Shown: in pieces, positions 1 through 64,000 of the stretch | How positions within the stretch are numbered: position 1 is the first letter of the stretch | Layout of the letters: each line of letters starts with the position of its first letter | Assembly: GCF_037081775.1 (NCBI RefSeq) | Contig: NZ_JBAMHQ010000001.1 | Span: forward strand, 372,001 to 436,000 | From: Haladaptatus sp. ZSTT2 | GTDB taxonomy: Archaea; Halobacteriota; Halobacteria; Halobacteriales; Halococcaceae | Direction: 5' to 3' | Length of the DNA stretch: 64,000 bases | Position numbers and translations under genes: made by a program | Notes under the pieces: model-generated | What the model was told of the DNA's origin: nothing | Database searches by the model: none | The model's input: only the letters and a program-made list of their open reading frames with translations

Positions 1-1
1 G

Positions 2-688
2 CTGCCGGCAGCGGTCGTCGGCGGGAACTTAGAAACCTCCCAGCGCGTGACCGACGTGGTGCTCGGCGCGTTCGGCGGACAGGTCCCAGAGCGCGTCGTC
101 GCCGCCTGTCAGGGCACGATGAACAACATCACCTTCGGGGGCACTGACCCCCGCGACGGCTCGCCGTACGCCTTCTACGAGACCCAAGGCGGCGGCTTCG
201 GCGGTCGTACAGGCAAAGACGGCATGGATGGCGTCCACGTCCACATGTCGAACACGATGAACACGCCAATTGAGGTACTGGAGACGGCCTACCCACTGCG
301 GGTGACGCGCTACGAACTGCGCCAAGATTCGGGCGGTGCAGGTGAGTTCCGCGGCGGCCTCGGCCTCCGCAGAGACATTCAGGTGCGCGATCACCGCGCG
401 ACGTTCAGCCTGCTCGCAGACCGCCACGTCAACGCCCCTTACGGACTTGCGGGCGGCGAGTCGGGCGGCACCGGCGCAGCCTACCTCACCGACGACGGCG
501 AGGAGACGAAGCTGCCCCAGAAATCGACGCACAACCTCGAACCCGGCCAGACCGTGAGCGTGCGGACGCCGGGTGCGGGTGGCTACGGCACCCCCGAAGA
601 CCGCGACCCCGAGGCAATCGCCCGGGACGTGCGGCTCGGCAAGGTGTCTGCCGAATTCGCCCGCGAACACTACGATTACGAGGACTAG
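2..688 (+). CDS. Hydantoinase B / acetone carboxylase alpha-type subunit (C-terminal part)
   Basis: The reading frame is open from base 2, so the gene begins upstream of the window. The visible ~228 residues start LPAAVVGGNLETSQRV and include the glycine-rich stretch QGGGFGGRTGKDGMDGVHVHMSNTMN cut here as residues ~60-85, then RYELRQDSGGAGEFRGG, all typical of the HyuB family. Family members cleave hydantoins or 5-oxoproline with ATP, together with a HyuA subunit, which would be expected upstream. The gene stops 4 nt before the MFS gene, so the two are probably cotranscribed with the liv genes. The exact substrate cannot be read from the sequence. Confidence 0.85.
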   Translation: MPAAVVGGNLETSQRVTDVVLGAFGGQVPERVVAACQGTMNNITFGGTDPRDGSPYAFYETQGGGFGGRTGKDGMDGVHVHMSNTMNTPIEVLETAYPLRVTRYELRQDSGGAGEFRGGLGLRRDIQVRDHRATFSLLADRHVNAPYGLAGGESGGTGAAYLTDDGEETKLPQKSTHNLEPGQTVSVRTPGAGGYGTPEDRDPEAIARDVRLGKVSAEFAREHYDYED

Positions 689-692
689 ACAC

Positions 693-1850
693 ATGACCAG
701 CGCACCTGCACGGACGCTCAAGTACGCCCCTCACCTCGCAATGGGAACCGTTGGGTACGTGACGTTCGCGTACGCCGCCGTCCCGGACGTGCTCATGGCG
801 AAGTACGACGTGGGGTTTACCGCCGTTGGCTTGCTCATGAGCGCGGCGCTCGTCTCGTTCGTCCTCGTGCAGGTGCCCGCGAGCCACCTCGTCGCCCGGT
901 TTGCGACGACCCGCCTGCTGTTCGGCGCGATGGTGTTTCACGCCGTCTTCGCCGTCGCCCTCGATTTCGCGACGAGCTACGAGACCCTCCTCGTCCTTCG
1001 GGCGTGCTGGGGACTCGCCGGTGGGTTCGTCCTCTCGGTCGGTGCGACGCACATCGCGCGGCTCTACGCTGGCACGTCCGCGACGCGCCACCAGGGCGTG
1101 TTCGGTGGGATGCTTACCTTCGGCGGCGCAATCGGCTTCGCCGCCGCCCCCACGCTCATCGAGGTTGGCTTGCTGCACAGCCCGGGCGCGCTGCTTTCCG
1201 TACCGGCGCTCGTCGCACTCTGGCGCGAGCGTCACGACGCACAGACGGCCCCCTCAGGGGAGAGGACCCGCGAAACCCTGTCATCCGTCCTCTCCCCGTC
1301 GGTCGTCCTCGCGTCACTTTGTTACATTGCGATTATCAGTTCATACATCACGCTCTCTACGTTCATCACGGCGTTCGCTACGGATTTGAACGTCACCGGC
1401 CCGCTCAACGTGGTCGTGTTGCTCACGGCGACCGCCGGGCGCATCGCCGGTGGCACCATCGTCTGGCAATGGTCGCTTGGCGACCCGTGGTTTATCGGCG
1501 GTGCAACCGCTGTCGCCGCAGTCTGTTTTGGCGCACTCGCCGTCCTCTCGCCGTCGCCGCTCTTGCTCATCTTGCCAGTCGTGGCGATGCTCGCCGTGTC
1601 GGTTCCCTTCGGCGCAGTGTTCAACGTCGCCGCCGGAGCGACGCTCTCTGCGGGGACGGCTATCGCGGTCGTCGTCGCGGCGGGAAACGTTGCGGCCCTG
1701 ATTTTGCCCGCGGTCACGGGCGCGCTCCGCGACGCAACCGGCGAGTACGCGAGTGGATTCGTCCTGCTCGCCGCGCTCAACCTCGTCGCGCTCGTCGCGG
1801 CCACTTTACTCGGCACGAAACAGTTCTCACCCCAGATTCAGCACTCATGA
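693..1850 (+). CDS. MFS transporter
   Basis: A 385-residue very hydrophobic protein with about 12 predicted membrane segments in two halves, separated by a charged loop near residues 180-195 (RERHDAQTAPSGERTRE). The length and the layout fit the major facilitator superfamily. The ATG at 693 was chosen because it follows the hydantoinase-B stop by 4 nt and begins just before the first membrane segment; longer readings run into the upstream gene. Its position between a hydantoinase subunit and an amino-acid-type ABC transporter suggests uptake or export of the same compound or its product, but this is inference. Confidence 0.8.
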   Translation: MTSAPARTLKYAPHLAMGTVGYVTFAYAAVPDVLMAKYDVGFTAVGLLMSAALVSFVLVQVPASHLVARFATTRLLFGAMVFHAVFAVALDFATSYETLLVLRACWGLAGGFVLSVGATHIARLYAGTSATRHQGVFGGMLTFGGAIGFAAAPTLIEVGLLHSPGALLSVPALVALWRERHDAQTAPSGERTRETLSSVLSPSVVLASLCYIAIISSYITLSTFITAFATDLNVTGPLNVVVLLTATAGRIAGGTIVWQWSLGDPWFIGGATAVAAVCFGALAVLSPSPLLLILPVVAMLAVSVPFGAVFNVAAGATLSAGTAIAVVVAAGNVAALILPAVTGALRDATGEYASGFVLLAALNLVALVAATLLGTKQFSPQIQHS

Positions 1851-1884
1851 TTCGGAACACCACCCACACGGACGCACAGACCGC

Positions 1885-1892
1885 GGAGGTGA
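1885..1892 (+). promoter_or_regulatory. Shine-Dalgarno site for livH
   Basis: GGAGGTGA lies 7 nt before the ATG at 1900. It fixes the start of the permease gene and shows that this gene inside the operon is translated with a leader, unlike the many leaderless genes nearby. Confidence 0.7.
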
Positions 1893-1899
1893 CCCGCTG

Positions 1900-3102
1900 A
1901 TGGCATCGGCGGGCCTCCTCGACGCGATTTTACAGGGATTAATTACGGGCACGATTATTGCAGCGGGCGCACTTGGCCTCTCGCTCATCTACTCCATCGC
2001 GGAAGTCCCGAACTTCGCCCACGGCGACATGATTACCATCGGCGCGTATCTGACGCTCGCGCTCAACAAACCCGGTGCGGTGCCGTTCGTCCCCGACTTC
2101 GGGGGCCTGCCGCTCGTCGCGGCTGGCATCGTCGGCATCACCGTCGCCGGAGGAACTGGCGCGGTGTACGAACTCGCCATCTTCCGCAGGTTCCGGTCGA
2201 AAGGCGCAGACCTCATCACGATGGTCATCGTCTCGCTCGGCCTCGCGCTCGTGTTGCGCAACGTCGTGTTGTTCCTTGTCGGTTCGGGGAATATCAACTA
2301 CAACACCGAACGCGTGACGAACACGAACGTCGAACTCTACCTGACTGGCAACGGCCTCAGCGTCCAGACGGTTCAACGCCAAGCGGGCGACCTCGTCACC
2401 CTCGGCGAATGGGGCTACGGCTGGCTCAGCCTCCTCGTCATCGTCGGCGTCGCCATCGCCGCAGGCGTCGCCGTGTATCGCTGGCGCACCGACGACACGG
2501 GCTTCGAGACGGTACACCTCGTCTCGCCGCGAGTTCTCGGCGTCGCTGCTGGTGTCGCCACGCTCGCCGTGCTTGCAACCGTGCTGCAAGGCGCACCCCA
2601 CGCCATCGACGCGGCGGCGTGGTCTACGAGCGTCGGCGTGAGCATCAAGTACGGCGTCATCCTCGGGCTGACGCTCGTCACGATGCTTGCGATGAACCTC
2701 CTGCTCAAGGGAACCCGGACGGGTCGGGCGATGCGCGCGACGGCGGACAACATGGCGCTCGCGGAGATTCGCGGCGTGAACATCGACCGCATCCAGCTCG
2801 TTGTGTGGGTCATCGCGGCGCTGCTCACCGCGCTCGCGGGGATTCTGACCGGCTGGTTTGCGAGCAACCTGAACCCGAATATGGGCTTTTCCCTCCTCCT
2901 TCCCATCTTCGCCGCCGTCATCATGGGCGGGATCACCTCGCCGTACGGCGCGGTACTCGCCAGTCTCATCATCGGCGTCTCGATGGACGTGGGCGTGTTC
3001 TTGCTGCCTGCTGAGTTTGCGACCTACCGGACGGCAATCGCCTTCGTCATCCTCATCGCAGTGTTGCTTGTGAAACCTGAGGGTCTGTGGGGTGATGTCT
3101 GA
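1900..3102 (+). CDS. livH: Branched-chain amino-acid-type ABC transporter permease (LivH), enlarged
   Basis: A 400-residue membrane protein with the LivH hallmarks: GLSLIYSIAEVPNFAHGD near residue 25, and GRAMRATADNMALAEIRGV before the C-terminal membrane segments. With LivM it forms the channel of an importer for amino acids or related compounds. It is about 100 residues longer than the usual ~290-residue LivH. The extra part (about residues 135-240) holds added membrane segments and a charged loop (YRWRTDDTGFETVHL). The GGAGGTGA site before 1900 supports the start. The stop overlaps the livM start (TGATG). Confidence 0.9.
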   Translation: MASAGLLDAILQGLITGTIIAAGALGLSLIYSIAEVPNFAHGDMITIGAYLTLALNKPGAVPFVPDFGGLPLVAAGIVGITVAGGTGAVYELAIFRRFRSKGADLITMVIVSLGLALVLRNVVLFLVGSGNINYNTERVTNTNVELYLTGNGLSVQTVQRQAGDLVTLGEWGYGWLSLLVIVGVAIAAGVAVYRWRTDDTGFETVHLVSPRVLGVAAGVATLAVLATVLQGAPHAIDAAAWSTSVGVSIKYGVILGLTLVTMLAMNLLLKGTRTGRAMRATADNMALAEIRGVNIDRIQLVVWVIAALLTALAGILTGWFASNLNPNMGFSLLLPIFAAVIMGGITSPYGAVLASLIIGVSMDVGVFLLPAEFATYRTAIAFVILIAVLLVKPEGLWGDV

Positions 3103-4556
3103 TGGCGCTTGCTGATTTCTTCATCAGTCTCATGACGTTCGTCACCATCTACAGCCTCTTCGCGCTGGGGTTGAACGTCAAGTTCGGCTTTACCGGCCTC
3201 ATTGACTTCGGGCACGTCGCCTACTTCATGATTGGCGCGTACGTCACCGTCTTCCTCGCAATGCCCGCGGGCATCTCATCGACCTACGAAGGACTCTCCG
3301 GGCTCGGCCTCGCCACCATGTTCGCCGGTGTTCCGGGTGGCGACCTGCTCGGATGGGGACTCGCGCTCGTCCTCGGTATGCTCGCCGCGGCACTCGTCTC
3401 GCTGCTCGTCGGGATTCCGACCATCCGACTGCGCGAGGACTATCTGGCGATTACCGCTCTCGGCATTGCGACCATCCTGAACGCCGTGTTCCACAACGAA
3501 CGCTGGCTGTTCAACGGCGCGTTCGGAATTCGTGAGATTCCACGCCCGCTCGCTGGTGTGTTCCCAATCGGAACGGGAAGCTTCCAGCTCAACCTGCTCA
3601 TCTTTGGCCTGCCTTCGGTGCTCGCACTCGGCTACGTGGGCTATCGCACGGTGAAGGTCGTCCGACCGCTCTCGGCGCGCGAAGCCACGCTTGGCGTGGG
3701 AGCTACGCTCGCACTCGCGGGGAGTCTCATCTTCGTCATCACGACGATGCTCGGACTCGTCGTGAACCTCGGCATTTTCTCGCTCAACGTGGACAACACC
3801 ATCGCGTTCCTCTTGCTCGTGGGTGCGGTGGTGCTCGGACGACAGGCGCTCCGCGAAACCGACCACGTCGGCTCGCTTCTCGCGCTCGTTTCGGCCATCC
3901 TGTTCAGTCTGTGGTATCTCGGCCAACCGCTCGTCGAACTCGTCACTGAGGGCAACACGAGCGACCTGCTGCTCAACCTGTTCTGGCTTTACGACGCGAA
4001 CGCCGGAAGCGCAGGCGGCCTTGACTACGACCGCTTTTTCTTCCTGTTTACGCTCGTCCTCCTCGCGGGCGCATACTGGTGGGTCCAGCGTACCGTGAAC
4101 AGCCCGTACGGGCGCGTCCTGCGGGCGGTTCGTGACGACGAAACCGTGCCGGAGGCGCTCGGAAAGCCGACCTTCCGCTACAAGATTCAGAGTCTGATGT
4201 TCGGCTCTGCGCTCGCCGGAGCGGCCGGTGGGCTGTGGGCCGCGAACATCGGCTTCATCGACCCGACGCAGTTCGCCTCAACGGTGACGTTCTTCGCCTA
4301 CACGGCCGTCATCATCGGCGGGACGGCGAACAATCGCGGGGTTATCCTCGGGACTGCCGTGTTCTGGGTCATCAACTCGGGGACGCGCTTCCTCGATGAC
4401 TTCTTCCCGAGCGAGTACGCCCAACAGCTCGCCGCACTCCGTCTCATCCTCATCGGGGCGCTGCTCATCGTCATCCTCTACTACCGGCCGGAGGGGATGC
4501 TCGGCGAGCAGGACTACGACATCGACCTTGGCCGGGGAGGTGTGAGCGATGACTGA
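3102..4556 (+). CDS. livM: Branched-chain amino-acid-type ABC transporter permease (LivM), enlarged
   Basis: A 484-residue permease. Family motifs are ALGLNVKFGFTGLIDFGHVA near residue 20, the IPTIRLREDYLAITALGIA segment near residue 105, and YGRVLRAVRDDETVPEALGK near residue 335. It pairs with LivH to form the membrane channel. It is over 100 residues longer than the second LivM in this window (359 residues). The extra piece (about 180-310) contains additional hydrophobic segments, including LLLVGAVVLGRQALRE. The start overlaps the livH stop and the end overlaps livG by 8 nt, indicating one operon and translational coupling. Confidence 0.9.
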   Translation: MALADFFISLMTFVTIYSLFALGLNVKFGFTGLIDFGHVAYFMIGAYVTVFLAMPAGISSTYEGLSGLGLATMFAGVPGGDLLGWGLALVLGMLAAALVSLLVGIPTIRLREDYLAITALGIATILNAVFHNERWLFNGAFGIREIPRPLAGVFPIGTGSFQLNLLIFGLPSVLALGYVGYRTVKVVRPLSAREATLGVGATLALAGSLIFVITTMLGLVVNLGIFSLNVDNTIAFLLLVGAVVLGRQALRETDHVGSLLALVSAILFSLWYLGQPLVELVTEGNTSDLLLNLFWLYDANAGSAGGLDYDRFFFLFTLVLLAGAYWWVQRTVNSPYGRVLRAVRDDETVPEALGKPTFRYKIQSLMFGSALAGAAGGLWAANIGFIDPTQFASTVTFFAYTAVIIGGTANNRGVILGTAVFWVINSGTRFLDDFFPSEYAQQLAALRLILIGALLIVILYYRPEGMLGEQDYDIDLGRGGVSDD

Positions 4557-5322
4557 TATCCAGAATCCAATCCTCGACATTCAGGGCTTAGAAAAGCACT
4601 TTGGTGGGATTACCGCCATCGACGGCCTCGACATGCAAGTCGGCGACGGCATCACCGGCCTCATCGGCCCGAACGGCGCGGGAAAGACGACCTTCTTCAA
4701 CTGCGTCACGGGCTTTCTCACGCCGAATGCAGGCAGCGTCACCTTCGCGGGGACGGACATCACTGGCAAGCGACCGTCTGCAATCGCGGACGAGGGGTTG
4801 GTTCGGACGTTCCAGATTCCGCGCGAACTGCCGGAGATGACCGTCCGCGAGAACCTGCAACTCGCACCGAAAGCCCAGAGCGGTGAGAACCTCGCCACGG
4901 CGTGGCTTCGCGGCGACTCGTTCGCGGAGGACGAACGCCGCGTCCGTCGGAAGGCGGCGGAGATGGCCGAGTTCTTGGAAATTGACCACGTCCTCGACGC
5001 GAAAGCCGGGACGCTTTCGGGCGGGCAGCGAAAACTGCTCGAACTCGCCCGCGTCCTGCTCACCGAACCGGACATGGTTCTCCTAGACGAACCACTCGCG
5101 GGCGTGAATCCGACGCTCGAACGCAAGATTCTCGCGCGTATCCACGACCTCGAAGCGGAGGGGTACAGCTTCCTCTTCATCGAACACGACATCGACATCA
5201 TCATGGAAACCTGCGAACGCGTCGTCGTCATGCACCAAGGACAGGTGCTCACGGCGGGCGAACCGGAGGCGGTAAAGCACGACGAACGCGTCATCGAGGC
5301 CTACCTCGGGGAGGAGGTCTGA
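4549..5322 (+). CDS. livG: ABC transporter ATP-binding protein LivG
   Basis: 257 residues with Walker A GPNGAGKTT (40-48), signature LSGGQ (156-160), Walker B MVLLDE (176-181) and the LivG-type RTFQIPRELPEMTVRENL segment (86-103). It is one of the two ATPases that power the LivHM channel. It overlaps livM by 8 nt and its TGA is followed at once by the livF ATG. Confidence 0.92.
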   Translation: MTDIQNPILDIQGLEKHFGGITAIDGLDMQVGDGITGLIGPNGAGKTTFFNCVTGFLTPNAGSVTFAGTDITGKRPSAIADEGLVRTFQIPRELPEMTVRENLQLAPKAQSGENLATAWLRGDSFAEDERRVRRKAAEMAEFLEIDHVLDAKAGTLSGGQRKLLELARVLLTEPDMVLLDEPLAGVNPTLERKILARIHDLEAEGYSFLFIEHDIDIIMETCERVVVMHQGQVLTAGEPEAVKHDERVIEAYLGEEV

Positions 5323-6021
5323 ATGCTCGAAATCGCGAATCTCGACGCGGGCTACGGTGACCTCCAGATTCTCACCGACGTGGACATGGTGGTCGAAGCC
5401 GGCGAGTACGTGACAATTGTCGGGCCGAACGGCGCGGGCAAATCGACCGCGATGAAGTCCGTCTTCGGCCTGACGACGCACATGGGCGGCAGCGTCTCGT
5501 TTCGCGACGAACAGATTCAGGGCGTGGACACGCCTGAGATTATCCAGCGGGGGATTGGTTTCGTCCCGCAGTCGGACAACATCTTCCCGACGATGACCGT
5601 CCAAGAGAATCTGGAGATGGGCGCGTACATCGACGACAGCGAGACGCAGGCGGCCATCGACGCCGTCTTCGAGCGGTTCCCCATCCTCGAAGAACGCAAG
5701 CGCCAGCGCGCCGGAACGATGTCCGGCGGCCAGCGCCAGATGCTCGCGATGGGCAGTGCGCTGATGCTCGAACCGGAGTTGCTGTTGCTCGACGAACCAT
5801 CCGCCGGGCTTGCCCCGGATTTGGTCGATGAGATGTTCGACAAAATCGACGAAATCAACGAGGCGGGCACCGCGATTCTGATGGTCGAGCAGAACGCGAA
5901 GGAAGCACTCCGCCGGTGTGACCGCGGCTACGTTCTCGTAAACGGTGAGAACGCCTACGACGGGCCGGGCGACGAATTACTGGCAGACGAAGAGGTTCGC
6001 CAGCGGTTCCTCGGAGGCTAA
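5323..6021 (+). CDS. livF: ABC transporter ATP-binding protein LivF
   Basis: 232 residues with Walker A GPNGAGKST (34-42), signature MSGGQ (133-137) and Walker B LLLLDEP (153-159). The short length and VEQNAKEAL near the C terminus are typical of LivF, the second ATPase of HAAT-family importers. It starts directly after the livG stop, preceded by GGAGG within the end of livG. It is the last gene of the operon. The periplasmic-type binding protein LivK is not in this part of the window and may lie upstream. Confidence 0.92.
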   Translation: MLEIANLDAGYGDLQILTDVDMVVEAGEYVTIVGPNGAGKSTAMKSVFGLTTHMGGSVSFRDEQIQGVDTPEIIQRGIGFVPQSDNIFPTMTVQENLEMGAYIDDSETQAAIDAVFERFPILEERKRQRAGTMSGGQRQMLAMGSALMLEPELLLLDEPSAGLAPDLVDEMFDKIDEINEAGTAILMVEQNAKEALRRCDRGYVLVNGENAYDGPGDELLADEEVRQRFLGG

Positions 6022-6069
6022 GTCGGTGACTCCGACAACGGTAAAAGCCGCGCCCCTGTAACGGAGGTG

Positions 6070-7356
6070 ATGAGTGAGTCCGCGGAGCCGTCCCCCGCAG
6101 AAGGCAGCGTGCGCGTCGTGGGGACAGCCCACGTCTCCGCCGACAGCGTTGCCGAAGTAGAGCAGGTCATCGACGACAAACGCCCGGACGTGGTCGCCGT
6201 CGAACTCGACGAGGGGCGCTATCGCCAACTCAAAGGCGAGACGCCAGACAACCTCGACGCAAGCGACCTGCTCCACGGAAACACGGTGTTTCAGTTTCTC
6301 GCCTACTGGCTGCTTTCGTACATTCAGACCCGGATGGGCGAGCGCTTCGACATCAAGCCCGGCGCGGACATGATGGCGGCGGTCGAAACCGCAGAGTCGT
6401 TGGGAATCAATGTCGCGCTGGTTGACCGCGACATCCAAGTGACCATCCAGCGCTTCTGGGCGCGGATGACCTTCCTCGAGAAGCTCAGGATGCTCTGGCA
6501 GTTGACCGTCGGCCTCGCCGGATTCGGTGACGAGGCAGAAGACATCGACATGGACGACCTGACCAACGCAGACGTGGTCACCGCGATGATGGCTGAGTTC
6601 CGTCGCTTTTCGCCGGGCGGGGCAGAGGCCCTGATTGACGAACGCGACGCCTTCATCGCCCACCGCCTCGTGGCGCTGCGCGAACAGGGCTTCGACGTGG
6701 TCGCAATCGTCGGCGCGGGCCACCGCGCAGGGATTCTTGGCTACCTCGAAAACCCGGCAACGCTCCCGCCGATGCAGAGTCTCGTCGGCGTCCAGAAGAA
6801 GCGATTTTCTGTGTACAAGGCGTTTGGCTACCTGTTCACGCTCGGCTTTCTCGTGTTCTTCATCCTGCTCGCGATGGCAGGCGCACGCAACGGCTTCCTG
6901 CTCGAACTGTTCGTCGCCTTCTTCCTGATAAACGGGATTTTCTCGTTCACGCTCGCCAAACTCGCCGGTGCCCACTGGTCAAGTGCGACCGTTGGCGGAG
7001 CCGTGGCGTGGATGACGAGCGTGAATCCGTTGCTCGCACCGGGTTGGTTTTCGGGCTACGTCGAACTTCGCTACACGAGCGTCAACATCACGGACATCGG
7101 CAAACTCAACGACATCCTCTCTGACGAGGACAGCCCAATGGGCGAACTGTGGTCGCGGATGAAAGCCGTCCCGCTGTTCCGGCTTATCCTCATCGTGGCG
7201 ATGACCAACATCGGCAGCATGATTGCGAGCGTGCTGTTCGCCTTCGTCGTCCTGCCGTACATGGCCGCTGACGTCGGCGGTATAGACGGCGTCGCCCGGC
7301 TGATGGTACAGGGCGCAGAAAACAGCGCAGACCTCATCTTGAGGCAGTTTACATGA
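6070..7356 (+). CDS. TraB/PrgY-family membrane protein
   Basis: 428 residues. The N-terminal half carries the TraB domain: VRVVGTAHVSADSVAEVE (about 13-30), VAVELDEGRYRQL, and VAIVGAGHRAGI near residue 220, which resemble a GX2H-type hydrolase core. The C-terminal third has four or more membrane segments. TraB proteins are linked to turnover or inhibition of peptide signals in bacteria; the archaeal role is unknown. ATG 6070 is preferred over the adjacent GTG at 6067. Its stop overlaps the ATG of the next gene, a membrane protease, suggesting a shared job in membrane protein or peptide processing. Confidence 0.8.
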   Translation: MSESAEPSPAEGSVRVVGTAHVSADSVAEVEQVIDDKRPDVVAVELDEGRYRQLKGETPDNLDASDLLHGNTVFQFLAYWLLSYIQTRMGERFDIKPGADMMAAVETAESLGINVALVDRDIQVTIQRFWARMTFLEKLRMLWQLTVGLAGFGDEAEDIDMDDLTNADVVTAMMAEFRRFSPGGAEALIDERDAFIAHRLVALREQGFDVVAIVGAGHRAGILGYLENPATLPPMQSLVGVQKKRFSVYKAFGYLFTLGFLVFFILLAMAGARNGFLLELFVAFFLINGIFSFTLAKLAGAHWSSATVGGAVAWMTSVNPLLAPGWFSGYVELRYTSVNITDIGKLNDILSDEDSPMGELWSRMKAVPLFRLILIVAMTNIGSMIASVLFAFVVLPYMAADVGGIDGVARLMVQGAENSADLILRQFT

Positions 7357-7949
7357 ATTTTAGCGCAAAAGAAATCCAAGACCTCGTCGTCGCGTGGATT
7401 GCCCTCGGCGTGGCGTTTACGTTTTTCCTCGCCGGGCCAAGTATCGTTCAATCAGCTCAATTGCCGCTCGTCATCGGCGTGAGTATGCTCACCGTCGGCA
7501 TCGGCTTCCTCCTCCACGAGTTGGCCCACAAGGTGACGGCCATCCGCTTTGGGCAGGTCGCGGAGTTTCGCGCCGACTACGGCATGCTAATGCTCGCCGT
7601 CGCGGCCGGACTCGCAGGCTTCCTCTTTGCCGCGCCGGGAGCCGTGTATCACGCCGGACGCAACGTCACCAAGCGCGAAAATGGCCTGATTGCCCTCGCC
7701 GGGCCGGTCACGAACCTCCTGCTCGCGGCCGTATTCGCGCCGCTCGCGTTCGGCGTGGGCGGCGCGCTTGGCTACGTTGGGCAACTCGGCTTGACCATCA
7801 ACCTCCTGCTCGCAGGATTCAACATGCTTCCCTTTGGCCCGCTCGACGGCAAGAGCGTGTTTCGGTGGAGCAAACTCGTGTTCCTCCTCGTGTTCCTCCC
7901 GAGTGCGGCCCTCGCGCTCCTCGCGCTGTTCCGATTCGGCCTCACGTAA
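7353..7949 (+). CDS. M50 (site-2-type) intramembrane metalloprotease
   Basis: 198 residues, almost all hydrophobic. The zinc site is HELAH at 55-59 inside a membrane segment. The third ligand is likely D165 in NMLPFGPLDG (157-166). No PDZ domain is present. This compact layout fits archaeal M50 proteases, which cleave membrane-spanning substrates. Its ATG overlaps the traB stop by 4 nt, so the two are translationally coupled. Confidence 0.85.
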   Translation: MNFSAKEIQDLVVAWIALGVAFTFFLAGPSIVQSAQLPLVIGVSMLTVGIGFLLHELAHKVTAIRFGQVAEFRADYGMLMLAVAAGLAGFLFAAPGAVYHAGRNVTKRENGLIALAGPVTNLLLAAVFAPLAFGVGGALGYVGQLGLTINLLLAGFNMLPFGPLDGKSVFRWSKLVFLLVFLPSAALALLALFRFGLT

Positions 7950-7976
7950 CGAGGCCGAGGAATCGGAGTCCTTTTT
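7938..7976 (+). terminator. Candidate terminator after the traB-M50 operon
   Basis: Inverted repeat GGCCTC (7938-7943) / GAGGCC (7951-7956) spans the stop codon of the protease gene, followed by TTTTT at 7972-7976. Archaeal termination depends mainly on the T-run, so the hairpin may be incidental. Confidence 0.4.
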
Positions 7977-8000
7977 GTTCCATCCAACCCGCTCTCAGGC

Positions 8001-8984
8001 ATGACCGACGAGGACGCAGAGGAACTTACGTACTCGAAGGCGGGCGTGGACATCGACGCGAGCGAACAAGCAACCGCAGCGCTCATCGGCGCTGTTGGCG
8101 ACCTAGCAGGCGATTACGCGGGCGTCGTCGATATTGGCGACCGCTATCTCGGGCTTGCGACCGACGGCGTGGGGACGAAACTCCTCGTCGCGGAGGAACT
8201 TCACGACTACTCCACTATCGGCATCGACTGCATGGCGATGAACGCGAACGACCTCGTTGCCGCGGGCATCGAACCGGTCGCATTTGTCGATTATCTCGCC
8301 ATCGACGTACCGAACGACGAGATCGCAGAGCAGGTTGGCAAAGGCCTCGCTGAGGGCGCAAAGCAGGCGGGCGTCGCGCTCGTCGGCGGCGAAACTGCGG
8401 TGATGCCAGACGTCATCAAAGGCCTCGACCTCGCGGGGACGTGCGCCGGACTCGCACCGAAAGACGCGATGTTCCCCGGTGAAGCCGAGGTTGGCGATGC
8501 GCTCGTAGGCTTCCCGTCTTCTGGGGTTCACTCGAACGGCCTCACCCTCGCGCGGACGGCCGCCACGCGAAATCACAGTTACACCGACCCATTCCCAGGC
8601 GACGAGTCGAAGTCCGTGGGCGAAGTACTGCTCACGCCGACGCGGATTTATGCTGACATCCTCCCAGCACTCAGAGAGCACCACACCCACGCCGCAGCCC
8701 ACGTCACGGGTGGCGGCTGGACGAACCTCACGCGCATGGGCGACCACCACTACGAAATCACGGACGCCTTCGAGCCACAGCCGGTGTTCGAGTTCATCCA
8801 GCGTGAAGGCAAGGTCGCAGACGAGGAGATGTACCGGACGTTCAACATGGGCACCGGCTTCGTCGTCGCCTGCTCGCCGGACGATGCGGAGAAACTGGTC
8901 GCCGCCACCGACGACGGAAAACTCATTGGGCACGTCGAAGCCGGCGACGGTACCGTGTCGATTCGCGGCCTGACGCTCGACTAA
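8001..8984 (+). CDS. purM: Phosphoribosylformylglycinamidine cyclo-ligase
   Basis: 327 residues, normal length for PurM (AIR synthetase), which closes the imidazole ring in purine synthesis using ATP. Visible family motifs are LTYSKAGVDIDASEQA at the start, ATDGVGTKLLVAEE, GIDCMAMNANDLVAAG, LVGGETAVMPDVI, SSGVHSNGLTLAR, and HVTGGGWTNL. It stands alone here, with its own start 16 nt after the upstream T-run. Confidence 0.95.
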   Translation: MTDEDAEELTYSKAGVDIDASEQATAALIGAVGDLAGDYAGVVDIGDRYLGLATDGVGTKLLVAEELHDYSTIGIDCMAMNANDLVAAGIEPVAFVDYLAIDVPNDEIAEQVGKGLAEGAKQAGVALVGGETAVMPDVIKGLDLAGTCAGLAPKDAMFPGEAEVGDALVGFPSSGVHSNGLTLARTAATRNHSYTDPFPGDESKSVGEVLLTPTRIYADILPALREHHTHAAAHVTGGGWTNLTRMGDHHYEITDAFEPQPVFEFIQREGKVADEEMYRTFNMGTGFVVACSPDDAEKLVAATDDGKLIGHVEAGDGTVSIRGLTLD

Positions 8985-9003
8985 GTACTTCACGCACCCC
9001 TCC

Positions 9004-9009
9004 TTTTTT
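9004..9009 (+). terminator. Oligo-T stop signal after purM
   Basis: TTTTTT 20 nt after the purM stop, just before the next ATG (9015). Archaeal RNA polymerase stops on such runs. No clear hairpin precedes it. Confidence 0.35.
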
Positions 9010-9014
9010 CAGAT

Positions 9015-9905
9015 ATGTCTCCCGACGCCTCGCTCCCCTCCTCAAGTTCCCTTACATCCGAGTATCGGGAGGTGAACGACGTGACCCTACACGTCATCAC
9101 TGCCGGCCCGGAAGACGGCCCACTCGTCGTCCTCCTGCACGGGTTTCCGGATTTCTGGTTCGGCTGGCGCAAACAGATTCCGGCGCTCGTTGAGGCGGGC
9201 TTTCGCGTGCTCGTCCCCGACCAGCGCGGCTACAACCTGAGCGACAAACCGGCGGGCGTCCGCGCCTACCGCATCTCGAAACTCGCGGGCGACGTTGTCG
9301 CCCTCATCCGGTCTGAAGGCCGTGATTCGGCACACCTCGTTGGCCACGACTGGGGCGGCGGCGTGGCGTGGGATTGTGCGACGCGCTATCCCGCCATGGT
9401 AGACCGACTCTGTATCCTCAACGCACCACACCCTCGGGTGTTCGCCACCGCGTTGGCGACGAATCCACGACAGTTGCTCAGAAGCTGGTACATCTTTTTC
9501 TTCTTTATCCCACTGCTTCCGGAGTGGACGCTCGGGAGAAACCGGCAGGCAACGCTCGAACTGTTGCTCACCGACAGCTCACGACCCGGCATCTTCCACG
9601 AGGGTGTGATGCAGTACTATCACGAGGCGTGGAGCCGAAACGGGGCGCTCAGGTCGATGATACACTGGTATCGGGCGATGCCCCTCGCCGGGCCGCTTCC
9701 GCCGAAAACGCCGGTTCGCGCGCCGACGCTCATCTGTTGGGGGACAGACGACACCGCGCTGCGTCCGGAGTTGGCGACGCTAAGTTTGGAGTACTGTGAA
9801 GCAGGGCGGCTCAAACGCTTCGAGCGCGCTTCACACTGGGTACACGTAGAAGAGCCAACGGGCGTAAATGAGGCGCTGTGCGCCCATCTCGAAGCAGAAG
9901 CTTAG
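9015..9905 (+). CDS. Alpha/beta hydrolase, epoxide-hydrolase-like
   Basis: 296 residues. The oxyanion-loop motif HGFPDFW lies at 42-48. The nucleophile motif GHDWGGG has D112 at the elbow, the arrangement of epoxide hydrolases and haloalkane dehalogenases rather than serine esterases. A C-terminal SHWVHVEEP supplies the likely catalytic His. The substrate is unknown. It converges on and overlaps the HTH-CBS gene by 4 nt. Confidence 0.85.
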
Positions 9906-10447
9906 CTGAGGTGGGCAGCGATGTCGGCTTCGGTGATGATGCCGACCATCTGCCCGGAGTCGATGACGATGACGGCGTCGTGATGGTTGAGATGGTTGTC
10001 GATTTCGTCGAGCGTCGCCTCGGGGGTGACCGTTGTGATGGACTCGCGCATCACTTCAGAAACTGGCAGGTCGCCTGCGTTCTCGGTGTCGCCGGCTTTG
10101 CGGATATCCGAGTTGCTGATGAGGCCAACTGGATAGCCGTCGTGAAGAACGGGTAGCTGAGAGAAGCCAGCCTTCAGCATCTGCTCGATTGCGTTTCTGA
10201 CGCTGTCGTCCGGAGCGATGCTGATGACGTCTTCGTGCATCAGGTCTTCGGCCCGCAGGATGTCGCCTTCTGCTTCTTGCAGCGCGTTGACGATGCGACG
10301 AAGCGTCGAGAGTCGTGGGTCTACGTCGCCGCCTTCGATGCGCGCGATGAGCGGTTGGGACACGCCCGCCCGGTTCGCAAGTTCGCTTTGGGTGAGACCC
10401 AGCCCGGTGCGTCGTTCCCGGAGGTCCGCTGGGGTCGGCAGTTCCAT
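9902..10447 (-). CDS. HTH-CBS domain regulator
   Basis: 181 residues. Residues ~5-60 form an XRE-type helix-turn-helix ([21 protein letters not shown]). Two CBS domains follow ([22 protein letters not shown] and [18 protein letters not shown]). The layout suggests a DNA-binding protein that senses adenine nucleotides or a similar ligand. The ATG at 10447 is preferred over a TTG two codons upstream. A TATA-like CGTATAACC (minus strand, around 10463-10471) precedes it, compatible with a short or absent leader. Confidence 0.85.
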
Positions 10448-10521
10448 ACGCAAAATTACTATGGGTTATACGAAAAACCTTCGGTTGGTCTGGCGATGTT
10501 GCTGAAAACGTAGAGCGTCGC

Positions 10522-10881
10522 TTACTGTTCGTCTTCGGTGTCGAGTTCGAACGTCTCGATGACGTTGAGTGGCACGTCGCGGAGTGCGCCACCGACTTCG
10601 CTCTTTGCGATGCGCTGGGCGTGCTCGGTGCTGTCTGCGTTGAACACCTTCATCTCGAGAAGGAGGCCAACGAGCGCCGTGTTCGCGGCGATGAACGCGG
10701 AGTCGAACGGCTCGTCACAGGCGGGACAGCCGGTGACGCCGACTTCGACTTCGACGTAGTCCATGTCCTTCTGGTTCAGTCGCTTCCCTGCTTCGCTGAC
10801 CGCGACGCCGATTGCGTCGTCGATCTGCCTTACGTCTCTGACCAACCAGGCGGCTTCCATTGCGACCAAATAATCACTCAT
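10522..10881 (-). CDS. DUF555 (UPF0212) family protein
   Basis: 119 residues, matching the archaeal DUF555 family in length and sequence. MSDYLVAMEAAWLVRDV opens the protein and VGVTGCPACDEPFDSAFI (about 49-66) holds a CxxC pair that could bind a metal. The function is unknown. It sits behind the HTH-CBS gene promoter on the same strand. A 12-bp palindrome lies about 70 nt upstream of its start. Confidence 0.88.
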   Translation of the reverse strand: MSDYLVAMEAAWLVRDVRQIDDAIGVAVSEAGKRLNQKDMDYVEVEVGVTGCPACDEPFDSAFIAANTALVGLLLEMKVFNADSTEHAQRIAKSEVGGALRDVPLNVIETFELDTEDEQ

Positions 10882-10949
10882 ACCCCTACTCAGTCGTCGG
10901 GGGGTTTGAAGCGTTGTGATTTCTCTGCGACCCGCGCACGCTACCGAAA

Positions 10950-10961
10950 TTATCGCGATAA
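10950..10961. promoter_or_regulatory. 12-bp palindrome upstream of DUF555
   Basis: TTATCGCGATAA is a perfect palindrome in the 279-nt gap between the divergent DUF555 gene and the small membrane protein gene. It could be an operator for either gene. The rest of the gap shows no convincing gene, only the TATA element of the + strand gene. Confidence 0.3.
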
Positions 10962-11120
10962 CTTATGCGTAGGAATGGGATTGCTCATTGCGTGCTGATA
11001 GAAATCTCGCCATCGACTGTGGATTTTGTTGTATCGAAATCAAGTCTGATTGAATCGACAGCAGGCGCGCCGGTGTGCGGTGATACCACCCCGCATTTCA
11101 GTTCCGACGCGTGGGGAATG

Positions 11121-11130
11121 CTTATATACA
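11121..11130 (+). promoter_or_regulatory. TATA element before the small membrane protein gene
   Basis: CTTATATACA ends 30 nt before the ATG at 11161, the right spacing for an almost leaderless archaeal transcript. This supports the reality of the short gene that follows. Confidence 0.55.
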
Positions 11131-11160
11131 CCCCCCTCGGCAGCATCAACTGAAGACGAA

Positions 11161-11331
11161 ATGAACCGCCTGTACCGCGCAACGCTGTTGACCCTGTACC
11201 AATTGAGTATCTTCGCTGGAATTCTCCTCTTGCCACTCGCCCTCGGCGCACGCCGCCTCGGCATCCCGCTGCCAATCCACCGCATCATCGACCGGCTTGA
11301 GATGGCCATCGACTCGGTGGACGAGCGCTGA
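11161..11331 (+). CDS. Small membrane protein, function unknown
   Basis: 56 residues, MNRLYRATLLTLYQLSIFAG onward, with one hydrophobic helix (about 8-30: TLLTLYQLSIFAGILLLPLALGA) and a charged C-terminal tail (HRIIDRLEMAIDSVDER). A good TATA element precedes the ATG. It lies just upstream of the proteasome gene on the same strand. A T-run at 11358-11362 could end its transcript. No function can be assigned. Confidence 0.65.
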   Translation: MNRLYRATLLTLYQLSIFAGILLLPLALGARRLGIPLPIHRIIDRLEMAIDSVDER

Positions 11332-11430
11332 CGACGACGAAGCGACCGACGCAACTCTTTTTAAGCATTCGGGTCGGAAAGCGACCGCCTAAACCCCCAG
11401 CCACCGGGTGGTTTCACCCTGAAGAGGTGG

Positions 11431-11436
11431 TTTTAT
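11431..11436 (+). promoter_or_regulatory. TATA element of psmB
   Basis: TTTTAT, 26 nt before the psmB ATG, implies a leaderless transcript. A perfect hairpin, GGGTG (11406-11410) / CACCC (11415-11419), lies just upstream and may belong to a regulator site or to termination of the preceding gene. Confidence 0.5.
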
Positions 11437-11462
11437 CAGTACTCGGCAACTAGGAACACGCA

Positions 11463-12188
11463 ATGCGAGACCCAACGATTGGCTCTGAGTTCTCTCGGAA
11501 CCTAAACCGCTTTGCCCCCCAGGATGCAAACCCGTATGCGTCCTCGTTCGCTTCGATTCCTGAGTTCGACGCCAGCAAAATCGACAACGACATGGTCAAC
11601 TCCACCGGGACGACGACCATTGGCCTCACGACCGAAGATGGCGTCATCATTGCGACCGACATGCGCGCCTCCCTCGGCGGCCGCTTTGTCTCCAACAAAG
11701 ACGTCCAGAAGGTCGAACAGATTCACCCAACCGGCGCGCTCACGCTCGTTGGCTCCGTCGGCGGCGCACAGATGCTGATTCGCTCCCTACGCGCGGAAGC
11801 CAACCTCTACCAGTCCCGTCGCGGCGAGGAGATGTCCATGAAGGCACTCTCCACCCTCGCGGGTCACATGTGCCGTGGCCTCCCAACGACGCCAATTCTC
11901 GGCGGCGTCGACGACGACGGCCACCACGTCTACAGCATCGACCCCGCAGGCGGCGTCATGAAAGACGACTACACGGTCACCGGCTCCGGCCTGACCGTCG
12001 CCTACGGGACGCTCGAACGCCTCTACGAACCCGGCCTCTCGAACGAGGAAGCCATCGGCGTGGCCGCCGCGGGCGTGAAGGCAGCCGTCGAACGCGACAC
12101 CGGCTCCGGTAACGGTGTCTACATCGCAGAGATCACCCACGAGGGCGTCGATATCCACGGGCACAAAGACTTCAACGAAGTCTTATAG
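11463..12188 (+). CDS. psmB: Proteasome beta subunit
   Basis: 241 residues. A 49-residue propeptide ends in NSTG, followed by TTTIGL, so Thr50 becomes the catalytic N-terminal residue after self-cleavage. DMRASLGG and GSGLTVAYGTLE are proteasome beta motifs. The product forms the inner proteolytic rings of the archaeal 20S proteasome. It is preceded by its own TATA element and is not next to the alpha subunit gene. Confidence 0.95.
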   Translation: MRDPTIGSEFSRNLNRFAPQDANPYASSFASIPEFDASKIDNDMVNSTGTTTIGLTTEDGVIIATDMRASLGGRFVSNKDVQKVEQIHPTGALTLVGSVGGAQMLIRSLRAEANLYQSRRGEEMSMKALSTLAGHMCRGLPTTPILGGVDDDGHHVYSIDPAGGVMKDDYTVTGSGLTVAYGTLERLYEPGLSNEEAIGVAAAGVKAAVERDTGSGNGVYIAEITHEGVDIHGHKDFNEVL

Positions 12189-12344
12189 AGCGTCGCTGTT
12201 TTCGCATCAGCGCTGTTTTCTTACATCGTCGGTTCCCTGAGCGGTAGTTCTCACGAGTACAGGGCGTGAGCGACCACGCGAATCATTATCACCACTGCAC
12301 GCGAATTTCTGTCACGCATCTCGTCGGGTGTCCGAGGCTTGCCA

Positions 12345-12905
12345 ATGGTTAATTTCGATACGACGTTCATCGTGCTGGTCGTGCTCGTTCCGCTCGCAGT
12401 CATACTGGGCAGTATCATCCTCCTTTCGTACGCCACAACCCATTTTTTACAAACACGCGCTGCGGTCACCCACGGGTCGCTCGTTGGCGTGCAAGCGAAA
12501 CTCGACGTGCTCGAAAGCGCCCGCTACATCAACCACGGCATCATCGTGGACGTGCGCGAACGCACCCGGCGGACGAAAGAGTGGATTTTCACCGGACCGC
12601 CAGTCGAAGGAATTCAGGTCGTGGTTGCCGTCCCGACAGAGAACGAGACCTACACCAGCCTCTGGTTCAAAACGCCCGACAAACTCGATGGAACCTCGAA
12701 ATTTGAGCGGTTTCTCGCCTACTGCAAGGTACACCCGAGCGAAGTCGAAGAGCTGCTTGGCAAACAGGTTCCCGTCATGCTGAAAGACGGCGAGTGGCAA
12801 ACGAATTGGATTGCGGCCTCGCGCCGGCGCGAACCACTGGTCTCGTTTTCGCAGGTCGTCTCCCGACTGTTTGGCGAGGAAGAAGAAGAAGAAGACGTGG
12901 TATGA
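12345..12905 (+). CDS. Membrane protein of unknown function, 3' end at an insertion element
   Basis: 186 residues. One long N-terminal membrane helix (about 5-30: TFIVLVVLVPLAVILGSIILLSYATTHFL) is followed by a soluble domain rich in beta-type sequence (SLVGVQAKLDVLESARY, VVVAVPTENETYTSLWF). The tail is acidic, EEEEEEDVV. ATG 12345 was chosen over TTG 12339. The stop codon falls exactly where the tnpB element appears to begin, so the original C terminus may have been different. No family is recognised. Confidence 0.6.
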   Translation: MVNFDTTFIVLVVLVPLAVILGSIILLSYATTHFLQTRAAVTHGSLVGVQAKLDVLESARYINHGIIVDVRERTRRTKEWIFTGPPVEGIQVVVAVPTENETYTSLWFKTPDKLDGTSKFERFLAYCKVHPSEVEELLGKQVPVMLKDGEWQTNWIAASRRREPLVSFSQVVSRLFGEEEEEEDVV

Positions 12906-12911
12906 CATCCT

Positions 12912-12931
12912 CCCCGGCGTGAACGCCGGGG
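12912..12931. repeat. Right-end hairpin of the tnpB element
   Basis: Perfect 8-bp inverted repeat with a TGAA loop, 24 nt beyond the tnpB stop. It probably forms both the transposon end structure and the terminal stem of the omega RNA scaffold. Confidence 0.65.
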
Positions 12932-12954
12932 TTTCCTCGCGCTGGGGGTATCGC

Positions 12955-14229
12955 TTACCGACCCACGGAGGCAACTTGCGGGTTCGTATGTGCCACGTTG
13001 GGAACTGAGCGTGGTGACTCTGACCAGTTATGGTCGTCCCACTTGAGGCATACAGGCCGTGCCATCGACCGTGTTACCGTTGTCTGCCGCTTCAGGAACG
13101 TCGCTGAAGCCGTCAGGTCGGCGTGCCCCTCGAAACCACACGGACACGTCACCGTATCCCTGTGGCGAATCGTGTCCTCTGTCGAACCGCAGTTTGGACA
13201 CGTTTGACTCGTCCACGCCTCAGACCGAACCTCAACCGACATACTGTATTCTTCGGCGGTACACACCAGTCGGTTCACGAACGCTCGGAACGCCCAGAAA
13301 TTGTGCGTCTTTGCGTTCGTCTCCACCGACCAGTGCGTGTCAAGCACATCCGTCAACGCCCCGACGTACACCGTCGAAACGCCCTCATCGTAGAGACGTT
13401 CGATGAGGTCACGGACGAGTGCGTCTTGAGCGTGGTCACGTCGCTTGGTACGCCGGTCGTACAGGCGTCGGATACGATGACTACTGTACCGACCTTCTTC
13501 CAACAGTGATTGAAGGCGGGCGATTTCTCTCGTCGTCTCGCGGAACCGCTCGAACAGGTCGCGTCCTTCGTACAGGTATTGCTGGCCGGTTGTGGTTGTG
13601 CAGGCGACGAGATTGTTTGCACCAATATCCAGAGCGGCTTCTTCCGAACCCAGTGGTTGTGCCAGCCGAGAATCATCGACGGTGACTGGCTGAAAGGCCC
13701 TGAACGTTTGTGCGTGTTCGTCGTAGAACAACTCCAACCGACCCTGCTTGTCGTACTCCTTCCAATTGGGGTCGCCTCGGACTTCGAGTCGGAGGCGTTC
13801 GCGGTGTCCAAGACCGTACTCGTCTTTCAGGTCTTTGCCGACGAGAATTTCGAGTCGGGAGTATTCTCCCCACTCAACAGAGTACGATGTGTTTCTGATG
13901 TACGTGCGGAGTTCTCGTCCGTCTTCGGAATTGCCCCAGAAGCCGGGTTTGCCGTTGGCTTCGCCTTTCTTCTTGAGGCTGAAGAACGACCGCCACGCTT
14001 CGCGGTTCTTGCGTTCGATTTGTTGAACCGTTGAAGCGCCGAGTGTTCCGCCGTAGCGACTGCGATACTCGCTGATTTCCCACACGTCGCTGTCTGGGTC
14101 AGCATAGTTCTCGCGGCGCTCGTAGGTGATCTCGTTCCAGAGAGCGGCAGAAGCGTCCAACACGCGTCGAAGTAACTCCCCGTCCTCGTCGGATTGTGGA
14201 ACCACCTCGAACGTGTTGGTTCGCTTCAT
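12955..14229 (-). CDS. tnpB: TnpB-family RNA-guided endonuclease homologue, atypical RuvC site
   Basis: 424 residues, a full-length IS1341-type TnpB. The RuvC acids visible are D201 (ALDIGANN) and D371 (GHADLTAS). A zinc ribbon (CPNC at ~344-347 and CPC at ~362-364) sits between motifs as usual. At the place of the middle catalytic Glu (VVEDL in typical TnpB) the sequence reads VYVGAL, with G290 and A291, although spacing to both Asp residues is normal. The C terminus ends in NPQVASVGR. TnpB proteins cut DNA matched by an RNA made at the element's end; whether this one can cut is doubtful. ATG 14229 was chosen over TTG 14232. Confidence 0.88.
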
Positions 14230-14250
14230 CAATTACTGGTTGCGCCCGAA

Positions 14251-14264
14251 CACACATAAGTGTG
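14251..14264. promoter_or_regulatory. Palindrome and promoter region between tnpB and the passenger ORF
   Basis: CACAC-ATAA-GTGTG lies in the 53-nt gap between the divergent tnpB and 45-residue ORF. Its A/T centre could serve as a TATA element for one or both, and the symmetry suggests an operator. Confidence 0.4.
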
Positions 14265-14282
14265 GGTTTTGTGTGATATTGT

Positions 14283-14420
14283 ATGGTTGCAATTCGCATC
14301 GAGTTTGATGATGATGAACAGTACGAGCGGTTGAAGGAACTGAAAAAACATCGTGGGTTGACGTGGAAGGGTTTGCTCCTCGAAGGCGAAAAGAAGGTCA
14401 GGGAGGATACCCCGGAGTAA
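14283..14420 (+). CDS. 45-residue passenger protein of the tnpB element
   Basis: MVAIRIEFDDDEQYERLKEL begins a 45-residue protein that ends in REDTPE. A short beta strand (VAIRIEF) is followed by a charged helix and TWKGLLLEGEKKV, which resembles a ribbon-helix-helix or antitoxin-like DNA-binding fold. It is transcribed away from tnpB and lies inside the element, before the left-end hairpin, in the place where tnpA is often found. The function is unknown; control of tnpB is one possibility. Confidence 0.6.
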   Translation: MVAIRIEFDDDEQYERLKELKKHRGLTWKGLLLEGEKKVREDTPE

Positions 14421-14460
14421 GCGTCGAACGTGGATTGTGTAATATAGTGTCGGATTCACG

Positions 14461-14478
14461 CCCGGCCTAAAGGCCGGG
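14461..14478. repeat. Left-end hairpin of the tnpB element
   Basis: CCCGGCCT-AA-AGGCCGGG, a perfect 8-bp stem, marks the likely other end of the element, 24 nt before the stop codon of the neighbouring gene. Confidence 0.6.
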
Positions 14479-14501
14479 ACTCTCTCCTTGATTCAGGTAG
14501 C

Positions 14502-16052
14502 TCAGATATCTGCCCACTTCGCAAACGTGCCCTCGATGAGCGTGTCTTTTTGCTTTCGCATGTAGGCCCGTTGCATCCCCGAGAGCGCGTCTGCGAACGA
14601 CTCGCCGCTTTCAACGCGGTCGGTGACTTCGTCGTGTTTCCACTTCGCTGGCGTCATGCGGTGGCGTGCGCGCATCCGAAGCGGCCAGAGGTATTTCGCG
14701 GCTTCTTCGTCTGAGAGACCACGCAGTTTCAGGCCGTCTTTTGCGTGGGCAAAGAGGTCTTCGTACAACTCCTCTAGGTTGGTCGTCTCGCGGCCGTCGT
14801 TCGTAATCCACCGCATGTCTGCGTCCAGCCCGTCGCGGACGGCCGCATAGAAGTTCTCCTCTGCGAACTGCCAGTCTAAGTCTGCGACAGGGTGTTCGCG
14901 CCGCGGCAGGCTCTCCATCAGTCCGGCGAACATTGCTTGGAAGGCAATGGAGTCGCGGACGGTTGGCTGGGCGGGGATGGGCCGGAATTCGATGCGGGCG
15001 TTCGCCGCAGACCGCGTTGGGCCGCCAAAGACCGGGCGAACCCACCGCCAGTAGGTGCCGTGTTTCATCCGGAAGTGGGCAAACTTGTCGTCGAAGCGGT
15101 CTGAGGCGGAGACGGGCATTGGGACGAGCGTCGAATCTTCGACGATGTTGTCGATGGCTTCCTCAACGCTGTCGATGTCGCGGGGGAACCGAACTTTTCC
15201 TTCTTCGCCCGTGGCCGGATTGAGCGCGGTCTCGAACACGCTGATGCGATTTTCCATCCACGCATCGTCGAGAATCTCGGCGGTGGTGGCGTCCTCGTCG
15301 TAGAGGTCGACCGGGAAGAACGGCGCGTTCACGCCAAGGGCGAGCACCGGCCCGGCGAACCGAAGCGCATAGCGAAAGTGCTGTGGGAGGTCGCGCGCCT
15401 GTGCGACCTGATAGTGCGGTTGAATCGACGTGATGAGGCTCTCTGGCATCACCGTATCCGCTTGCAGCGAGACGTGTGGTGCCTCAAGGCGCATCCCGGC
15501 GTCAAGGCCGTCTTTGCGGTTCGCCATCGCGTGATAGCGCACCGAGTCGGACATGTTGGTCGCAATCGTGACGTCACCGTCGCGGATGCTGTTGGTCAGG
15601 TACTCGCGCGCCGACTCACCCTCGGGCGGGATGGTCCACATGCCGTCGCTCACGAGCCGCATTCCTTCTGAGCCAACGCACTCTTGGGCCGTCTGGAGGC
15701 GCGCGCGAACCTCTGCCTCCTGGGCGGCGAGGCCGTACTGGTTGAGCGGCTGAGGGCTCGTGGACATCTCTGCGTTGTGCAGCCCGAGTTCCTTCTCGAA
15801 GCCGATGAATTCGAGCAGGCGTCGGGGGACGCGCATGAGTTCGCCCGCGCCACCGCCGTCGTCGTGGCGACCCTCGGCGTCTGCGACAGCGTAGAATTCG
15901 TATTCGAAGCCGATGATGGCCTGCGGGTTGTCGAACGTGCCTGCTGCGACTTCCTCTTTGATGACCGAAGCGTCTTCCTCCACCCGTGTTTGGAACGCCT
16001 CTGCGTCGATTTCGAGGACGTCGTTGACCTGCGCAGCGAGGTCTAAGTCCAT
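14502..16052 (-). CDS. Glutamate-cysteine ligase-like (GCS2 / carboxylate-amine ligase) protein
   Basis: 516 residues. IIGFEYEFYAV (about 47-57), LHNAEMSTSPQPL and the Arg/Phe-rich ANARIEFRPIPAQPT segment resemble the GCS2 group of carboxylate-amine ligases, which join an amino acid carboxyl group to an amine with ATP. Haloarchaea use gamma-glutamylcysteine as their thiol, but the enzyme for it is usually near 360 residues, so this larger protein may have another substrate. ATG 16052 gives MDLDLAAQVNDV; an upstream TTG or similar start is less likely. It stands alone between the tnpB element and the SLC13 gene. Confidence 0.6.
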   Translation of the reverse strand: MDLDLAAQVNDVLEIDAEAFQTRVEEDASVIKEEVAAGTFDNPQAIIGFEYEFYAVADAEGRHDDGGGAGELMRVPRRLLEFIGFEKELGLHNAEMSTSPQPLNQYGLAAQEAEVRARLQTAQECVGSEGMRLVSDGMWTIPPEGESAREYLTNSIRDGDVTIATNMSDSVRYHAMANRKDGLDAGMRLEAPHVSLQADTVMPESLITSIQPHYQVAQARDLPQHFRYALRFAGPVLALGVNAPFFPVDLYDEDATTAEILDDAWMENRISVFETALNPATGEEGKVRFPRDIDSVEEAIDNIVEDSTLVPMPVSASDRFDDKFAHFRMKHGTYWRWVRPVFGGPTRSAANARIEFRPIPAQPTVRDSIAFQAMFAGLMESLPRREHPVADLDWQFAEENFYAAVRDGLDADMRWITNDGRETTNLEELYEDLFAHAKDGLKLRGLSDEEAAKYLWPLRMRARHRMTPAKWKHDEVTDRVESGESFADALSGMQRAYMRKQKDTLIEGTFAKWADI

Positions 16053-16116
16053 AGCGGAGGGTGAGAGGGGGACGACATAAAGTCTCTTGGCCACACGGCG
16101 GCTTCGCGAAACGGTA

Positions 16117-17943
16117 TCAAACGCCCCACAACGCGACGATGCCGAGGGTCGTCACGACGGTGAGTAACAGTTGGAGCGGCGCGCCGACCCTGATGTAGTC
16201 GATAAATCGGTAGCCACCCGGCGAATATACCATCAGATTCGTCTGATACCCCACTGGCGTCATGAACGCCGTCGAGGCGGCGAACGTCACCGCGAGCACG
16301 AACGCGAACGGTTCGGCTCCGATTCCGAGCGCAGCATCGACGGCGATTGGCATGGTCAACACCACGCTTGCGACGGGCGTAATCACGTCTGCGAGTAAGC
16401 CAGTGAGGAGATAGAACAGTCCAAGAACGACAACCGCCGGGAACACCGCACCGTACTCGACGATGATGCTCCCGAGGAACGTCGCTCCGCCCGTTTCCTG
16501 CATGGCGAGACCGAGCGGGATGATGCCCGCAAGCAGGAAGATGACCTCCCAGTTCACCGAATCGTAGGCTTCTGCGGGACGGATAACACCAGTCACGACC
16601 ATCGCCACGACGCCGCCGAGTGCCGCAATAACGATGGGTAGGAGGTTCAACGCAGCCACGGCGATGACGCCGACGATGATAGAGAGAGCGAGGGCAACCG
16701 CCCTGCGGTCGAGTGGTTCCGGTTCGGTGAGAGCGCTCGTGTGAGCGACTTCCGTGATGAGCAGTTCGCCGCGCTCTGCTAACAGTTCGAGCGCCGAATC
16801 GGTTGCATGGAGCAAGAAGCCGTCCCCTTCCTGCAGTGTCGGCCCAGACAGATGGTCGTGGAAGATTTCCTCACCGCGGCGGATGGCGAGCACCGTGGCG
16901 GCGTAGCGCTCTCTGAGACGGGCGGTCGCGAGGGATTGACCGATCAGCGAGGATTCGGCCGGGATGATGGTCTCGACGAGCGTTCCCGGCCCAGCGGGTG
17001 GCGCTAGTTCGAGTTCGGTCACCGGCGCTTTTCGTAACACGCGCAGCGACTCACCGGCGGCGAAGGCGCTTATCGCGTTCTCGTCGCCGCGCACGGTGAG
17101 GATGTCGCGCACCTCGATTTCTTGGTCGGTTTCCTCTGCGAGAAACAGCCGGTCGCCGCGCGTTATCTGGAGGACGTCAACGTCGTAGACGCGCTCTGAA
17201 AGCGCCTCTTCTATCGTCTCCCCGACGAGCGGCGAACTCTGGCTGACGGTGACCTTCACGAGATAATCGGCTAACTCGAACTCGTCGGTGAGGTCCGCGG
17301 CGAGGATGCGCTCTGGGAGAAGATACTGGCCAATCGTCATCAGGTAGATGGCGCCGACCAGCAAGATGAGAATGCCGAGCGGCGTGAACTCGAACATCGA
17401 AAACGGGTGGTTGATGAGGTCCGCAGAGAGGTCTGAAGCGACGATGTTCGTCGCCGTCCCGATGAGCGTGAGCGTACCCCCGAGCATCGCCGCGTAGGAA
17501 AGTGGAATCAAGAGTTTCGACGGTGAGATCCGACTCTGGTCTGCGAGGTCGGTGACCATCGGGATGAACACGGCGACGACGGGCGTGTTGTTGATGATGC
17601 CCGCAATCGGCCCGGTGATGCCGATGGTGGCTGCGAGCAGTTTGGTGCGACTTCCCGCCGTGTACTCGCCCACTTGACGGCCGAGGTGGGTGACGATACC
17701 GGTCTGTTCGATGCCCGAAGAGAGAATGTACATGGCGACGATGGTGATGGTCGCCGCGTTCGAGAAGCCCGAAATCGCCTCCTGTGGAGAGATTTGCGTC
17801 CACGGCTGGAGAATAACCATGGTCACGAGCAACGCAATCGCGGTGATGTCGGCGGGCAGCCGTTCGGTGACGAACAACACCACCGTGACGGCGATGAGGC
17901 CGAACACCACGAGCGCACCGGTTGACGGCGGCGGGATTGCCAT
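16117..17943 (-). CDS. SLC13-family carrier with two RCK-C (TrkA-C) domains
   Basis: 608 residues. Two blocks of membrane segments (about 1-205 and 410-608) flank two cytoplasmic RCK-C domains (about 215-300 and 310-395; VSQSSPLVGETIEEA and IPAESSLIGQSLATARL). NNTPVVAVFIPMV near residue 117 fits the anion-transporter signature. Members move sulfate, phosphate or dicarboxylates with sodium. The RCK-C domains probably sense a ligand. The start codon is 87 nt from that of the divergent ligA gene, so they share a promoter region. Confidence 0.85.
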   Translation of the reverse strand: MAIPPPSTGALVVFGLIAVTVVLFVTERLPADITAIALLVTMVILQPWTQISPQEAISGFSNAATITIVAMYILSSGIEQTGIVTHLGRQVGEYTAGSRTKLLAATIGITGPIAGIINNTPVVAVFIPMVTDLADQSRISPSKLLIPLSYAAMLGGTLTLIGTATNIVASDLSADLINHPFSMFEFTPLGILILLVGAIYLMTIGQYLLPERILAADLTDEFELADYLVKVTVSQSSPLVGETIEEALSERVYDVDVLQITRGDRLFLAEETDQEIEVRDILTVRGDENAISAFAAGESLRVLRKAPVTELELAPPAGPGTLVETIIPAESSLIGQSLATARLRERYAATVLAIRRGEEIFHDHLSGPTLQEGDGFLLHATDSALELLAERGELLITEVAHTSALTEPEPLDRRAVALALSIIVGVIAVAALNLLPIVIAALGGVVAMVVTGVIRPAEAYDSVNWEVIFLLAGIIPLGLAMQETGGATFLGSIIVEYGAVFPAVVVLGLFYLLTGLLADVITPVASVVLTMPIAVDAALGIGAEPFAFVLAVTFAASTAFMTPVGYQTNLMVYSPGGYRFIDYIRVGAPLQLLLTVVTTLGIVALWGV

Positions 17944-18029
17944 ACCCTGCCCTTCTCATGGCAAGACTATTACCATTGCCCCAACCGTCGTTCGGGGCGT
18001 TTATTCTCACAGAGGACAACATCCCGGCA

Positions 18030-19679
18030 ATGGAGTTCGCCGCGTTCGCCGACCGCGCTCGCGCCATCGAAGCCGAGCCGGCAGACTTAGCAATCGTCTC
18101 GCTCGTCACGACCCTCTTTGCGGACGCGGGCGACGACCTCGACACCATCGCCCGATTCATCCAAGGCCGGGTGTTCCCCGCCCACGATTCGACCACGCTC
18201 GACATCGGCCCGCGCCTTTTGTACGAGGCACTCGCCCGGGCAGCCGGACAGAACATTTCCGCCGCCTCGGTCGAAGATCGCCTCGCCGAGATGGGTGAGA
18301 TTGGCGAGGTCGCAGCGAGCTACGACTTCGGCGGCCAACAGGGTCTCGCCGCCTTTGGGACGGGTGGCACGGACGCACTCACCGTCGCCGAGGTGGACGA
18401 AGAATTACGCCGCGTCGCCGCCGCAGACGGGTCGGGGAGTCAAGACCGCAAACTCGACATTCTGTTCGGGCTGTTCAATCGCACCGACCCCGACGAAGCC
18501 CGATATCTCGCCCGGCTCGTTCTCTCTGAGATGCGCATCGGCGTGGGAGAAGGAGCCGTCAGAGACGCCATCGCCCAAGCGTTTTCAGTCGACGTCGAAG
18601 CGGTCGAACGCGCCTTGCAGGTCTCGAACGACTACGGTCTCGTCGCAGTCACCGCCCGCGACGAGGGTGAAGCCGGACTCACGGAGCTAACCCTCGAAAT
18701 CGGCCGCCCCGTCCAGGCAATGCTCGCACAGGCCGGAACCGTCACGGATGCCCTTGAATCATGGGAGGAAGCCGCCGTCGAAGTCAAGTACGACGGCGCG
18801 CGTGTTCAGATTCACTCCGACGGCGAGGACGTCACCATCTTCTCGCGGAACATGGAGGAGGTGACCGAGCCGTTGCCGGAAATCGTGGAGTTCGTCCACG
18901 AACACGTCGCCGCCCCCGCCATCCTCGACGGCGAAGTCGTGGCAACCGACGATGACGGTCGGCCACTCCCGTTTCAGGAAGTCCTCAAGCGATTCCGGCG
19001 CAAACACGACGTGGCCCGCGCCCGCGAGGAAGTCGAACTCTCGCTCTACGTCTTCGACTGTTTGCACGCAGCCGGCGACGACCTGTTAGAAGCGCCGCTC
19101 ACTGAACGCCACGCCCGACTCACCGACCTGCTCGACGTAGGCGTCTCCGAACTCCACGTCACGGGCGACGCAGACGAGATTGCAGCAATCGAAGCCGAAG
19201 CGCTCGAAGACGGTCACGAAGGCATCATGCTCAAAAATCCGGATTCGACGTACTCGCCGGGCCGCCGCGGGAAAAACTGGCTCAAGCGCAAGCCGGACGT
19301 GGAGACGCTCGACCTCGTCGTGACCGGCGCAGAGTGGGGCGAGGGCCGCCGGGCGAAGTTCCTCGGGACGTTCCTTCTCTCTGCACGAACCGACTCGGGC
19401 TACGAAACTATCGGCAAGGTAGCCACGGGCATCACCGACGAACAACTCGCAGAGCTCACGACCCTGCTCGAACCGCACATCGAACAGCAGTCGGGCCAAA
19501 CGGTCGAAATCCACCCTGAAGTCGTGTTCGAAGTCGGCTACGAGGAGATTCAGACCTCGCCGACGTACTCCTCTGGGTACGCCCTCAGATTCCCGCGTTT
19601 CCTCTCAGTGCGTGAAGACAAGACCGTCGATGACGCAGACTCGTTGGAGCGCGTCGAACGGCTTGCCCAAAATCAGTAA
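18030..19679 (+). CDS. ligA: ATP-dependent DNA ligase
   Basis: 549 residues, normal for archaeal and haloarchaeal LigA. The nucleotidyl-transfer lysine is K253 in EVKYDGARVQIH. Later motifs include FSRNMEEVTEPLPE, ILDGEVVAT, GHEGIMLKNPDSTYSPGRRGKNWLKRK (motifs IV-V, about 395-420) and the C-terminal OB-fold end. It seals nicks in replication and repair. The start at 18030 (MEFAAFADRARAI) was chosen because family members begin there; an in-frame ATG at 17958 would add 24 residues. Confidence 0.93.
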   Translation: MEFAAFADRARAIEAEPADLAIVSLVTTLFADAGDDLDTIARFIQGRVFPAHDSTTLDIGPRLLYEALARAAGQNISAASVEDRLAEMGEIGEVAASYDFGGQQGLAAFGTGGTDALTVAEVDEELRRVAAADGSGSQDRKLDILFGLFNRTDPDEARYLARLVLSEMRIGVGEGAVRDAIAQAFSVDVEAVERALQVSNDYGLVAVTARDEGEAGLTELTLEIGRPVQAMLAQAGTVTDALESWEEAAVEVKYDGARVQIHSDGEDVTIFSRNMEEVTEPLPEIVEFVHEHVAAPAILDGEVVATDDDGRPLPFQEVLKRFRRKHDVARAREEVELSLYVFDCLHAAGDDLLEAPLTERHARLTDLLDVGVSELHVTGDADEIAAIEAEALEDGHEGIMLKNPDSTYSPGRRGKNWLKRKPDVETLDLVVTGAEWGEGRRAKFLGTFLLSARTDSGYETIGKVATGITDEQLAELTTLLEPHIEQQSGQTVEIHPEVVFEVGYEEIQTSPTYSSGYALRFPRFLSVREDKTVDDADSLERVERLAQNQ

Positions 19680-19715
19680 GCCACCTTCTTTGCCGTCGAT
19701 TTCGAACCTTCGGGT

Positions 19716-20417
19716 ATGACCTTCAGACACGACGGCCTGCTCGTCGATTGGCTCGGCTATGCAACTGTACGTCTCGAAGCAGAAGACGGAACGGTCGTCT
19801 ACTTCGACCCCGGACGATACGGTGTTTTAGACGACTACAACGCCCGAGACGGCGACGTGGTCTGTGTCACCCACGCCCACCACTATGACTCGGATGGCAT
19901 CGATCGCGTGGCGAAAGAAGATGCGACGGTCGTCATTTTCGAAAACATCAATCACCGTTTCATCGAGCGCGACGTGATGGACGTGAACCGCCTTCCTTAC
20001 GAAGTGCGAAAGGTGGACGACGAGTCCGACATTGCCGTGGACGACGTTATCATTCGCTCCTTTGCTGCCTACAACGACCCCGACGGGCCACACGTCCGCG
20101 AAAACGGCGAGCCGTACCACAAAGAAGGGATGGGCGTTGGCTACCTCGTCACGCTCTCCGGCATCAACGTGTTCTGGCCGGGCGACACCGACGTGTTGGA
20201 GGGGCACGAGCGCCTCGACGTGTCGCTGTTCCTGCCACCGATTGGTGGGAGTTTCACGATGGACCGCCACGAAGCCGCCGACCTCGCAGAAGCGCTCTAT
20301 CCCGACCTCGTCTGCCCGATTCACTACAACACGTTCGAGGCAATCGAAACCGACAGCAAAGCGTTCGCTGGTGACGTGGCGTCGCGGGGCGTGCCGGTCG
20401 TGCTTGATGAACGCTGA
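19716..20417 (+). CDS. Metallo-beta-lactamase-fold hydrolase (UlaG-like)
   Basis: 233 residues. VDWLGYATVRLE and YFDPG open the fold, THAHHYDSD (about 50-58) is the HxHxxD metal-binding motif, FWPGDTD gives a second Asp, and CPIHYNTFEA supplies a final His. This pattern resembles the L-ascorbate-6-phosphate lactonase group of predicted Zn-dependent hydrolases. The substrate is unknown. It is 39 nt upstream of the DehI-like gene on the same strand. Confidence 0.82.
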   Translation: MTFRHDGLLVDWLGYATVRLEAEDGTVVYFDPGRYGVLDDYNARDGDVVCVTHAHHYDSDGIDRVAKEDATVVIFENINHRFIERDVMDVNRLPYEVRKVDDESDIAVDDVIIRSFAAYNDPDGPHVRENGEPYHKEGMGVGYLVTLSGINVFWPGDTDVLEGHERLDVSLFLPPIGGSFTMDRHEAADLAEALYPDLVCPIHYNTFEAIETDSKAFAGDVASRGVPVVLDER

Positions 20418-20456
20418 GGCGAGAAGGCCTAACTCAGTCGCCTGTGAAGATGTGTC

Positions 20457-21344
20457 ATGGACACCACCAAACAGGTGTACGAAGCTGCGGCGTCGGGTTG
20501 GCAACACGGCCTGTACGCCGACATCAAACACACCTTTCGCGCGCCACTCGTCAACTGGATTTTTCGAACGACGATGGCGAACGAACCCGAGTTTCTACGG
20601 TACGCGTGGGGGCAGGTAAAGCCCGTTTTTGAAACCAAGACGTTCGCTGACTTTTCGGTCACCTACCGGGATACCATCCTCGCGGAACTCGAAACTGGGC
20701 ACGAACTCCCCGGGTACGAACCCACAGATGTGGGGCTCACGCCCTCGGCGTTTCGGGAGTTACGGGGCCAAGTCGCTACGTTCGACATCGTCGCGCCCCG
20801 GCTCGCCATCCTCTTCGAGACGATGGATCGCGGGCTGAACGACGGCGACGTGGGCACGACCCCGGACATGAGCGAAGCCGCGTGTGCGCCGTTTCCTCAC
20901 GGCCTCGACCGAAATCGGGGTCTCGCACCGACGATGCTCCCGCAGGGGCAGGTTCCCGACGACGCCCAGCCAGCCATCGACGGCCTCACCGAGTTTCACG
21001 GCCTCGGCGACAGCCTCCCCAGTATCTACCGGTGTCTCGGCCAGTGGCCCAGCTATCTCGACACCGCGTGGCACGACCTCAAGCCAGTTCTCGAAGGCGA
21101 CGCCTTCGAACAGGCGGTGACCGAGAGCGAAGCGCTGAAGGGATCGTTCGTCGAAGGCGTCGCCTTCAGGCCACAGCTCGACCCGACGACGCTCCGGGCT
21201 GTCGGGTTCACCGAGACGACCATAGCCGATGTCCAAGACCTCTTTTCATCGTTCAACGGCGGCGCGGTCAGGACGGTCATCCCGGCGTTGCCGCTTTTTG
21301 CGAAAACGGTGGGTGCAGAGGGAAAAAGAAACGCCCTTAGATGA
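20457..21344 (+). CDS. DehI-family (halocarboxylic acid dehalogenase-like) protein
   Basis: 295 residues. The layout agrees with the DehI group: two similar halves, each with a Y/W...[13 protein letters not shown] or [13 protein letters not shown] motif (about 47-59 and 200-213). Bacterial DehI removes halogen from 2-haloacids without forming an enzyme ester. Haloarchaeal members are common and untested, so dehalogenation is only the family-level guess. The last 8 nt overlap the convergent top6A. Confidence 0.72.
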
Positions 21345-22431
21345 TGTCCATCGCAGAGAGGCGCTCTGGCAGGTAGGTGTCGGTCACGAAGTCAAGTCCG
21401 CGCGAGGCGAGTGCCTGCTGTTCCGCCTTCTTGTCGATATCGAGTTGGAGTTCGATTTGTTCCGTCCAGTACTCAGATTGGAAGCGCGGGTCTTCGAGTT
21501 CGCTTTCCAGCGCGTTGCGGTCTGAGTCGCTGAGCGGGTCGGTCGGCAGGTCGTATTTCACGATATCTTCTGGTTGGATGCCAACGAACTTCGCGTCGGG
21601 CGTGGCCAGATATTTAGAGAGGTGAGCGCTCTTAATCGAGCCGTACGCCACCGAACCGAAGATGCGGTACGACCACGGGTCGCCGTCTGTGAACACCACG
21701 ACGGGCAGGTCGAGTTCGTTGTGCAGGCGCTTGGTGATGCGGCGAGTTGCCCGCGCGGGTTGGCCCTTCAGATGGACGACGATGACGTTGTACTCCTCGT
21801 CGAAGCCGTTTTCGACCAGTCGGTCGCGCATACCACCGGTCTCCACGCAGAGGATGAAGTCCGCGTCGTGGTCTAAAAACTCGATGGTGTCGGGGTTGTT
21901 CGGAATCTGGTAGCCGCCTTCGCCAACGTCCTTCTGGCAGTGGATGTCGCGTTCGCCACGGCGGGTCTGTTCGCGGAGGAACAGCGGCCCCATGAGCGTC
22001 GCCCCCGACTCTTCGGGGCGCATGTGCAGGTCTTCACGGGTGACGTTCGAGACGATTTCTAAGTCTTCGATGAGCTGGTTCGATTCGTCCTGACTGGAGA
22101 ACTGCGCTTCCTCCTCGTTCCACGATTCAGAGAGGTAGTACAACTCACGAAGGGTGGACGAACGGTCTTCGTCTAGCTGCTGGGCGAGGAAGTCGATGGT
22201 GTAGACGGCTTTGAGCAGTTTGCGCGCTCCGCGGACGCTGTTGGCGCTCCGGGTACTCTTTCGGTCGCCGTACACCCAGACACCGAGGTCGTCGTCATAG
22301 ACGATGTTGCTCTTCGTCCGGGTCGGAATCTGCATCTTCGGGATGTCGCCCCCGGCGAACTGGTCGTAGAACGATGCGGCGAGGTCGATGAGTTGCTCGC
22401 GGGCAACGTCGTCGTTTTTACTTGGACTCAT
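21337..22431 (-). CDS. top6A: DNA topoisomerase VI subunit A
   Basis: 364 residues, homologous to Spo11. TLRELYYLS holds the catalytic tyrosine, most likely Y99. A Toprim domain follows with [12 protein letters not shown] (acidic E) and VVFTDGDPW (DxD). The A subunit cuts both strands and holds the ends. The ATG overlaps the top6B stop by 4 nt, so the two subunits are coupled. Confidence 0.95.
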
Positions 22432-24851
22432 GCGTTTACTGTCAGGCGTTCATTCTCGACCCCGCTCACGCTGAGGTCGAACGATGCGTCTTCGTCTGCC
22501 ACTTTGTACTTGAGCACGGCGTCGTCGCCCGCGCTCACGTCGGCGGCCCACTTGATGAACCACTCGCCGTCCATCTCGACGACAGTTGCGCCCTTCGAGA
22601 CGCTCTGTGGCTCTGCGGTGACGATGTCGGTGATTTCGAGGCTCGCGTTCACGTTCGAATGGTTTTCGACCACTACTTCGACCGTACCGTCCTCGACGTT
22701 TCGCTCGACGAGGACGTTGTTCATGATGCGCGCCATCGAGTCGTCGATGACGAGCGGCGGGCGCTTCGTGACCTCTGAGAGCTTCGTCGCCATCTTCGGG
22801 AGGATGGATGCGAGAACGTCCTGTTTGCGCTGGCGCTTCTGGAGTGACCGGCGCTTTTTCAAGTAGGATTTGAGTTCGCGGGCCGCCTCGCGGATGGCGA
22901 GTTCGATTTCGTCGTGAATCTCCGGGACGTTCGCGAGCGCGTCTTTCGACTCGCTCGTAAACGGCACGTTGGTCGAAGCGACGTGCACCATGATGACGGC
23001 GGGCCCTTTCGGCAGGCCGCTGCCACCGGGTTGGTCTAAGCCGTAATTGCGCCAGCCAATGGACTTGGTGACTTCCGTGATGGTACACGCCCCCTGTTGG
23101 TAGACGAGCGGGACGCGGTTTGCGAAACGGAGCAGTTCGACGGTCCCCTCTGCGGGCAGGTCGCCGCCGTAGGCGATACCGGCTTCTACGATGAACGGGT
23201 CGCCGCCGTGGACATCGGCGTCGCGGGTCGCAGCCGAGTAGAAGTCCGCGTCGAACTCCTTTTTCAGCCCGGCGAGCAGCAGGTCGTCTGTAATCGGTGA
23301 GAGACACGTCGTTGGCGGCGCCATGATGTCGGCTTCGCGCATCCCTTCGAGCAGTTCACTTGCCGTGTCGCGGTTTCCGGCGACTTCCTTGACCGGCGGG
23401 AGGTCCTCAGTGACCGTCTTCATGATGCGCCAGAGTGCGTCTACGATGTTGTTTCGCGCCGTCTCTCCGACGGTCGTGTCTTCGCGTTTTTGGGTCTGTT
23501 CTGCGGCGCGATCGACGAACGACCGGAGGGTTTTGAGCGTCGCACGGTCGCGTTCGTTCTCACCGCCGAATTTGTTCGCAATACGCTCTGAAAGGCTGTA
23601 AACGACGGCGTCGTCCTTGCGGCTGGTCGTCGCCTCGTCCACGAGCGAGTAGATGTCCGAAACACGGTTCGCGGTGAGAACCTCCCATGCCGCCGCAACC
23701 GCGTTCTTGCGGACGGTTTTGCCGAACGTCGGGTCGAACGAGTCCTCAGTTTCGTCTGCCACGTCTGCGACGACACGTTCGAGGTTGGTGTAAGAGACGC
23801 GCTCCATCCCGGCGATTCGAGAGGCAACCGTCTCTGCGAAGGATTCGGTTGGTTTCTCGCCCTTGTTGACGACGGCTTCTGCGATGGCCGCTTCGAGCGT
23901 CGTGACTTCTGGATTCTCTTCTGTGCCAAGTTGCACTTCCTCAGTCGCACCCGGCGGCGTCCACGCCATCTCGCGGCCGAAGTGGCGGTCGCGGAAGTTT
24001 TCTAAGATGCTTTCTGCCGTTTTCTTCCCGACGCGAGTGAACTCCTCTTGGAGGAATCCGGAGACGGAGTGCGACGCCGTCCCATCGAGCATCTTGAGCA
24101 GCGTCCCGAGTTCGACGCCATGTGGGTGAGGCCGAATCTCTTCGGTCTCTGCGGGGAGTTGGTCGGTCGCGCGCTCGAACTTGAACGTCTCCTCCGGTTC
24201 GCGCATCTCGATGCGGGCGTGGGGGTTCACGACCGCGGTGTGTTTGATGTAGCTGTGGAGGTTCGCTCGAGCACGCATGTTGGCTTCCATCTCCAACTCG
24301 ATGCGCGTGCCGTGTGGGCGGTCCCACGTCGTTTCGCGTTCGGCCTGAATCTCCGGTTCGTTCGTGTCGGTGTCGATGATGAGTTCGAAGTATTTTGCTT
24401 CGGCACTGCCTTTCGTCCGACTCGTGATTTTCGCGGGTTTCCCGGAGGTGAGCTGTGAGTAAAGGACGGCCGCAGAGATACCGATACCCTGCTGCCCACG
24501 GGACTGTTCGCGCTTGTGGAAGCGCGACCCGTAGAGCAGTTTCCCGAACACCTTCGGGATTTGCTCGCCCGTAATGCCAGGCCCGTTGTCCTCGATGATG
24601 AGACGATAGTAGTCTCCCACCTCGGCGATTTCTACGTAGATGTCGGGAAGGAGTCCGGCCTCCTCGGTGGCGTCGAGGGCGTTGTCGACAGCCTCCTTTA
24701 CAGCAGTGACCAGTCCGCGGGCACCGCTGTCGAATCCGAGCATATGCTTGTTCTTCTCGAAGAACTCAGCGATGGAGATCTCGCGCTGGCTTTGAGCCAG
24801 CTCTTCTGCGATCCCCTCGCCCTCGCCGAGTGTCGATTGGAACGAGGTCAT
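22428..24851 (-). CDS. top6B: DNA topoisomerase VI subunit B
   Basis: 807 residues, the larger haloarchaeal form. The GHKL ATPase motif is EAVDNALDA (N57), followed by IIEDNGPGI and [13 protein letters not shown] transducer domain and a C-terminal extension with an immunoglobulin-like part ([19 protein letters not shown]) follow. It closes around DNA with ATP and controls cutting by the A subunit. A TATA-like TTTTAATG (minus, 24875-24882) sits about 25 nt upstream, so the transcript is probably leaderless. Confidence 0.95.
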
Positions 24852-24874
24852 TGAGTGGTAGATTAACGTGGGGG

Positions 24875-24882
24875 CATTAAAA
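24875..24882 (-). promoter_or_regulatory. TATA element of top6B-top6A
   Basis: TTTTAATG on the minus strand, 24 nt before the top6B ATG. The divergent gyrB promoter lies about 190 nt away in the same 261-nt gap. Confidence 0.5.
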
Positions 24883-25016
24883 CGCCCGCGGTAGTAGAGT
24901 GAAAGTGAACGTCGTGTCTGAACTGGTACACGTTTTGGGCCTGTCGCTCATTCAGTTCGACTCCCCGTAGAGAGCACCGCCGTCTCAGGCCGTCTCCACC
25001 GGGATTAATTCCCTGA

Positions 25017-27029
<2,013 letters not shown>

Positions 27030-29546
27030 ATGAGTTCTGACGTACCTTCTGACGAGCCTGCAGACATTCACTCGACCGTCCTCATCGAGGACGAGATGGA
27101 ACAGTCCTACATCGACTACGCGATGAGCGTCATCGTCGGTCGTGCCCTCCCCTCGGTCGAAGACGGCCTGAAACCCGTCCACCGCCGGATTCTGTACGCG
27201 ATGCACGAGATGGGGCTGTCGAGTGGGTCTAGCCACCGGAAAGCGTCGAGTATCGTCGGGCAGACGATGGGTAACTATCACCCACACGGCGACAGCGCCA
27301 TCTACGACGCGCTCGCCCGGATGGCCCAAGACTTCTCGCTTCGCTATCCGCTCATCGACGGGCAGGGGAACTTCGGCTCGATAGACGGCGACCCACCGGC
27401 CGCGATGCGGTATACGGAAGCGCGGATGAGTTCCATCGCGGAGGAACTCCTTTCTGACATCGAGAAGGACACGGTTGACTTCTCGGGCAACTACGACGAC
27501 CGCTTGCAGGAACCGGACGTGCTTCCGTCTGCGATTCCGAACCTCCTGCTCAACGGTTCGTCGGGGATTGCTGTGGGGATGTCGACGAACATTCCACCCC
27601 ACAATCTGGGCGAGGTCATCGACGCAACCGTCGAACTCATCGACAACCCCGAATCGTCTATCCAGGACTTGATGGAGTACGTCGAAGGGCCGGACTTCCC
27701 GACCGGCGCAAACATCGTCGGCCGCCAAGGCATCTACAACGCCTACACCACCGGCCGCGGTCGGCTGCGTGTCCGTGCAGAGTTCGAGGTCGAAGAGAAC
27801 GAGAAAGGTCGCGACCGCATCATCATTACGGAGATTCCGTATCAGGAGAACAAGTCGCGGCTCATTGAGCGGATTGCAGACAACGTAAACGACGGCACGA
27901 TAGACGGGATTTCAGACCTCCGCGACGAATCCGACCGCGAAGGGATTCGCGTCGTCATCGAACTCAAGCACAACGCGAACACGGACATCGTTCGCAACCA
28001 ACTGCTCGAACACCACTTGGAGTCCACCTTCGGCGTCATCAACCTCGCGCTGGTCGACGGCCAGCCGCGTGTTCTGACGCTCAAAGAGATGCTCGAACAC
28101 TACGTCGAGCACCGCAAAGATGTCGTCCGGCGGCGCTCTGAGTTCGAACTCAACGAGGCAGAAGAGCGCGCCCACATCTTAGAGGGGCGGCTGATTGCCT
28201 TAGAGAACGTCGAGGAAGTCGTCGAGACCATCCGTAATTCGGAAGACCGCGATGCGGCGAAGACCGGGCTTCAAGCGAACTTCGAACTCTCCGAAAAGCA
28301 GTCTGAACACATCGTTCGGATGCAACTCGGGAGCCTCACGTCCCTTGAATCACAAGAAATCGAGACGGAGTACGAGGACGTGCTCGAAACCATCGAGCGA
28401 CTCGAAACCATCCTCGGTAACGAAGACGAACTGCTCTCGGTCATCAAGGGCGAACTGCTCGACATCAAAGAGAAGTACGACGACGACCGCCGTACTTCGA
28501 TTGTCGAGGACTACGGCACGGTCACCCACGAAGACCTCATCCCGCAGGAAGACGTGCTCGTCGTCATCACCGAGGATGACTACGTCAAACGAATGCCCGT
28601 AGACCGCTTCGACGCCCAAGGCCGCGGCGGCAAGGGCATCATCGGGACGAATCTCAAAGAGGGCGACCAGGTGTCGAAGGTGTTCATGGCGAACACCCAC
28701 GACTACCTCCTCGCCTTTACGAATCAGGGGCAGGTCTACCAGCTCAAGACCTACGAAATTCCGGAAGTCGGCCGGACGGCGCGCGGAAAATCCGCCGTGA
28801 ACCTGCTCAAACTCGACAAGGGCGAGGAGATTACGGCCGTCGTCAACACCGACGACTTCTCAGAAGAGGAGTTCCTCACCTTCGCCACGAAACACGGCTA
28901 CGTGAAGCGAACCGGTGCGGACAACTTCACCAACATCCTCTCGACGGGGATTCGCGCCATCCGCTTAGAAGACGGCGACGAGCTCGTGGACGTGGAGATT
29001 ACGGACGGTAAATCCGACCTGCTGATTGCGACGGCAGGCGGCATGTCCATCCGTTTCGAGGAGACGGACGCTCGCGCCATGGGCCGCACCGCCCGCGGGG
29101 TCAACGGCATCAAGCTCTCGGGTGACGACACTGTCGCTGGCCTCATCGCCGCGGACGAATCGGCAGACCTCCTCACCGTGACCGAAAACGGCTACGGCAA
29201 GCGCACGCCAATCAGCAAGTACCGCACCCAATCGCGCTACGGCAAGGGGCTCATCGACATCAAGACCAACGAGCGAAACGGCAAGGTGACCGCCATCAAG
29301 TCGGTGACCGACGACGACGACGTGGTCGTGATGAGCGACGACGGCCAAATCATGCGCACCCACGTCGCAGACATCTCAGAGGTTGGCCGCAACACGATGG
29401 GCGTCATCGTGATGCGCCTCTCTGACGGTGATAAGGTGGCGAGCGTGGACGTGATTCCACCGCTCGACGCACGCGAGGGCGCGAAAGACGACGAAGAAGA
29501 CGCGGACGCAGACGAGAAAGCGGAAGAAGTGGAAGCCGACGAGTAA
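27030..29546 (+). CDS. gyrA: DNA gyrase subunit A
   Basis: 838 residues. The catalytic tyrosine is Y128 in [10 protein letters not shown]. The quinolone-region sequence [11 protein letters not shown] has Ser89 and Asp93 at the positions linked to drug sensitivity. The GyrA box QGRGGKG, needed for wrapping DNA, is present near residue 530. The C terminus is a strongly acidic tail ([20 protein letters not shown]). The ATG follows the gyrB stop directly. Confidence 0.96.
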
Positions 29547-29610
29547 GCCCCCGGCAACCGCTGTCGCCGACCATACATTTTTGTGCACTGTTGTACATTG
29601 GCTTGCTACC

Positions 29611-30780
29611 ATGCAACACAACTCGGGAGACAATCCCGGCAAATTCGGCACGTTCGGCGGGCGACACGTTCCAGAGCCGCTCGAAGAACCGCTCGCACAA
29701 CTGGGAGAGGCATTCGACGAGATTGCGAACTCACCAGAGTTCAGAGCCGAGTTTTACGACTTGCTCACGAAGTACGCGGGTCGGGAGACACCGTTGTACT
29801 ACGCCGAAAATCTCTCTGCAGAGTACGGCGCGGACATCTACCTCAAACGCGAAGACCTGCTCCACGGCGGGGCGCACAAAATCAACAACGCGCTCGGGCA
29901 GGCGTTGCTCGCAAAGAAGGCGGGGAAGACGCGGCTCATCGCGGAGACGGGCGCGGGCCAACACGGCACGGCGACCGCCATGGTCGGGGCGCTGTTCGGC
30001 CTCGAAACCGAGATTTACATGGGGAAAAAGGATGTCGAGCGCCAGAAGATGAACGTCTTCCGGATGCGACTCATGGGCGCGACCGTGAACGAGGTCACCC
30101 GCGGCGGGTCGGGACTCGCAGACGCCGTCGACGCCGCGCTCGAAGACTTCGCGGGGAACATGGAAGACACGCACTACCTCGTCGGCTCTGCGGTCGGACC
30201 CGACCCCTTCCCGCGGATGGTGCGCGAGTTCCAGTCGGTGATTGGCGAAGAAGCCCGCGCCCAGATTCTCGACCAGACGGGGAGCCTGCCGGATGCGGCG
30301 GTCGCCTGCGTCGGCGGCGGGTCGAACGCGATTGGCCTGTTTCACGCCTTCCGTGACGACGACGTGAAATTCTACGGCGGCGAGGGCGGCGGTGAAGGCG
30401 GCGACTCGAAGCGCCACGCCGCGCCGCTCGCTTCGGGGAAAGACGGCGTCATCCACGGGATGGCCACGCGCGTCATCGAAGACGACGTGGAGGTTCACTC
30501 GGTCTCTGCCGGACTCGACTATCCGGGCGTCGGCCCCGAACACGCCATGTTCCGGGCGGTTGGCCGGTGTGAGTATCGCGCCATCACCGACGACGAAGCA
30601 ATCGACGCCTTCCGGACGTTGAGCGAGACGGAGGGAATCATTCCGGCACTCGAAAGCAGTCACGCGCTCGCCCTCGCAAAGCAGGTTGCACCAGACCACG
30701 ACACCATCATCGTCAACCTGAGCGGGCGCGGCGACAAGGATATGGAGCAGGCCGCCTCGCTGCTCGACCTCGGCGCCTGA
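29611..30780 (+). CDS. trpB: Tryptophan synthase beta chain
   Basis: 389 residues. [18 protein letters not shown] opens the protein, [15 protein letters not shown] gives the PLP lysine K90, [12 protein letters not shown] is the ammonia/substrate region, and [13 protein letters not shown] binds the cofactor phosphate. The type is TrpB1, which normally works with TrpA. No trpA lies in the window, so TrpA must be made elsewhere or this copy uses free indole or serine. ATG 29611 is preferred over the upstream TTG at 29581. Confidence 0.93.
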
Positions 30781-30993
30781 CCGCACTGGTGTCGAAGCGT
30801 CGGCGTACGAAGAAGGGCAGCCATATTCCCCACAAGAATACCGCCCGACTGCGTGCGTTTGTCGAAGATTTCTTTCGGTGAAACCTATTATTTTTTGTAG
30901 TAGTGTTACGACCAGAGTGACAAGGTACCGCCAGTTTATTCAGGCTCCAATAGGCACCCGGTGCCGGTCGCTGGCAGCCGTACCACCCTAACA

Positions 30994-31485
30994 ATGCCAC
31001 TGGACAAAAACCGGTTTAAAGACCTCTGGGGCGACCTCAATGACGTCCTAGAGGAGTTTATCGAAACGCCCGTTGGTGGTCGCAAGCCAGCCGACGAGGA
31101 GCCGAACGTATCTGACGAGACGCAAGAATCAACCAATGGTTCACCTGACTCGCCGCTCGACCAGCTCATCTCGAGTGAGTCGAAGTCGAAAGCAGACATC
31201 GTCCTCGAAACAGGGATGACGCCCGCGGAGTTGCTCGTCGAACTGCTCGGTGAGTACGACGGCCAGATGCGCCAACAGCAAGTCGTCAATGCGACGGGCT
31301 GGTCTGAAGCCTCGGTGAGTCGCCTGCTTATGAAGATGGAACAGACAGAGCGAATCACCCGCGTGCAGATTGGCAATGAAAAAGTCGTGTATCTCCCCGA
31401 CCACATCCCCGAGGCGGCCAAACACCCCTTCCAGCGAATCGCAGACGAAGAAACACCCCGAGACAGAACCGTAAACCGGAGCTAA
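30994..31485 (+). CDS. Winged-helix transcriptional regulator (MarR-like, DUF7343-type)
   Basis: 163 residues. The first ~75 are acidic and probably unstructured. The C-terminal part (about 78-150) forms a winged helix: TPAELLVELLGEYDGQMRQQQVVNATGWSEASVSRLLMKME, shown here as parts VVNATGWSEASVSRLL and IQ/VQIGNEKVVYLPDH. It most likely binds DNA. The target is unknown; trpB upstream and arginase downstream are candidates only by position. The 213-nt gap before it has an A/T-rich stretch (TTATTTTTTGTAG, 30888-30900) that may be a promoter or a terminator of trpB. Confidence 0.7.
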   Translation: MPLDKNRFKDLWGDLNDVLEEFIETPVGGRKPADEEPNVSDETQESTNGSPDSPLDQLISSESKSKADIVLETGMTPAELLVELLGEYDGQMRQQQVVNATGWSEASVSRLLMKMEQTERITRVQIGNEKVVYLPDHIPEAAKHPFQRIADEETPRDRTVNRS

Positions 31486-31486
31486 G

Positions 31487-32407
31487 CTACAAAATCCGCT
31501 TCCCGAGGACGCTTGCGGCAAGTTCGGTGGCGAGTTCTGCCGTTTCGTTGTGTTCGTCGAGAATCGGATTCACTTCGACGATTTCGAGCGAGCGCATGAA
31601 GTCGGTTGCCTTGTTTTCTGCGGCCACGATTTCGAGCGCTGCGTGTGCCTCGCGGTAGGTTACCCCGCCGCGAACCGGCGTCCCGACGCCGGGTGCTTCG
31701 TTTGGGTCGAGCCAGTCCATATCGAGGCTGACGTGGACGCCATCGACGCCATCGCGGGCGATCTCGATGGCATCTTCGACCACGGCTGAGACGCCACGTT
31801 CGTCGATATCGGACATCGTGAACGCGGTGATATCGCTTTCACGGATGGCCGCTCTCTCTGCGTCATCGACGCTTCTGAGGCCGACGATGACGATGTTTTC
31901 CTCACTGACGTTCGGAGCGTGTGCCCAGTCTGCGTCAGCAAATTCGTCGCGGCCGAGCACCGCCGCGAGGGGCATCCCGTGGACGTTTCCACTTGGGGAG
32001 GTCGAAGGGGTGTTGAAGTCGCCGTGAGCGTCGAACCAGATGACACCGAGGCTCGCATCCCTCGCGGCACCGGCCATCGTTCCAATCGCAATCGAGTGGT
32101 CGCCGCCAAGAACAAGTGGGAACTCGCCTGCGGCGAGCGCCGAGGCAACGTTGTCCGCGAGTCGAGTACACACCGTCGCCGTTTCATCGAGATACTTCGC
32201 CTTCCCGTGTTTTGGCTCACCGGCCTCCGGGTCGCGCAGGTGGGCGTGTGGGACGGCGATGTCACCCGCATCGTCACAGGCGACATCGATTCTGGCCAGT
32301 CGGTCTACGAGGCCTGCGTATCGAATCGCAGAAGGACCCATATCGACGCCACGTCGGTCTGCACCGAGGTCCATGGGAACCCCGATGAGTCGTGCTGTTT
32401 GCTGCAT
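31487..32407 (-). CDS. rocF: Arginase (ureohydrolase family)
   Basis: 306 residues. Manganese ligands are H104 (GGDHS), D126/H128/D130 (FDAHGDFNTP), D229 and D231 (SLDMDWLDP). GVPMDLGADRRGVDMGPSAIR at the start is the arginase pattern rather than the agmatinase one. It would split arginine into ornithine and urea. ATG 32407 was chosen over the GTG three codons upstream. It follows the epimerase gene by 39 nt and ends one base from the convergent regulator gene. Confidence 0.9.
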   Translation of the reverse strand: MQQTARLIGVPMDLGADRRGVDMGPSAIRYAGLVDRLARIDVACDDAGDIAVPHAHLRDPEAGEPKHGKAKYLDETATVCTRLADNVASALAAGEFPLVLGGDHSIAIGTMAGAARDASLGVIWFDAHGDFNTPSTSPSGNVHGMPLAAVLGRDEFADADWAHAPNVSEENIVIVGLRSVDDAERAAIRESDITAFTMSDIDERGVSAVVEDAIEIARDGVDGVHVSLDMDWLDPNEAPGVGTPVRGGVTYREAHAALEIVAAENKATDFMRSLEIVEVNPILDEHNETAELATELAASVLGKRIL

Positions 32408-32446
32408 ACGAACCACTACACGACACGGCCTGAAAAAGGGGGCCGA

Positions 32447-33364
32447 TTACTGGTACTGCGCGCAGACGAGTTCTAAGCCTTCCTCGAACGAAATCTCTGG
32501 CTCCCAACCAGTCTCGGTTTTCATTTTCGAGCTGTCGGCCATCGTGTCGTGGACGTACACGTCCTCAGGGATGGGATTCTCGATGTACTCTGGTTCAACA
32601 CTCGTTCCAAGCACCTCGTTCAATTTCTCGACGAGCGTGTTGGTGGTGTAGCTCTCACCCGTCCCAAGGTTGTAGATGCCGTCGAGTTCGTGGTCAGCAG
32701 CGAGTTCGAGGCCCCGAACGATGTCCGAGACGTGGGTGAAATCCCGGGTTTGGGTGCCGTCGCCGTAGATGACCGGCGCGTCGCCGTGAGCGAGGTCGTC
32801 TGCGAACTGGGCAATCAGGTTTGCGTACTCGCCTTTGTGTGCTTCTGCGCCGCCGTACCCCTGGTACACCGAGAAAAACCGCATACCAGCCATGTGCATG
32901 TCGTAGTGGTGTGAGAAGTACTCACCGTAGCGTTCCCGAGCGAGTTTCGAGGCTTCATAGCCTGTGCGCGCCGAGACCGGCATCGACTCGGGCGAGGGTT
33001 CGGTTCGGTTGCCGTAAATCGAAGAGGTCGAAGCGTACACCACGGTGTCACACCCGTCAAGGCGCGCCTGATTTACGGTGTTGACAAATCCTTCGACGTT
33101 GACGCGAGCGCCGGTTACCGGGTCGTCTTCGTGCATCGGATACGAGGAGAGTGCCGCGAGGTGAAACACGACGTCCACGTCGGTTGGGAGGTCGTCGTCG
33201 AGGACGCTTGCGTCCACGAATTCGACGGCCGAATCGAGGTTTTCTGGCGTCCCAAGATAACAGTCATCGACGGCAATCACGTCGTTGTCAGTGGCGAGGT
33301 GATTGGCGAGGTTCGAGCCGATGAATCCGGCTCCACCAGTCACGAGCACACGCATATCGTTCAT
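32447..33364 (-). CDS. NAD-dependent epimerase/dehydratase (UDP-glucose 4-epimerase-like)
   Basis: 305 residues. LVTGGAGFIGSNLANHL (about 6-22) is the NAD-binding Rossmann motif. STSSIYG contributes the catalytic Ser/Thr, and TGYEASKLARE gives the Tyr-x-x-x-Lys pair. VYGDGTQTRDFTHV is written IYGDGTQTRDFTHV here. The enzyme changes the configuration or removes water from a nucleotide sugar, probably for glycan synthesis. Start at 33364 (MNDMRVLVTGG); ATG 33355 (MRVLVTGG) is nearly as likely. Confidence 0.88.
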   Translation of the reverse strand: MNDMRVLVTGGAGFIGSNLANHLATDNDVIAVDDCYLGTPENLDSAVEFVDASVLDDDLPTDVDVVFHLAALSSYPMHEDDPVTGARVNVEGFVNTVNQARLDGCDTVVYASTSSIYGNRTEPSPESMPVSARTGYEASKLARERYGEYFSHHYDMHMAGMRFFSVYQGYGGAEAHKGEYANLIAQFADDLAHGDAPVIYGDGTQTRDFTHVSDIVRGLELAADHELDGIYNLGTGESYTTNTLVEKLNEVLGTSVEPEYIENPIPEDVYVHDTMADSSKMKTETGWEPEISFEEGLELVCAQYQ

Positions 33365-33531
33365 TACCACAGCTAGATAGATGTGGGTGCAAAGAGGTAC
33401 CGGAAACGAGACTTCGACGTCAATCTGTCCCGTCGCCTGCCCGCAATTTCTGTCACTAATCTAGGGCGTATCCGGTCGATTTATCACATACTATCCGCCG
33501 CCTTTAAGGAAATCTATCACGAAAGACGCCT

Positions 33532-34065
33532 ATGTCATCAATTGAGCTGACCCCGAGCCAGAAACGCATCCTCTCTGCCCTGATTAACCTCCATCGCCAG
33601 ACCGAGGACGCAGTAAAGGGCGAAGACATCGCGGCGGAAGTCGACCGGAATCCGGGCACAATTCGCAACCAGATGCAGAGCCTAAAAGCCCTTCAGTTGG
33701 TCGAAGGTGTCCCCGGCCCGAAAGGCGGCTATAAGCCAACCGCAAACGCCTACGAGGCCCTCGAAATCCAGGACATGGACCAGCCCGCAGAGGTGCCGCT
33801 GTTCCACAACGGCGAGTCCGTAGACGGCGCGAACGTCACCCAAATCAACCTTTCGAGCGTCCACCATCCAGAACTCTGTCGCGCAGAGATTTCGCTTCGC
33901 GGCTCCATCCGCGAGTTCCACGAAGGCGACGAGGTCATCGTTGGCCCGACGCCCCTCTCGAAACTCGTCATCGAAGGCGTCGTCGACGGCAAAGACGACA
34001 CGGACAACGTCCTCATCCTGACAATCGACGACATGAAAGCGCCCGTCGGCGAGCCAAAGAAGTAA
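33532..34065 (+). CDS. Winged-helix regulator with C-terminal beta domain
   Basis: 177 residues. The first ~75 form a winged helix (LTPSQKRILSALINLHRQ, VDRNPGTIRNQMQSLKALQL, GPKGGYKPTANAYEAL). The rest (about 95-177) is predicted beta-rich (VTQINLSSVHHPELCRAEISLRGSIREFHEGDEVIV) and may bind a ligand. Similar haloarchaeal proteins are often labelled Rrf2-like, but no Fe-S cysteine cluster is visible (one Cys only). TATA-like CTTTAAGG lies 23 nt before the ATG. Confidence 0.72.
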   Translation: MSSIELTPSQKRILSALINLHRQTEDAVKGEDIAAEVDRNPGTIRNQMQSLKALQLVEGVPGPKGGYKPTANAYEALEIQDMDQPAEVPLFHNGESVDGANVTQINLSSVHHPELCRAEISLRGSIREFHEGDEVIVGPTPLSKLVIEGVVDGKDDTDNVLILTIDDMKAPVGEPKK

Positions 34066-34201
34066 CCTTCCCACTCTCATTTCAGTTTCTTCGCGGCGAG
34101 TGGCGACACGCTGCTAATTGGTGGCAATACTCAGTGAAATCGGCCGCGGACGGCGTGACGATTCCAAAGCCTTTGTATCTCAGGACTTCGGAGTTGCCAC
34201 C

Positions 34202-35359
34202 ATGACCGAGAATATCGTGGTGCTCGGCGCGGGCTACGCCGGCGCAGCCGCGATTCAGAGCCTAGAAGCCGAGGTTGATAACGCAGATATTACCTGGATT
34301 TCGAAAGAGGACTACCACCTCGTCCTCCACGAAGTCCATCGTTGCATCCGCGATCCGAGCGTCCGGGACAAGATTTCGCTCCCCATCGCGGACATCAAAT
34401 CCCCGAGCACGCGCTTCATCAAAGCGGCAGTCGAGTCCGTCGATACCGACGACCGCGAAATCGATCTCGACGATGGCTCGACCGTCGATTACGACTACCT
34501 CGTCGTCGGACTCGGCTCGAAGACGGCCTACTACGGGATCCCGGGCTTAGAAGAGAACTCCCTTACGCTCAAAGGCCTCGACGACGCCCTCGAAATCCAC
34601 AACCAAGTGAAAGACGCCGCCCGCGAGGCCTCCCGCAACGACCCCGCCAAAATCGTCATCGGCGGCGCTGGGCTGTCGGGCATCCAGACGGCGGGTGAAC
34701 TCGCGGAGTTCCGCGACATGCACCGCGCCCCACTCGAGATTTACCTCGTCGAGGCGATGGAGGAAATCTTCCCCGGGCAAGACCCAGAAATCCAAGGTGC
34801 CCTCCGCAAGCGCCTCCTCGAAGCCGACATCAACATCCTCACGAACGACCCAATCACCGAAGCCGCAGAGGACACCATCTATTTCGACGAGGGAGAACCC
34901 CTCGAGTACGATGTCTTCGTCTGGACCGGCGGCATCACGGGACAGGACGCCCTCGAAGAGGCGAACGTCGAGAAGAACCACAACCGCGTGAACGCAGACG
35001 CGACGTTCCAGACCTCGGACGAGCGCGTGTTCGCCCTCGGTGACTCGGCGATCGTCGACCAGCTCAACTCAGAGCGCCCCGCCCCGCCAACGGCACAGGC
35101 TGCGTGGCAGGCTGGCGGCGTCATCGGCGAGAACGTCGCTCGCGCCATGAACGGGCAGGCGCTCACCTCGTGGAGCTACAAGGACAAGGGAACAGTCGTC
35201 TCCGTCGGCGACGACGCCGTTGCCCACAACGTCATGATGGTGCCAATCGGCACGTTCGGCGGCCCTGCGGCAAAAGTGCTGAAGAAGTCTATCGCTACCC
35301 GGTGGATTGCTGACGTGACCTCGGTGGGTCGCGCCGTGTCCGCCTGGGGCGACATGTAG
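34202..35359 (+). CDS. Type II NADH dehydrogenase-like flavoprotein
   Basis: 385 residues. VVLGAGYAGAAAIQSL (about 5-20) binds FAD, DYLVVGLGSKTAYYGIPG follows, IVIGGAGLSGIQTAGEL is the second (NADH) Rossmann motif, and VFALGDSAIV closes the FAD site. The family passes electrons from NADH to membrane quinone without pumping protons. ATG 34202 fits the family start; a TATA-like CTTTGTAT sits 24 nt upstream. The 136-nt gap before it holds nothing else visible. Confidence 0.85.
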   Translation: MTENIVVLGAGYAGAAAIQSLEAEVDNADITWISKEDYHLVLHEVHRCIRDPSVRDKISLPIADIKSPSTRFIKAAVESVDTDDREIDLDDGSTVDYDYLVVGLGSKTAYYGIPGLEENSLTLKGLDDALEIHNQVKDAAREASRNDPAKIVIGGAGLSGIQTAGELAEFRDMHRAPLEIYLVEAMEEIFPGQDPEIQGALRKRLLEADINILTNDPITEAAEDTIYFDEGEPLEYDVFVWTGGITGQDALEEANVEKNHNRVNADATFQTSDERVFALGDSAIVDQLNSERPAPPTAQAAWQAGGVIGENVARAMNGQALTSWSYKDKGTVVSVGDDAVAHNVMMVPIGTFGGPAAKVLKKSIATRWIADVTSVGRAVSAWGDM

Positions 35360-35548
35360 ACGTCGGGAATCTCGTTTTTCTACTGTTATCTTCGAGTCAC
35401 CGAGTGCAGACGCCGGATTTGTAACTCGTTTCAGGACTGTTCACCGTGATTGCGACCGACCCCGGCCGAATGTCACCGCCCGTTGTCTGTCTCGATTAAC
35501 TGCGGATTACAGTGGTGTGTTTGGCATAACAATGGTACAGACTGGCAA

Positions 35549-35608
35549 CCTCTAGGATAGGGACTAGAGGCACACAGGACCTGACGAGCACCTGACGCAC
35601 CTCTAGAG
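35549..35608. promoter_or_regulatory. CTCTAG-containing repeats before the Tat-exported propeller gene
   Basis: CCTCTAG (35549-35555) and CTAGAGG (35564-35570) form a perfect inverted repeat with an 8-nt spacer. A third site, the palindrome CTCTAGAG, lies at 35601-35608, 23 nt before the ATG. Three related half-sites in 60 nt suggest binding of a regulator. The remaining part of this 271-nt gap shows nothing else. Confidence 0.4.
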
Positions 35609-35630
35609 CCACAACAAAGGGGTGGAAATT

Positions 35631-36629
35631 ATGACAGAACTCATTTCACGAAGAGCAGTTCTCAGAACAATCGGCATGGGCGGCCTCGTTCTCACGATGG
35701 GGTCGGCAAAAGCCGGCGAGTGTGGCGGTGTCGAGATATTGTTGAATTTCGACCCAGGGAGCGGACAACTCCCAGAGAACCTCGCGGTCGATAGACGGGG
35801 AAACAAGTACATCGGCATGTCCTCACTCGGTGAACTCTGGAAAGTTCCCGCCGATAATACAACTGCATCACCGCTTGCGGTATTCGATATTGGCGCAGGA
35901 TTCGGCGTGCTTGGCGTGACGGTCACTCCACAGGGAACCGCCTTCGTCTGCTTGTTGACCGGCGTTGGTGAGGGCGACGATTCTGCCGATACCCACGGTA
36001 TCTGGAAAGTGGAGCGGGATGGAACCAAATCCCTCTTTGCCCCCCTTCCGCCAACCACCTTCCCGAACGACCTCATGCCGTTCAGAGACGGATTCCTCGT
36101 CACGGATTCGACTGGCGGCGCAGTATGGTACGTGACCGAGGGGGCCACCACCCCCTGGGTCACTTCTGAACTGCTCGAAGGAACCGGATCGTTCGGCTTT
36201 GGCTTCCCTATCGGCGCAAACGGCATCGTCCGTGGCAAAGACGGAGCAATTTACGTCGGCGTCGCAGAGCAGGGACACATCGTACGGATTCCGGTTAGCC
36301 AGGATGGGAGTGCAGGAACACCCGAACTATTCGTCGCAGACGACCGGATTTTTGGGTGTGACGGCATCACCATCGACAACCGTGGAAATCTCTACGTCGC
36401 GGTTATCGCGCAGAACACGATTGTTCGGGTGAACACAGACAAGTCGGTGAAAACGCTGGCGACCGAATCTGACGGCCTCGATAGTCCTTCAGACGTGGCG
36501 TTCGGAACGTCCGGGAATGAACAGAAATCGCTGTTCATCACCAACTTTGCGCTGCTCAACACGGAGAACCCGATGCCGGGACTTGCAACACTTCGCGTGG
36601 GGATTCCCGGGCGGCCCGTAAACGGGTGA
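35631..36629 (+). CDS. Tat-exported SMP-30/NHL-type beta-propeller protein
   Basis: 332 residues. The N terminus ISRRAVLRTIGMGGLVLTMG is a twin-arginine signal without a lipobox Cys at the usual place. The mature part has repeated propeller strands with ENLAVDRRGNKYIGM, VLGVTVTPQGTAFVC, NDLMPFRDGFLVTD, GIVRGKDGAIYVGV, GITIDNRGNLYVAV and DVAFGTSGNEQKSLFIT, as in gluconolactonase/SMP-30 proteins. It is expected outside the cell. Substrate unknown. ATG 35631 was chosen over 35622 because it places the twin Arg at 7-8 and follows GGGGTGG. Confidence 0.8.
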   Translation: MTELISRRAVLRTIGMGGLVLTMGSAKAGECGGVEILLNFDPGSGQLPENLAVDRRGNKYIGMSSLGELWKVPADNTTASPLAVFDIGAGFGVLGVTVTPQGTAFVCLLTGVGEGDDSADTHGIWKVERDGTKSLFAPLPPTTFPNDLMPFRDGFLVTDSTGGAVWYVTEGATTPWVTSELLEGTGSFGFGFPIGANGIVRGKDGAIYVGVAEQGHIVRIPVSQDGSAGTPELFVADDRIFGCDGITIDNRGNLYVAVIAQNTIVRVNTDKSVKTLATESDGLDSPSDVAFGTSGNEQKSLFITNFALLNTENPMPGLATLRVGIPGRPVNG

Positions 36630-36653
36630 CCGAGCTGAAAATAGCCGATCGCC

Positions 36654-37469
36654 TTATTCCAGCGGAAGGCCCGGATGCCACTGGTCGGCTCCGGCCTCTT
36701 TCGCGGCTTCGTCCATCTTCGCTAAGAGTTTCACCGCGAGCGACGCCGTCTCCGCTGCACGGCCTTCGCCTTCGGTGCGGAACTCTCCTGTCACTCGGTT
36801 CGCGTAAACGGTACAGACCGCCCCGGCGCGAAGCCCGTAGATGTTGGCGATGGTCATGATGGCAGAGGCCTCCATCTCGATGTTCTTCACGTTCGCGTCT
36901 TTGAGTTCCGCTATCATTTCTTCTGCCCCGCGGGCTTCGAAGCCTTCGAACCCGGCGCGACCCTGCCCGGCGTAGAAGCTGTCTGCGGACATCGTAATTC
37001 CCGTGTGGTAGTCGTAGTCGAGGCGTTCTGCGGCCGCAATCAAGGCCATGACGACCTGCTGGTCTGCGACGGCGGGGTAGTCCTCGCGGACGTATTCGGA
37101 ACTCGTGCCTTCTTGGCGGACGCCGCCCGTCGTAATCACGAGGTCGCCAACGTCCATCTCGGGCTGGATTGCACCACACGAGCCGACGCGGATGAACGTG
37201 TCCACGCCGATGCGCGCGAGTTCTTCGACGGCGATGGCGGCAGAGGGACTGCCGATACCCGTAGAGGTGACACTGATTGGTGCGCCGTCGTAGCTGCCCG
37301 TCGCGGTGCGATATTCGCGGTGTGCGCCGCGAATCTCGAAGTCGTCCCAGAACTGGGTAATCTTCTCGACGCGGTCTGGGTCGCCGGGAAGGAGCACGGC
37401 GTTTGCAACGTCGTCAGAGCCGACGCCGAGGTGGTACTGTACGTCGTCGTTTGGGTCTTCTGCGTCCAT
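36654..37469 (-). CDS. udp: Uridine phosphorylase
   Basis: 271 residues of the nucleoside phosphorylase family. YHLGVGSDDVANAVLLPGDPDRV opens it; SVTSTGIGSPSAAIAVEEL and FIRVGSCGAIQ are phosphate and ribose contacts; NIEMEASAIMTIA holds the active-site Glu-Met-Glu. It splits uridine (or another pyrimidine nucleoside) with phosphate to the base and ribose-1-phosphate. It overlaps cdd by one base and is likely translated with it. Confidence 0.9.
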   Translation of the reverse strand: MDAEDPNDDVQYHLGVGSDDVANAVLLPGDPDRVEKITQFWDDFEIRGAHREYRTATGSYDGAPISVTSTGIGSPSAAIAVEELARIGVDTFIRVGSCGAIQPEMDVGDLVITTGGVRQEGTSSEYVREDYPAVADQQVVMALIAAAERLDYDYHTGITMSADSFYAGQGRAGFEGFEARGAEEMIAELKDANVKNIEMEASAIMTIANIYGLRAGAVCTVYANRVTGEFRTEGEGRAAETASLAVKLLAKMDEAAKEAGADQWHPGLPLE

Positions 37470-37855
37470 TATTTGAGGTGGGATTCGGTGATGGTGTTCG
37501 GGAGCAGTTCACCGAGGGTGTACTCGGTCACGTCTTCGCCCTCATCACAGAGCACGGTGAGGTTGGGGTCACAGAACTCAGAGAGTGTCTGGCGACACAT
37601 GCCACAGGGCGTGACGCCGTCGCGTCGTCCGGAGCTGACGGCGATACGGACGAAGTCGCGGTGGCCGTTTTTCACGGCTTCTGCGATGGCGACTTCCTCT
37701 GCATGCAGCGAGTTCGAGTAGTTCGCGTTCTCCAGATTACAGCCGGTGAACACGGTTCCGTCCGCAGTTTCTACGGCCGCACCCACGCGATAGTCGGAGT
37801 ACGGCACGTGCGCCGCAGACTGAATCTCGCGGGCGGCTTCGATGAGGGCGTCCAT
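37469..37855 (-). CDS. cdd: Cytidine deaminase
   Basis: 128 residues, the length of small tetrameric cytidine deaminases. Zinc ligands are H51 (HAE, E53 catalytic), C84 and C87 (PCGMC). The first ligand is His where most short enzymes have Cys. It turns cytidine to uridine, which the next gene product, uridine phosphorylase, would then split. A TATA-like TATTTTTACC on the minus strand (37875-37884) lies about 20 nt before the ATG. Confidence 0.92.
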   Translation of the reverse strand: MDALIEAAREIQSAAHVPYSDYRVGAAVETADGTVFTGCNLENANYSNSLHAEEVAIAEAVKNGHRDFVRIAVSSGRRDGVTPCGMCRQTLSEFCDPNLTVLCDEGEDVTEYTLGELLPNTITESHLK

Positions 37856-38002
37856 GCGGGAACTACGAGGAGGCGGTAAAAATAGCCACCGTGATGGGCT
37901 GAAACGTGTCGGGTGCGAAAAGTGATTGAACAGTCAGGAAACCGTGAAACTGAAAGAATATTGATGTACCGTAGTGCCCTCTAGGGGGTGGGGTAGAATC
38001 CA

Positions 38003-38758
38003 ATGAATGGAATCGAGGGGAAGGTAGCGATTGTGACGGGAGCGAGTTCGGGGATTGGCCGCGCCACAGCGATGCGGTTTGCCGAAGAAGGCGCGAACGT
38101 CGTCGTCGGGGATGTTCTTGAAGACGGCGGGCAAGAGACGGTCGATATGATAACCGACGCGGGCGGCGAGGCGACGTTTGTCCGGGTCGATGTGACCAAC
38201 GACGCGGACGTGAAAGCGCTCGTTGAGACGACGCTCGATGTGTACGGCGGCCTTGATTTCGCCCACAACAACGCCGGTATCGAAGGCAAGATGTCACAAC
38301 TCGCAGACACCCCGGACGACGACTGGGCGCGCGTCATCGACGTGAACCTGACCGGCGTCTGGCGCTGCATGAAACACGAGATTCCGGTGATGATTGAACG
38401 CGGTGGCGGAGCCATCGTCAACACCTCGTCGGTCGCCGGGCTGATGGCCGCCGGGGGCGGGCCATACGTGGCGAGCAAACACGGTATCATCGGCCTCACG
38501 CGGGTTGCAGCCGTCGAATACGCCAAACAGGGCATCCGCGTGAACGCGGTCTGTCCGGGCGTCGTTGACACGCCAATGGTAAGCCGGGCCGCAGAAGACA
38601 CGCCGGAACTCATCGACCAGTTCGTCGCCATGCAACCGCTCGGGCGGATGGCAGAGCCAAACGAAATTGCGAGCGCTGTCGTGTTCCTCTGTAGCGACGA
38701 CGCCTCGTTCATCACGGCGCATCCGCTCCCGGTCGATGGTGGCTTGCTGTCTATCTGA
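38003..38758 (+). CDS. Short-chain dehydrogenase/reductase
   Basis: 251 residues. VTGASSGIGRATAMRFAEEG (about 10-29) binds NAD(P); NNAG is at about 91-94; the catalytic Ser is in VNTSSVAG, and YVASK gives Tyr and Lys. It resembles glucose 1-dehydrogenase and similar enzymes. The substrate is not evident; its place between cdd and the nucleoside transporter suggests sugar released from nucleosides, as inference. The 147-nt gap before it contains CCCTCTAGGG (37977-37986), related to the CTCTAG sites at 35549-35608. Confidence 0.85.
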   Translation: MNGIEGKVAIVTGASSGIGRATAMRFAEEGANVVVGDVLEDGGQETVDMITDAGGEATFVRVDVTNDADVKALVETTLDVYGGLDFAHNNAGIEGKMSQLADTPDDDWARVIDVNLTGVWRCMKHEIPVMIERGGGAIVNTSSVAGLMAAGGGPYVASKHGIIGLTRVAAVEYAKQGIRVNAVCPGVVDTPMVSRAAEDTPELIDQFVAMQPLGRMAEPNEIASAVVFLCSDDASFITAHPLPVDGGLLSI

Positions 38759-38774
38759 GAAAAGGGGTTTCGCG

Positions 38775-39848
38775 TTAGTCTTCGCCCGAGTCGTAGTGCT
38801 CACCAGCCGCGGCTGGCAGGCGCGTGCGGCCGACGAGCGCGAGAACTACGATGACGAGGACGAACGGAATCATCTGGATGATGGATTTCGGGATGCCGAT
38901 ACCGAGAATCTGCAGGCGGAACTGTAGGGCTTCGAGCGTGGCGAACAGCAGCGAAGCAAGGAACGTCCCGACTGGGTTGTAGTTCCCGAACAGGTAGGCG
39001 GTAATGGCGATGAAGCCACGACCGTTGACGATGGTCGCGCCGCCGCCGGTGAACTTCCCGACGAGCACGAGCGAGAGTGCCGCGCCGCCGATGCCGGTGA
39101 GTGCTCCGGAGAGCAGGACGCTCCCGTAGCGCACGCGGCGCACGTCAATGCCCGCGGTGTCGAGTGCCTTCGGATTCTCACCGCTCGCGCGAATCCACTG
39201 CCCGAACGGCGTGTGGTAGAGGAAGTACCACGAGGCGGGCACGGCGATGAGCAGCATGTACACCGTCGGGTTCGCGTCGAACAGGATTGGCCCGACAACG
39301 GGAATCTGTGAGAGGCCCGGAATCGCAACCGTACTCAGGGTGTTCACGCTCGGGGAGTCGAACTGGCTGAACAGGACTTGGGCGGCGAACGGGCCGAGGC
39401 CGAGTGCAATCAGCCAGACGGCGAGGCCCGCGATAATCTGGTCTGCCTCTAAGTCGATGGTGACCACGGCAAACAGCAGGGAGAGCAGGATGCTCGTGAA
39501 GACGCCGATGGCGAAGCCGACCCACACCATGGTCTCCGAGGCCGCACCGGGGTCGTTCGTCAGGAGGGCGATACTCGCCGCGCCCGCGAACGCGGAGACG
39601 ATGAGCAGACCTTCGAGGCCGATGTTGATGACGCCCGACTTCTCTGCGAACAGGCCGCCAAGGGCGGCGAATGCGATTGGAACCGCGGTGCGGAGCGCGG
39701 CAGACGCGAGGTTGCCGTCGATGAGGGCAAACACGTCGCCCGCCGTCTCTGGGTCGGTGACGGCAAGCGCGAGGACGGCGACCACTGCGAGGACGCCAGC
39801 GCCGAGTGCGACTTTGCCGCGTTTGTCGAGTTGTTGGTATCGGTTCAT
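38775..39848 (-). CDS. Nucleoside-type ABC transporter permease (NupQ-like)
   Basis: 357 residues with about ten membrane segments. GLFAEKSGVINIGLEGLLIVSAFAG (about 64-88) is the hallmark of the second permease of BMP/Nup importers. TPFGQWIRASGENPKALDTAGIDV lies in the cytoplasmic coupling region. It overlaps the preceding permease gene by 4 nt and is the last gene of the operon. Substrate: nucleosides, by comparison to the family and neighbours. Confidence 0.88.
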   Translation of the reverse strand: MNRYQQLDKRGKVALGAGVLAVVAVLALAVTDPETAGDVFALIDGNLASAALRTAVPIAFAALGGLFAEKSGVINIGLEGLLIVSAFAGAASIALLTNDPGAASETMVWVGFAIGVFTSILLSLLFAVVTIDLEADQIIAGLAVWLIALGLGPFAAQVLFSQFDSPSVNTLSTVAIPGLSQIPVVGPILFDANPTVYMLLIAVPASWYFLYHTPFGQWIRASGENPKALDTAGIDVRRVRYGSVLLSGALTGIGGAALSLVLVGKFTGGGATIVNGRGFIAITAYLFGNYNPVGTFLASLLFATLEALQFRLQILGIGIPKSIIQMIPFVLVIVVLALVGRTRLPAAAGEHYDSGED

Positions 39849-41032
39849 TGGTCTTCACCGCCGTCGGTTGCGACGGCCGTCTTCGAGCCGACGTTGAATC
39901 GCGTGCCGAGCATGCGGAAGAACTCCGGCATGGCGACGAACAGGATGATGAGGCCACGAAGGACGCCCACCAACTGTGAGGGCACGTCAAGGTTGAAGTC
40001 GATTGCAACGCGCCCGACTTTGAGCATGCCGAACAGGAACGCCGCAAAGATGGCTCCCACCGGGTTGTTCCCGGCGAGGATGGAGACGGTGATGCCGTCG
40101 AACCCGAACGCGGGAGCCGTTGGCATCCAGCGACCGGTCACCATCAGGATGTACACTGCCCCGGCGATGCCGCCGAGCGCACCCGACAGGCCCATCGAAA
40201 TGACGGTCATCTTCTTCGCGCTCACGCCGCTGTAGGCGGCCGCGCCTTCCTGTATCCCGCTGATGCGCAGGTCGTAGCCAAACGCCGTGCGTGCGAGGAA
40301 CCACGTCATCGCGACGACGAGGGTGAGTGCAATCGCAAGCGCGACGAGCGAGAAGTCACCCGGGAATACCGAGGAGTCGAGCATCGCGTAGTCCGGAATC
40401 CGCGCCGTCTGCGTGTTGTTCGTGCTGTTCGGGTCTTTGAACCACGTCGAGACGATGAGCAGCGAGAGGAACGTCGCGATGAAGTTCAACATGATGGTCG
40501 TGATGACCTCGTTTGCCTCTGCGTAGGCTTTGAGCGCACCCGGAATCGCGCCATAGAGGCCGCCGATGAGCGCGCCGACGAACAGCCCGAGTGGAATCAG
40601 GATGAGGCCACCAGCGAGTCCGCCGGGAAGCGACGGGGCGAGCAGCGGGACGGTGATAGCCGTCGCCATCGAACCCATGACGAACTGCCCCTGCGTCCCG
40701 ATGTTGAACAGGCCAGCGCGGAACGCGAGTGCGACCGACAGCCCGGTGAGCAGGAGAATCGTCGTCTGCTGGAGCGTCTCACCGAACACACCCGCATTCG
40801 AGAACGGCCCGGTGAACAGTTCGAGATACACCGAGACGGGGTTGTAACACGAGTAGCCCACGCCCGGGAAGAACAGGACTGGTTGTGAACACTCTGCGAC
40901 GAAACCGGCGGCGAGCACAACGATGCCGCCGACGAAAATCGACGCGATGAGCGCGGCGATGCTGATGACGATGCGTTCTATGTTCGAGGCGGTCGTCATT
41001 CGCGCGACGGCGGCTTCGAACTGCTGTTTCAC
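39845..41032 (-). CDS. Nucleoside-type ABC transporter permease (NupP-like)
   Basis: 395 residues. AGLFNIGTQGQFVMGSMA (about 105-122) and GYDLRISGIQEGAAAYSGV (about 270-290) are the family signatures. About ten membrane segments are visible, with an N-terminal cytoplasmic helix. It forms the channel with the 357-residue permease. It overlaps the ATPase gene and the following permease gene by 4 nt each. Confidence 0.88.
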   Translation of the reverse strand: MKQQFEAAVARMTTASNIERIVISIAALIASIFVGGIVVLAAGFVAECSQPVLFFPGVGYSCYNPVSVYLELFTGPFSNAGVFGETLQQTTILLLTGLSVALAFRAGLFNIGTQGQFVMGSMATAITVPLLAPSLPGGLAGGLILIPLGLFVGALIGGLYGAIPGALKAYAEANEVITTIMLNFIATFLSLLIVSTWFKDPNSTNNTQTARIPDYAMLDSSVFPGDFSLVALAIALTLVVAMTWFLARTAFGYDLRISGIQEGAAAYSGVSAKKMTVISMGLSGALGGIAGAVYILMVTGRWMPTAPAFGFDGITVSILAGNNPVGAIFAAFLFGMLKVGRVAIDFNLDVPSQLVGVLRGLIILFVAMPEFFRMLGTRFNVGSKTAVATDGGEDQ

Positions 41033-42576
41033 GAGCCATCACCTCCGTCGAATCCGGCGGGGTACTCTCCGGCCATGAGCAAGCCGAGTTCTTCTTCGGT
41101 CACGTCTTCGGGGTCTACTATCGCCATAAATTCGCCGTCGTGCATCACCGCAAGCCGGTCTGAGAGCTGGGTGACTTCTTCGAGTTTCGAGGAGACGAGT
41201 AAGACAGCAGTGCCCTCGTTTCTGAGGTCGATGAGCTGGTCGTGGATGAACTCAATCGACCCCACGTCCACGCCGCGGGTCGGATGGGCGGCGACGACGA
41301 AGTCGGGATTTCGCTTGAACTCACGACCGACGATGAACTTCTGTTGGTTCCCGCCCGAGAGCGACTCTGCGGTCGCGCGCTTGTCCGGCGGTCGCACGTC
41401 GTACTCGTCGATGATTTCTGCGGCGTGATTCTCGGTGTAGTCCCAGTCGATACGCACGCCGCTCGCAAACGGCGCTGTGTGCTGGTTACCAAGGGCGGCG
41501 TTCTGGATGAGGTCGTAGTCCATGACGACCCCGCTTTCTTGCCGGTCTTCGGGGATGTAGGACATCCCGCGCTCGATGCGCTCTCTGCGTGGGAGGTCGG
41601 TGATGGTCTCGCCCTGATAGACGATGTCGCCCGTATCAATCGACGACAGCCCGGTGACGGCGTTGATGAGTTCTGACTGGCCGTTGCCGTCGACGCCTGC
41701 AATGCCAAACACCTCTCCCGACTTCACTTCGAAGGCTAAATCGGTGAGTTTCGCCACGCCGCGGTCGTCGCGCACGCTCACCGACTCGACGCCGAGCACC
41801 TGCTCGCCGGGGTCTGCGGCCGTTTTATCGACTTCGAGCATGACCTCGCGGCCGACCATCAGCTCTGCGAGTTCTTCACGGCTCGTGGTGTTCGCATCGA
41901 CGCTGCCGACGTTCTTGCCGTCGCGGAGAACGGTGATGTCGTCTGCGGCTTCCATCGCCTCGCCCAACTTGTGCGAGATGAAGATGATGGTCTTTCCTTG
42001 GTCGGTCAGTTCGTCGAACACGGTGAACAACTCCTCGACCTCTTGGGGGGTGAGGACGGCTGTTGGCTCGTCTAGGATGAGGATGTCTGCGCCACGGTAG
42101 AGGGCTTTCAGAATCTCGACGCGCTGTTGTTCACCGACGCTCACCGATTCGAGTGGCGCGGTGGGGTTTACGTCGAATCCGTATCTGTCTGCGAGTTCGG
42201 TGACTTCTGCGATGGCCTTCTTCCGGTCCATCGACAGGCCGAACCACTTTCGTGGCTCGTTCCCGAGGACGACGTTGTCTGCGACGGTCATCGGGTCGAC
42301 CAGCATGAAGTGCTGGTGAATCATCCCGATGCCGGTCTTGATGGCGTCGCGGGGGGAGGAAAAGTCGCGGGGAGTGCCGTTTATGTTGACGGTGCCCTCG
42401 TTTGGTTTGTACAGTCCGTAGAGGACGTTCATCAGGGTCGTCTTTCCGGCACCGTTCTCACCGAGCAGCGCGTGGACGCTTCCTTGCTCGACGGTCAGGT
42501 CGACATTGTCGTTGGCAACTACGCCCGGAAACCGCTTCGTAATCCCGGCTAGTCGTACGGCTGGTGTCTCACTCAT
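41029..42576 (-). CDS. Nucleoside-type ABC transporter ATPase (two domains, NupO-like)
   Basis: 515 residues with two fused ATPase domains. The first has Walker A GENGAGKTT (39-47). The second has a degenerate P-loop, GVDGNGQSELINAV, as usual in this family, and signature LSGGNQQKF. ATP hydrolysis here powers both permeases. The gene follows the binding-protein gene by 65 nt; that gap has a weak GC hairpin (around 42598-42615) that may limit readthrough and favour the binding protein. Confidence 0.9.
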   Translation of the reverse strand: MSETPAVRLAGITKRFPGVVANDNVDLTVEQGSVHALLGENGAGKTTLMNVLYGLYKPNEGTVNINGTPRDFSSPRDAIKTGIGMIHQHFMLVDPMTVADNVVLGNEPRKWFGLSMDRKKAIAEVTELADRYGFDVNPTAPLESVSVGEQQRVEILKALYRGADILILDEPTAVLTPQEVEELFTVFDELTDQGKTIIFISHKLGEAMEAADDITVLRDGKNVGSVDANTTSREELAELMVGREVMLEVDKTAADPGEQVLGVESVSVRDDRGVAKLTDLAFEVKSGEVFGIAGVDGNGQSELINAVTGLSSIDTGDIVYQGETITDLPRRERIERGMSYIPEDRQESGVVMDYDLIQNAALGNQHTAPFASGVRIDWDYTENHAAEIIDEYDVRPPDKRATAESLSGGNQQKFIVGREFKRNPDFVVAAHPTRGVDVGSIEFIHDQLIDLRNEGTAVLLVSSKLEEVTQLSDRLAVMHDGEFMAIVDPEDVTEEELGLLMAGEYPAGFDGGDGS

Positions 42577-42641
42577 TGAAATAGTTCCGCTAGTTTGCCC
42601 GAGGCTTCGGCGGGTTCAGGCAAGTATTGAACGGTTTCCGA

Positions 42642-43757
42642 TTACAGTTCGGACGGAACCGTAATCTCGCCGTCTACGATCTGCTGTTTGCTCTTTTCGA
42701 GTTTGCTCTTTACGTCCTCGGGGATGGCGCTGCCGAGTTCTTGGCCGTACACTGCCTCGACACCGCCTTCGTCGAGACCGAGACGGTTTTCGACGCCACC
42801 TTCGAAGTTGCCGTTGACGACGGCTTCGACCGACTCGTACACGGCGAGGTCGACGTGCTTGACCATACTCGCGAGGATGACGTTCTTGTATTCGGCGTTG
42901 GATTTCGACTGGTCTGCGTCGACACCCATGGCGAAGCGCCCTTTCTGGCGGGCGGCCTGGAAGACACCGAGGCCGGTGCCACCTGCGGCGTGATAGACGA
43001 TGTCCGCGCCGTTTTCGTACATCGTGAGTGCGATTTCCTTGCCCTTTGCGGGGTCGTTGAACGCGCCTGCGTAGGCGGACTGGACTTCGATGCTGTCGTC
43101 GTGGTGGGCGACACCTGCTTTGAAGCCAGCGAGGAACTTTTCGATGAGCGGAATCTCGAAGCCACCGACGAAGCCAACGGACTTCTCGTCTGGCTTCGTG
43201 GAACTCTCGCCTGCACTGAACTCTTGGGTCGTGAGCAGTGCCGTGAGGTAGCCAATCTGGAACGAGCCTTGGTGCTCTTTGAAGCGGTAGTTTGCGACGT
43301 TGCCGAGCATCTCACCGTCTTCGGTCTGCGCGGTTTCGTCGATAAGGACGAAACTCTGGTCTGGGAACTCCTGTGCGTTTGCGACCATGCCGTCTTTCTG
43401 GACGAAGCCGACGCCCGTCACGAGGTCGTAGTTTGGGCTGTCGGACTGCGCGAACCGCTTCTGGAGGTCGCCAACCTGTGAGGCTTCCTCTGGCTCTGCG
43501 TTCTCGTACTCGACGTTGTACTCTTCTGCGGCTTGTTTGACGCCCTGGTGGGCCATGTCGTTGAAGGACTTGTCACCGAGACCGCCGGTGGCGTAGACCA
43601 TACCCACGTTGACTGGGTCTTCGCCGCCGTCGCCACCGTCGCCGCCGTCGGTGGATTCGCTGTCAGAGGTTGAGTTTGTGTTGGTGGTACAACCGGCGAG
43701 GCCAGCGACACCGAGGGCACTCGCTGCTTTGAGGAATCGTCTGCGGTCGACAGGCAT
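42642..43757 (-). CDS. BMP-family nucleoside-binding lipoprotein
   Basis: 371 residues. The N terminus RRRFLKAASALGVAGLAGC has a twin-arginine signal and a lipobox with Cys23, followed by a Ser/Thr/Asp-rich linker, the usual haloarchaeal lipoprotein layout. The BMP domain begins at VNVGMVYATGGLGDKSFNDM and has YAGAFNDPAKGKEIAL and YHAAGGTGLGVFQAA. BMP proteins capture nucleosides outside the cell. The gene heads the transporter operon with its own promoter (43783-43788). Confidence 0.9.
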   Translation of the reverse strand: MPVDRRRFLKAASALGVAGLAGCTTNTNSTSDSESTDGGDGGDGGEDPVNVGMVYATGGLGDKSFNDMAHQGVKQAAEEYNVEYENAEPEEASQVGDLQKRFAQSDSPNYDLVTGVGFVQKDGMVANAQEFPDQSFVLIDETAQTEDGEMLGNVANYRFKEHQGSFQIGYLTALLTTQEFSAGESSTKPDEKSVGFVGGFEIPLIEKFLAGFKAGVAHHDDSIEVQSAYAGAFNDPAKGKEIALTMYENGADIVYHAAGGTGLGVFQAARQKGRFAMGVDADQSKSNAEYKNVILASMVKHVDLAVYESVEAVVNGNFEGGVENRLGLDEGGVEAVYGQELGSAIPEDVKSKLEKSKQQIVDGEITVPSEL

Positions 43758-43769
43758 GTCTCACAAAAG

Positions 43770-43798
43770 AAACGAAGAACTGTATAAATCGTTCGTTT
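43770..43798 (-). promoter_or_regulatory. bmp promoter with operator-like inverted repeat
   Basis: A TATA element (TTTATA on the minus strand, 43783-43788) lies 25 nt before the bmp ATG. It is flanked by a perfect 7-bp inverted repeat, AAACGAA (43770-43776) and TTCGTTT (43792-43798), centred almost exactly on the TATA. A protein bound there would block the TATA-binding protein, so repression is the simplest reading. Confidence 0.5.
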
Positions 43799-43819
43799 TA
43801 GTTTACAGTATGTGCTAGT

Positions 43820-45172
43820 TTAGCGCTCCACAACGGCTGTTTTTACAATTTCGATGACTGTGGAAACAAGGGTATCGACGTCCTCACTTTCTGCATACAC
43901 TCTGACATACGGCTCGGTTCCGCTTGGGCGAACGAGCACCCACGACCCGTCTTCGCGTTCGAGGCGAACGCCGTACTCAGTTGACACAGCGGCGTCGGGG
44001 AACGCGGCGGGCAGCGCCGTTTCGAGTTCGGCCATCGCGGCTTCCTTCCGGTCGTCGGGGCACTCGGTGCTGACTTTGCGATACGGCCGCTCGGTGACCG
44101 GCTCTCTGAGCGCGTTGAGACCGTGGGCAGCGACGAGTCGGGCGAACACCGCGGCGCTCGCGGGCCCGTCAATCCAGCCGCCGAACTGCGTGTGGATGTG
44201 TTTCCACGGCTCTGCGGCGAACACGACGCTCGTCCCCTCTGTGCCGGTTTCGAGCGCGGTTTCGATGCCTTCGTGGAGCGCGCCAAGCCGGACGCGTTCG
44301 ACGCGCCCACCGGCTTCACGGACGCGCTCGTCGATTCGCGCAGACGCATTCGGCGTCGTCACGACGACGGGGTCTTCGGCCGTGCTCGTGCGCACGTAGT
44401 GTTCTGCGAAGATGGCGACGATGGTGTCTTCGTGAACCACATCGCCGTTTCCATCGACGAACACCGAGCGGTCTGCGTCGCCGTCGTGGCCGATGCCGAA
44501 GGCGAAATCGCCGTCTGCGAGGAACGCCCGCAGGTCTGCGAGCGTCTCGGGCGTTGGCTTGCTCTCGCGGCCAGGGAAGTGGCCGTCTACGTTGCCGTTC
44601 AACGTGACGACGTGTGCGCCAAGTTCGCGGAGCACCTGTGGCGTGGCGAGCGCGGCCATTCCGTTGCCACAGTCGACGACGACTTTGAGACCGTCGAGCG
44701 GCGCGCCCATCGTCGTGGCGTACTCACAGACGGCCTTGCGGTAGGCGGAGAGCGGTTCGCTTGTGCTCGCGGCCCCCCACTCGTCCCAGTCGATGGGTGA
44801 TTGCCCGTCTGCGACGCGCTGTTCGATGCGGCGCTCTGCGTCGCGGTCGTATTCGACGCCATCACAAAAGAGCTTGAGCCCGTTGTCCTGCGGTGGGTTG
44901 TGGCTCGCCGTAATCATCACGCCGTGGCGACCCTGTGCAGCAAACGCAAGCGCTGGGGTCGGCAGTTGTCCGGCGCGATAGACGCTCACACCGGCGCTTT
45001 CGAGTCCGGCTTCGAGGGCGGCGGCGAGCGCAGGGCCAGTCTCGCGCCCGTCACACCCGACGACGAACTCGTCGTGTTCGTCACCGGCGGCTCTCCCAAC
45101 GGCGAGCGCCAGCGACGGCGTTACTCGGTCGCGGGCACTTCCGCGGATACCCGCTGTTCCGAACAGTTCCAT
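43820..45172 (-). CDS. Phosphohexomutase-family protein (GlmM/PMM-like)
   Basis: 450 residues. LFGTAGIRG opens the protein, MITASHNPPQDNG (about 90-102) has the phosphoserine, GHDGDADRSVFVD (about 230-242) binds magnesium, and RPSGTEPYVRVYAE near the C terminus holds the substrate phosphate. Members act on mannose, glucose, glucosamine or, in some archaea, pentose phosphates. Sitting beside nucleoside genes, a phosphopentomutase role (ribose-1-P to ribose-5-P) is plausible but unproved. AATAAATA on the minus strand (around 45193-45202) lies about 22 nt before the ATG and may be its own promoter. Confidence 0.85.
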   Translation of the reverse strand: MELFGTAGIRGSARDRVTPSLALAVGRAAGDEHDEFVVGCDGRETGPALAAALEAGLESAGVSVYRAGQLPTPALAFAAQGRHGVMITASHNPPQDNGLKLFCDGVEYDRDAERRIEQRVADGQSPIDWDEWGAASTSEPLSAYRKAVCEYATTMGAPLDGLKVVVDCGNGMAALATPQVLRELGAHVVTLNGNVDGHFPGRESKPTPETLADLRAFLADGDFAFGIGHDGDADRSVFVDGNGDVVHEDTIVAIFAEHYVRTSTAEDPVVVTTPNASARIDERVREAGGRVERVRLGALHEGIETALETGTEGTSVVFAAEPWKHIHTQFGGWIDGPASAAVFARLVAAHGLNALREPVTERPYRKVSTECPDDRKEAAMAELETALPAAFPDAAVSTEYGVRLEREDGSWVLVRPSGTEPYVRVYAESEDVDTLVSTVIEIVKTAVVER

Positions 45173-45219
45173 ACCTCGGATTTTGCTGGCGGCTATTTAT
45201 TTCCACGTAGTTCGATCCG

Positions 45220-45681
45220 TCAGAGTTCGACGCCGCTCGGGATGAGGCTGTGCTGGTGGAGCAACTCACCCGTGTGGCTGTAGACGAGGAAGGTCGCCTT
45301 CTCGAACGCTACGGCGCCAGTTGGGCCGTCCAGATGGAGTGTGTAGTGTTTTTCGTCGTCTGCGAGGTTCCCATAGCGCCGTGCGACACGGATAAACCGG
45401 AGGACATCGCGCGTTTCGAGATTCACTTCTAAGATGAACTCGCCGTTGGTTCGATTGGTCACCGCGAGGACGCCTTTGCTGCCGTCTGCCTCGATGGGAC
45501 GTTTCAGTCGGAACGAAACGTCAACGTCGGCTGCGGCGAGCGGTGTTCCATCGGCTTGGTTGAGCCAGCCGCTGAACTTCTCTCGAGGGCCGGTGTAAGA
45601 GATCGAAAGCGTTGGTTGCTGGGGCTCTGAGGTCTCGTCGTCGAGGTTTGTGAAAGACACCCCGAAATAATCGCGCCTCAT
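45220..45681 (-). CDS. Conserved-looking haloarchaeal protein, function unknown
   Basis: 153 residues, acidic, without membrane segments, Cys pairs or a signal peptide. The middle part is beta-rich with SISYTGPREKFSGWLNQ, DVSFRLKRPIEADGS, GEFILEVNLETRDVLRFIRVA and HYTLHLDGPTG, suggestive of an immunoglobulin-like or carboxypeptidase-regulatory-like sandwich. ATG 45681 was chosen over TTG 45693. No family is recognised. Confidence 0.55.
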   Translation of the reverse strand: MRRDYFGVSFTNLDDETSEPQQPTLSISYTGPREKFSGWLNQADGTPLAAADVDVSFRLKRPIEADGSKGVLAVTNRTNGEFILEVNLETRDVLRFIRVARRYGNLADDEKHYTLHLDGPTGAVAFEKATFLVYSHTGELLHQHSLIPSGVEL

Positions 45682-45777
45682 TGCGTGTGTCAATGTGGCG
45701 CATGGGTATGAACGTACCGTTGTGTCAGACGCGCGTCTTGCGGTACTTTTTACTCACTGACAGTGGCGATGTGAGTT

Positions 45778-46278
45778 ATGGCATGGGTCAATAGTGAGTA
45801 TGCAAACGAACTCGCCGTCTTGGCGACGTGGCTCTCGGCGCTGATGCCGTGGTCGTTTTCTGTCGCGTCTCTCGATTTCGGAACCGTCGTCGTCATCCGG
45901 TTTTTGTTCTTCCACATTCAGTACGTCCTCGGCGTCTCGTTTGGCGACCAGGAGCAAATCCTGTTCACCGTCCTCGAACTCCAGACGTTCTACGAAAACG
46001 CCCAGACCATCCTCGCCCAGCAGATTTGGTTGGTCGGTGCGGTCGTGTTCGTCCTCGCACTCGCGTTCAGCATCGCCCTGTATCTCGCAGAAGACCGCGT
46101 TGCGAATGCGCGCGCAGACCCCGTGCGGGTGCTCGGCGGCCTGTTGTCCCTCACCGGCCTCTTGCTCACCGCCGCGACCGTGTTGCTCTATCAGTCCTTT
46201 GTTGGCGTCGCCATCCCGCTTGGCGCACTGTTCTTGCTCGTATTCGGCGTCACGCTTCTCCGGGTCGAACGCGCCTGA
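45778..46278 (+). CDS. Four-helix membrane protein, function unknown
   Basis: 166 residues with about four hydrophobic helices (WSFSVASLDFGTVVVIRFLFF, QIWLVGAVVFVLALAFSIAL shown in part, VLGGLLSLTGLLLTAATVLLY, VGVAIPLGALFLLVFGVTLL). The sequence is conserved-looking in codon use and sits upstream of the pilB-like gene on the same strand, 81 nt away. A link to pilus assembly is possible but not shown. Confidence 0.62.
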   Translation: MAWVNSEYANELAVLATWLSALMPWSFSVASLDFGTVVVIRFLFFHIQYVLGVSFGDQEQILFTVLELQTFYENAQTILAQQIWLVGAVVFVLALAFSIALYLAEDRVANARADPVRVLGGLLSLTGLLLTAATVLLYQSFVGVAIPLGALFLLVFGVTLLRVERA

Positions 46279-46359
46279 GTTAGGGTCGGATTTATGTAGG
46301 TTCCGCCTGTCAGTCATGACAGTAACCGGACGCCCACGAGGGGCAACGGCGGGGATTCC

Positions 46360-48015
46360 ATGGCAAACGAGTTATCATCTGAAACTGACACACAGGCGCA
46401 CCACGACGAAGACGCGAGCGTGCTCTCGCAGTTTCAACAGTGGCTTTCGCGCGCATCGAAGATGTTGACCGGCTCTACGCTGAGCCTCACCAACTACGAC
46501 CCAACCGCAGACGGGCCGCTCGTGACGTTCAGCGGCCTTCCCGGCTGGGAGGAACTCGACCGCTACTGGGTGAACGCCCCCTTCGCCTTCGTCGCCATTC
46601 TCTACAGCCCCGAGAAAAACGATCACCGGTATCACGTCGTCGAGCCAGACCTCTCGCCGGTCGAAGCACGACTGCTCGAAACCCTCGTAGACGACATTCG
46701 TGACCCCTTGCTCTACCGAGATTCGACGGACACCGAACCGGAAGCCGTGTTGAAAGACGAACTCAGAAAGCGCCTAGAGGAGTACGGCGTGACCGTCGAG
46801 ATGGCGACGTTCTACCGCCTGTTTTACTATCTCAACCGGTCGTTTCTCGGCTACGGCAAGCTCGACCCGCTCATGCACGACCCGCACGTAGAGGACATCT
46901 CGTGTGACGGCTACGACATCCCGCTGTTTATCTACCACGACCAGCAGGACAACATCGAGACGACCATCACCTTCAGTCAAGCGGAACTCGACAACTTCGT
47001 CATCCAACTCGCCCAGCGCTCGGGCAAGCACATCTCGATTGGCGCACCCGTCGTCGGGACGACGCTCCCTGACGGCAGCCGTGCAGAACTCGTCATGGGC
47101 GAGGAAGTGACGCCGCGTGGCTCTGCGTTCACGATTCGTCGCTACGCGACCGACCCGCTCACGCCAATCGACCTCATCAACTACGAGACGTTCACCCTCC
47201 GCCAGATGGCGTATCTCTGGCTCGGCATTGAGAGCGGGAAATCGCTCATCTTCGCGGGTGGGACGGCGTCCGGGAAGACCACATCGATGAACGCCGTGTC
47301 GATGTTCATCCCGCCGCGGGCGAAGGTGTTGACCATCGAAGACACCCACGAACTCACGCTGTATCACGACAACTGGCTTTCTTCGGTCACCCGCGAGCGC
47401 CTCGACGAAGCCGCGGACATCACGATGTACGACCTGCTGCGCTCTGCGCTGCGCCACCGCCCCGAGTACATCATCGTCGGTGAGGTGCGCGGCGAGGAAG
47501 CGATGACGCTGTTTCAGGCGATGAACACGGGCCACACCACCTACTCGACGATGCACGCAGACAGCGTCCAGACGGCCATCAACCGCCTCGAAAACGAACC
47601 CATCAACGTCCCGCGCCAGATGGTGCAGTCGCTCGATATCCTCTGTATTCAGTCGCTCGTTCGCGTCGAGGGCGAACGCTCACGCCGCAACCGGACAATC
47701 GCGGAAATAGAGGGCATCAACCAGCGAACCGGCGAACTCGACTACGCGACAGCCTACACCTGGGACGCGAGCACGGACACCGTCTCAGAAGGGACGAGCA
47801 CCGTGTTAGACGAAATCCGCGACGAGCGTGGCTGGTCGCAGAGCCGACTGCTAAATGAGGTGCGCGACCGTCGTCGATTCCTCGAATATCTGCGGGAAGA
47901 AGGGGTGAACGACTACCGTCAGTTCACGGCAATGGTGAACGAATACTACGCCGATAAGGTCGCTGTGATGGCGCAGGTTGACGCACACCGCGCACAGAGA
48001 CCCTCTGCAGAATAA
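46360..48015 (+). CDS. pilB: Type IV pilus/secretion ATPase (PilB/GspE-type)
   Basis: 551 residues of the archaeal type II/IV secretion ATPase family. The N-terminal ~240 residues form the region before the ATPase. Walker A is GGTASGKTT (300-308), the Asp box is LTIEDTHELTLYHDNW, the Walker B-like IIVGEVRGEEAMTLFQ is near 375, and the His box is GHTTYSTMHAD. It drives assembly of pilus-like filaments. The following gene, its membrane partner, overlaps by one base. Confidence 0.88.
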   Translation: MANELSSETDTQAHHDEDASVLSQFQQWLSRASKMLTGSTLSLTNYDPTADGPLVTFSGLPGWEELDRYWVNAPFAFVAILYSPEKNDHRYHVVEPDLSPVEARLLETLVDDIRDPLLYRDSTDTEPEAVLKDELRKRLEEYGVTVEMATFYRLFYYLNRSFLGYGKLDPLMHDPHVEDISCDGYDIPLFIYHDQQDNIETTITFSQAELDNFVIQLAQRSGKHISIGAPVVGTTLPDGSRAELVMGEEVTPRGSAFTIRRYATDPLTPIDLINYETFTLRQMAYLWLGIESGKSLIFAGGTASGKTTSMNAVSMFIPPRAKVLTIEDTHELTLYHDNWLSSVTRERLDEAADITMYDLLRSALRHRPEYIIVGEVRGEEAMTLFQAMNTGHTTYSTMHADSVQTAINRLENEPINVPRQMVQSLDILCIQSLVRVEGERSRRNRTIAEIEGINQRTGELDYATAYTWDASTDTVSEGTSTVLDEIRDERGWSQSRLLNEVRDRRRFLEYLREEGVNDYRQFTAMVNEYYADKVAVMAQVDAHRAQRPSAE

Positions 48016-50099
48016 TGGCTCCAGTCCCTCTTTCCGTGCTTCCGCTGGTCTTCGTCGCCATTATCGCGGTGCTCCTCGCTGCCACCCCGTACAGCACCCG
48101 CGTCAATCGGATGTTTACGCGTCTCGCGCTCGCTTCGTTCGGAAACGCCGTCGAGCGAGCGCCGGCGCGTCTGACACGGCGGCGGACGCTCCAGCGCGCA
48201 CACATCGACGTCCCGTACCGAGTGTACGCGGCGAAATCGCTCCTCTACAGTGCCATCGCGGCGGTTGGTGCGGCGATTGTTGGCGTCTACGTCGCCACCT
48301 CGCTGCTCATCGTGGCCGGGCTTTGGAACGATCAACTCGTCGGACAGCTGCCTGCGCTCGCCGCACTCGGGCGGCTTCCGGGGGCACAGATTCCCGCACT
48401 GCGCCGGTTTCTGTTCTTATTCGTCACGAGCACCAGCAGCGGGCTCGTCGCCGCAATCGTCACCTTCCGGCTCCGCTGGGGCGTTCCGAAAGCGCACGCC
48501 GACGGGCGCGAACGCCGGATTGATGCGAGCCTCGCGCGGACGGTGGCGTTCATGTACGCCCTGTCGCGTGGCGGGATGGCCTTCCCGAAAATCATGCGGG
48601 CACTCCGCGACAACAGCGCCGTCTACGGCGAGTCGGCAACAGAGTTCGCCGTCGCCGTCAGGGACATGGACTTGCTCGGGGCGGACATCCTCACTGCCAT
48701 TCAACGTGTCTCGCGACGAACTCCGAGTCGAGAACTGAAGACCTTCCTCGAAAATCTCTCGAGCAACCTCCAGAGCGGTCAGAGCGTCTCTGTGTTCCTG
48801 CGCGAGGAGTACGACCGCCGCAAGCAAGAAGCGGAGGTTCGCCAAGCATCGTTCCTCGAACTGCTCGGGGCGTTCGCGGAAGGCTACGTCTCGCTGCTCG
48901 TCGTCGGGCCGCTGTTTTTCATCACGGTATTGCTCATCATCGGTCTCGTGAGCGGCGGGACGTTGGTTGCGCTCCAAGTCGTCGTCTATCTCGTGGTTCC
49001 GATGGCGACGCTCTCGTTCATCGTCTTTCTCGACCGCTATACGAATCCAGCAGGCGGCTTTACACAGAAGCGAACTTCGGTGTCCTCGCCGCTCGCCGTC
49101 ACGGGGGTTCGCACCACCGACGCACCGGATGCGGGGCGTGCGCTCCCCGACGGCGGCTACGCGACAGATACAGAGCGAGACGTGCTCGCGCAGTTAACGC
49201 TGTACGAACACTTTCGCTCCGTCGCACAGGTACTCGAACGCCCGGTTCAGACGCTGCTCACTCGACCGTTCGTGTTGCTCTACGTGACCGCGCCACTCGG
49301 CGCGCTCTGGGTGATGGTTCATGCGTGGCCCGCCTTCGTCCGCGGGACGGCGTCGGTTCTGGCGCTCGACGACGTGCTCGTCCAGAGCGTCCTGTTCGTC
49401 ACAGCAACATTCGCGGTGGTGTGGGAGATTCACGCCCACCGACGCGACACCATCGAAGCCGCGATTCCAGAGTTGTTCGAACGCCTCGCGAGCCTCAACG
49501 AAGCGGGCATGTCGGTCGTGGGTGGCATCGACAACATCCGGAACAGCGACCTTGGGGCGCTCGATGCAGAGATGGAACGTATCTGGAAGGACATCAGGTT
49601 TGGTTCGGACGTTGAGACGGCGCTCCACCGCTTCGACAAGCGCGTTCGCGCCCCGGGCGTTGCCCGCGCAGTGACGCTCATCACGAACGCAATCCGGGCG
49701 AGCGGCGACATCGCACCCGTGCTCAGAATCGCCGCAGACGAGTCGCGCTCGCTCCAGCAACTGAGAGAAAAGCGCGAACAGGAGATGGTTGTCTACCTCA
49801 TCATCACCTACATCTCGTTTTTCGTCTTCCTCATCATCGTCTACGTGATGGTGAACGTGTTCATCCCGAGCATTCCGTCGGGCGAACTCGTCGAATCGAC
49901 GGGGCTGACGGGGCAGGTTGCGGGAATTACCGACGCAGAGAAACTCCAGTACACGACGATTTTCTTCCACGCGGCACTTATTCAGGGCTTTTTCTCGGGG
50001 CTCGTTGGCGGACAGATGAGCGAAGGGACGATTCGCGCGGGCGCAAAACACGCAACGATAATGTTGCTCATCGCCTACGGGATGTTCCTGCTCGTCTGA
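48015..50099 (+). CDS. pilC: Pilus assembly membrane protein (PilC/TadC/FlaJ-type)
   Basis: 694 residues. Two GspF-type domains (about 155-290 and 490-630), each with cytoplasmic helices such as RTVAFMYALSRGGMAFPKIM and ELFERLASLNEAGMSVVGG, are followed by paired membrane segments. The platform protein anchors the PilB motor and gathers pilin subunits. No pilin-like gene with a class III signal peptide is nearby, so the filament subunits are coded elsewhere. Confidence 0.86.
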   Translation: MAPVPLSVLPLVFVAIIAVLLAATPYSTRVNRMFTRLALASFGNAVERAPARLTRRRTLQRAHIDVPYRVYAAKSLLYSAIAAVGAAIVGVYVATSLLIVAGLWNDQLVGQLPALAALGRLPGAQIPALRRFLFLFVTSTSSGLVAAIVTFRLRWGVPKAHADGRERRIDASLARTVAFMYALSRGGMAFPKIMRALRDNSAVYGESATEFAVAVRDMDLLGADILTAIQRVSRRTPSRELKTFLENLSSNLQSGQSVSVFLREEYDRRKQEAEVRQASFLELLGAFAEGYVSLLVVGPLFFITVLLIIGLVSGGTLVALQVVVYLVVPMATLSFIVFLDRYTNPAGGFTQKRTSVSSPLAVTGVRTTDAPDAGRALPDGGYATDTERDVLAQLTLYEHFRSVAQVLERPVQTLLTRPFVLLYVTAPLGALWVMVHAWPAFVRGTASVLALDDVLVQSVLFVTATFAVVWEIHAHRRDTIEAAIPELFERLASLNEAGMSVVGGIDNIRNSDLGALDAEMERIWKDIRFGSDVETALHRFDKRVRAPGVARAVTLITNAIRASGDIAPVLRIAADESRSLQQLREKREQEMVVYLIITYISFFVFLIIVYVMVNVFIPSIPSGELVESTGLTGQVAGITDAEKLQYTTIFFHAALIQGFFSGLVGGQMSEGTIRAGAKHATIMLLIAYGMFLLV

Positions 50100-50137
50100 G
50101 ACAGAACTGCAAAGACCACAGAGCAAGTTGTCCGGGT

Positions 50138-50782
50138 ATGGACCGGTCACGACAGGCGGTCAAGGACACCTACGACCGCATTGCGGCACACTTTTCGAAA
50201 ACCCGGGAATACGCGTGGCCAGAGGTCGAATCGTTCCTCGACAGCCAGCTCGCCGCACGGACGGCACTCGACGTTGGCTGTGGCAACGGCAGACACACCG
50301 AACTCCTCGCAAGAAAGGCAGACAGAGCCGTTGGCCTCGACGCGAGCACAGGCCTCCTCAGCGAAGCCCGGCAGCGTGCTACGGCGCGTGAGTTCGAAGC
50401 TGCGTTCGTCGCCGGTGACGCCGCTTCACTCCCGTTCACCGCAGACAGTATCGACCTCGCCGTCTACGTGGCGACGCTCCACCACCTGCCCGAACGCGAG
50501 TTGCGGCGGGCAAGCCTCGACGAACTGGCTCGCGTGCTCACGCCGGGCAGTCGCGCGCTCGTAAGCGCGTGGTCAACCGCCCACGACAGCTTCGACCACG
50601 AGGGCGACGAGGGGTTCGACACGATGGTCGATTGGACGCTTCCCGGCGGGGAAACCGTCCCGCGCTTCTATCACATCTACGCGCCAGCGGAGTTCGAAGT
50701 CGACCTCGCGGCGAGTCGCCTGCGCGTCGTGAAAAACGAGATTTCGAGCGGGAACTGCTATGCGGTCGTCACGCCGGAATAA
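50138..50782 (+). CDS. Class I SAM methyltransferase, Trm9/ALKBH8-like
   Basis: 214 residues. ALDVGCGNGRHTELLA (about 44-59) binds S-adenosylmethionine, and DAASLPFTADSIDLAVYVATLHHL is the motif IV region. VPRFYHIYAPAEFE in the C-terminal part resembles the RYYH segment of Trm9/ALKBH8 enzymes that methylate modified uridine at the tRNA wobble position. That assignment is tentative; a small-molecule methyltransferase is the alternative. It overlaps the convergent uspA gene by 14 nt. Confidence 0.75.
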   Translation: MDRSRQAVKDTYDRIAAHFSKTREYAWPEVESFLDSQLAARTALDVGCGNGRHTELLARKADRAVGLDASTGLLSEARQRATAREFEAAFVAGDAASLPFTADSIDLAVYVATLHHLPERELRRASLDELARVLTPGSRALVSAWSTAHDSFDHEGDEGFDTMVDWTLPGGETVPRFYHIYAPAEFEVDLAASRLRVVKNEISSGNCYAVVTPE

Positions 50783-51170
50783 CCGTCACCGGGACGGGTG
50801 TGTGTTGGACGATGGTCTCTGAGGTGCTCCCGAGCAAGAAGTCTTCGAGCCGTCCGCGCTCGCCGTGGCGACCGATGATGACCTGGTCGTAGTCGCCGTC
50901 TTCGAGCAGCGAGACGATGTGCTCGCCAATCTTGACGGAGGCCTTTGGCGAGTCAAGCCCGAGGCTCGTGATGAGTTCTGGCTCCGTGTCGATGCCCACA
51001 GCGTCGAGTTTCTCGGTGGCTTTTTCGAGGAGCGCCTCGCTCGCGTCGGTCTCGTAGTCGGTGATGTGAACGACGTGGAGGCTAACCCCACCCATGTTGT
51101 AGAGGTCGATTGCGTAATCCAGAGCGGCGAAGCTACAGTCAGACCCGTCGATGGGAACCAGTACGCGCAT
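50769..51170 (-). CDS. Universal stress protein (UspA family)
   Basis: 133 residues, one UspA domain. VLVPIDGSDCSFAALDYAIDL opens it and DQVIIGRHGERGRLEDFLLGSTSETIVQHTPVPVTVIP contains the ATP-binding G-x2-G-x9-G-(S/T) pattern, here GRHGERGRLEDFLLGST. Family members bind ATP and respond to stress. ATG 51170 was chosen over the in-frame codon at 51179. Confidence 0.88.
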   Translation of the reverse strand: MRVLVPIDGSDCSFAALDYAIDLYNMGGVSLHVVHITDYETDASEALLEKATEKLDAVGIDTEPELITSLGLDSPKASVKIGEHIVSLLEDGDYDQVIIGRHGERGRLEDFLLGSTSETIVQHTPVPVTVIPA

Positions 51171-51321
51171 ACCCCTCAATGACCGCCGGGCTACAAAAGA
51201 CTCGTGCCGAGAAAAAGAAACACCCTTAACGGGGCACGGTTTACACCTATTTGCGACACACGATTACCACGTCTGGCCTGGGCGGGTCGGACACGGTGTG
51301 GAGTATCATATCGTCGCGTGC

Positions 51322-51340
51322 TCGGGTTCTTCTGACCCGA
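51322..51340. other. Hairpin in the gap before tRNA-Gly
   Basis: TCGGGT / ACCCGA with a 7-nt loop. The 275-nt gap between uspA and the tRNA also holds CTCGCG / CGCGAG around GAACGAAGTGA (51399-51421). No gene is seen in this stretch; part of it must be the tRNA promoter. Confidence 0.35.
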
Positions 51341-51445
51341 TTGCGCGGACTTTCGTGTAGTCGGTCGCCTCGTCGGTGCTCAGACAGAGCGCCGGTGTCT
51401 CGCGGAACGAAGTGACGCGAGGCTCGGGGCACGAGTGAAACGAGC

Positions 51446-51516
51446 GCGCCGGTGGTCTAACGGCATGACTTTGGCCTTCCAAGCCAACGATCCGGGTTCA
51501 ATTCCCGGCCGGCGCA
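51446..51516 (+). tRNA. tRNA-Gly (anticodon UCC)
   Basis: The acceptor stem GCGCCGG (51446-51452) pairs with CCGGCGC (51509-51515). The anticodon arm TTGGC-CTTCCAA-GCCAA (51471-51487) shows anticodon TCC. The T arm CCGGG-TTCAATT-CCCGG spans 51492-51508. A is the discriminator base. The CCA end is not encoded and no intron is present. It reads GGA and GGG codons. Confidence 0.95.
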
Positions 51517-51599
51517 CTTCCTGCGGTCGATTTCTGGACGAAATTCGAACAACATTGCAGTGTGCAGTCTCATCTTGTCAAATTCTCCCTCTCAGTGAG

Positions 51600-52619
51600 T
51601 TACCGCTGTGATTCTCGGAGAATCAACGGCCCAATCGCAAGCGTCCGTTTTGCGACCGTGGCAATGCGGAAGATGTAGGAGGTAAACAGTAAGAACGGAA
51701 TCACCGCAATCGTGAAGGCGGCGCTCACGACCCAGGTGATGTTCGGGACGCCGAGCGTGCTGCCGGGAAATGACGATGCACCGACGAAGGTGAGCATCAG
51801 CCCGGAGATGATGAGCGCGGGGATGGCGGCGAAGAGGATGTACCGCGAGAGGTCAACGAGTGCCCACTGGAAGTAGAGCGTCTTGATGTGTTCGCGCGTC
51901 GGACCGAACATTGCGATAGCGTTGCTGAGTTCTGAGAACGCGGCGCGTTCTGCGTCTGAGAGGTCGGCTTCGTACTTGTCGGTGAGCCGGTCGATCTGGT
52001 AGATTTTCCACGAGTAGTTGAAATCGAGGGCGGCAAACAGCACGCTGAACGAGCCAAAGCGGCTGTCGTCGAGCTTTTGTGACACCGTCTCTGCGTTCCC
52101 GCGGATGCTTTCGACGAACTCGTTGATTTCTGCTTGCAGCTCGTCGTTGTCGTTGGTTTCGATGACGCGATAGAGGCCGGTTGCCCGGCGTTCGCTCTCG
52201 TCTACGAGCGCCTGGAGGAGCGCGGAGGGATCTGCGGGGGCGACCGTCCCGAGCAGTTCGCGCACGTAGGTTCGAAAGTCGAGCGCGTCGCTCATGCGCG
52301 CTCGTTGGTCGCCAACCGGGCCGTTTTCCTGCGAGAGGACGAGTTGGCTGATAGAAACGACGAGCGTCGTGCCGGTGACGACGAGGCCGAGCAGCGTCGA
52401 GAAAATCGTCTCAATGGTGTCCGTTTGCTTCACTTCTGTTTGTAACGACGGGTCGATGAGCGTGCTCACGACGATGAACGAGGTGAACACGGCTGCGGCG
52501 AGCGTGCCCATGACGACGAAGCGGTTTGCGCCCATGAGCAGCCAAATTTTGAGGGCGCTCTCATCTGCGCGCTCGCGCATCGTGTCTTCGGTGCCGATGT
52601 CAGAGTCGCCATCACTCAT
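51600..52619 (-). CDS. Membrane protein of unknown function (DUF2254-like layout)
   Basis: 339 residues. Two membrane helices near the start (about 30-55 and 70-95), a cytoplasmic alpha-helical middle (about 100-245: LDFRTYVRELLGTVAPADPSALLQALV), then two helices near the C terminus. The layout suits a small channel-like or sensor protein, but no family can be named with confidence. ATG 52619 overlaps the end of the upstream small gene by 8 nt. Confidence 0.6.
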   Translation of the reverse strand: MSDGDSDIGTEDTMRERADESALKIWLLMGANRFVVMGTLAAAVFTSFIVVSTLIDPSLQTEVKQTDTIETIFSTLLGLVVTGTTLVVSISQLVLSQENGPVGDQRARMSDALDFRTYVRELLGTVAPADPSALLQALVDESERRATGLYRVIETNDNDELQAEINEFVESIRGNAETVSQKLDDSRFGSFSVLFAALDFNYSWKIYQIDRLTDKYEADLSDAERAAFSELSNAIAMFGPTREHIKTLYFQWALVDLSRYILFAAIPALIISGLMLTFVGASSFPGSTLGVPNITWVVSAAFTIAVIPFLLFTSYIFRIATVAKRTLAIGPLILRESQR

Positions 52620-52821
52620 CCGCCGTCCCCGCAGAGCGCGGACGTTTGAGTACCAGAAACTTCGTGCCACCGCCGACGTAGTCGATGGTGTCGGTAAGTT
52701 CCCACCCGTCAGCCCCGAGTTCGTCTAAGATGTCTCCGGGGTCTCTCGCCTCCTTTCGCGTTGGCTCGCGGTCCGGTCGAACCGTCAGATACTCCCACTC
52801 ACCGACAGGCTCGTCGCTCAT
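52612..52821 (-). CDS. DUF4177-like small protein
   Basis: 69 residues. WEYLTVRPDREPTRKEA is followed by ILDELGADGWELTDTIDYVGGGTKFLVLKRP, the GxxGWEL...KR pattern of DUF4177 proteins. The function is unknown. It overlaps the following membrane protein gene by 8 nt and is divergent from the PHP gene. A TATA-like TACAATAT on the minus strand (around 52843-52850) lies about 24 nt upstream. Confidence 0.75.
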   Translation of the reverse strand: MSDEPVGEWEYLTVRPDREPTRKEARDPGDILDELGADGWELTDTIDYVGGGTKFLVLKRPRSAGTADE

Positions 52822-52852
52822 ACTGTGAGGCCCACTTGAGATATTGTAAGCA

Positions 52853-52864
52853 TGGTGGCCACCA
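52853..52864. promoter_or_regulatory. 12-bp palindrome between divergent genes
   Basis: TGGTGGCCACCA lies in the 82-nt gap between the DUF4177-like and PHP genes, directly between their likely TATA elements. It could regulate both. Confidence 0.35.
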
Positions 52865-52903
52865 CACAGTTATCCCGAATGACTGGAAACACTGTAGTAC
52901 GCA

Positions 52904-53674
52904 ATGCTCCACGATTATCACGTCCACTCGAACTACTCTGACGGGCGCTTTCTTTTCCAGATGTTGCAGGTCGCAGAGCAAGCCGGATTGAAGGGGGTCG
53001 GGTTTGCAGACCACTGTAACGTCTCTGAGCGCGAACGGATGCAGGATTTAAAGCACCTGCTTGGCTTCAACTTAGACCAGACGTACGACCGACGATTGCG
53101 TGCAATCGAGAGCCTCAACGACCGCTTTGACGTCGAGATTTACAACGCAGTCGAGATGGACTATGACCCGCGCGATGCGGCTGCGATTCGCGCGTTTTTC
53201 AACGAAACTGAGTTTGACTACACCATCGGGAGCGTCCACCACTTGGAAGACGTAAACGTCCACGTCGAGAGCTATTTCGGGAAGAAATCCGAGGCAGCGC
53301 GCAAAGCGCTCGTCGATGAGTACTTCCAAAAGCTCGTCACCCTCGCAGAATCAGAGCTGTTCGACATCGCGGCGCACGTCGATTTACTCGAACGCAACCC
53401 CGCCTTCCGTGGGATGGGGACGGACGAACACTACCACGCCGCAGCACGGGCGTTCAAACGCTCCCGGACGGTGCCCGAGATTAACGCCGGGCGGGTGCTC
53501 ACGGACTACGGGAAGTTCCACCCGGTTCCCCGCTTCCTCGAAGTGTTCTGCGAACATGAGGTGCGCTTTACCGTCGGCAGCGACTCACACCGGCCAGAAG
53601 AGCTTGGCCCGCGGGTGAAGAAGTTACGCAACTATCTCGAAGAAGAAGACCTCTCGCCGGTCTATATCGTTTAA
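52904..53674 (+). CDS. PHP-domain phosphatase (histidinol-phosphatase-like)
   Basis: 256 residues. HDYHVHSNYSDG (3-14) gives the first two metal-binding His; GFADHCNVS, IYNAVEMDYDPRD, TIGSVHHLEDV, DIAAHVDLLER, PEINAGRVL and FTVGSDSHRPEE carry the remaining PHP ligands. Family members are phosphoesterases with three metal ions, including histidinol phosphatase (HisK). The exact substrate is uncertain. The end overlaps the next, convergent, gene by 4 nt. Confidence 0.82.
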   Translation: MLHDYHVHSNYSDGRFLFQMLQVAEQAGLKGVGFADHCNVSERERMQDLKHLLGFNLDQTYDRRLRAIESLNDRFDVEIYNAVEMDYDPRDAAAIRAFFNETEFDYTIGSVHHLEDVNVHVESYFGKKSEAARKALVDEYFQKLVTLAESELFDIAAHVDLLERNPAFRGMGTDEHYHAAARAFKRSRTVPEINAGRVLTDYGKFHPVPRFLEVFCEHEVRFTVGSDSHRPEELGPRVKKLRNYLEEEDLSPVYIV

Positions 53675-54051
53675 GCCTCGCCGAGGACTTTGCGGATGGC
53701 GGTTGCGACGTTGTCGAACGCCTGAATCGTGAGGCCGTCGGTCGTGGCGAACACGCCTTCGCGGTCGGTCGTCACGCGGAGCAAAAAGCCGTTTTCAAAG
53801 GTGCGAATCGTGTACTTGTAGTCACCGAGTTCAGAGCCGCGGTAGGCTTCACGCGTCGTCTTGAAACTCCGCCACTCGTTGCCGATGAAGCCCGTGAGGT
53901 CTGCGTCCTGTTCTAAATCGTCCCGGAGGTAGAGTTGGTCGAAGTCGTCGCGTGTGAAGTAGGTCACCGACCGGAGGCTGTCGCCCATCGCGGTTCGGCA
54001 GGTTCGGACGATGACGTCGGCCGTGTCTGGGGAAAGCAGCGTGTTCTGCAT
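53671..54051 (-). CDS. Haloarchaeal protein of unknown function
   Basis: 126 residues, soluble, without Cys pairs. VIVRTCRTAMGDSLRSVTYFTRDDFDQLYLRDDLEQDADLTGFIG, given here in fragments such as MGDSLRSVTYFTRDDF, and GDYKYTIRTFENGFLLRV are characteristic of a small haloarchaeal group (DUF7522-like). No function is known. A strong TATA element (54075-54084, minus strand) precedes it. Confidence 0.65.
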   Translation of the reverse strand: MQNTLLSPDTADVIVRTCRTAMGDSLRSVTYFTRDDFDQLYLRDDLEQDADLTGFIGNEWRSFKTTREAYRGSELGDYKYTIRTFENGFLLRVTTDREGVFATTDGLTIQAFDNVATAIRKVLGEA

Positions 54052-54074
54052 TGGCTATATCATCATGATTTACC

Positions 54075-54084
54075 CATATAAATA
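54075..54084 (-). promoter_or_regulatory. TATA element for the 126-residue protein
   Basis: TATTTATATG on the minus strand, 23 nt before the ATG at 54051, a strong archaeal TATA box for a leaderless transcript. Confidence 0.55.
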
Positions 54085-54126
54085 CGGTGGTCGGCGTGCT
54101 CCCTTGCCGCCGTCTGTCGAATCCTG

Positions 54127-54780
54127 TCAATCGAAGAGGGCCACCGCCCGGACTGGTGCCCCGTCTGCGTCAGCGAGCGGGAGCGGGAACGCATCGAGGT
54201 GAAACCGGTCTGGCACACGGCCGAGGTTGCACAAATTTTCGACGATGAGGCAATCGTGGCCGAGCAGCGCGTGGTGGGCCGGGCTGTCGGTAGGCTCGCC
54301 TGCAGCCTCGTTCGGGCTTGGCGTCGGGTCGGGGCTGAAGGCGTCGATACCGACGTGCAGATTGTGGTCAGCACACCACTCCGCGAGGGCGACATCGAGA
54401 TACGGATGGTCGAGATAGGCGTCAGTCCCCCAGTGAGTATTCCAGCCCGTGTGGAACACGAGCATGTCGACGTCAGCGACGGCGGTCGCTGTGGGTACCT
54501 CTGCGAGCCGAATGCGGTCACGAGCGCCGAGGTGGCGACAATCGACGCGCATGGCCTCGAACGAGAACGTCGAGATGGGAAAGTCATCGAGCGTGTTGCC
54601 GTGTTCTTCGGTGTGGCTCGGCGCGTCGATGTGGGTTCCGGTGTGACTCCCGAACGAGAGCCCAGTGACGCGATAGCCGTCGATTTGGTAGATGGCGTGG
54701 CCGCGAAACGTCACCGGCGGGTCGCCCGGATACACGGGCATTCCGTCCGCAATCGGGTGGGTGAGGTCGATGGTGGTCAT
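54127..54780 (-). CDS. Cyclase-family metal hydrolase (kynurenine formamidase-like)
   Basis: 217 residues. DLTHPIADGMPVYPGDP opens it, and GSHTGTHIDAPSH (about 44-56) is the metal-binding signature of the cyclase/formamidase family. The enzymes hydrolyse amides such as N-formylkynurenine or isatin. It overlaps the threonine synthase gene by 4 nt, so the two are coupled. What links them is unclear. Confidence 0.85.
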   Translation of the reverse strand: MTTIDLTHPIADGMPVYPGDPPVTFRGHAIYQIDGYRVTGLSFGSHTGTHIDAPSHTEEHGNTLDDFPISTFSFEAMRVDCRHLGARDRIRLAEVPTATAVADVDMLVFHTGWNTHWGTDAYLDHPYLDVALAEWCADHNLHVGIDAFSPDPTPSPNEAAGEPTDSPAHHALLGHDCLIVENLCNLGRVPDRFHLDAFPLPLADADGAPVRAVALFD

Positions 54781-55952
54781 GCGTCACTGAGTATCGCAGC
54801 GAGGTGTTCGTCCAGATTCGCAAGCGGGACGGACGGCGCGTCTGTCGACGCTCCACCGAGTTCCTTGAATCCGGTGCCGGTGAGGATGAGCGCGACGCGG
54901 TCGGTGGCGGCCACGTCACCGCTCGCAGCGAGTTGTCTGAGTCCCGCGAGTGCAACCGCAGACGACGGTTCGACGCACAGTCCTGCTTCGGTGGCGAGTT
55001 TCCGCGTTGCTTCGTGGATGGCGTCTTCTGGCACCGAGACGACTGCGCCGTCGGTCTCGGCTGCGGCGGCGAGTACGCGATTACCACTCGGCGGGTTCGC
55101 ATTCGCAATCGAGTAGGCTGCGGTCGGTTCGGGGTCGATTGGGCGGACCTCATAGCCCTCGCGGAAGGCGGCGGCTATTGGGTCGCAGTTCGCCGCCTGC
55201 ACGAAGTAGAGGCGCGGCAGGCCGTCGATGAGTCGTGCGTCCCTGAGTTCCCGGAGGGCCTTCCAGACGCCGCTTGCCTGCCCGCCGCTGCTCACGGGGA
55301 GACAGATTGCATCGGGTACGCCGTCGAACTGTTCTATGAGTTCGAGCGCAACCGTCTTCTGCCCGGCAACGCGCAGGGGCACGTCCGAGTTGACGAACTC
55401 GATGTCGAACGTGGCACCCAGTTCGAGACTGTCAAAGTAGAGTTGTCCGTAGTCTCCGTCGACGCGGACGATGTCAGGGCCATACTGAGAGATTGCGGCG
55501 AGACGCGCAGCAGAGATGTCGTCGGGGACGAGAACGACACAGGGACGGTCTGCAGCCGCGGCGTGTGCGGCCGTGCTCATCGCCATATTCCCGTGGGAAA
55601 CGGTGCCGACGGCGGTCGCTCCGCGTGCTTCGGCCGCCGCCACGGCAACGGCACTCCCGCGGTCTTTGAACGTCCCGGTCGGATTCTCGGCTTCGTCTTT
55701 CACCCACAGCGTACAGCCTGCATAGTCGTCGAGTCGCGGGGTTCTGAGAAGTGGCGTGTTTCCCGCCGCCCATCCCAACCCCTCGGTCGGGGCGACGGGG
55801 AGGAGTGACGCATAGCGCCAGACGCCGTGCACGGTTCCGGTCGGCCACTCGAAGTCTGTGGCGTCTCCGTCGAACCAAACTGGCTCGCCGCAGTCACAAC
55901 GAATGCGCGTCGCGTCGAACACATCGCCGCAGGAATAACAGCGTGTTTGCAT
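54777..55952 (-). CDS. Threonine synthase-family PLP enzyme
   Basis: 391 residues. An N-terminal zinc ribbon (C5/C8 and C19/C21: CYSC, CDC) is typical of archaeal threonine synthases. The PLP lysine is K96 in NPTGTFKDRGS, and PVSSGGQASGVWKAL is the phosphate-binding turn. The usual reaction is O-phosphohomoserine to threonine. Related enzymes of this fold can make other amino acids, and the formamidase partner raises that question. ATG 55952 was chosen over the TTG at 55958. Confidence 0.83.
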   Translation of the reverse strand: MQTRCYSCGDVFDATRIRCDCGEPVWFDGDATDFEWPTGTVHGVWRYASLLPVAPTEGLGWAAGNTPLLRTPRLDDYAGCTLWVKDEAENPTGTFKDRGSAVAVAAAEARGATAVGTVSHGNMAMSTAAHAAAADRPCVVLVPDDISAARLAAISQYGPDIVRVDGDYGQLYFDSLELGATFDIEFVNSDVPLRVAGQKTVALELIEQFDGVPDAICLPVSSGGQASGVWKALRELRDARLIDGLPRLYFVQAANCDPIAAAFREGYEVRPIDPEPTAAYSIANANPPSGNRVLAAAAETDGAVVSVPEDAIHEATRKLATEAGLCVEPSSAVALAGLRQLAASGDVAATDRVALILTGTGFKELGGASTDAPSVPLANLDEHLAAILSDA

Positions 55953-55991
55953 TACCAACTGGTACGCGAACCACCAGCATAGGGGTTGGCC

Positions 55992-56756
55992 TCAGTCGGC
56001 GAGACCGTACCCGCGTTTGAACAGTGCAATATCGAGGGCAAGCACGGCGACGGTCGCACCCGTGAGCACCGCGAGCGCAAGGTTCGGGTCAACGTCGTAG
56101 TAGTCAAGGAAGCCGTATCGAACCCCACTCACCATGTACACCATCGGATTTGCGAGCGAAATGGTGTACCACGGCTCCGGGAGGGCGTCTAAAGCGTAGA
56201 AGATGCCGCCGAAGAACACGAGCGGGCGGATGATGAACTGGTTCATCACGGTGAGGTAGTCGAAGTCGCGCGCCCAGAGGCCACCTGCGACGCCGAGGCT
56301 CGCGAACAGCGACGGGATGACGACCATGAACGCGACGAGATAGAGCGGGTGCTCGATGCCGACGGGCGTGAAGAACGCTCCAACGACGGAGATGATGATG
56401 CCGATAATGACGCCGCGAAGCGCACTGGAGGCGACGTAGGCGAACACCATCTGCGGGTAGCTCATCGGTGAGGTGAGCGTTTCATGGATGTACTCGTTCC
56501 ACCTGCCGTGGAAGATGGAGAACGAGGCGTTCTCGAACGCATTCGAGATGGTGCCAAGCACGACGAGGCCCGGCAGGATGAACAGGACGTAGGAGAAGTC
56601 GCCGGTCGGGCCGATACGCTCGCCGAGGATGACGCCGAACACCGAGAAGTAGAGCACGTTCGTGATGAGTGGCGGCATGAACGTGTTTCGTGGGCGACGG
56701 ACATAGCGGAGAATCTCACGGCGGACGAGCGTCAGAAACCCAGTGAATCGACTCAT
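55992..56756 (-). CDS. ABC-2 type transporter permease
   Basis: 254 residues with six membrane segments. LTLVRREILRYVRRPRNTFMPPLITNVLYFSVFG shows the N-terminal pattern of ABC-2 exporters. It works with the upstream-encoded ATPase, whose stop overlaps its start by 4 nt. Likely an exporter of a drug, lipid or glycan; the substrate is unknown. Confidence 0.88.
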   Translation of the reverse strand: MSRFTGFLTLVRREILRYVRRPRNTFMPPLITNVLYFSVFGVILGERIGPTGDFSYVLFILPGLVVLGTISNAFENASFSIFHGRWNEYIHETLTSPMSYPQMVFAYVASSALRGVIIGIIISVVGAFFTPVGIEHPLYLVAFMVVIPSLFASLGVAGGLWARDFDYLTVMNQFIIRPLVFFGGIFYALDALPEPWYTISLANPMVYMVSGVRYGFLDYYDVDPNLALAVLTGATVAVLALDIALFKRGYGLAD

Positions 56757-57724
56757 CGCGGTGCCTCCTGTTTTGCGCCCGCCGGTGGACGGTCGCCGTT
56801 GGTGGATTCACGGCCGTTTGTGAGCGAGACGAACACCTCTTCGAGTGACGTGCGCGAGATGTCCAAGTCCACGACCTCGTGGCCCGCGTCGTCGAGCGCG
56901 AGGAGGACGTCGGGGGCGACGCTGCCCGCGCGGTGGGCGCGGACGACGACTCGTCCCTGTTTCAGCTCGACCGACTCGACGCCCTCAACTGCCACATCGG
57001 GGGCAGTTTTCGGCGGGTCACGGAGCGTGATGGTGATGTTGTCCACGCCCTGGTCCATGAGGTCGTCGGGGCTTGCGACGGTCACTTTCTTGCCCTCGTT
57101 CATAATGGCGACGCGGTCACAGAGGCGCTCTGCCTCCTCGATGTAGTGGGTGGTGAGCAAAATCGTCGTGCCCTCCTCGTTCATCTCGGTGATGATGTTC
57201 CAGAGGTCGCGCCGGAGTTGCACGTCCACGCCCGCGGTGGGTTCGTCGAGAATCAACAGGTCTGGCTCGGTGACGATAGCGCGTGCGAGCAGAAGTCTGC
57301 GCTTCATCCCACCAGAGAGCCAGTCGAAGCGAGTGTCGCGCTTGTCGTAGATGCCGACTTTCTTGAGCGCGGCGTCCGCGCGTCGGGAGGCTTCTTCCGT
57401 GCCGATGCCGTGGTAGCCTGCCTTGTGCATCAGGACTTCCTTGATGGGGAAAAACCGGTCGACGTTAAACTCCTGAGGGGCGACGCCGATTGCGTCGCGG
57501 GCCTGCTGGTAGTCGGCTTCTACGTCGTAGCCGAACACGCTGGCTTCGCCGCCGGATTTGCGGACGAGGCCGGTGAGAATGGAGATGAACGTCGTTTTCC
57601 CCGCGCCATTTGGTCCGAGAAGGCCGAAAAACTCGCCTTCTTCAACGGCGAGGTCGAGTCCCTGCAACGCGTCTACGTCGCCGTAGGACTTTCGTAAGTT
57701 GTCTGTCTCAATCGCGAGAACCAT
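56753..57724 (-). CDS. ABC-2 type transporter ATPase
   Basis: 323 residues. Walker A GPNGAGKTT (37-45), signature LSGGM (136-140), and Walker B DLLILDEPTAGVD. A C-terminal domain of about 100 residues (DNITITLRDPPKTAPDVA, then DISRTSLEEVFVSLT) is the DrrA-type extension. It energises the permease encoded directly downstream. Confidence 0.9.
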   Translation of the reverse strand: MVLAIETDNLRKSYGDVDALQGLDLAVEEGEFFGLLGPNGAGKTTFISILTGLVRKSGGEASVFGYDVEADYQQARDAIGVAPQEFNVDRFFPIKEVLMHKAGYHGIGTEEASRRADAALKKVGIYDKRDTRFDWLSGGMKRRLLLARAIVTEPDLLILDEPTAGVDVQLRRDLWNIITEMNEEGTTILLTTHYIEEAERLCDRVAIMNEGKKVTVASPDDLMDQGVDNITITLRDPPKTAPDVAVEGVESVELKQGRVVVRAHRAGSVAPDVLLALDDAGHEVVDLDISRTSLEEVFVSLTNGRESTNGDRPPAGAKQEAPR

Positions 57725-57784
57725 CTACTGATAGGAAATGGCTGGGCACAGTTAACCCGCACTACTCGGGTTGGGGTTGCCGCC

Positions 57785-58603
57785 TTAGAGTTCGATGCGT
57801 TCGACGATTTGGTCGCCGTCGGTGTGCGTGTTGAGCGCGACGATGCGGATGTAGTCTTCTAAGCCAGAGCCACGGAGCTTCGCCTTGAGAAGGTTGTCCA
57901 CTTGGTACACCCCGGCCGCGTTGGTCATCTCAATTTCGACGGTGACGGCCGTCTCGTCGCCTTCTTGGAGCGTGACCTTCCGAATCGCCTGACTGGAGAC
58001 GGTGTTGATACCGCGTCCACCACTCTCGTACGGGATGCGCGAGCGACCGTGTTCCATGTCGAGGGCGTCTGCGACGCGGATGACGCCCGCTTCGACCGTC
58101 AGCGGGTCTTCGACCGTGTGGTGACAGAGAATCGCGTGCAGAACCTCTGCCTTCACTTTCACCCGCTCGGTAATGCTGTCGTAGAACTGGGGGAGAATCC
58201 GGTCGAGAATGTCCGAGGCGAGTGGAATCGAGTAGTAGACGTGGTCGTCGCGGTGGACGATGTGCCCGATGTCGTGGATAGTTGCGGCGAAAGCGATAAT
58301 CACCGATTCGTCTTCTTCAGCGAGGCCTTGGTCGCCAGCACCGTTGAACGAGATGCCACCGCGCTTTAACAGGTCGTAGAGGGTGAGCGCGCGGTCGCGG
58401 ACGATTTCGATGTGCTTTGCGCCGTGGTCGTTGTATCGCTTTCGCGCGACTGCGTTCACGTTTTGAGCTCTGAGCAACGCCTGAATCTCCTCGTCGTTAT
58501 CGATAAAGGAAAGGACCCGGTGCAGCTTCTCGTCGGGGAACGAGTGGACTGCATCCCGGTCGTACGATAGGATGTTACTCTCGCCATCTGGAAGTTCACT
58601 CAT
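57785..58603 (-). CDS. HD-domain phosphohydrolase
   Basis: 272 residues. FAATIHDIGHIVHRDDH (about 103-119) is the HD motif; an H (DHGAKHIEIVRDRALTLYDLL) lies upstream and a D (VIRVADALDMEHGR) downstream, giving the full H...HD...D metal site. Members cleave phosphate bonds in nucleotides or signalling compounds. The C-terminal part (about 195-272) is beta-rich and may regulate it. Substrate unknown. Confidence 0.83.
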   Translation of the reverse strand: MSELPDGESNILSYDRDAVHSFPDEKLHRVLSFIDNDEEIQALLRAQNVNAVARKRYNDHGAKHIEIVRDRALTLYDLLKRGGISFNGAGDQGLAEEDESVIIAFAATIHDIGHIVHRDDHVYYSIPLASDILDRILPQFYDSITERVKVKAEVLHAILCHHTVEDPLTVEAGVIRVADALDMEHGRSRIPYESGGRGINTVSSQAIRKVTLQEGDETAVTVEIEMTNAAGVYQVDNLLKAKLRGSGLEDYIRIVALNTHTDGDQIVERIEL

Positions 58604-58654
58604 AGCTTACTGAACGCGACGGAGCGAGAAAAAAACCTCGGGAGAGTGTGGGAT

Positions 58655-59128
58655 TTACGCTTCGGCTGCAGCCTGTGCGACTTCTTCGTAGTTTGGTTCG
58701 ACGCCGGGGTCGTCGGTGACCCACGAGTAGGTGACTTCACCGTCTGCGTTGATGACGAACACGGAGCGCTTTGCGACGCCGTAGACGCCGAGGGCGTCGA
58801 AGTCCATCTCAACGTCGAACGCCTCGATGATGTCGCGGTTCAGGTCGGAGATGAGGCCGAAGTTGAGGTCGTTCTGGGCGCGGAACTCGTTGAGCGTAAA
58901 CGGCGTGTCGCGGCTGACGCCGAACACGTCTGCGCCGACATCCTCGAACTGGCTGAGGTTGTCGCGGAACGTGCACATCTCGTTGGTACAGACGCTCGTG
59001 AACGCGCCCGGGAAGAATGCGAGCACGAGTGGGCCATCGTCGAGTTCGGCTTCGAGGTCGAACTCCTCGATGTCGCCGTTTGCTACCGGTGCGCTGAAGT
59101 CTGGTGCGTCGTCGCCAGTGTTGACCAT
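58655..59128 (-). CDS. Peroxiredoxin (BCP/AhpE-like)
   Basis: 157 residues. FFPGAFTSVCTNEMCTF has the peroxidatic Cys47 and a second Cys52 five residues later, the CxxxxC arrangement of BCP-type enzymes. DFSAPVANGD and VFVINADGEVTYSWV are further thioredoxin-fold motifs. It reduces peroxides, using gamma-glutamylcysteine or thioredoxin as electron donor in haloarchaea (general knowledge). Confidence 0.9.
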   Translation of the reverse strand: MVNTGDDAPDFSAPVANGDIEEFDLEAELDDGPLVLAFFPGAFTSVCTNEMCTFRDNLSQFEDVGADVFGVSRDTPFTLNEFRAQNDLNFGLISDLNRDIIEAFDVEMDFDALGVYGVAKRSVFVINADGEVTYSWVTDDPGVEPNYEEVAQAAAEA

Positions 59129-59262
59129 TGCGTCTGGGCGTTACGGAGACAGTCAAAAGACGTTTGCGCTCTCGGCCAATCGGCACGCAACAGACGGTCA
59201 ATCACGGGAGGGCTGCCGATTACCCCACCTTTGGGAGGGTCTTGCCGGATGAGCAAAAAGCC

Positions 59263-59270
59263 TATATTAA
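59263..59270 (+). promoter_or_regulatory. TATA element of tatA
   Basis: TATATTAA, 24 nt before the tatA ATG. The rest of the 166-nt gap shows no gene; the peroxiredoxin promoter on the other strand shares it. Confidence 0.5.
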
Positions 59271-59294
59271 ACAGTAGGCAACGATGGGGTAGAG

Positions 59295-59645
59295 ATGCTC
59301 GACACAATCACTCCGCTGTTCCCGGGAATCCCGGGCGGGCCGGAACTGCTCGTTATTCTGTTCATCGCCATCCTCCTGTTTGGCGCAAACAAGATTCCAA
59401 AGCTCGCTCGCTCCACCGGGCAAGCGATGGGTGAGTTCCAGAAAGGCCGCGAAGAAGTCGAAGGCGAACTCGAAGAGATGCGCAAGAAGGGCAAAGAAGG
59501 CCCAACCGACGCTGAAGAGGCTAACGCGGACACCACGGATGCCGACGCGGACAAAGCAGAGACGCAGGCCGCCGCTGACGAAGCCCAGCCAAACATCGGC
59601 GCAGACGACGAGGAAGACGACGTCGAAGCCGAGAAAGAGAAGTAA
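59295..59645 (+). CDS. tatA: Twin-arginine translocase subunit TatA
   Basis: 116 residues. PGGPELLVILFIAILLFGANKIPKLARS is the membrane helix, hinge and amphipathic helix of TatA. The long acidic tail is normal for haloarchaea. TatA polymerises to let folded proteins pass the membrane. It likely serves exported proteins in this window with RR signals, such as the BMP lipoprotein and the propeller protein. Confidence 0.93.
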   Translation: MLDTITPLFPGIPGGPELLVILFIAILLFGANKIPKLARSTGQAMGEFQKGREEVEGELEEMRKKGKEGPTDAEEANADTTDADADKAETQAAADEAQPNIGADDEEDDVEAEKEK

Positions 59646-59711
59646 AAGGGTAACCGTTTTTCTCCCCCGCCCTCGACCTCTCAGCGGACGCGCTGCGTCT
59701 GTGCATTTTGA

Positions 59712-59784
59712 GGGCGTGTGGCCTAGTGGATAGGGCGAGAGGTTCCTAACCTCTCGATCGCGGGTTCAAATCCCGTCACGCCCG
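59712..59784 (+). tRNA. tRNA-Arg (anticodon CCU)
   Basis: Acceptor GGGCGTG (59712-59718) pairs with CACGCCC (59777-59783), with G as discriminator. The anticodon arm AGAGG-TTCCTAA-CCTCT (59738-59754) gives anticodon CCT. The T arm is around 59760-59776. No intron and no encoded CCA. It reads AGG codons. Confidence 0.95.
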
Positions 59785-59828
59785 TAAACTGTGTTGCGAG
59801 CACTGCGAGCAACCAGTTGAGGATCATT

Positions 59829-59905
59829 CGGGATTTGAACCCTGCCAGTCGCAGCGCGAACGAAGTGAGTGACCGTCTGGCTCTGGTTCGAATCCCGTCG
59901 CGCCC
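59829..59905. repeat. att-like copies of the tRNA-Arg 3' end
   Basis: A direct copy of the 21-nt tRNA 3' region (59763-59783) is found at 59885-59905 with two changes. The 14-nt core GGGTTCAAATCCCG is present exactly but inverted at 59829-59842. The piece between them contains GAACGAAGTGAGTGA. This looks like the scar of an element that once integrated in the tRNA gene. No integrase gene is in the window. The 151-nt gap holds nothing else. Confidence 0.55.
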
Positions 59906-59935
59906 TTCTGCGGCTCAATTTATTAGAAAACTTCG

Positions 59936-60436
59936 TTACTCAGACCGCTCTACCGTAAACGTCGTCCCGCACTCGGTGCAGTCGAATTTGAAGCCACCGG
60001 CGTCGGTCAACGTCAAGCCGTGGGCGGTTTCTTCCTCACACGCTCGACAGAAGGTAAGCGATTCGATTTCGTCCCAGTCGTGCACCTTTCCGGGTGCGCC
60101 GAAGGCGAAGCCGACGACCGTCTCGTCGTCCTCGTTGCTTCCTTGCTGGAACTCTCCGGGGGCGAATCGGATGACTTCCCCGGCTTCGACGGTGACAGTG
60201 TCTCGCTCCTCGTCAACCAGCGTCTCGAAGGTCGCGGCTCCCTCTTGGACGTAGAACACTTCTTCTTGGTCGTGGTGGGTGTGTAAGCCGCCGGAGAAGG
60301 ACTCACCGGATTCGAGTTCGAAGTAGTTCATGGCGAAGTCCTCGGTGCCGAGGGCTCTCGAAACGGGCCGACGGACGCTGTGGACGTTCATCGGATTAGT
60401 GAGGATGTCGACCTCGTCGATGGAGACTTTCTTCAT
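59936..60436 (-). CDS. Cupin with C-terminal zinc ribbon
   Basis: 166 residues. The cupin part (about 20-110) has HTHHDQEEVFYVQEG, with three His and one Glu as metal ligands, and VIRFAPGEFQQGSNEDDE. The C-terminal 45 residues hold four Cys in two CxxC pairs (CRAC and CTEC), a zinc ribbon. The combination suggests a metal-binding sensor or a small-molecule enzyme with a partner-binding ribbon. Function unknown. Confidence 0.8.
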   Translation of the reverse strand: MKKVSIDEVDILTNPMNVHSVRRPVSRALGTEDFAMNYFELESGESFSGGLHTHHDQEEVFYVQEGAATFETLVDEERDTVTVEAGEVIRFAPGEFQQGSNEDDETVVGFAFGAPGKVHDWDEIESLTFCRACEEETAHGLTLTDAGGFKFDCTECGTTFTVERSE

Positions 60437-60505
60437 ATACTCACGTTGAGCGCTAGTGAATGAAAAGGGTGGGTCTGCGGCAATGATTCGCGGGTAGTAC
60501 CCGAA

Positions 60506-61216
60506 TTACCCGCCGAGGTACAAGCGCGACACTTCTGGATTATCCAGTAGTGCGTCTGCTTCGTCAGTGTAGGCAACCGTCCCCTGGTCTAAGACGTAGC
60601 CCCGGTCAGAGATGGCGAGGCCTTCGCGGGCGTTCTGTTCGACCATGAGGATAGCCGTGCCGAGGTCGTTCACCTTCTGGACGTCCTTGAACACGTTCTG
60701 GACGATGTTCGGCGCGAGGCCGGCGGACGGCTCGTCGATGAGGAGGACGTGTGGCTCCATGACGAGTGCCCGAGCAAACGCGAGCACCTGACGCTGTCCG
60801 CCAGAGAGTGTGCGGGCTTTCGCCTCCCGCTTCTCGTCGAGAATGGGGAACCGCTCGTAGAGGTCGGCGATGACGTCTTCGAGCCCCGAGTCCCGGGCTA
60901 CCCCGCCCATGCGGAGGTTCTCGTCGATGGTCATCGACCCGAACACATTGTCTACCTGTGGGACATAGCCAACGCCTTCGCGGACGAGGTCCTCGGGAGG
61001 GGTGCCCGTAATCTCCTCACCGTCTAATCGAATCACACCCTCCCACGGTTCGAGCAGGCCGAACACAGTCTTGAGGACCGTCGATTTCCCGGCGCCGTTC
61101 GGCCCGATGATGCAGACGATTTCGTCCTGTTCTAAGTGGAGTGTGAGATCGTCGAGAACCTGGGCTTCACCGTAGCCCGAGTCGACGGATTCGACGGTGA
61201 GTGCGCGGTCGCTCAT
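60506..61216 (-). CDS. livF: ABC transporter ATP-binding protein LivF (second set)
   Basis: 236 residues with Walker A GPNGAGKST (38-46), signature LSGGQ (137-141), Walker B LLIDEPSAG and VEQNAREGL near the C terminus. It is the last gene of the minus-strand liv operon, overlapping livG by 4 nt. It powers the second LIV-type importer. Confidence 0.92.
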   Translation of the reverse strand: MSDRALTVESVDSGYGEAQVLDDLTLHLEQDEIVCIIGPNGAGKSTVLKTVFGLLEPWEGVIRLDGEEITGTPPEDLVREGVGYVPQVDNVFGSMTIDENLRMGGVARDSGLEDVIADLYERFPILDEKREAKARTLSGGQRQVLAFARALVMEPHVLLIDEPSAGLAPNIVQNVFKDVQKVNDLGTAILMVEQNAREGLAISDRGYVLDQGTVAYTDEADALLDNPEVSRLYLGG

Positions 61217-62016
61217 TCGGCACCTCCGAGGTACGCGTCGATGACGCGTTTGTCGTGTCTGACTTCCTCCGGCGTCCCCTCCATCAGGACGCGCCCCTGG
61301 TCTAAGACGATGATTGGGTTTGCGAGATCCATGATGAACGGCATGTCATGTTCGATGATGAGGAAGGTCTGGCCTTCATCGTTCAGTTCCTTGATGAACC
61401 GCTTGATATCGTTCGCGAGCGTCGGGTTGACACCAGCGACTGGTTCGTCGAGGAGCAAGATGTCCGGTTCCGTCATAATGGCGCGAGCGAGCTCGACGAG
61501 TTTCAACTGGCCACCGGACAGGTCCGTCGATGGCTGGTCGATGAGGTGGTCGATTTCGAAGCGTTCGAGCAGTCGCTCTGCCTCTTCGATGTTCGCTCGC
61601 TCCTGTTCGCGAACCTTGCCGGGTTGCAAGAACAGCGGGACGATGGACTCGCCCGACTGCGGACGCGGACCGACCAGCATCGCCTCGCGGACGGTCATCC
61701 CTTCCAGTCTGCGTGGCGTCTGGAAAGTCCGAATGAGCCCCGAACGAGCCGTTTCGTGTGGCTCTGCATTCGTGACCTCTTGGTCGTTGACCCAGACGCG
61801 GCCGTCGTCTAGGTCGTAGAACCCGGACATTAGGTTGAATAGCGTGGACTTTCCAGCACCGTTCGGGCCAATCATCCCCGTAATCGAACCGCGTTCGATT
61901 TGCAGTGTCACGTCGTTGGTCGCCGTCAGGCCACCGAACGATTTCTTCAGACCCTTTGTTCTGAGGACGGGGTCTTGCTTGTCGAGATTCGCGCCTTCGT
62001 AAATCATCTCGGTCAT
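61213..62016 (-). CDS. livG: ABC transporter ATP-binding protein LivG (second set)
   Basis: 267 residues. Walker A GPNGAGKST (50-58), LivG-type RTFQTPRRLEGMTVREAM, signature LSGGQ (166-170) and LLLDEPVAGVNPTLA. It overlaps livM and livF by 4 nt each. A ~17-residue N-terminal extension (MTEMIYEGANLDKQDPV) may start later than annotated, but the overlap with livM supports this start. Confidence 0.92.
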   Translation of the reverse strand: MTEMIYEGANLDKQDPVLRTKGLKKSFGGLTATNDVTLQIERGSITGMIGPNGAGKSTLFNLMSGFYDLDDGRVWVNDQEVTNAEPHETARSGLIRTFQTPRRLEGMTVREAMLVGPRPQSGESIVPLFLQPGKVREQERANIEEAERLLERFEIDHLIDQPSTDLSGGQLKLVELARAIMTEPDILLLDEPVAGVNPTLANDIKRFIKELNDEGQTFLIIEHDMPFIMDLANPIIVLDQGRVLMEGTPEEVRHDKRVIDAYLGGAE

Positions 62017-63092
62017 TGTTTTTCACCTCCATCCCGCGCAGCAGGCCAGATGAGTTCCGACCGCGGTGGCAGGATACCCTGCGGACGGAACCGGACGATA
62101 CCGATGATGAGCAGGCCCACGATGAGCAGACGGACTGCGCCCACGTTCACGTCGAGCGCGAGGAAGTTGATGAAGAAACTTGGGAAGACTCGAACTGCGA
62201 CAAGAGTGAGTCCGCCGAGGATGGCTCCGCGATTGCTCCCAGTTCCGCCGAGGATGACGGCGACCCACACGTAGAACGTGTTGATGGGTTCGAGCGTCTC
62301 GGGCAGGACGAAGCGGAACTGGTAGGCGTAGAAGAATCCGGCGATGGCCATCAGGACGCTCCCAAGGACGAACGCTTGCATCTTCAGCCAGTAGGTGTTC
62401 TTGCCGAGTGCCTTCGCTAGATCCTCGTCGGAGCGAATCGTCCGGAGGACCCGCCCCCACGGCGAGATGTGAAGCCGCCGGAGGAACAGGTAGACGACGA
62501 ACACCGTAATCGCAACCAGCAAGAAGTCGACGAGTCCCCGGTACGGGAACGCCGGTGCGTCGGGCGCGAACACCGCGTCGAGAGACGTAGCCAGTTCTGG
62601 CAGGAGAGCCGGAATACTTACCCCCTGCGTACCTGCGGTCAGTTCGCGCTCGTTGCTCACGAGTTCTCGGATAATCTCTGCAAAGCCGATACTCGCAATT
62701 GCAAGGTAGTCTGCACGCAGCCGAAGCGTTGGAATCCCTATAATGAGTGCGGTCAGCGCACTCACCACGATAGCGGCGACGAGTGCAACACCGGGGTTGA
62801 ACTCGAAGCCGAGTGGCGACCCTGGAGCCGAGAGGAGCGCGACGGAGTACATGCCGATGCCCCAGAACGCGGCGACGCTGAAATTGATGAGGCCAGCGTA
62901 GCCCCACTGGACGTTCAGCCCGAGCGCGAGGAGTATCCACATTCCCGCGACTGCGTATGTTGGCACGATGAAGCTCAGTTCGAAGATGAACAGTGAGACT
63001 AGAATCGATAGTCCCACCACTACAACCACGCCCATCTCGGTCTGGTCGAACCGTGAGAGCGGGGAACTGCCAGTCGAGGTGTCGTCGCTCAT
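62013..63092 (-). CDS. livM: LIV-type ABC transporter permease LivM (second set)
   Basis: 359 residues, near the usual length. ALGLNVQWGYAGLINFSVAAFWG (about 60-82) and SPWGRVLRTIRSDEDLAKALGKNTYWLKM are LivM hallmarks. It lacks the large insert of the 484-residue LivM at 3102-4556. ATG 63092 was chosen because it overlaps livH by 4 nt and starts just before the first membrane segment. Confidence 0.92.
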   Translation of the reverse strand: MSDDTSTGSSPLSRFDQTEMGVVVVVGLSILVSLFIFELSFIVPTYAVAGMWILLALGLNVQWGYAGLINFSVAAFWGIGMYSVALLSAPGSPLGFEFNPGVALVAAIVVSALTALIIGIPTLRLRADYLAIASIGFAEIIRELVSNERELTAGTQGVSIPALLPELATSLDAVFAPDAPAFPYRGLVDFLLVAITVFVVYLFLRRLHISPWGRVLRTIRSDEDLAKALGKNTYWLKMQAFVLGSVLMAIAGFFYAYQFRFVLPETLEPINTFYVWVAVILGGTGSNRGAILGGLTLVAVRVFPSFFINFLALDVNVGAVRLLIVGLLIIGIVRFRPQGILPPRSELIWPAARDGGEKQ

Positions 63093-64000
63093 GTGGCCTC
63101 CCCCATGATGCCCTGTGGACGTACGAGCAGGATGATGATCATCAGCGCGAACGCGACGGCTGGTGCGTACTCGACGGGCACGAACGGAATCGCTGGGGTC
63201 AGTTCGTGGGCCATGCCGATGACGAGGCCCCCGAGCATCGCGCCGTAGACAGAGCCAATCCCGCCGAGGATGACCGCGGCGAACACGACCAGAAGCAGGT
63301 CGAAGCCCATGCGTGGGCGGACGAGCGTGTCGATGCCGAGGAACACGCCGCCTGCGGCGGCGAGTGCGCCACCGATAATCCACATCGCGAGGACGACCTC
63401 ACGCGTGCGGATGCCGCTCACCCGGGCGAGACTCGGGTTGTCTGCGGTCGCACGCATCTTCCGACCGAGTGTCGTGTACTGTAAAAGCGTGTGCAGTCCC
63501 ACCACAAGCAGTATCGTGACCACGAGGATGACGAAGTCACGCTGCGTGAGCGCGATGCCGCCGAGGCTCTGTGTCGCCTCGAAGAACCAGTCGATGCGTC
63601 CCTGCGAGGCGATTTCGTATCGTTCCTGGTCTGCACCGAAACTCAATTGGATGATTGCGCGGTAGGCGAGGGCAATCCCGATACTCGTGATGAGCAACTC
63701 GATCGACCCAGCATCCTTGAGCGGCCGGTAGATGAGCCGTTCGGTGACCAGCGTGACGGCCGCCGCTGCGGCCATCCCGAACAAAAGGCCAAAGTACAGC
63801 GAGATTGGCAACTCGAAGAAGACGATGCTGTCTCCGGGGAGTAGTTTTGCGAACTCAGTCGCACCGACGAGTCCACCGAACGCGCCGACGGTCATGAGGT
63901 CGCCGTGAGCGAAGTTGGCGAAGTCGGCGATGGAGTAGATGAGCGAGAGGCCAATCGCCCCGAGGACGATGATGCAACTAAAGATGAGGCCGTCTGCGAG
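63089..64000 (-). CDS. livH: LIV-type ABC transporter permease LivH (second set), partial at window edge
   Basis: The frame stays open to base 64000, so the N terminus is cut off; 303 residues are visible. GLSLIYSIADFANFAHGDLMTVGAFG, near the visible start, and GRKMRATADNPSLARVSGIR in the middle are LivH motifs. The spacing between them is normal for LivH, without the insert found at 1900-3102. An internal ATG at 63895 is not the true start. The operon order is livH-M-G-F; a binding-protein gene may lie beyond 64000. Confidence 0.92.
   Translation of the reverse strand, partial: LADGLIFSCIIVLGAIGLSLIYSIADFANFAHGDLMTVGAFGGLVGATEFAKLLPGDSIVFFELPISLYFGLLFGMAAAAAVTLVTERLIYRPLKDAGSIELLITSIGIALAYRAIIQLSFGADQERYEIASQGRIDWFFEATQSLGGIALTQRDFVILVVTILLVVGLHTLLQYTTLGRKMRATADNPSLARVSGIRTREVVLAMWIIGGALAAAGGVFLGIDTLVRPRMGFDLLLVVFAAVILGGIGSVYGAMLGGLVIGMAHELTPAIPFVPVEYAPAVAFALMIIILLVRPQGIMGEAT

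Follow-up and report, generated by a model that had tools for sequence, protein, structure and literature searches.

A conserved haloarchaeal gene cluster for the predicted import and breakdown of pyrimidine nucleosides, encoding a putative phosphopentomutase

Bacterial nucleoside catabolism through the deo/cdd/udp genes combines a deaminase, a pyrimidine phosphorylase, a pentomutase and deoxyribose-phosphate aldolase (DERA). In archaea, a route through pentomutase and DERA has already been proposed from single-cell genomes of the brine-pool lineage MSBL1, for which the available text of PMC4725937 derives glyceraldehyde-3-phosphate from deoxyribose sugars via phosphopentomutase/ribokinase and DERA and names neither the gene neighbourhood nor the type of mutase. 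The phosphopentomutase of Thermococcus kodakarensis (PPMTk, TK1777) is reported in the accessible parts of PMC11641776 to act on deoxyribose-1-phosphate (dR1P) at 210 umol/min/mg, with no significant activity on hexose-1-phosphates; section 2.12 of that paper gives motif III AAEP instead of GEEN as the mark of archaeal phosphopentomutases, and docking is its basis for tying a Glu-Asp pair to the binding of pentoses. Furthermore, the non-carboxylating pentose bisphosphate pathway described for haloarchaea in 2022 (PMC9700705) likewise starts with nucleoside phosphorolysis to ribose-1-phosphate (R1P), and differs from the route considered here in using an R1P kinase and a ribose-1,5-bisphosphate (R15P) isomerase. 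In its accessible parts that study leaves the substrate of the phosphorylase Urdpase2 open and reports 19 species that give no clue to nucleoside degradation; the words 'mutase', 'deoxyribose' and 'transketolase' are absent from its main text. The available text of PMC11665356 describes a DERA of Halobacterium salinarum with a ribokinase beside it and does not contain 'phosphopentomutase'. A literature search, with most subscription papers outside its reach, yielded no paper joining Haloferax volcanii with phosphopentomutase, and no assignment was seen in the titles and abstract starts among the matches listed.

The window analysed here, a stretch of 64,000 nucleotides from Haladaptatus sp. 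ZSTT2 (G000 among the genomes compared), contains at 36654-45172 the eight genes that an earlier note had described, all of them present:

36654-37469, minus strand: uridine phosphorylase-like gene (Urdpase2); TIGR01718 at 261.1 bits, under the cut-off of 280.3; FYAGQGR loop
37469-37855, minus strand: cytidine deaminase, tetrameric type; TIGR01354 at 143.4 bits, over the cut-off of 113.65
38003-38758, plus strand: SDR-family oxidoreductase; PRK06172 at 353.4 bits, over the cut-off of 336
38775-39848, minus strand: ABC permease 2 (BPD_transp_2); PF02653; 4-base overlap with permease 1
39845-41032, minus strand: ABC permease 1 (BPD_transp_2); PF02653; 4-base overlap with the ATPase gene
41029-42576, minus strand: two-domain ABC transporter ATPase; PF00005 in two stretches
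42642-43757, minus strand: BMP/PnrA-like lipoprotein, putative nucleoside receptor; PF02608 at 203 bits
43820-45172, minus strand: phosphohexomutase-family enzyme, putative phosphopentomutase; best PDB match 9ix8; supported by motifs, tree and model

Adjacent genes overlap by 1-4 bases or are separated by 62-65 bases, except at the SDR gene, which lies on the opposite strand, with mutase-BMP-ATPase-permease-permease on one side of it and cdd-udp on the other. The run begins with the mutase gene, preceded at a distance of 47 bases by a DUF5793 gene of the same strand. The transporter has the make-up of the BMP/PnrA type, with a PF02608 receptor, two BPD_transp_2 permeases and a double ATPase; the best NCBIfam models for it are those of putative B6 transporters, below cut-off. 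Among the solved relatives of the receptor are BMP-family lipoproteins, for example 2fqw tmpC (known as PnrA), and the lipoprotein is probably a nucleoside receptor.

The phosphorylase corresponds to haloarchaeal Urdpase2 and is predicted to be a pyrimidine (uridine) phosphorylase. Its 19 best solved matches are all named uridine phosphorylase, and its FYAGQGR loop aligns with 'fypgqer' of 1k3f (Gln166/Arg168 by count), a Gln-x-Arg loop that binds uracil in uridine phosphorylases. Urdpase2 shares the FYxGQxR loop with the solved enzymes (3o6v, 1k3f and others), whereas it matches them at 184-185 bits and scores under the NCBIfam equivalog cut-off. The Q-x-R loop is present in 59 of 59 Urdpase2 sequences and in 0 of 11 sequences of the guanosine-type paralogue Urdpase1 (loci L077-L087; L088, a third homologue with 32% identity, was set aside). 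Urdpase2 was found in 114 of the 116 haloarchaeal genomes sampled; G021 lacks it, yet keeps the mutase and DERA. Profile matches, solved relatives and the Q-x-R motif support the earlier proposal that the cluster serves nucleoside uptake and breakdown.

Gene content, motifs, conservation of the neighbourhood and the distribution of partner genes across genomes can be read directly, and on this basis the cluster is likely to be a haloarchaeal operon for pyrimidine-nucleoside import and breakdown with a phosphopentomutase, every activity being predicted from sequence. The BMP-type ABC transporter would import nucleosides, cytidine deaminase would convert (deoxy)cytidine to (deoxy)uridine, and Urdpase2 would cleave (deoxy)uridine phosphorolytically to uracil and (deoxy)ribose-1-phosphate. 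The mutase, recruited from the phosphohexomutase superfamily, would then move the phosphate from C1 to C5. A DERA encoded elsewhere could split deoxyribose-5-phosphate into glyceraldehyde-3-phosphate and acetaldehyde, and ribose-5-phosphate (R5P) could enter PRPP and salvage. In addition, a separate locus of the genome, with genes like the Urdpase1, kinase and R15P isomerase of PMC9700705, may offer an alternative exit for R1P via ribose-1,5-bisphosphate.

Sequence, the active-site motif, the tree and the gene neighbourhood strongly support the earlier note's suggestion of a phosphopentomutase, and the mutase, which has the COG1109/phosphohexomutase fold, is very probably one of the T. kodakarensis type. 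Its best solved match in a PDB comparison is PPMTk (9ix8; 287.8 bits), against 186.0 bits for the T. kodakarensis PGM/PMM and 180.5 bits for 1wqa. It carries the TASHNP catalytic serine, the DGDADR metal loop and the RPSGTEP phosphate loop, and its motif III reads FAAEPWK, with the AAEP (not GEEN) of archaeal phosphopentomutases. Orthologues with EPWK occur in all 116 genomes, with ASHNP in 116/116, exact DGDADR in 104/116 and exact RPSGTEP in 115/116; some, e.g. those of G002 and G050, have AGEP for AAEP. Among other relatives, EPWK is present in three of the 44 read (of 80 named loci), namely two haloarchaea and one Thermococcus. Glu248-Asp249 corresponds to the E249/D250 pair of PPMTk and is conserved in 115 of the 116 orthologues, the exception being G002 with Ala-Asp. 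Fold, AAEP(WK), RPSGTEP, the Glu-Asp pair and clade are shared with PPMTk, whereas identity is 41% and the window mutase, whose activity is predicted, lies in a conserved nucleoside transporter/cdd/udp neighbourhood. The AlphaFold model (mean pLDDT 94.8) fits this assignment, with 9ix8 as top solved fold in both Foldseek and VIA-align; the VIA-align margin is small (Z 51.4 vs 50.1 for hexomutase 9du5). As all relatives have the same fold, model and fold search add little over sequence.

The association with nucleoside genes is widespread. In 100 of 116 genomes the mutase has BMP and ATPase genes and/or cdd/udp on the same strand within about 10 kb, spanning 36 of 45 genera and eight of nine families, and clustering therefore exceeds chance. 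Such a neighbour is lacking for 16 of the 116 mutases; in one of them, G042, the transporter lies on the opposite strand. Early contig ends can hide neighbouring genes, a few of the stretches compared being 10-13 kb long. No common theme was apparent among the genes in nine chosen neighbourhood gaps or around 12 of these 16 mutases, partly viewed. Across the phylum, haloarchaeal orthologues scored at least 605 bits in 23 of 24 Halobacteria (the match in G006 being split), and scores reached at most 383.9 bits in 124 other genomes.

By gene content the cluster would correspond to the deo/cdd/udp system of bacteria, following the same logic of deaminase, pyrimidine phosphorylase, pentomutase and DERA, with an unrelated mutase replacing DeoB. 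It differs from the bacterial system in that DeoB (COG1015, TIGR01696) is over cut-off in none of the 116 genomes, with no match in the window genome and three weak matches elsewhere, and in that the retrieved surroundings of the mutase include DERA in only two (G050 and G079, opposite strand), which rules out DERA beside the mutase as a general rule. DERA is nevertheless encoded in 115/116 genomes, in the window genome about 0.66 Mb from the cluster (G000:C1:1080878-1081480). The sole genome without it, G002, also lacks Urdpase2 and has the sole Ala-Asp mutase. R15P isomerase is over cut-off in 74 genomes; in 25 of these DERA is no more than 2.5 kb away from it, a number that rises to 31 at a distance of 10 kb. 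The bacterial transketolase model TIGR00232, which could miss a divergent archaeal enzyme, has no match in the window genome; it matches 38/116 genomes at E <= 0.001, none over cut-off, and convincingly, as two strong adjacent pieces, only G021, G050, G079 and G089.

A classical pentose phosphate exit is accordingly judged unlikely in the window genome. Since transketolase is unmatched and DERA is present, deoxyribose-5-phosphate to DERA appears the likeliest catabolic exit, and R5P would go to PRPP and salvage because no transketolase was found. The earlier suggestion that the cluster reaches pentose phosphate is supported no further than R5P. A different emphasis, in which the mutase mainly converts R1P to R5P for PRPP and nucleotide salvage and the link to deoxyribose and DERA is secondary, is possible, though we think it improbable. 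The abstract of PMC11641776 gives the PPMTk reaction as R1P/R5P, and for the 42 genomes with no R15P isomerase over cut-off the mutase would be the R1P exit among the genes searched. Against this, 115 of the 116 genomes retain DERA, 74 have R15P isomerase for ribose, and only four have a convincing transketolase, the enzyme required for R5P to enter central carbon metabolism. Three of the 42 (G021, G050 and G089) have that transketolase, and in the other 39 phosphopentomutase would be the sole R1P exit among the genes searched. A more speculative and rather doubtful extension is that these 39, if they burn ribose, must degrade R5P by a route as yet undescribed in archaea; the species for which the 2022 study had 'no clue' would then degrade nucleosides via phosphopentomutase and an unknown cleavage of pentose-5-phosphate.

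Two further readings are much less probable than a salvage role. The pathway could run in the synthetic direction, with DERA joining acetaldehyde and glyceraldehyde-3-phosphate and the mutase making dR1P for deoxynucleosides: the reactions are reversible, this direction is described in the introduction of PMC11641776, and the available text of the 2024 genome paper PMC11665356 interprets the H. salinarum DERA in this way. Linkage with an importer and a cytidine deaminase fits uptake and breakdown instead, and we regard synthesis as very unlikely. Equally remote is an ordinary PGM/PMM/GlmM that neighbours nucleoside genes by chance. Fold and Pfam family agree with it and the best NCBIfam model is archaeal GlmM (TIGR03990), but the score of 376.1 bits lies below the cut-off of 439. 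The hexomutase sugar loop GEPSG/GEENG/GEESG is replaced by FAAEPWK in the window mutase; GEPSG/GEGNG/GEESGG loops occupy this place in the paralogues, of which 21 were read (from 27 matches in ten genomes), none with EPWK. A branch with SH-aLRT 99 has the EPWK group and PPMTk on one side and all 21 paralogues outside, in a quick tree of 110 rows, supported by SH-aLRT without bootstrap, in which one orthologue per genus stands for the haloarchaea (45 of 116) and from which the partial L249 and L212, with no open frame across its match, were omitted. Within 1.5 kb flanks, a nucleoside gene occurs at 32 of 37 mutase loci vs 0 of 22 hexomutase-paralogue loci (the latter including two broader segments of the window genome, in which two of the paralogues recur and one further paralogue appears). 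A purely hexose role is rejected on paralogue loops, tree and paralogue neighbourhoods.

Finally, oxidation of the freed sugar by the SDR, opening the oxidative branch that the earlier note had envisaged, is most improbable and rejected on conservation: in the window genome and in G070 the gene is enclosed by the cluster, and G032 has a 59%-identical SDR between cdd and udp on the opposite strand, but only three of the 116 genomes have the SDR near the mutase, each time on the opposite strand, and it matches a broad SDR model, PRK06172. The SDR is judged not to be part of the predicted nucleoside system.

The mutase step would fill a gap in the haloarchaeal use of RNA and DNA as food, and would give a proper name to a gene whose nearest automatic model is GlmM. 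The mutase in 116/116 genomes, often beside Urdpase2, together with DERA in 115/116, offers a testable answer for the deoxyribose half of nucleoside degradation and leaves the ribose half as a defined gap. The proposed pathway would thereby link the use of extracellular DNA by haloarchaea to their carbon metabolism.

The eight genes that the earlier note had grouped into a nucleoside uptake and breakdown cluster are all present in the window:

43820-45172, minus strand: phosphohexomutase-family gene (mutase)
42642-43757, minus strand: BMP/PnrA-like receptor (BMP)
41029-42576, minus strand: ATPase
39845-41032, minus strand: permease
38775-39848, minus strand: permease
38003-38758, plus strand: short-chain dehydrogenase (SDR)
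37469-37855, minus strand: cytidine deaminase (cdd)
36654-37469, minus strand: phosphorylase (udp)

Seven of the genes share the minus strand, running as listed from the mutase to the phosphorylase; the SDR, on the plus strand, lies between the permeases and cdd. Directly before the mutase lies a DUF5793 gene (45220-45693, minus strand), which was found near the mutase in 22 of 116 sampled haloarchaeal genomes, always on the same strand. Beyond the cluster end (33532-35359, plus strand), a regulator-like gene and one resembling NADH dehydrogenase, each named by eye, have matches in the mutase's vicinity in 22 and 33 of the 116 genomes, respectively, and never on its strand.

The best solved relative of the mutase by sequence is the phosphopentomutase of Thermococcus kodakarensis (PPMTk, PDB 9ix8; 287.8 bits), followed by the T. 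kodakarensis PGM/PMM (186.0 bits). PPMTk uses deoxyribose-1-phosphate (dR1P), shows no significant activity with hexose-1-phosphates, carries AAEP as motif III where the hexomutase has GEEN, and ribose-5-phosphate was docked at its Glu249 and Asp250 (PMC11641776). The window mutase contains FAAEPWK and Glu248-Asp249. Orthologues were found in all 116 genomes, all with EPWK preceded by Ala or Gly in the aligned rows, and 115 with the Glu-Asp pair. In contrast, EPWK was absent from the 21 paralogues read (of 27 matches in ten genomes), whose loops, where the pattern caught them, were GEPSG/GEPSC, GEGNG or GEESGG. In a tree of 110 rows, built by a quick method without bootstrap, a branch with SH-aLRT 99 separates the sampled haloarchaeal EPWK proteins, together with PPMTk and a Thermococcus relative, from all 21 paralogues. 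The confident structure model (mean pLDDT 94.8) also has 9ix8 as its top match by both Foldseek and VIA-align, the latter by a small margin (Z 51.4 versus 50.1 for the hexomutase 9du5). Two observations count against a phosphopentomutase: identity to the assayed PPMTk is 41%, and the best NCBIfam family name is GlmM, below cut-off. Taken with the neighbourhood, the PPMTk match, EPWK, the Glu-Asp pair and the tree make the gene very probably an archaeal phosphopentomutase, and the central guess of the earlier note was a good one.

Approximately 20 kb around each mutase (a few stretches being shorter at contig ends) was compared with the window's proteins. BMP and ATPase genes lie on the mutase's strand in 54/116 genomes and cdd and/or udp in 66/116; transporter or cdd/udp genes do so in 100/116, representing 36/45 genera and 8/9 families. 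Transporter genes without cdd/udp occur in 34 genomes, all in family f5, cdd/udp without transporter in 46 (f2, f3, f4, f8 and f9), and both together in 20 (f1, f2, f4 and f7). The 16 genomes with no nucleoside genes on the mutase's strand nearby count against the reading as a whole. Within 1.5 kb flanks, genes of these types were found at 32/37 mutase loci versus 0/22 paralogue loci, two of the latter being wider stretches of the window's genome, in which two paralogues occur again and one is additional. BMP is a putative nucleoside receptor as judged from sequence. One genome (G024, L098) carries two BMP genes in tandem about 0.1-2.4 kb past the mutase, and similar-sized BMP-ATPase gaps suggest the same in G008, G009, G015 and G108.

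Guanosine is the preferred substrate of the paralogue Urdpase1, which sits at the ribose-1,5-bisphosphate (R15P) isomerase locus, and the substrate of Urdpase2 was left open by Sato and others (PMC9700705). We take the window phosphorylase to be Urdpase2 because the genome's other homologue sits at the R15P isomerase locus, like Urdpase1 in that study. Its 19 best solved matches are all named uridine phosphorylase. The window motif FYAGQGR aligns with FYPGQER of 1k3f, by count including Gln166 and Arg168, which bind uracil. FYxGQxR is present in 59/59 Urdpase2 proteins from the fetched regions versus 0/11 Urdpase1; together with the matches, this predicts that Urdpase2 is the pyrimidine enzyme.

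From the observed gene content and motifs we infer activities, transport substrate and direction. The most likely route would comprise import, deamination, phosphorolysis and transfer of the phosphate from C1 to C5, after which deoxyribose would pass to deoxyribose-phosphate aldolase (DERA) and ribose to PRPP/salvage. DERA and salvage are a likelier end point than the pentose phosphate pathway of the earlier note, since the window's genome has no match to the bacterial transketolase model TIGR00232 (above cut-off in 0/116 genomes, convincing in 4), and DERA (TIGR00126) is above cut-off in 115/116. Its position outside the fetched mutase neighbourhood in 114/116 genomes counts against the proposed route. 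Urdpase2 was found in 114/116 genomes, R15P isomerase (TIGR00511) above cut-off in 74/116 and DeoB (TIGR01696) in 0/116, with three weak matches. G002 (L192), the one sampled haloarchaeon in which DERA is missing, has neither Urdpase2 nor nucleoside genes on the mutase's strand nearby, and its mutase carries Ala-Asp instead of the Glu-Asp pair; G021 encodes DERA without Urdpase2.

In the window's genome, Urdpase1, a PfkB-type gene (ribose-1-phosphate kinase-like, named by eye from sequence), a membrane protein and R15P isomerase are directed away from DERA, with R15P isomerase and DERA arranged head to head (G000:C1:1077173-1081507, L205). In 25 of the 74 genomes that encode R15P isomerase, DERA is no more than 2.5 kb from it; control may therefore be common to the ribose and deoxyribose routes. 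The proposed oxidative branch for the sugar via the SDR is not upheld, as this gene is near the mutase in 3/116 genomes and never on its strand. In G032 (L134), from another family, an opposite-strand SDR (59% identical) lies between cdd and udp, about 1.8-2.7 kb past the mutase, possibly an independent insertion.

For the archaeal lineage MSBL1, formation of glyceraldehyde-3-phosphate from deoxyribose sugars was proposed via pentomutase or ribokinase and DERA (PMC4725937). A 2024 study of Halobacterium salinarum genomes noted DERA in the making direction and stated that genes annotated as uridine phosphorylase act as guanosine phosphorylase (PMC11665356). The relevant passages of both papers do not mention a haloarchaeal phosphopentomutase. 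Extracellular DNA as a growth substrate was studied in Haloferax volcanii (PMC3929857), in a main text where no word starts with 'nucleoside' or 'deoxyribose'. For haloarchaea that grow on such DNA a route for deoxyribose would be of use, and the finding bears on a question that the field itself has stated as open.
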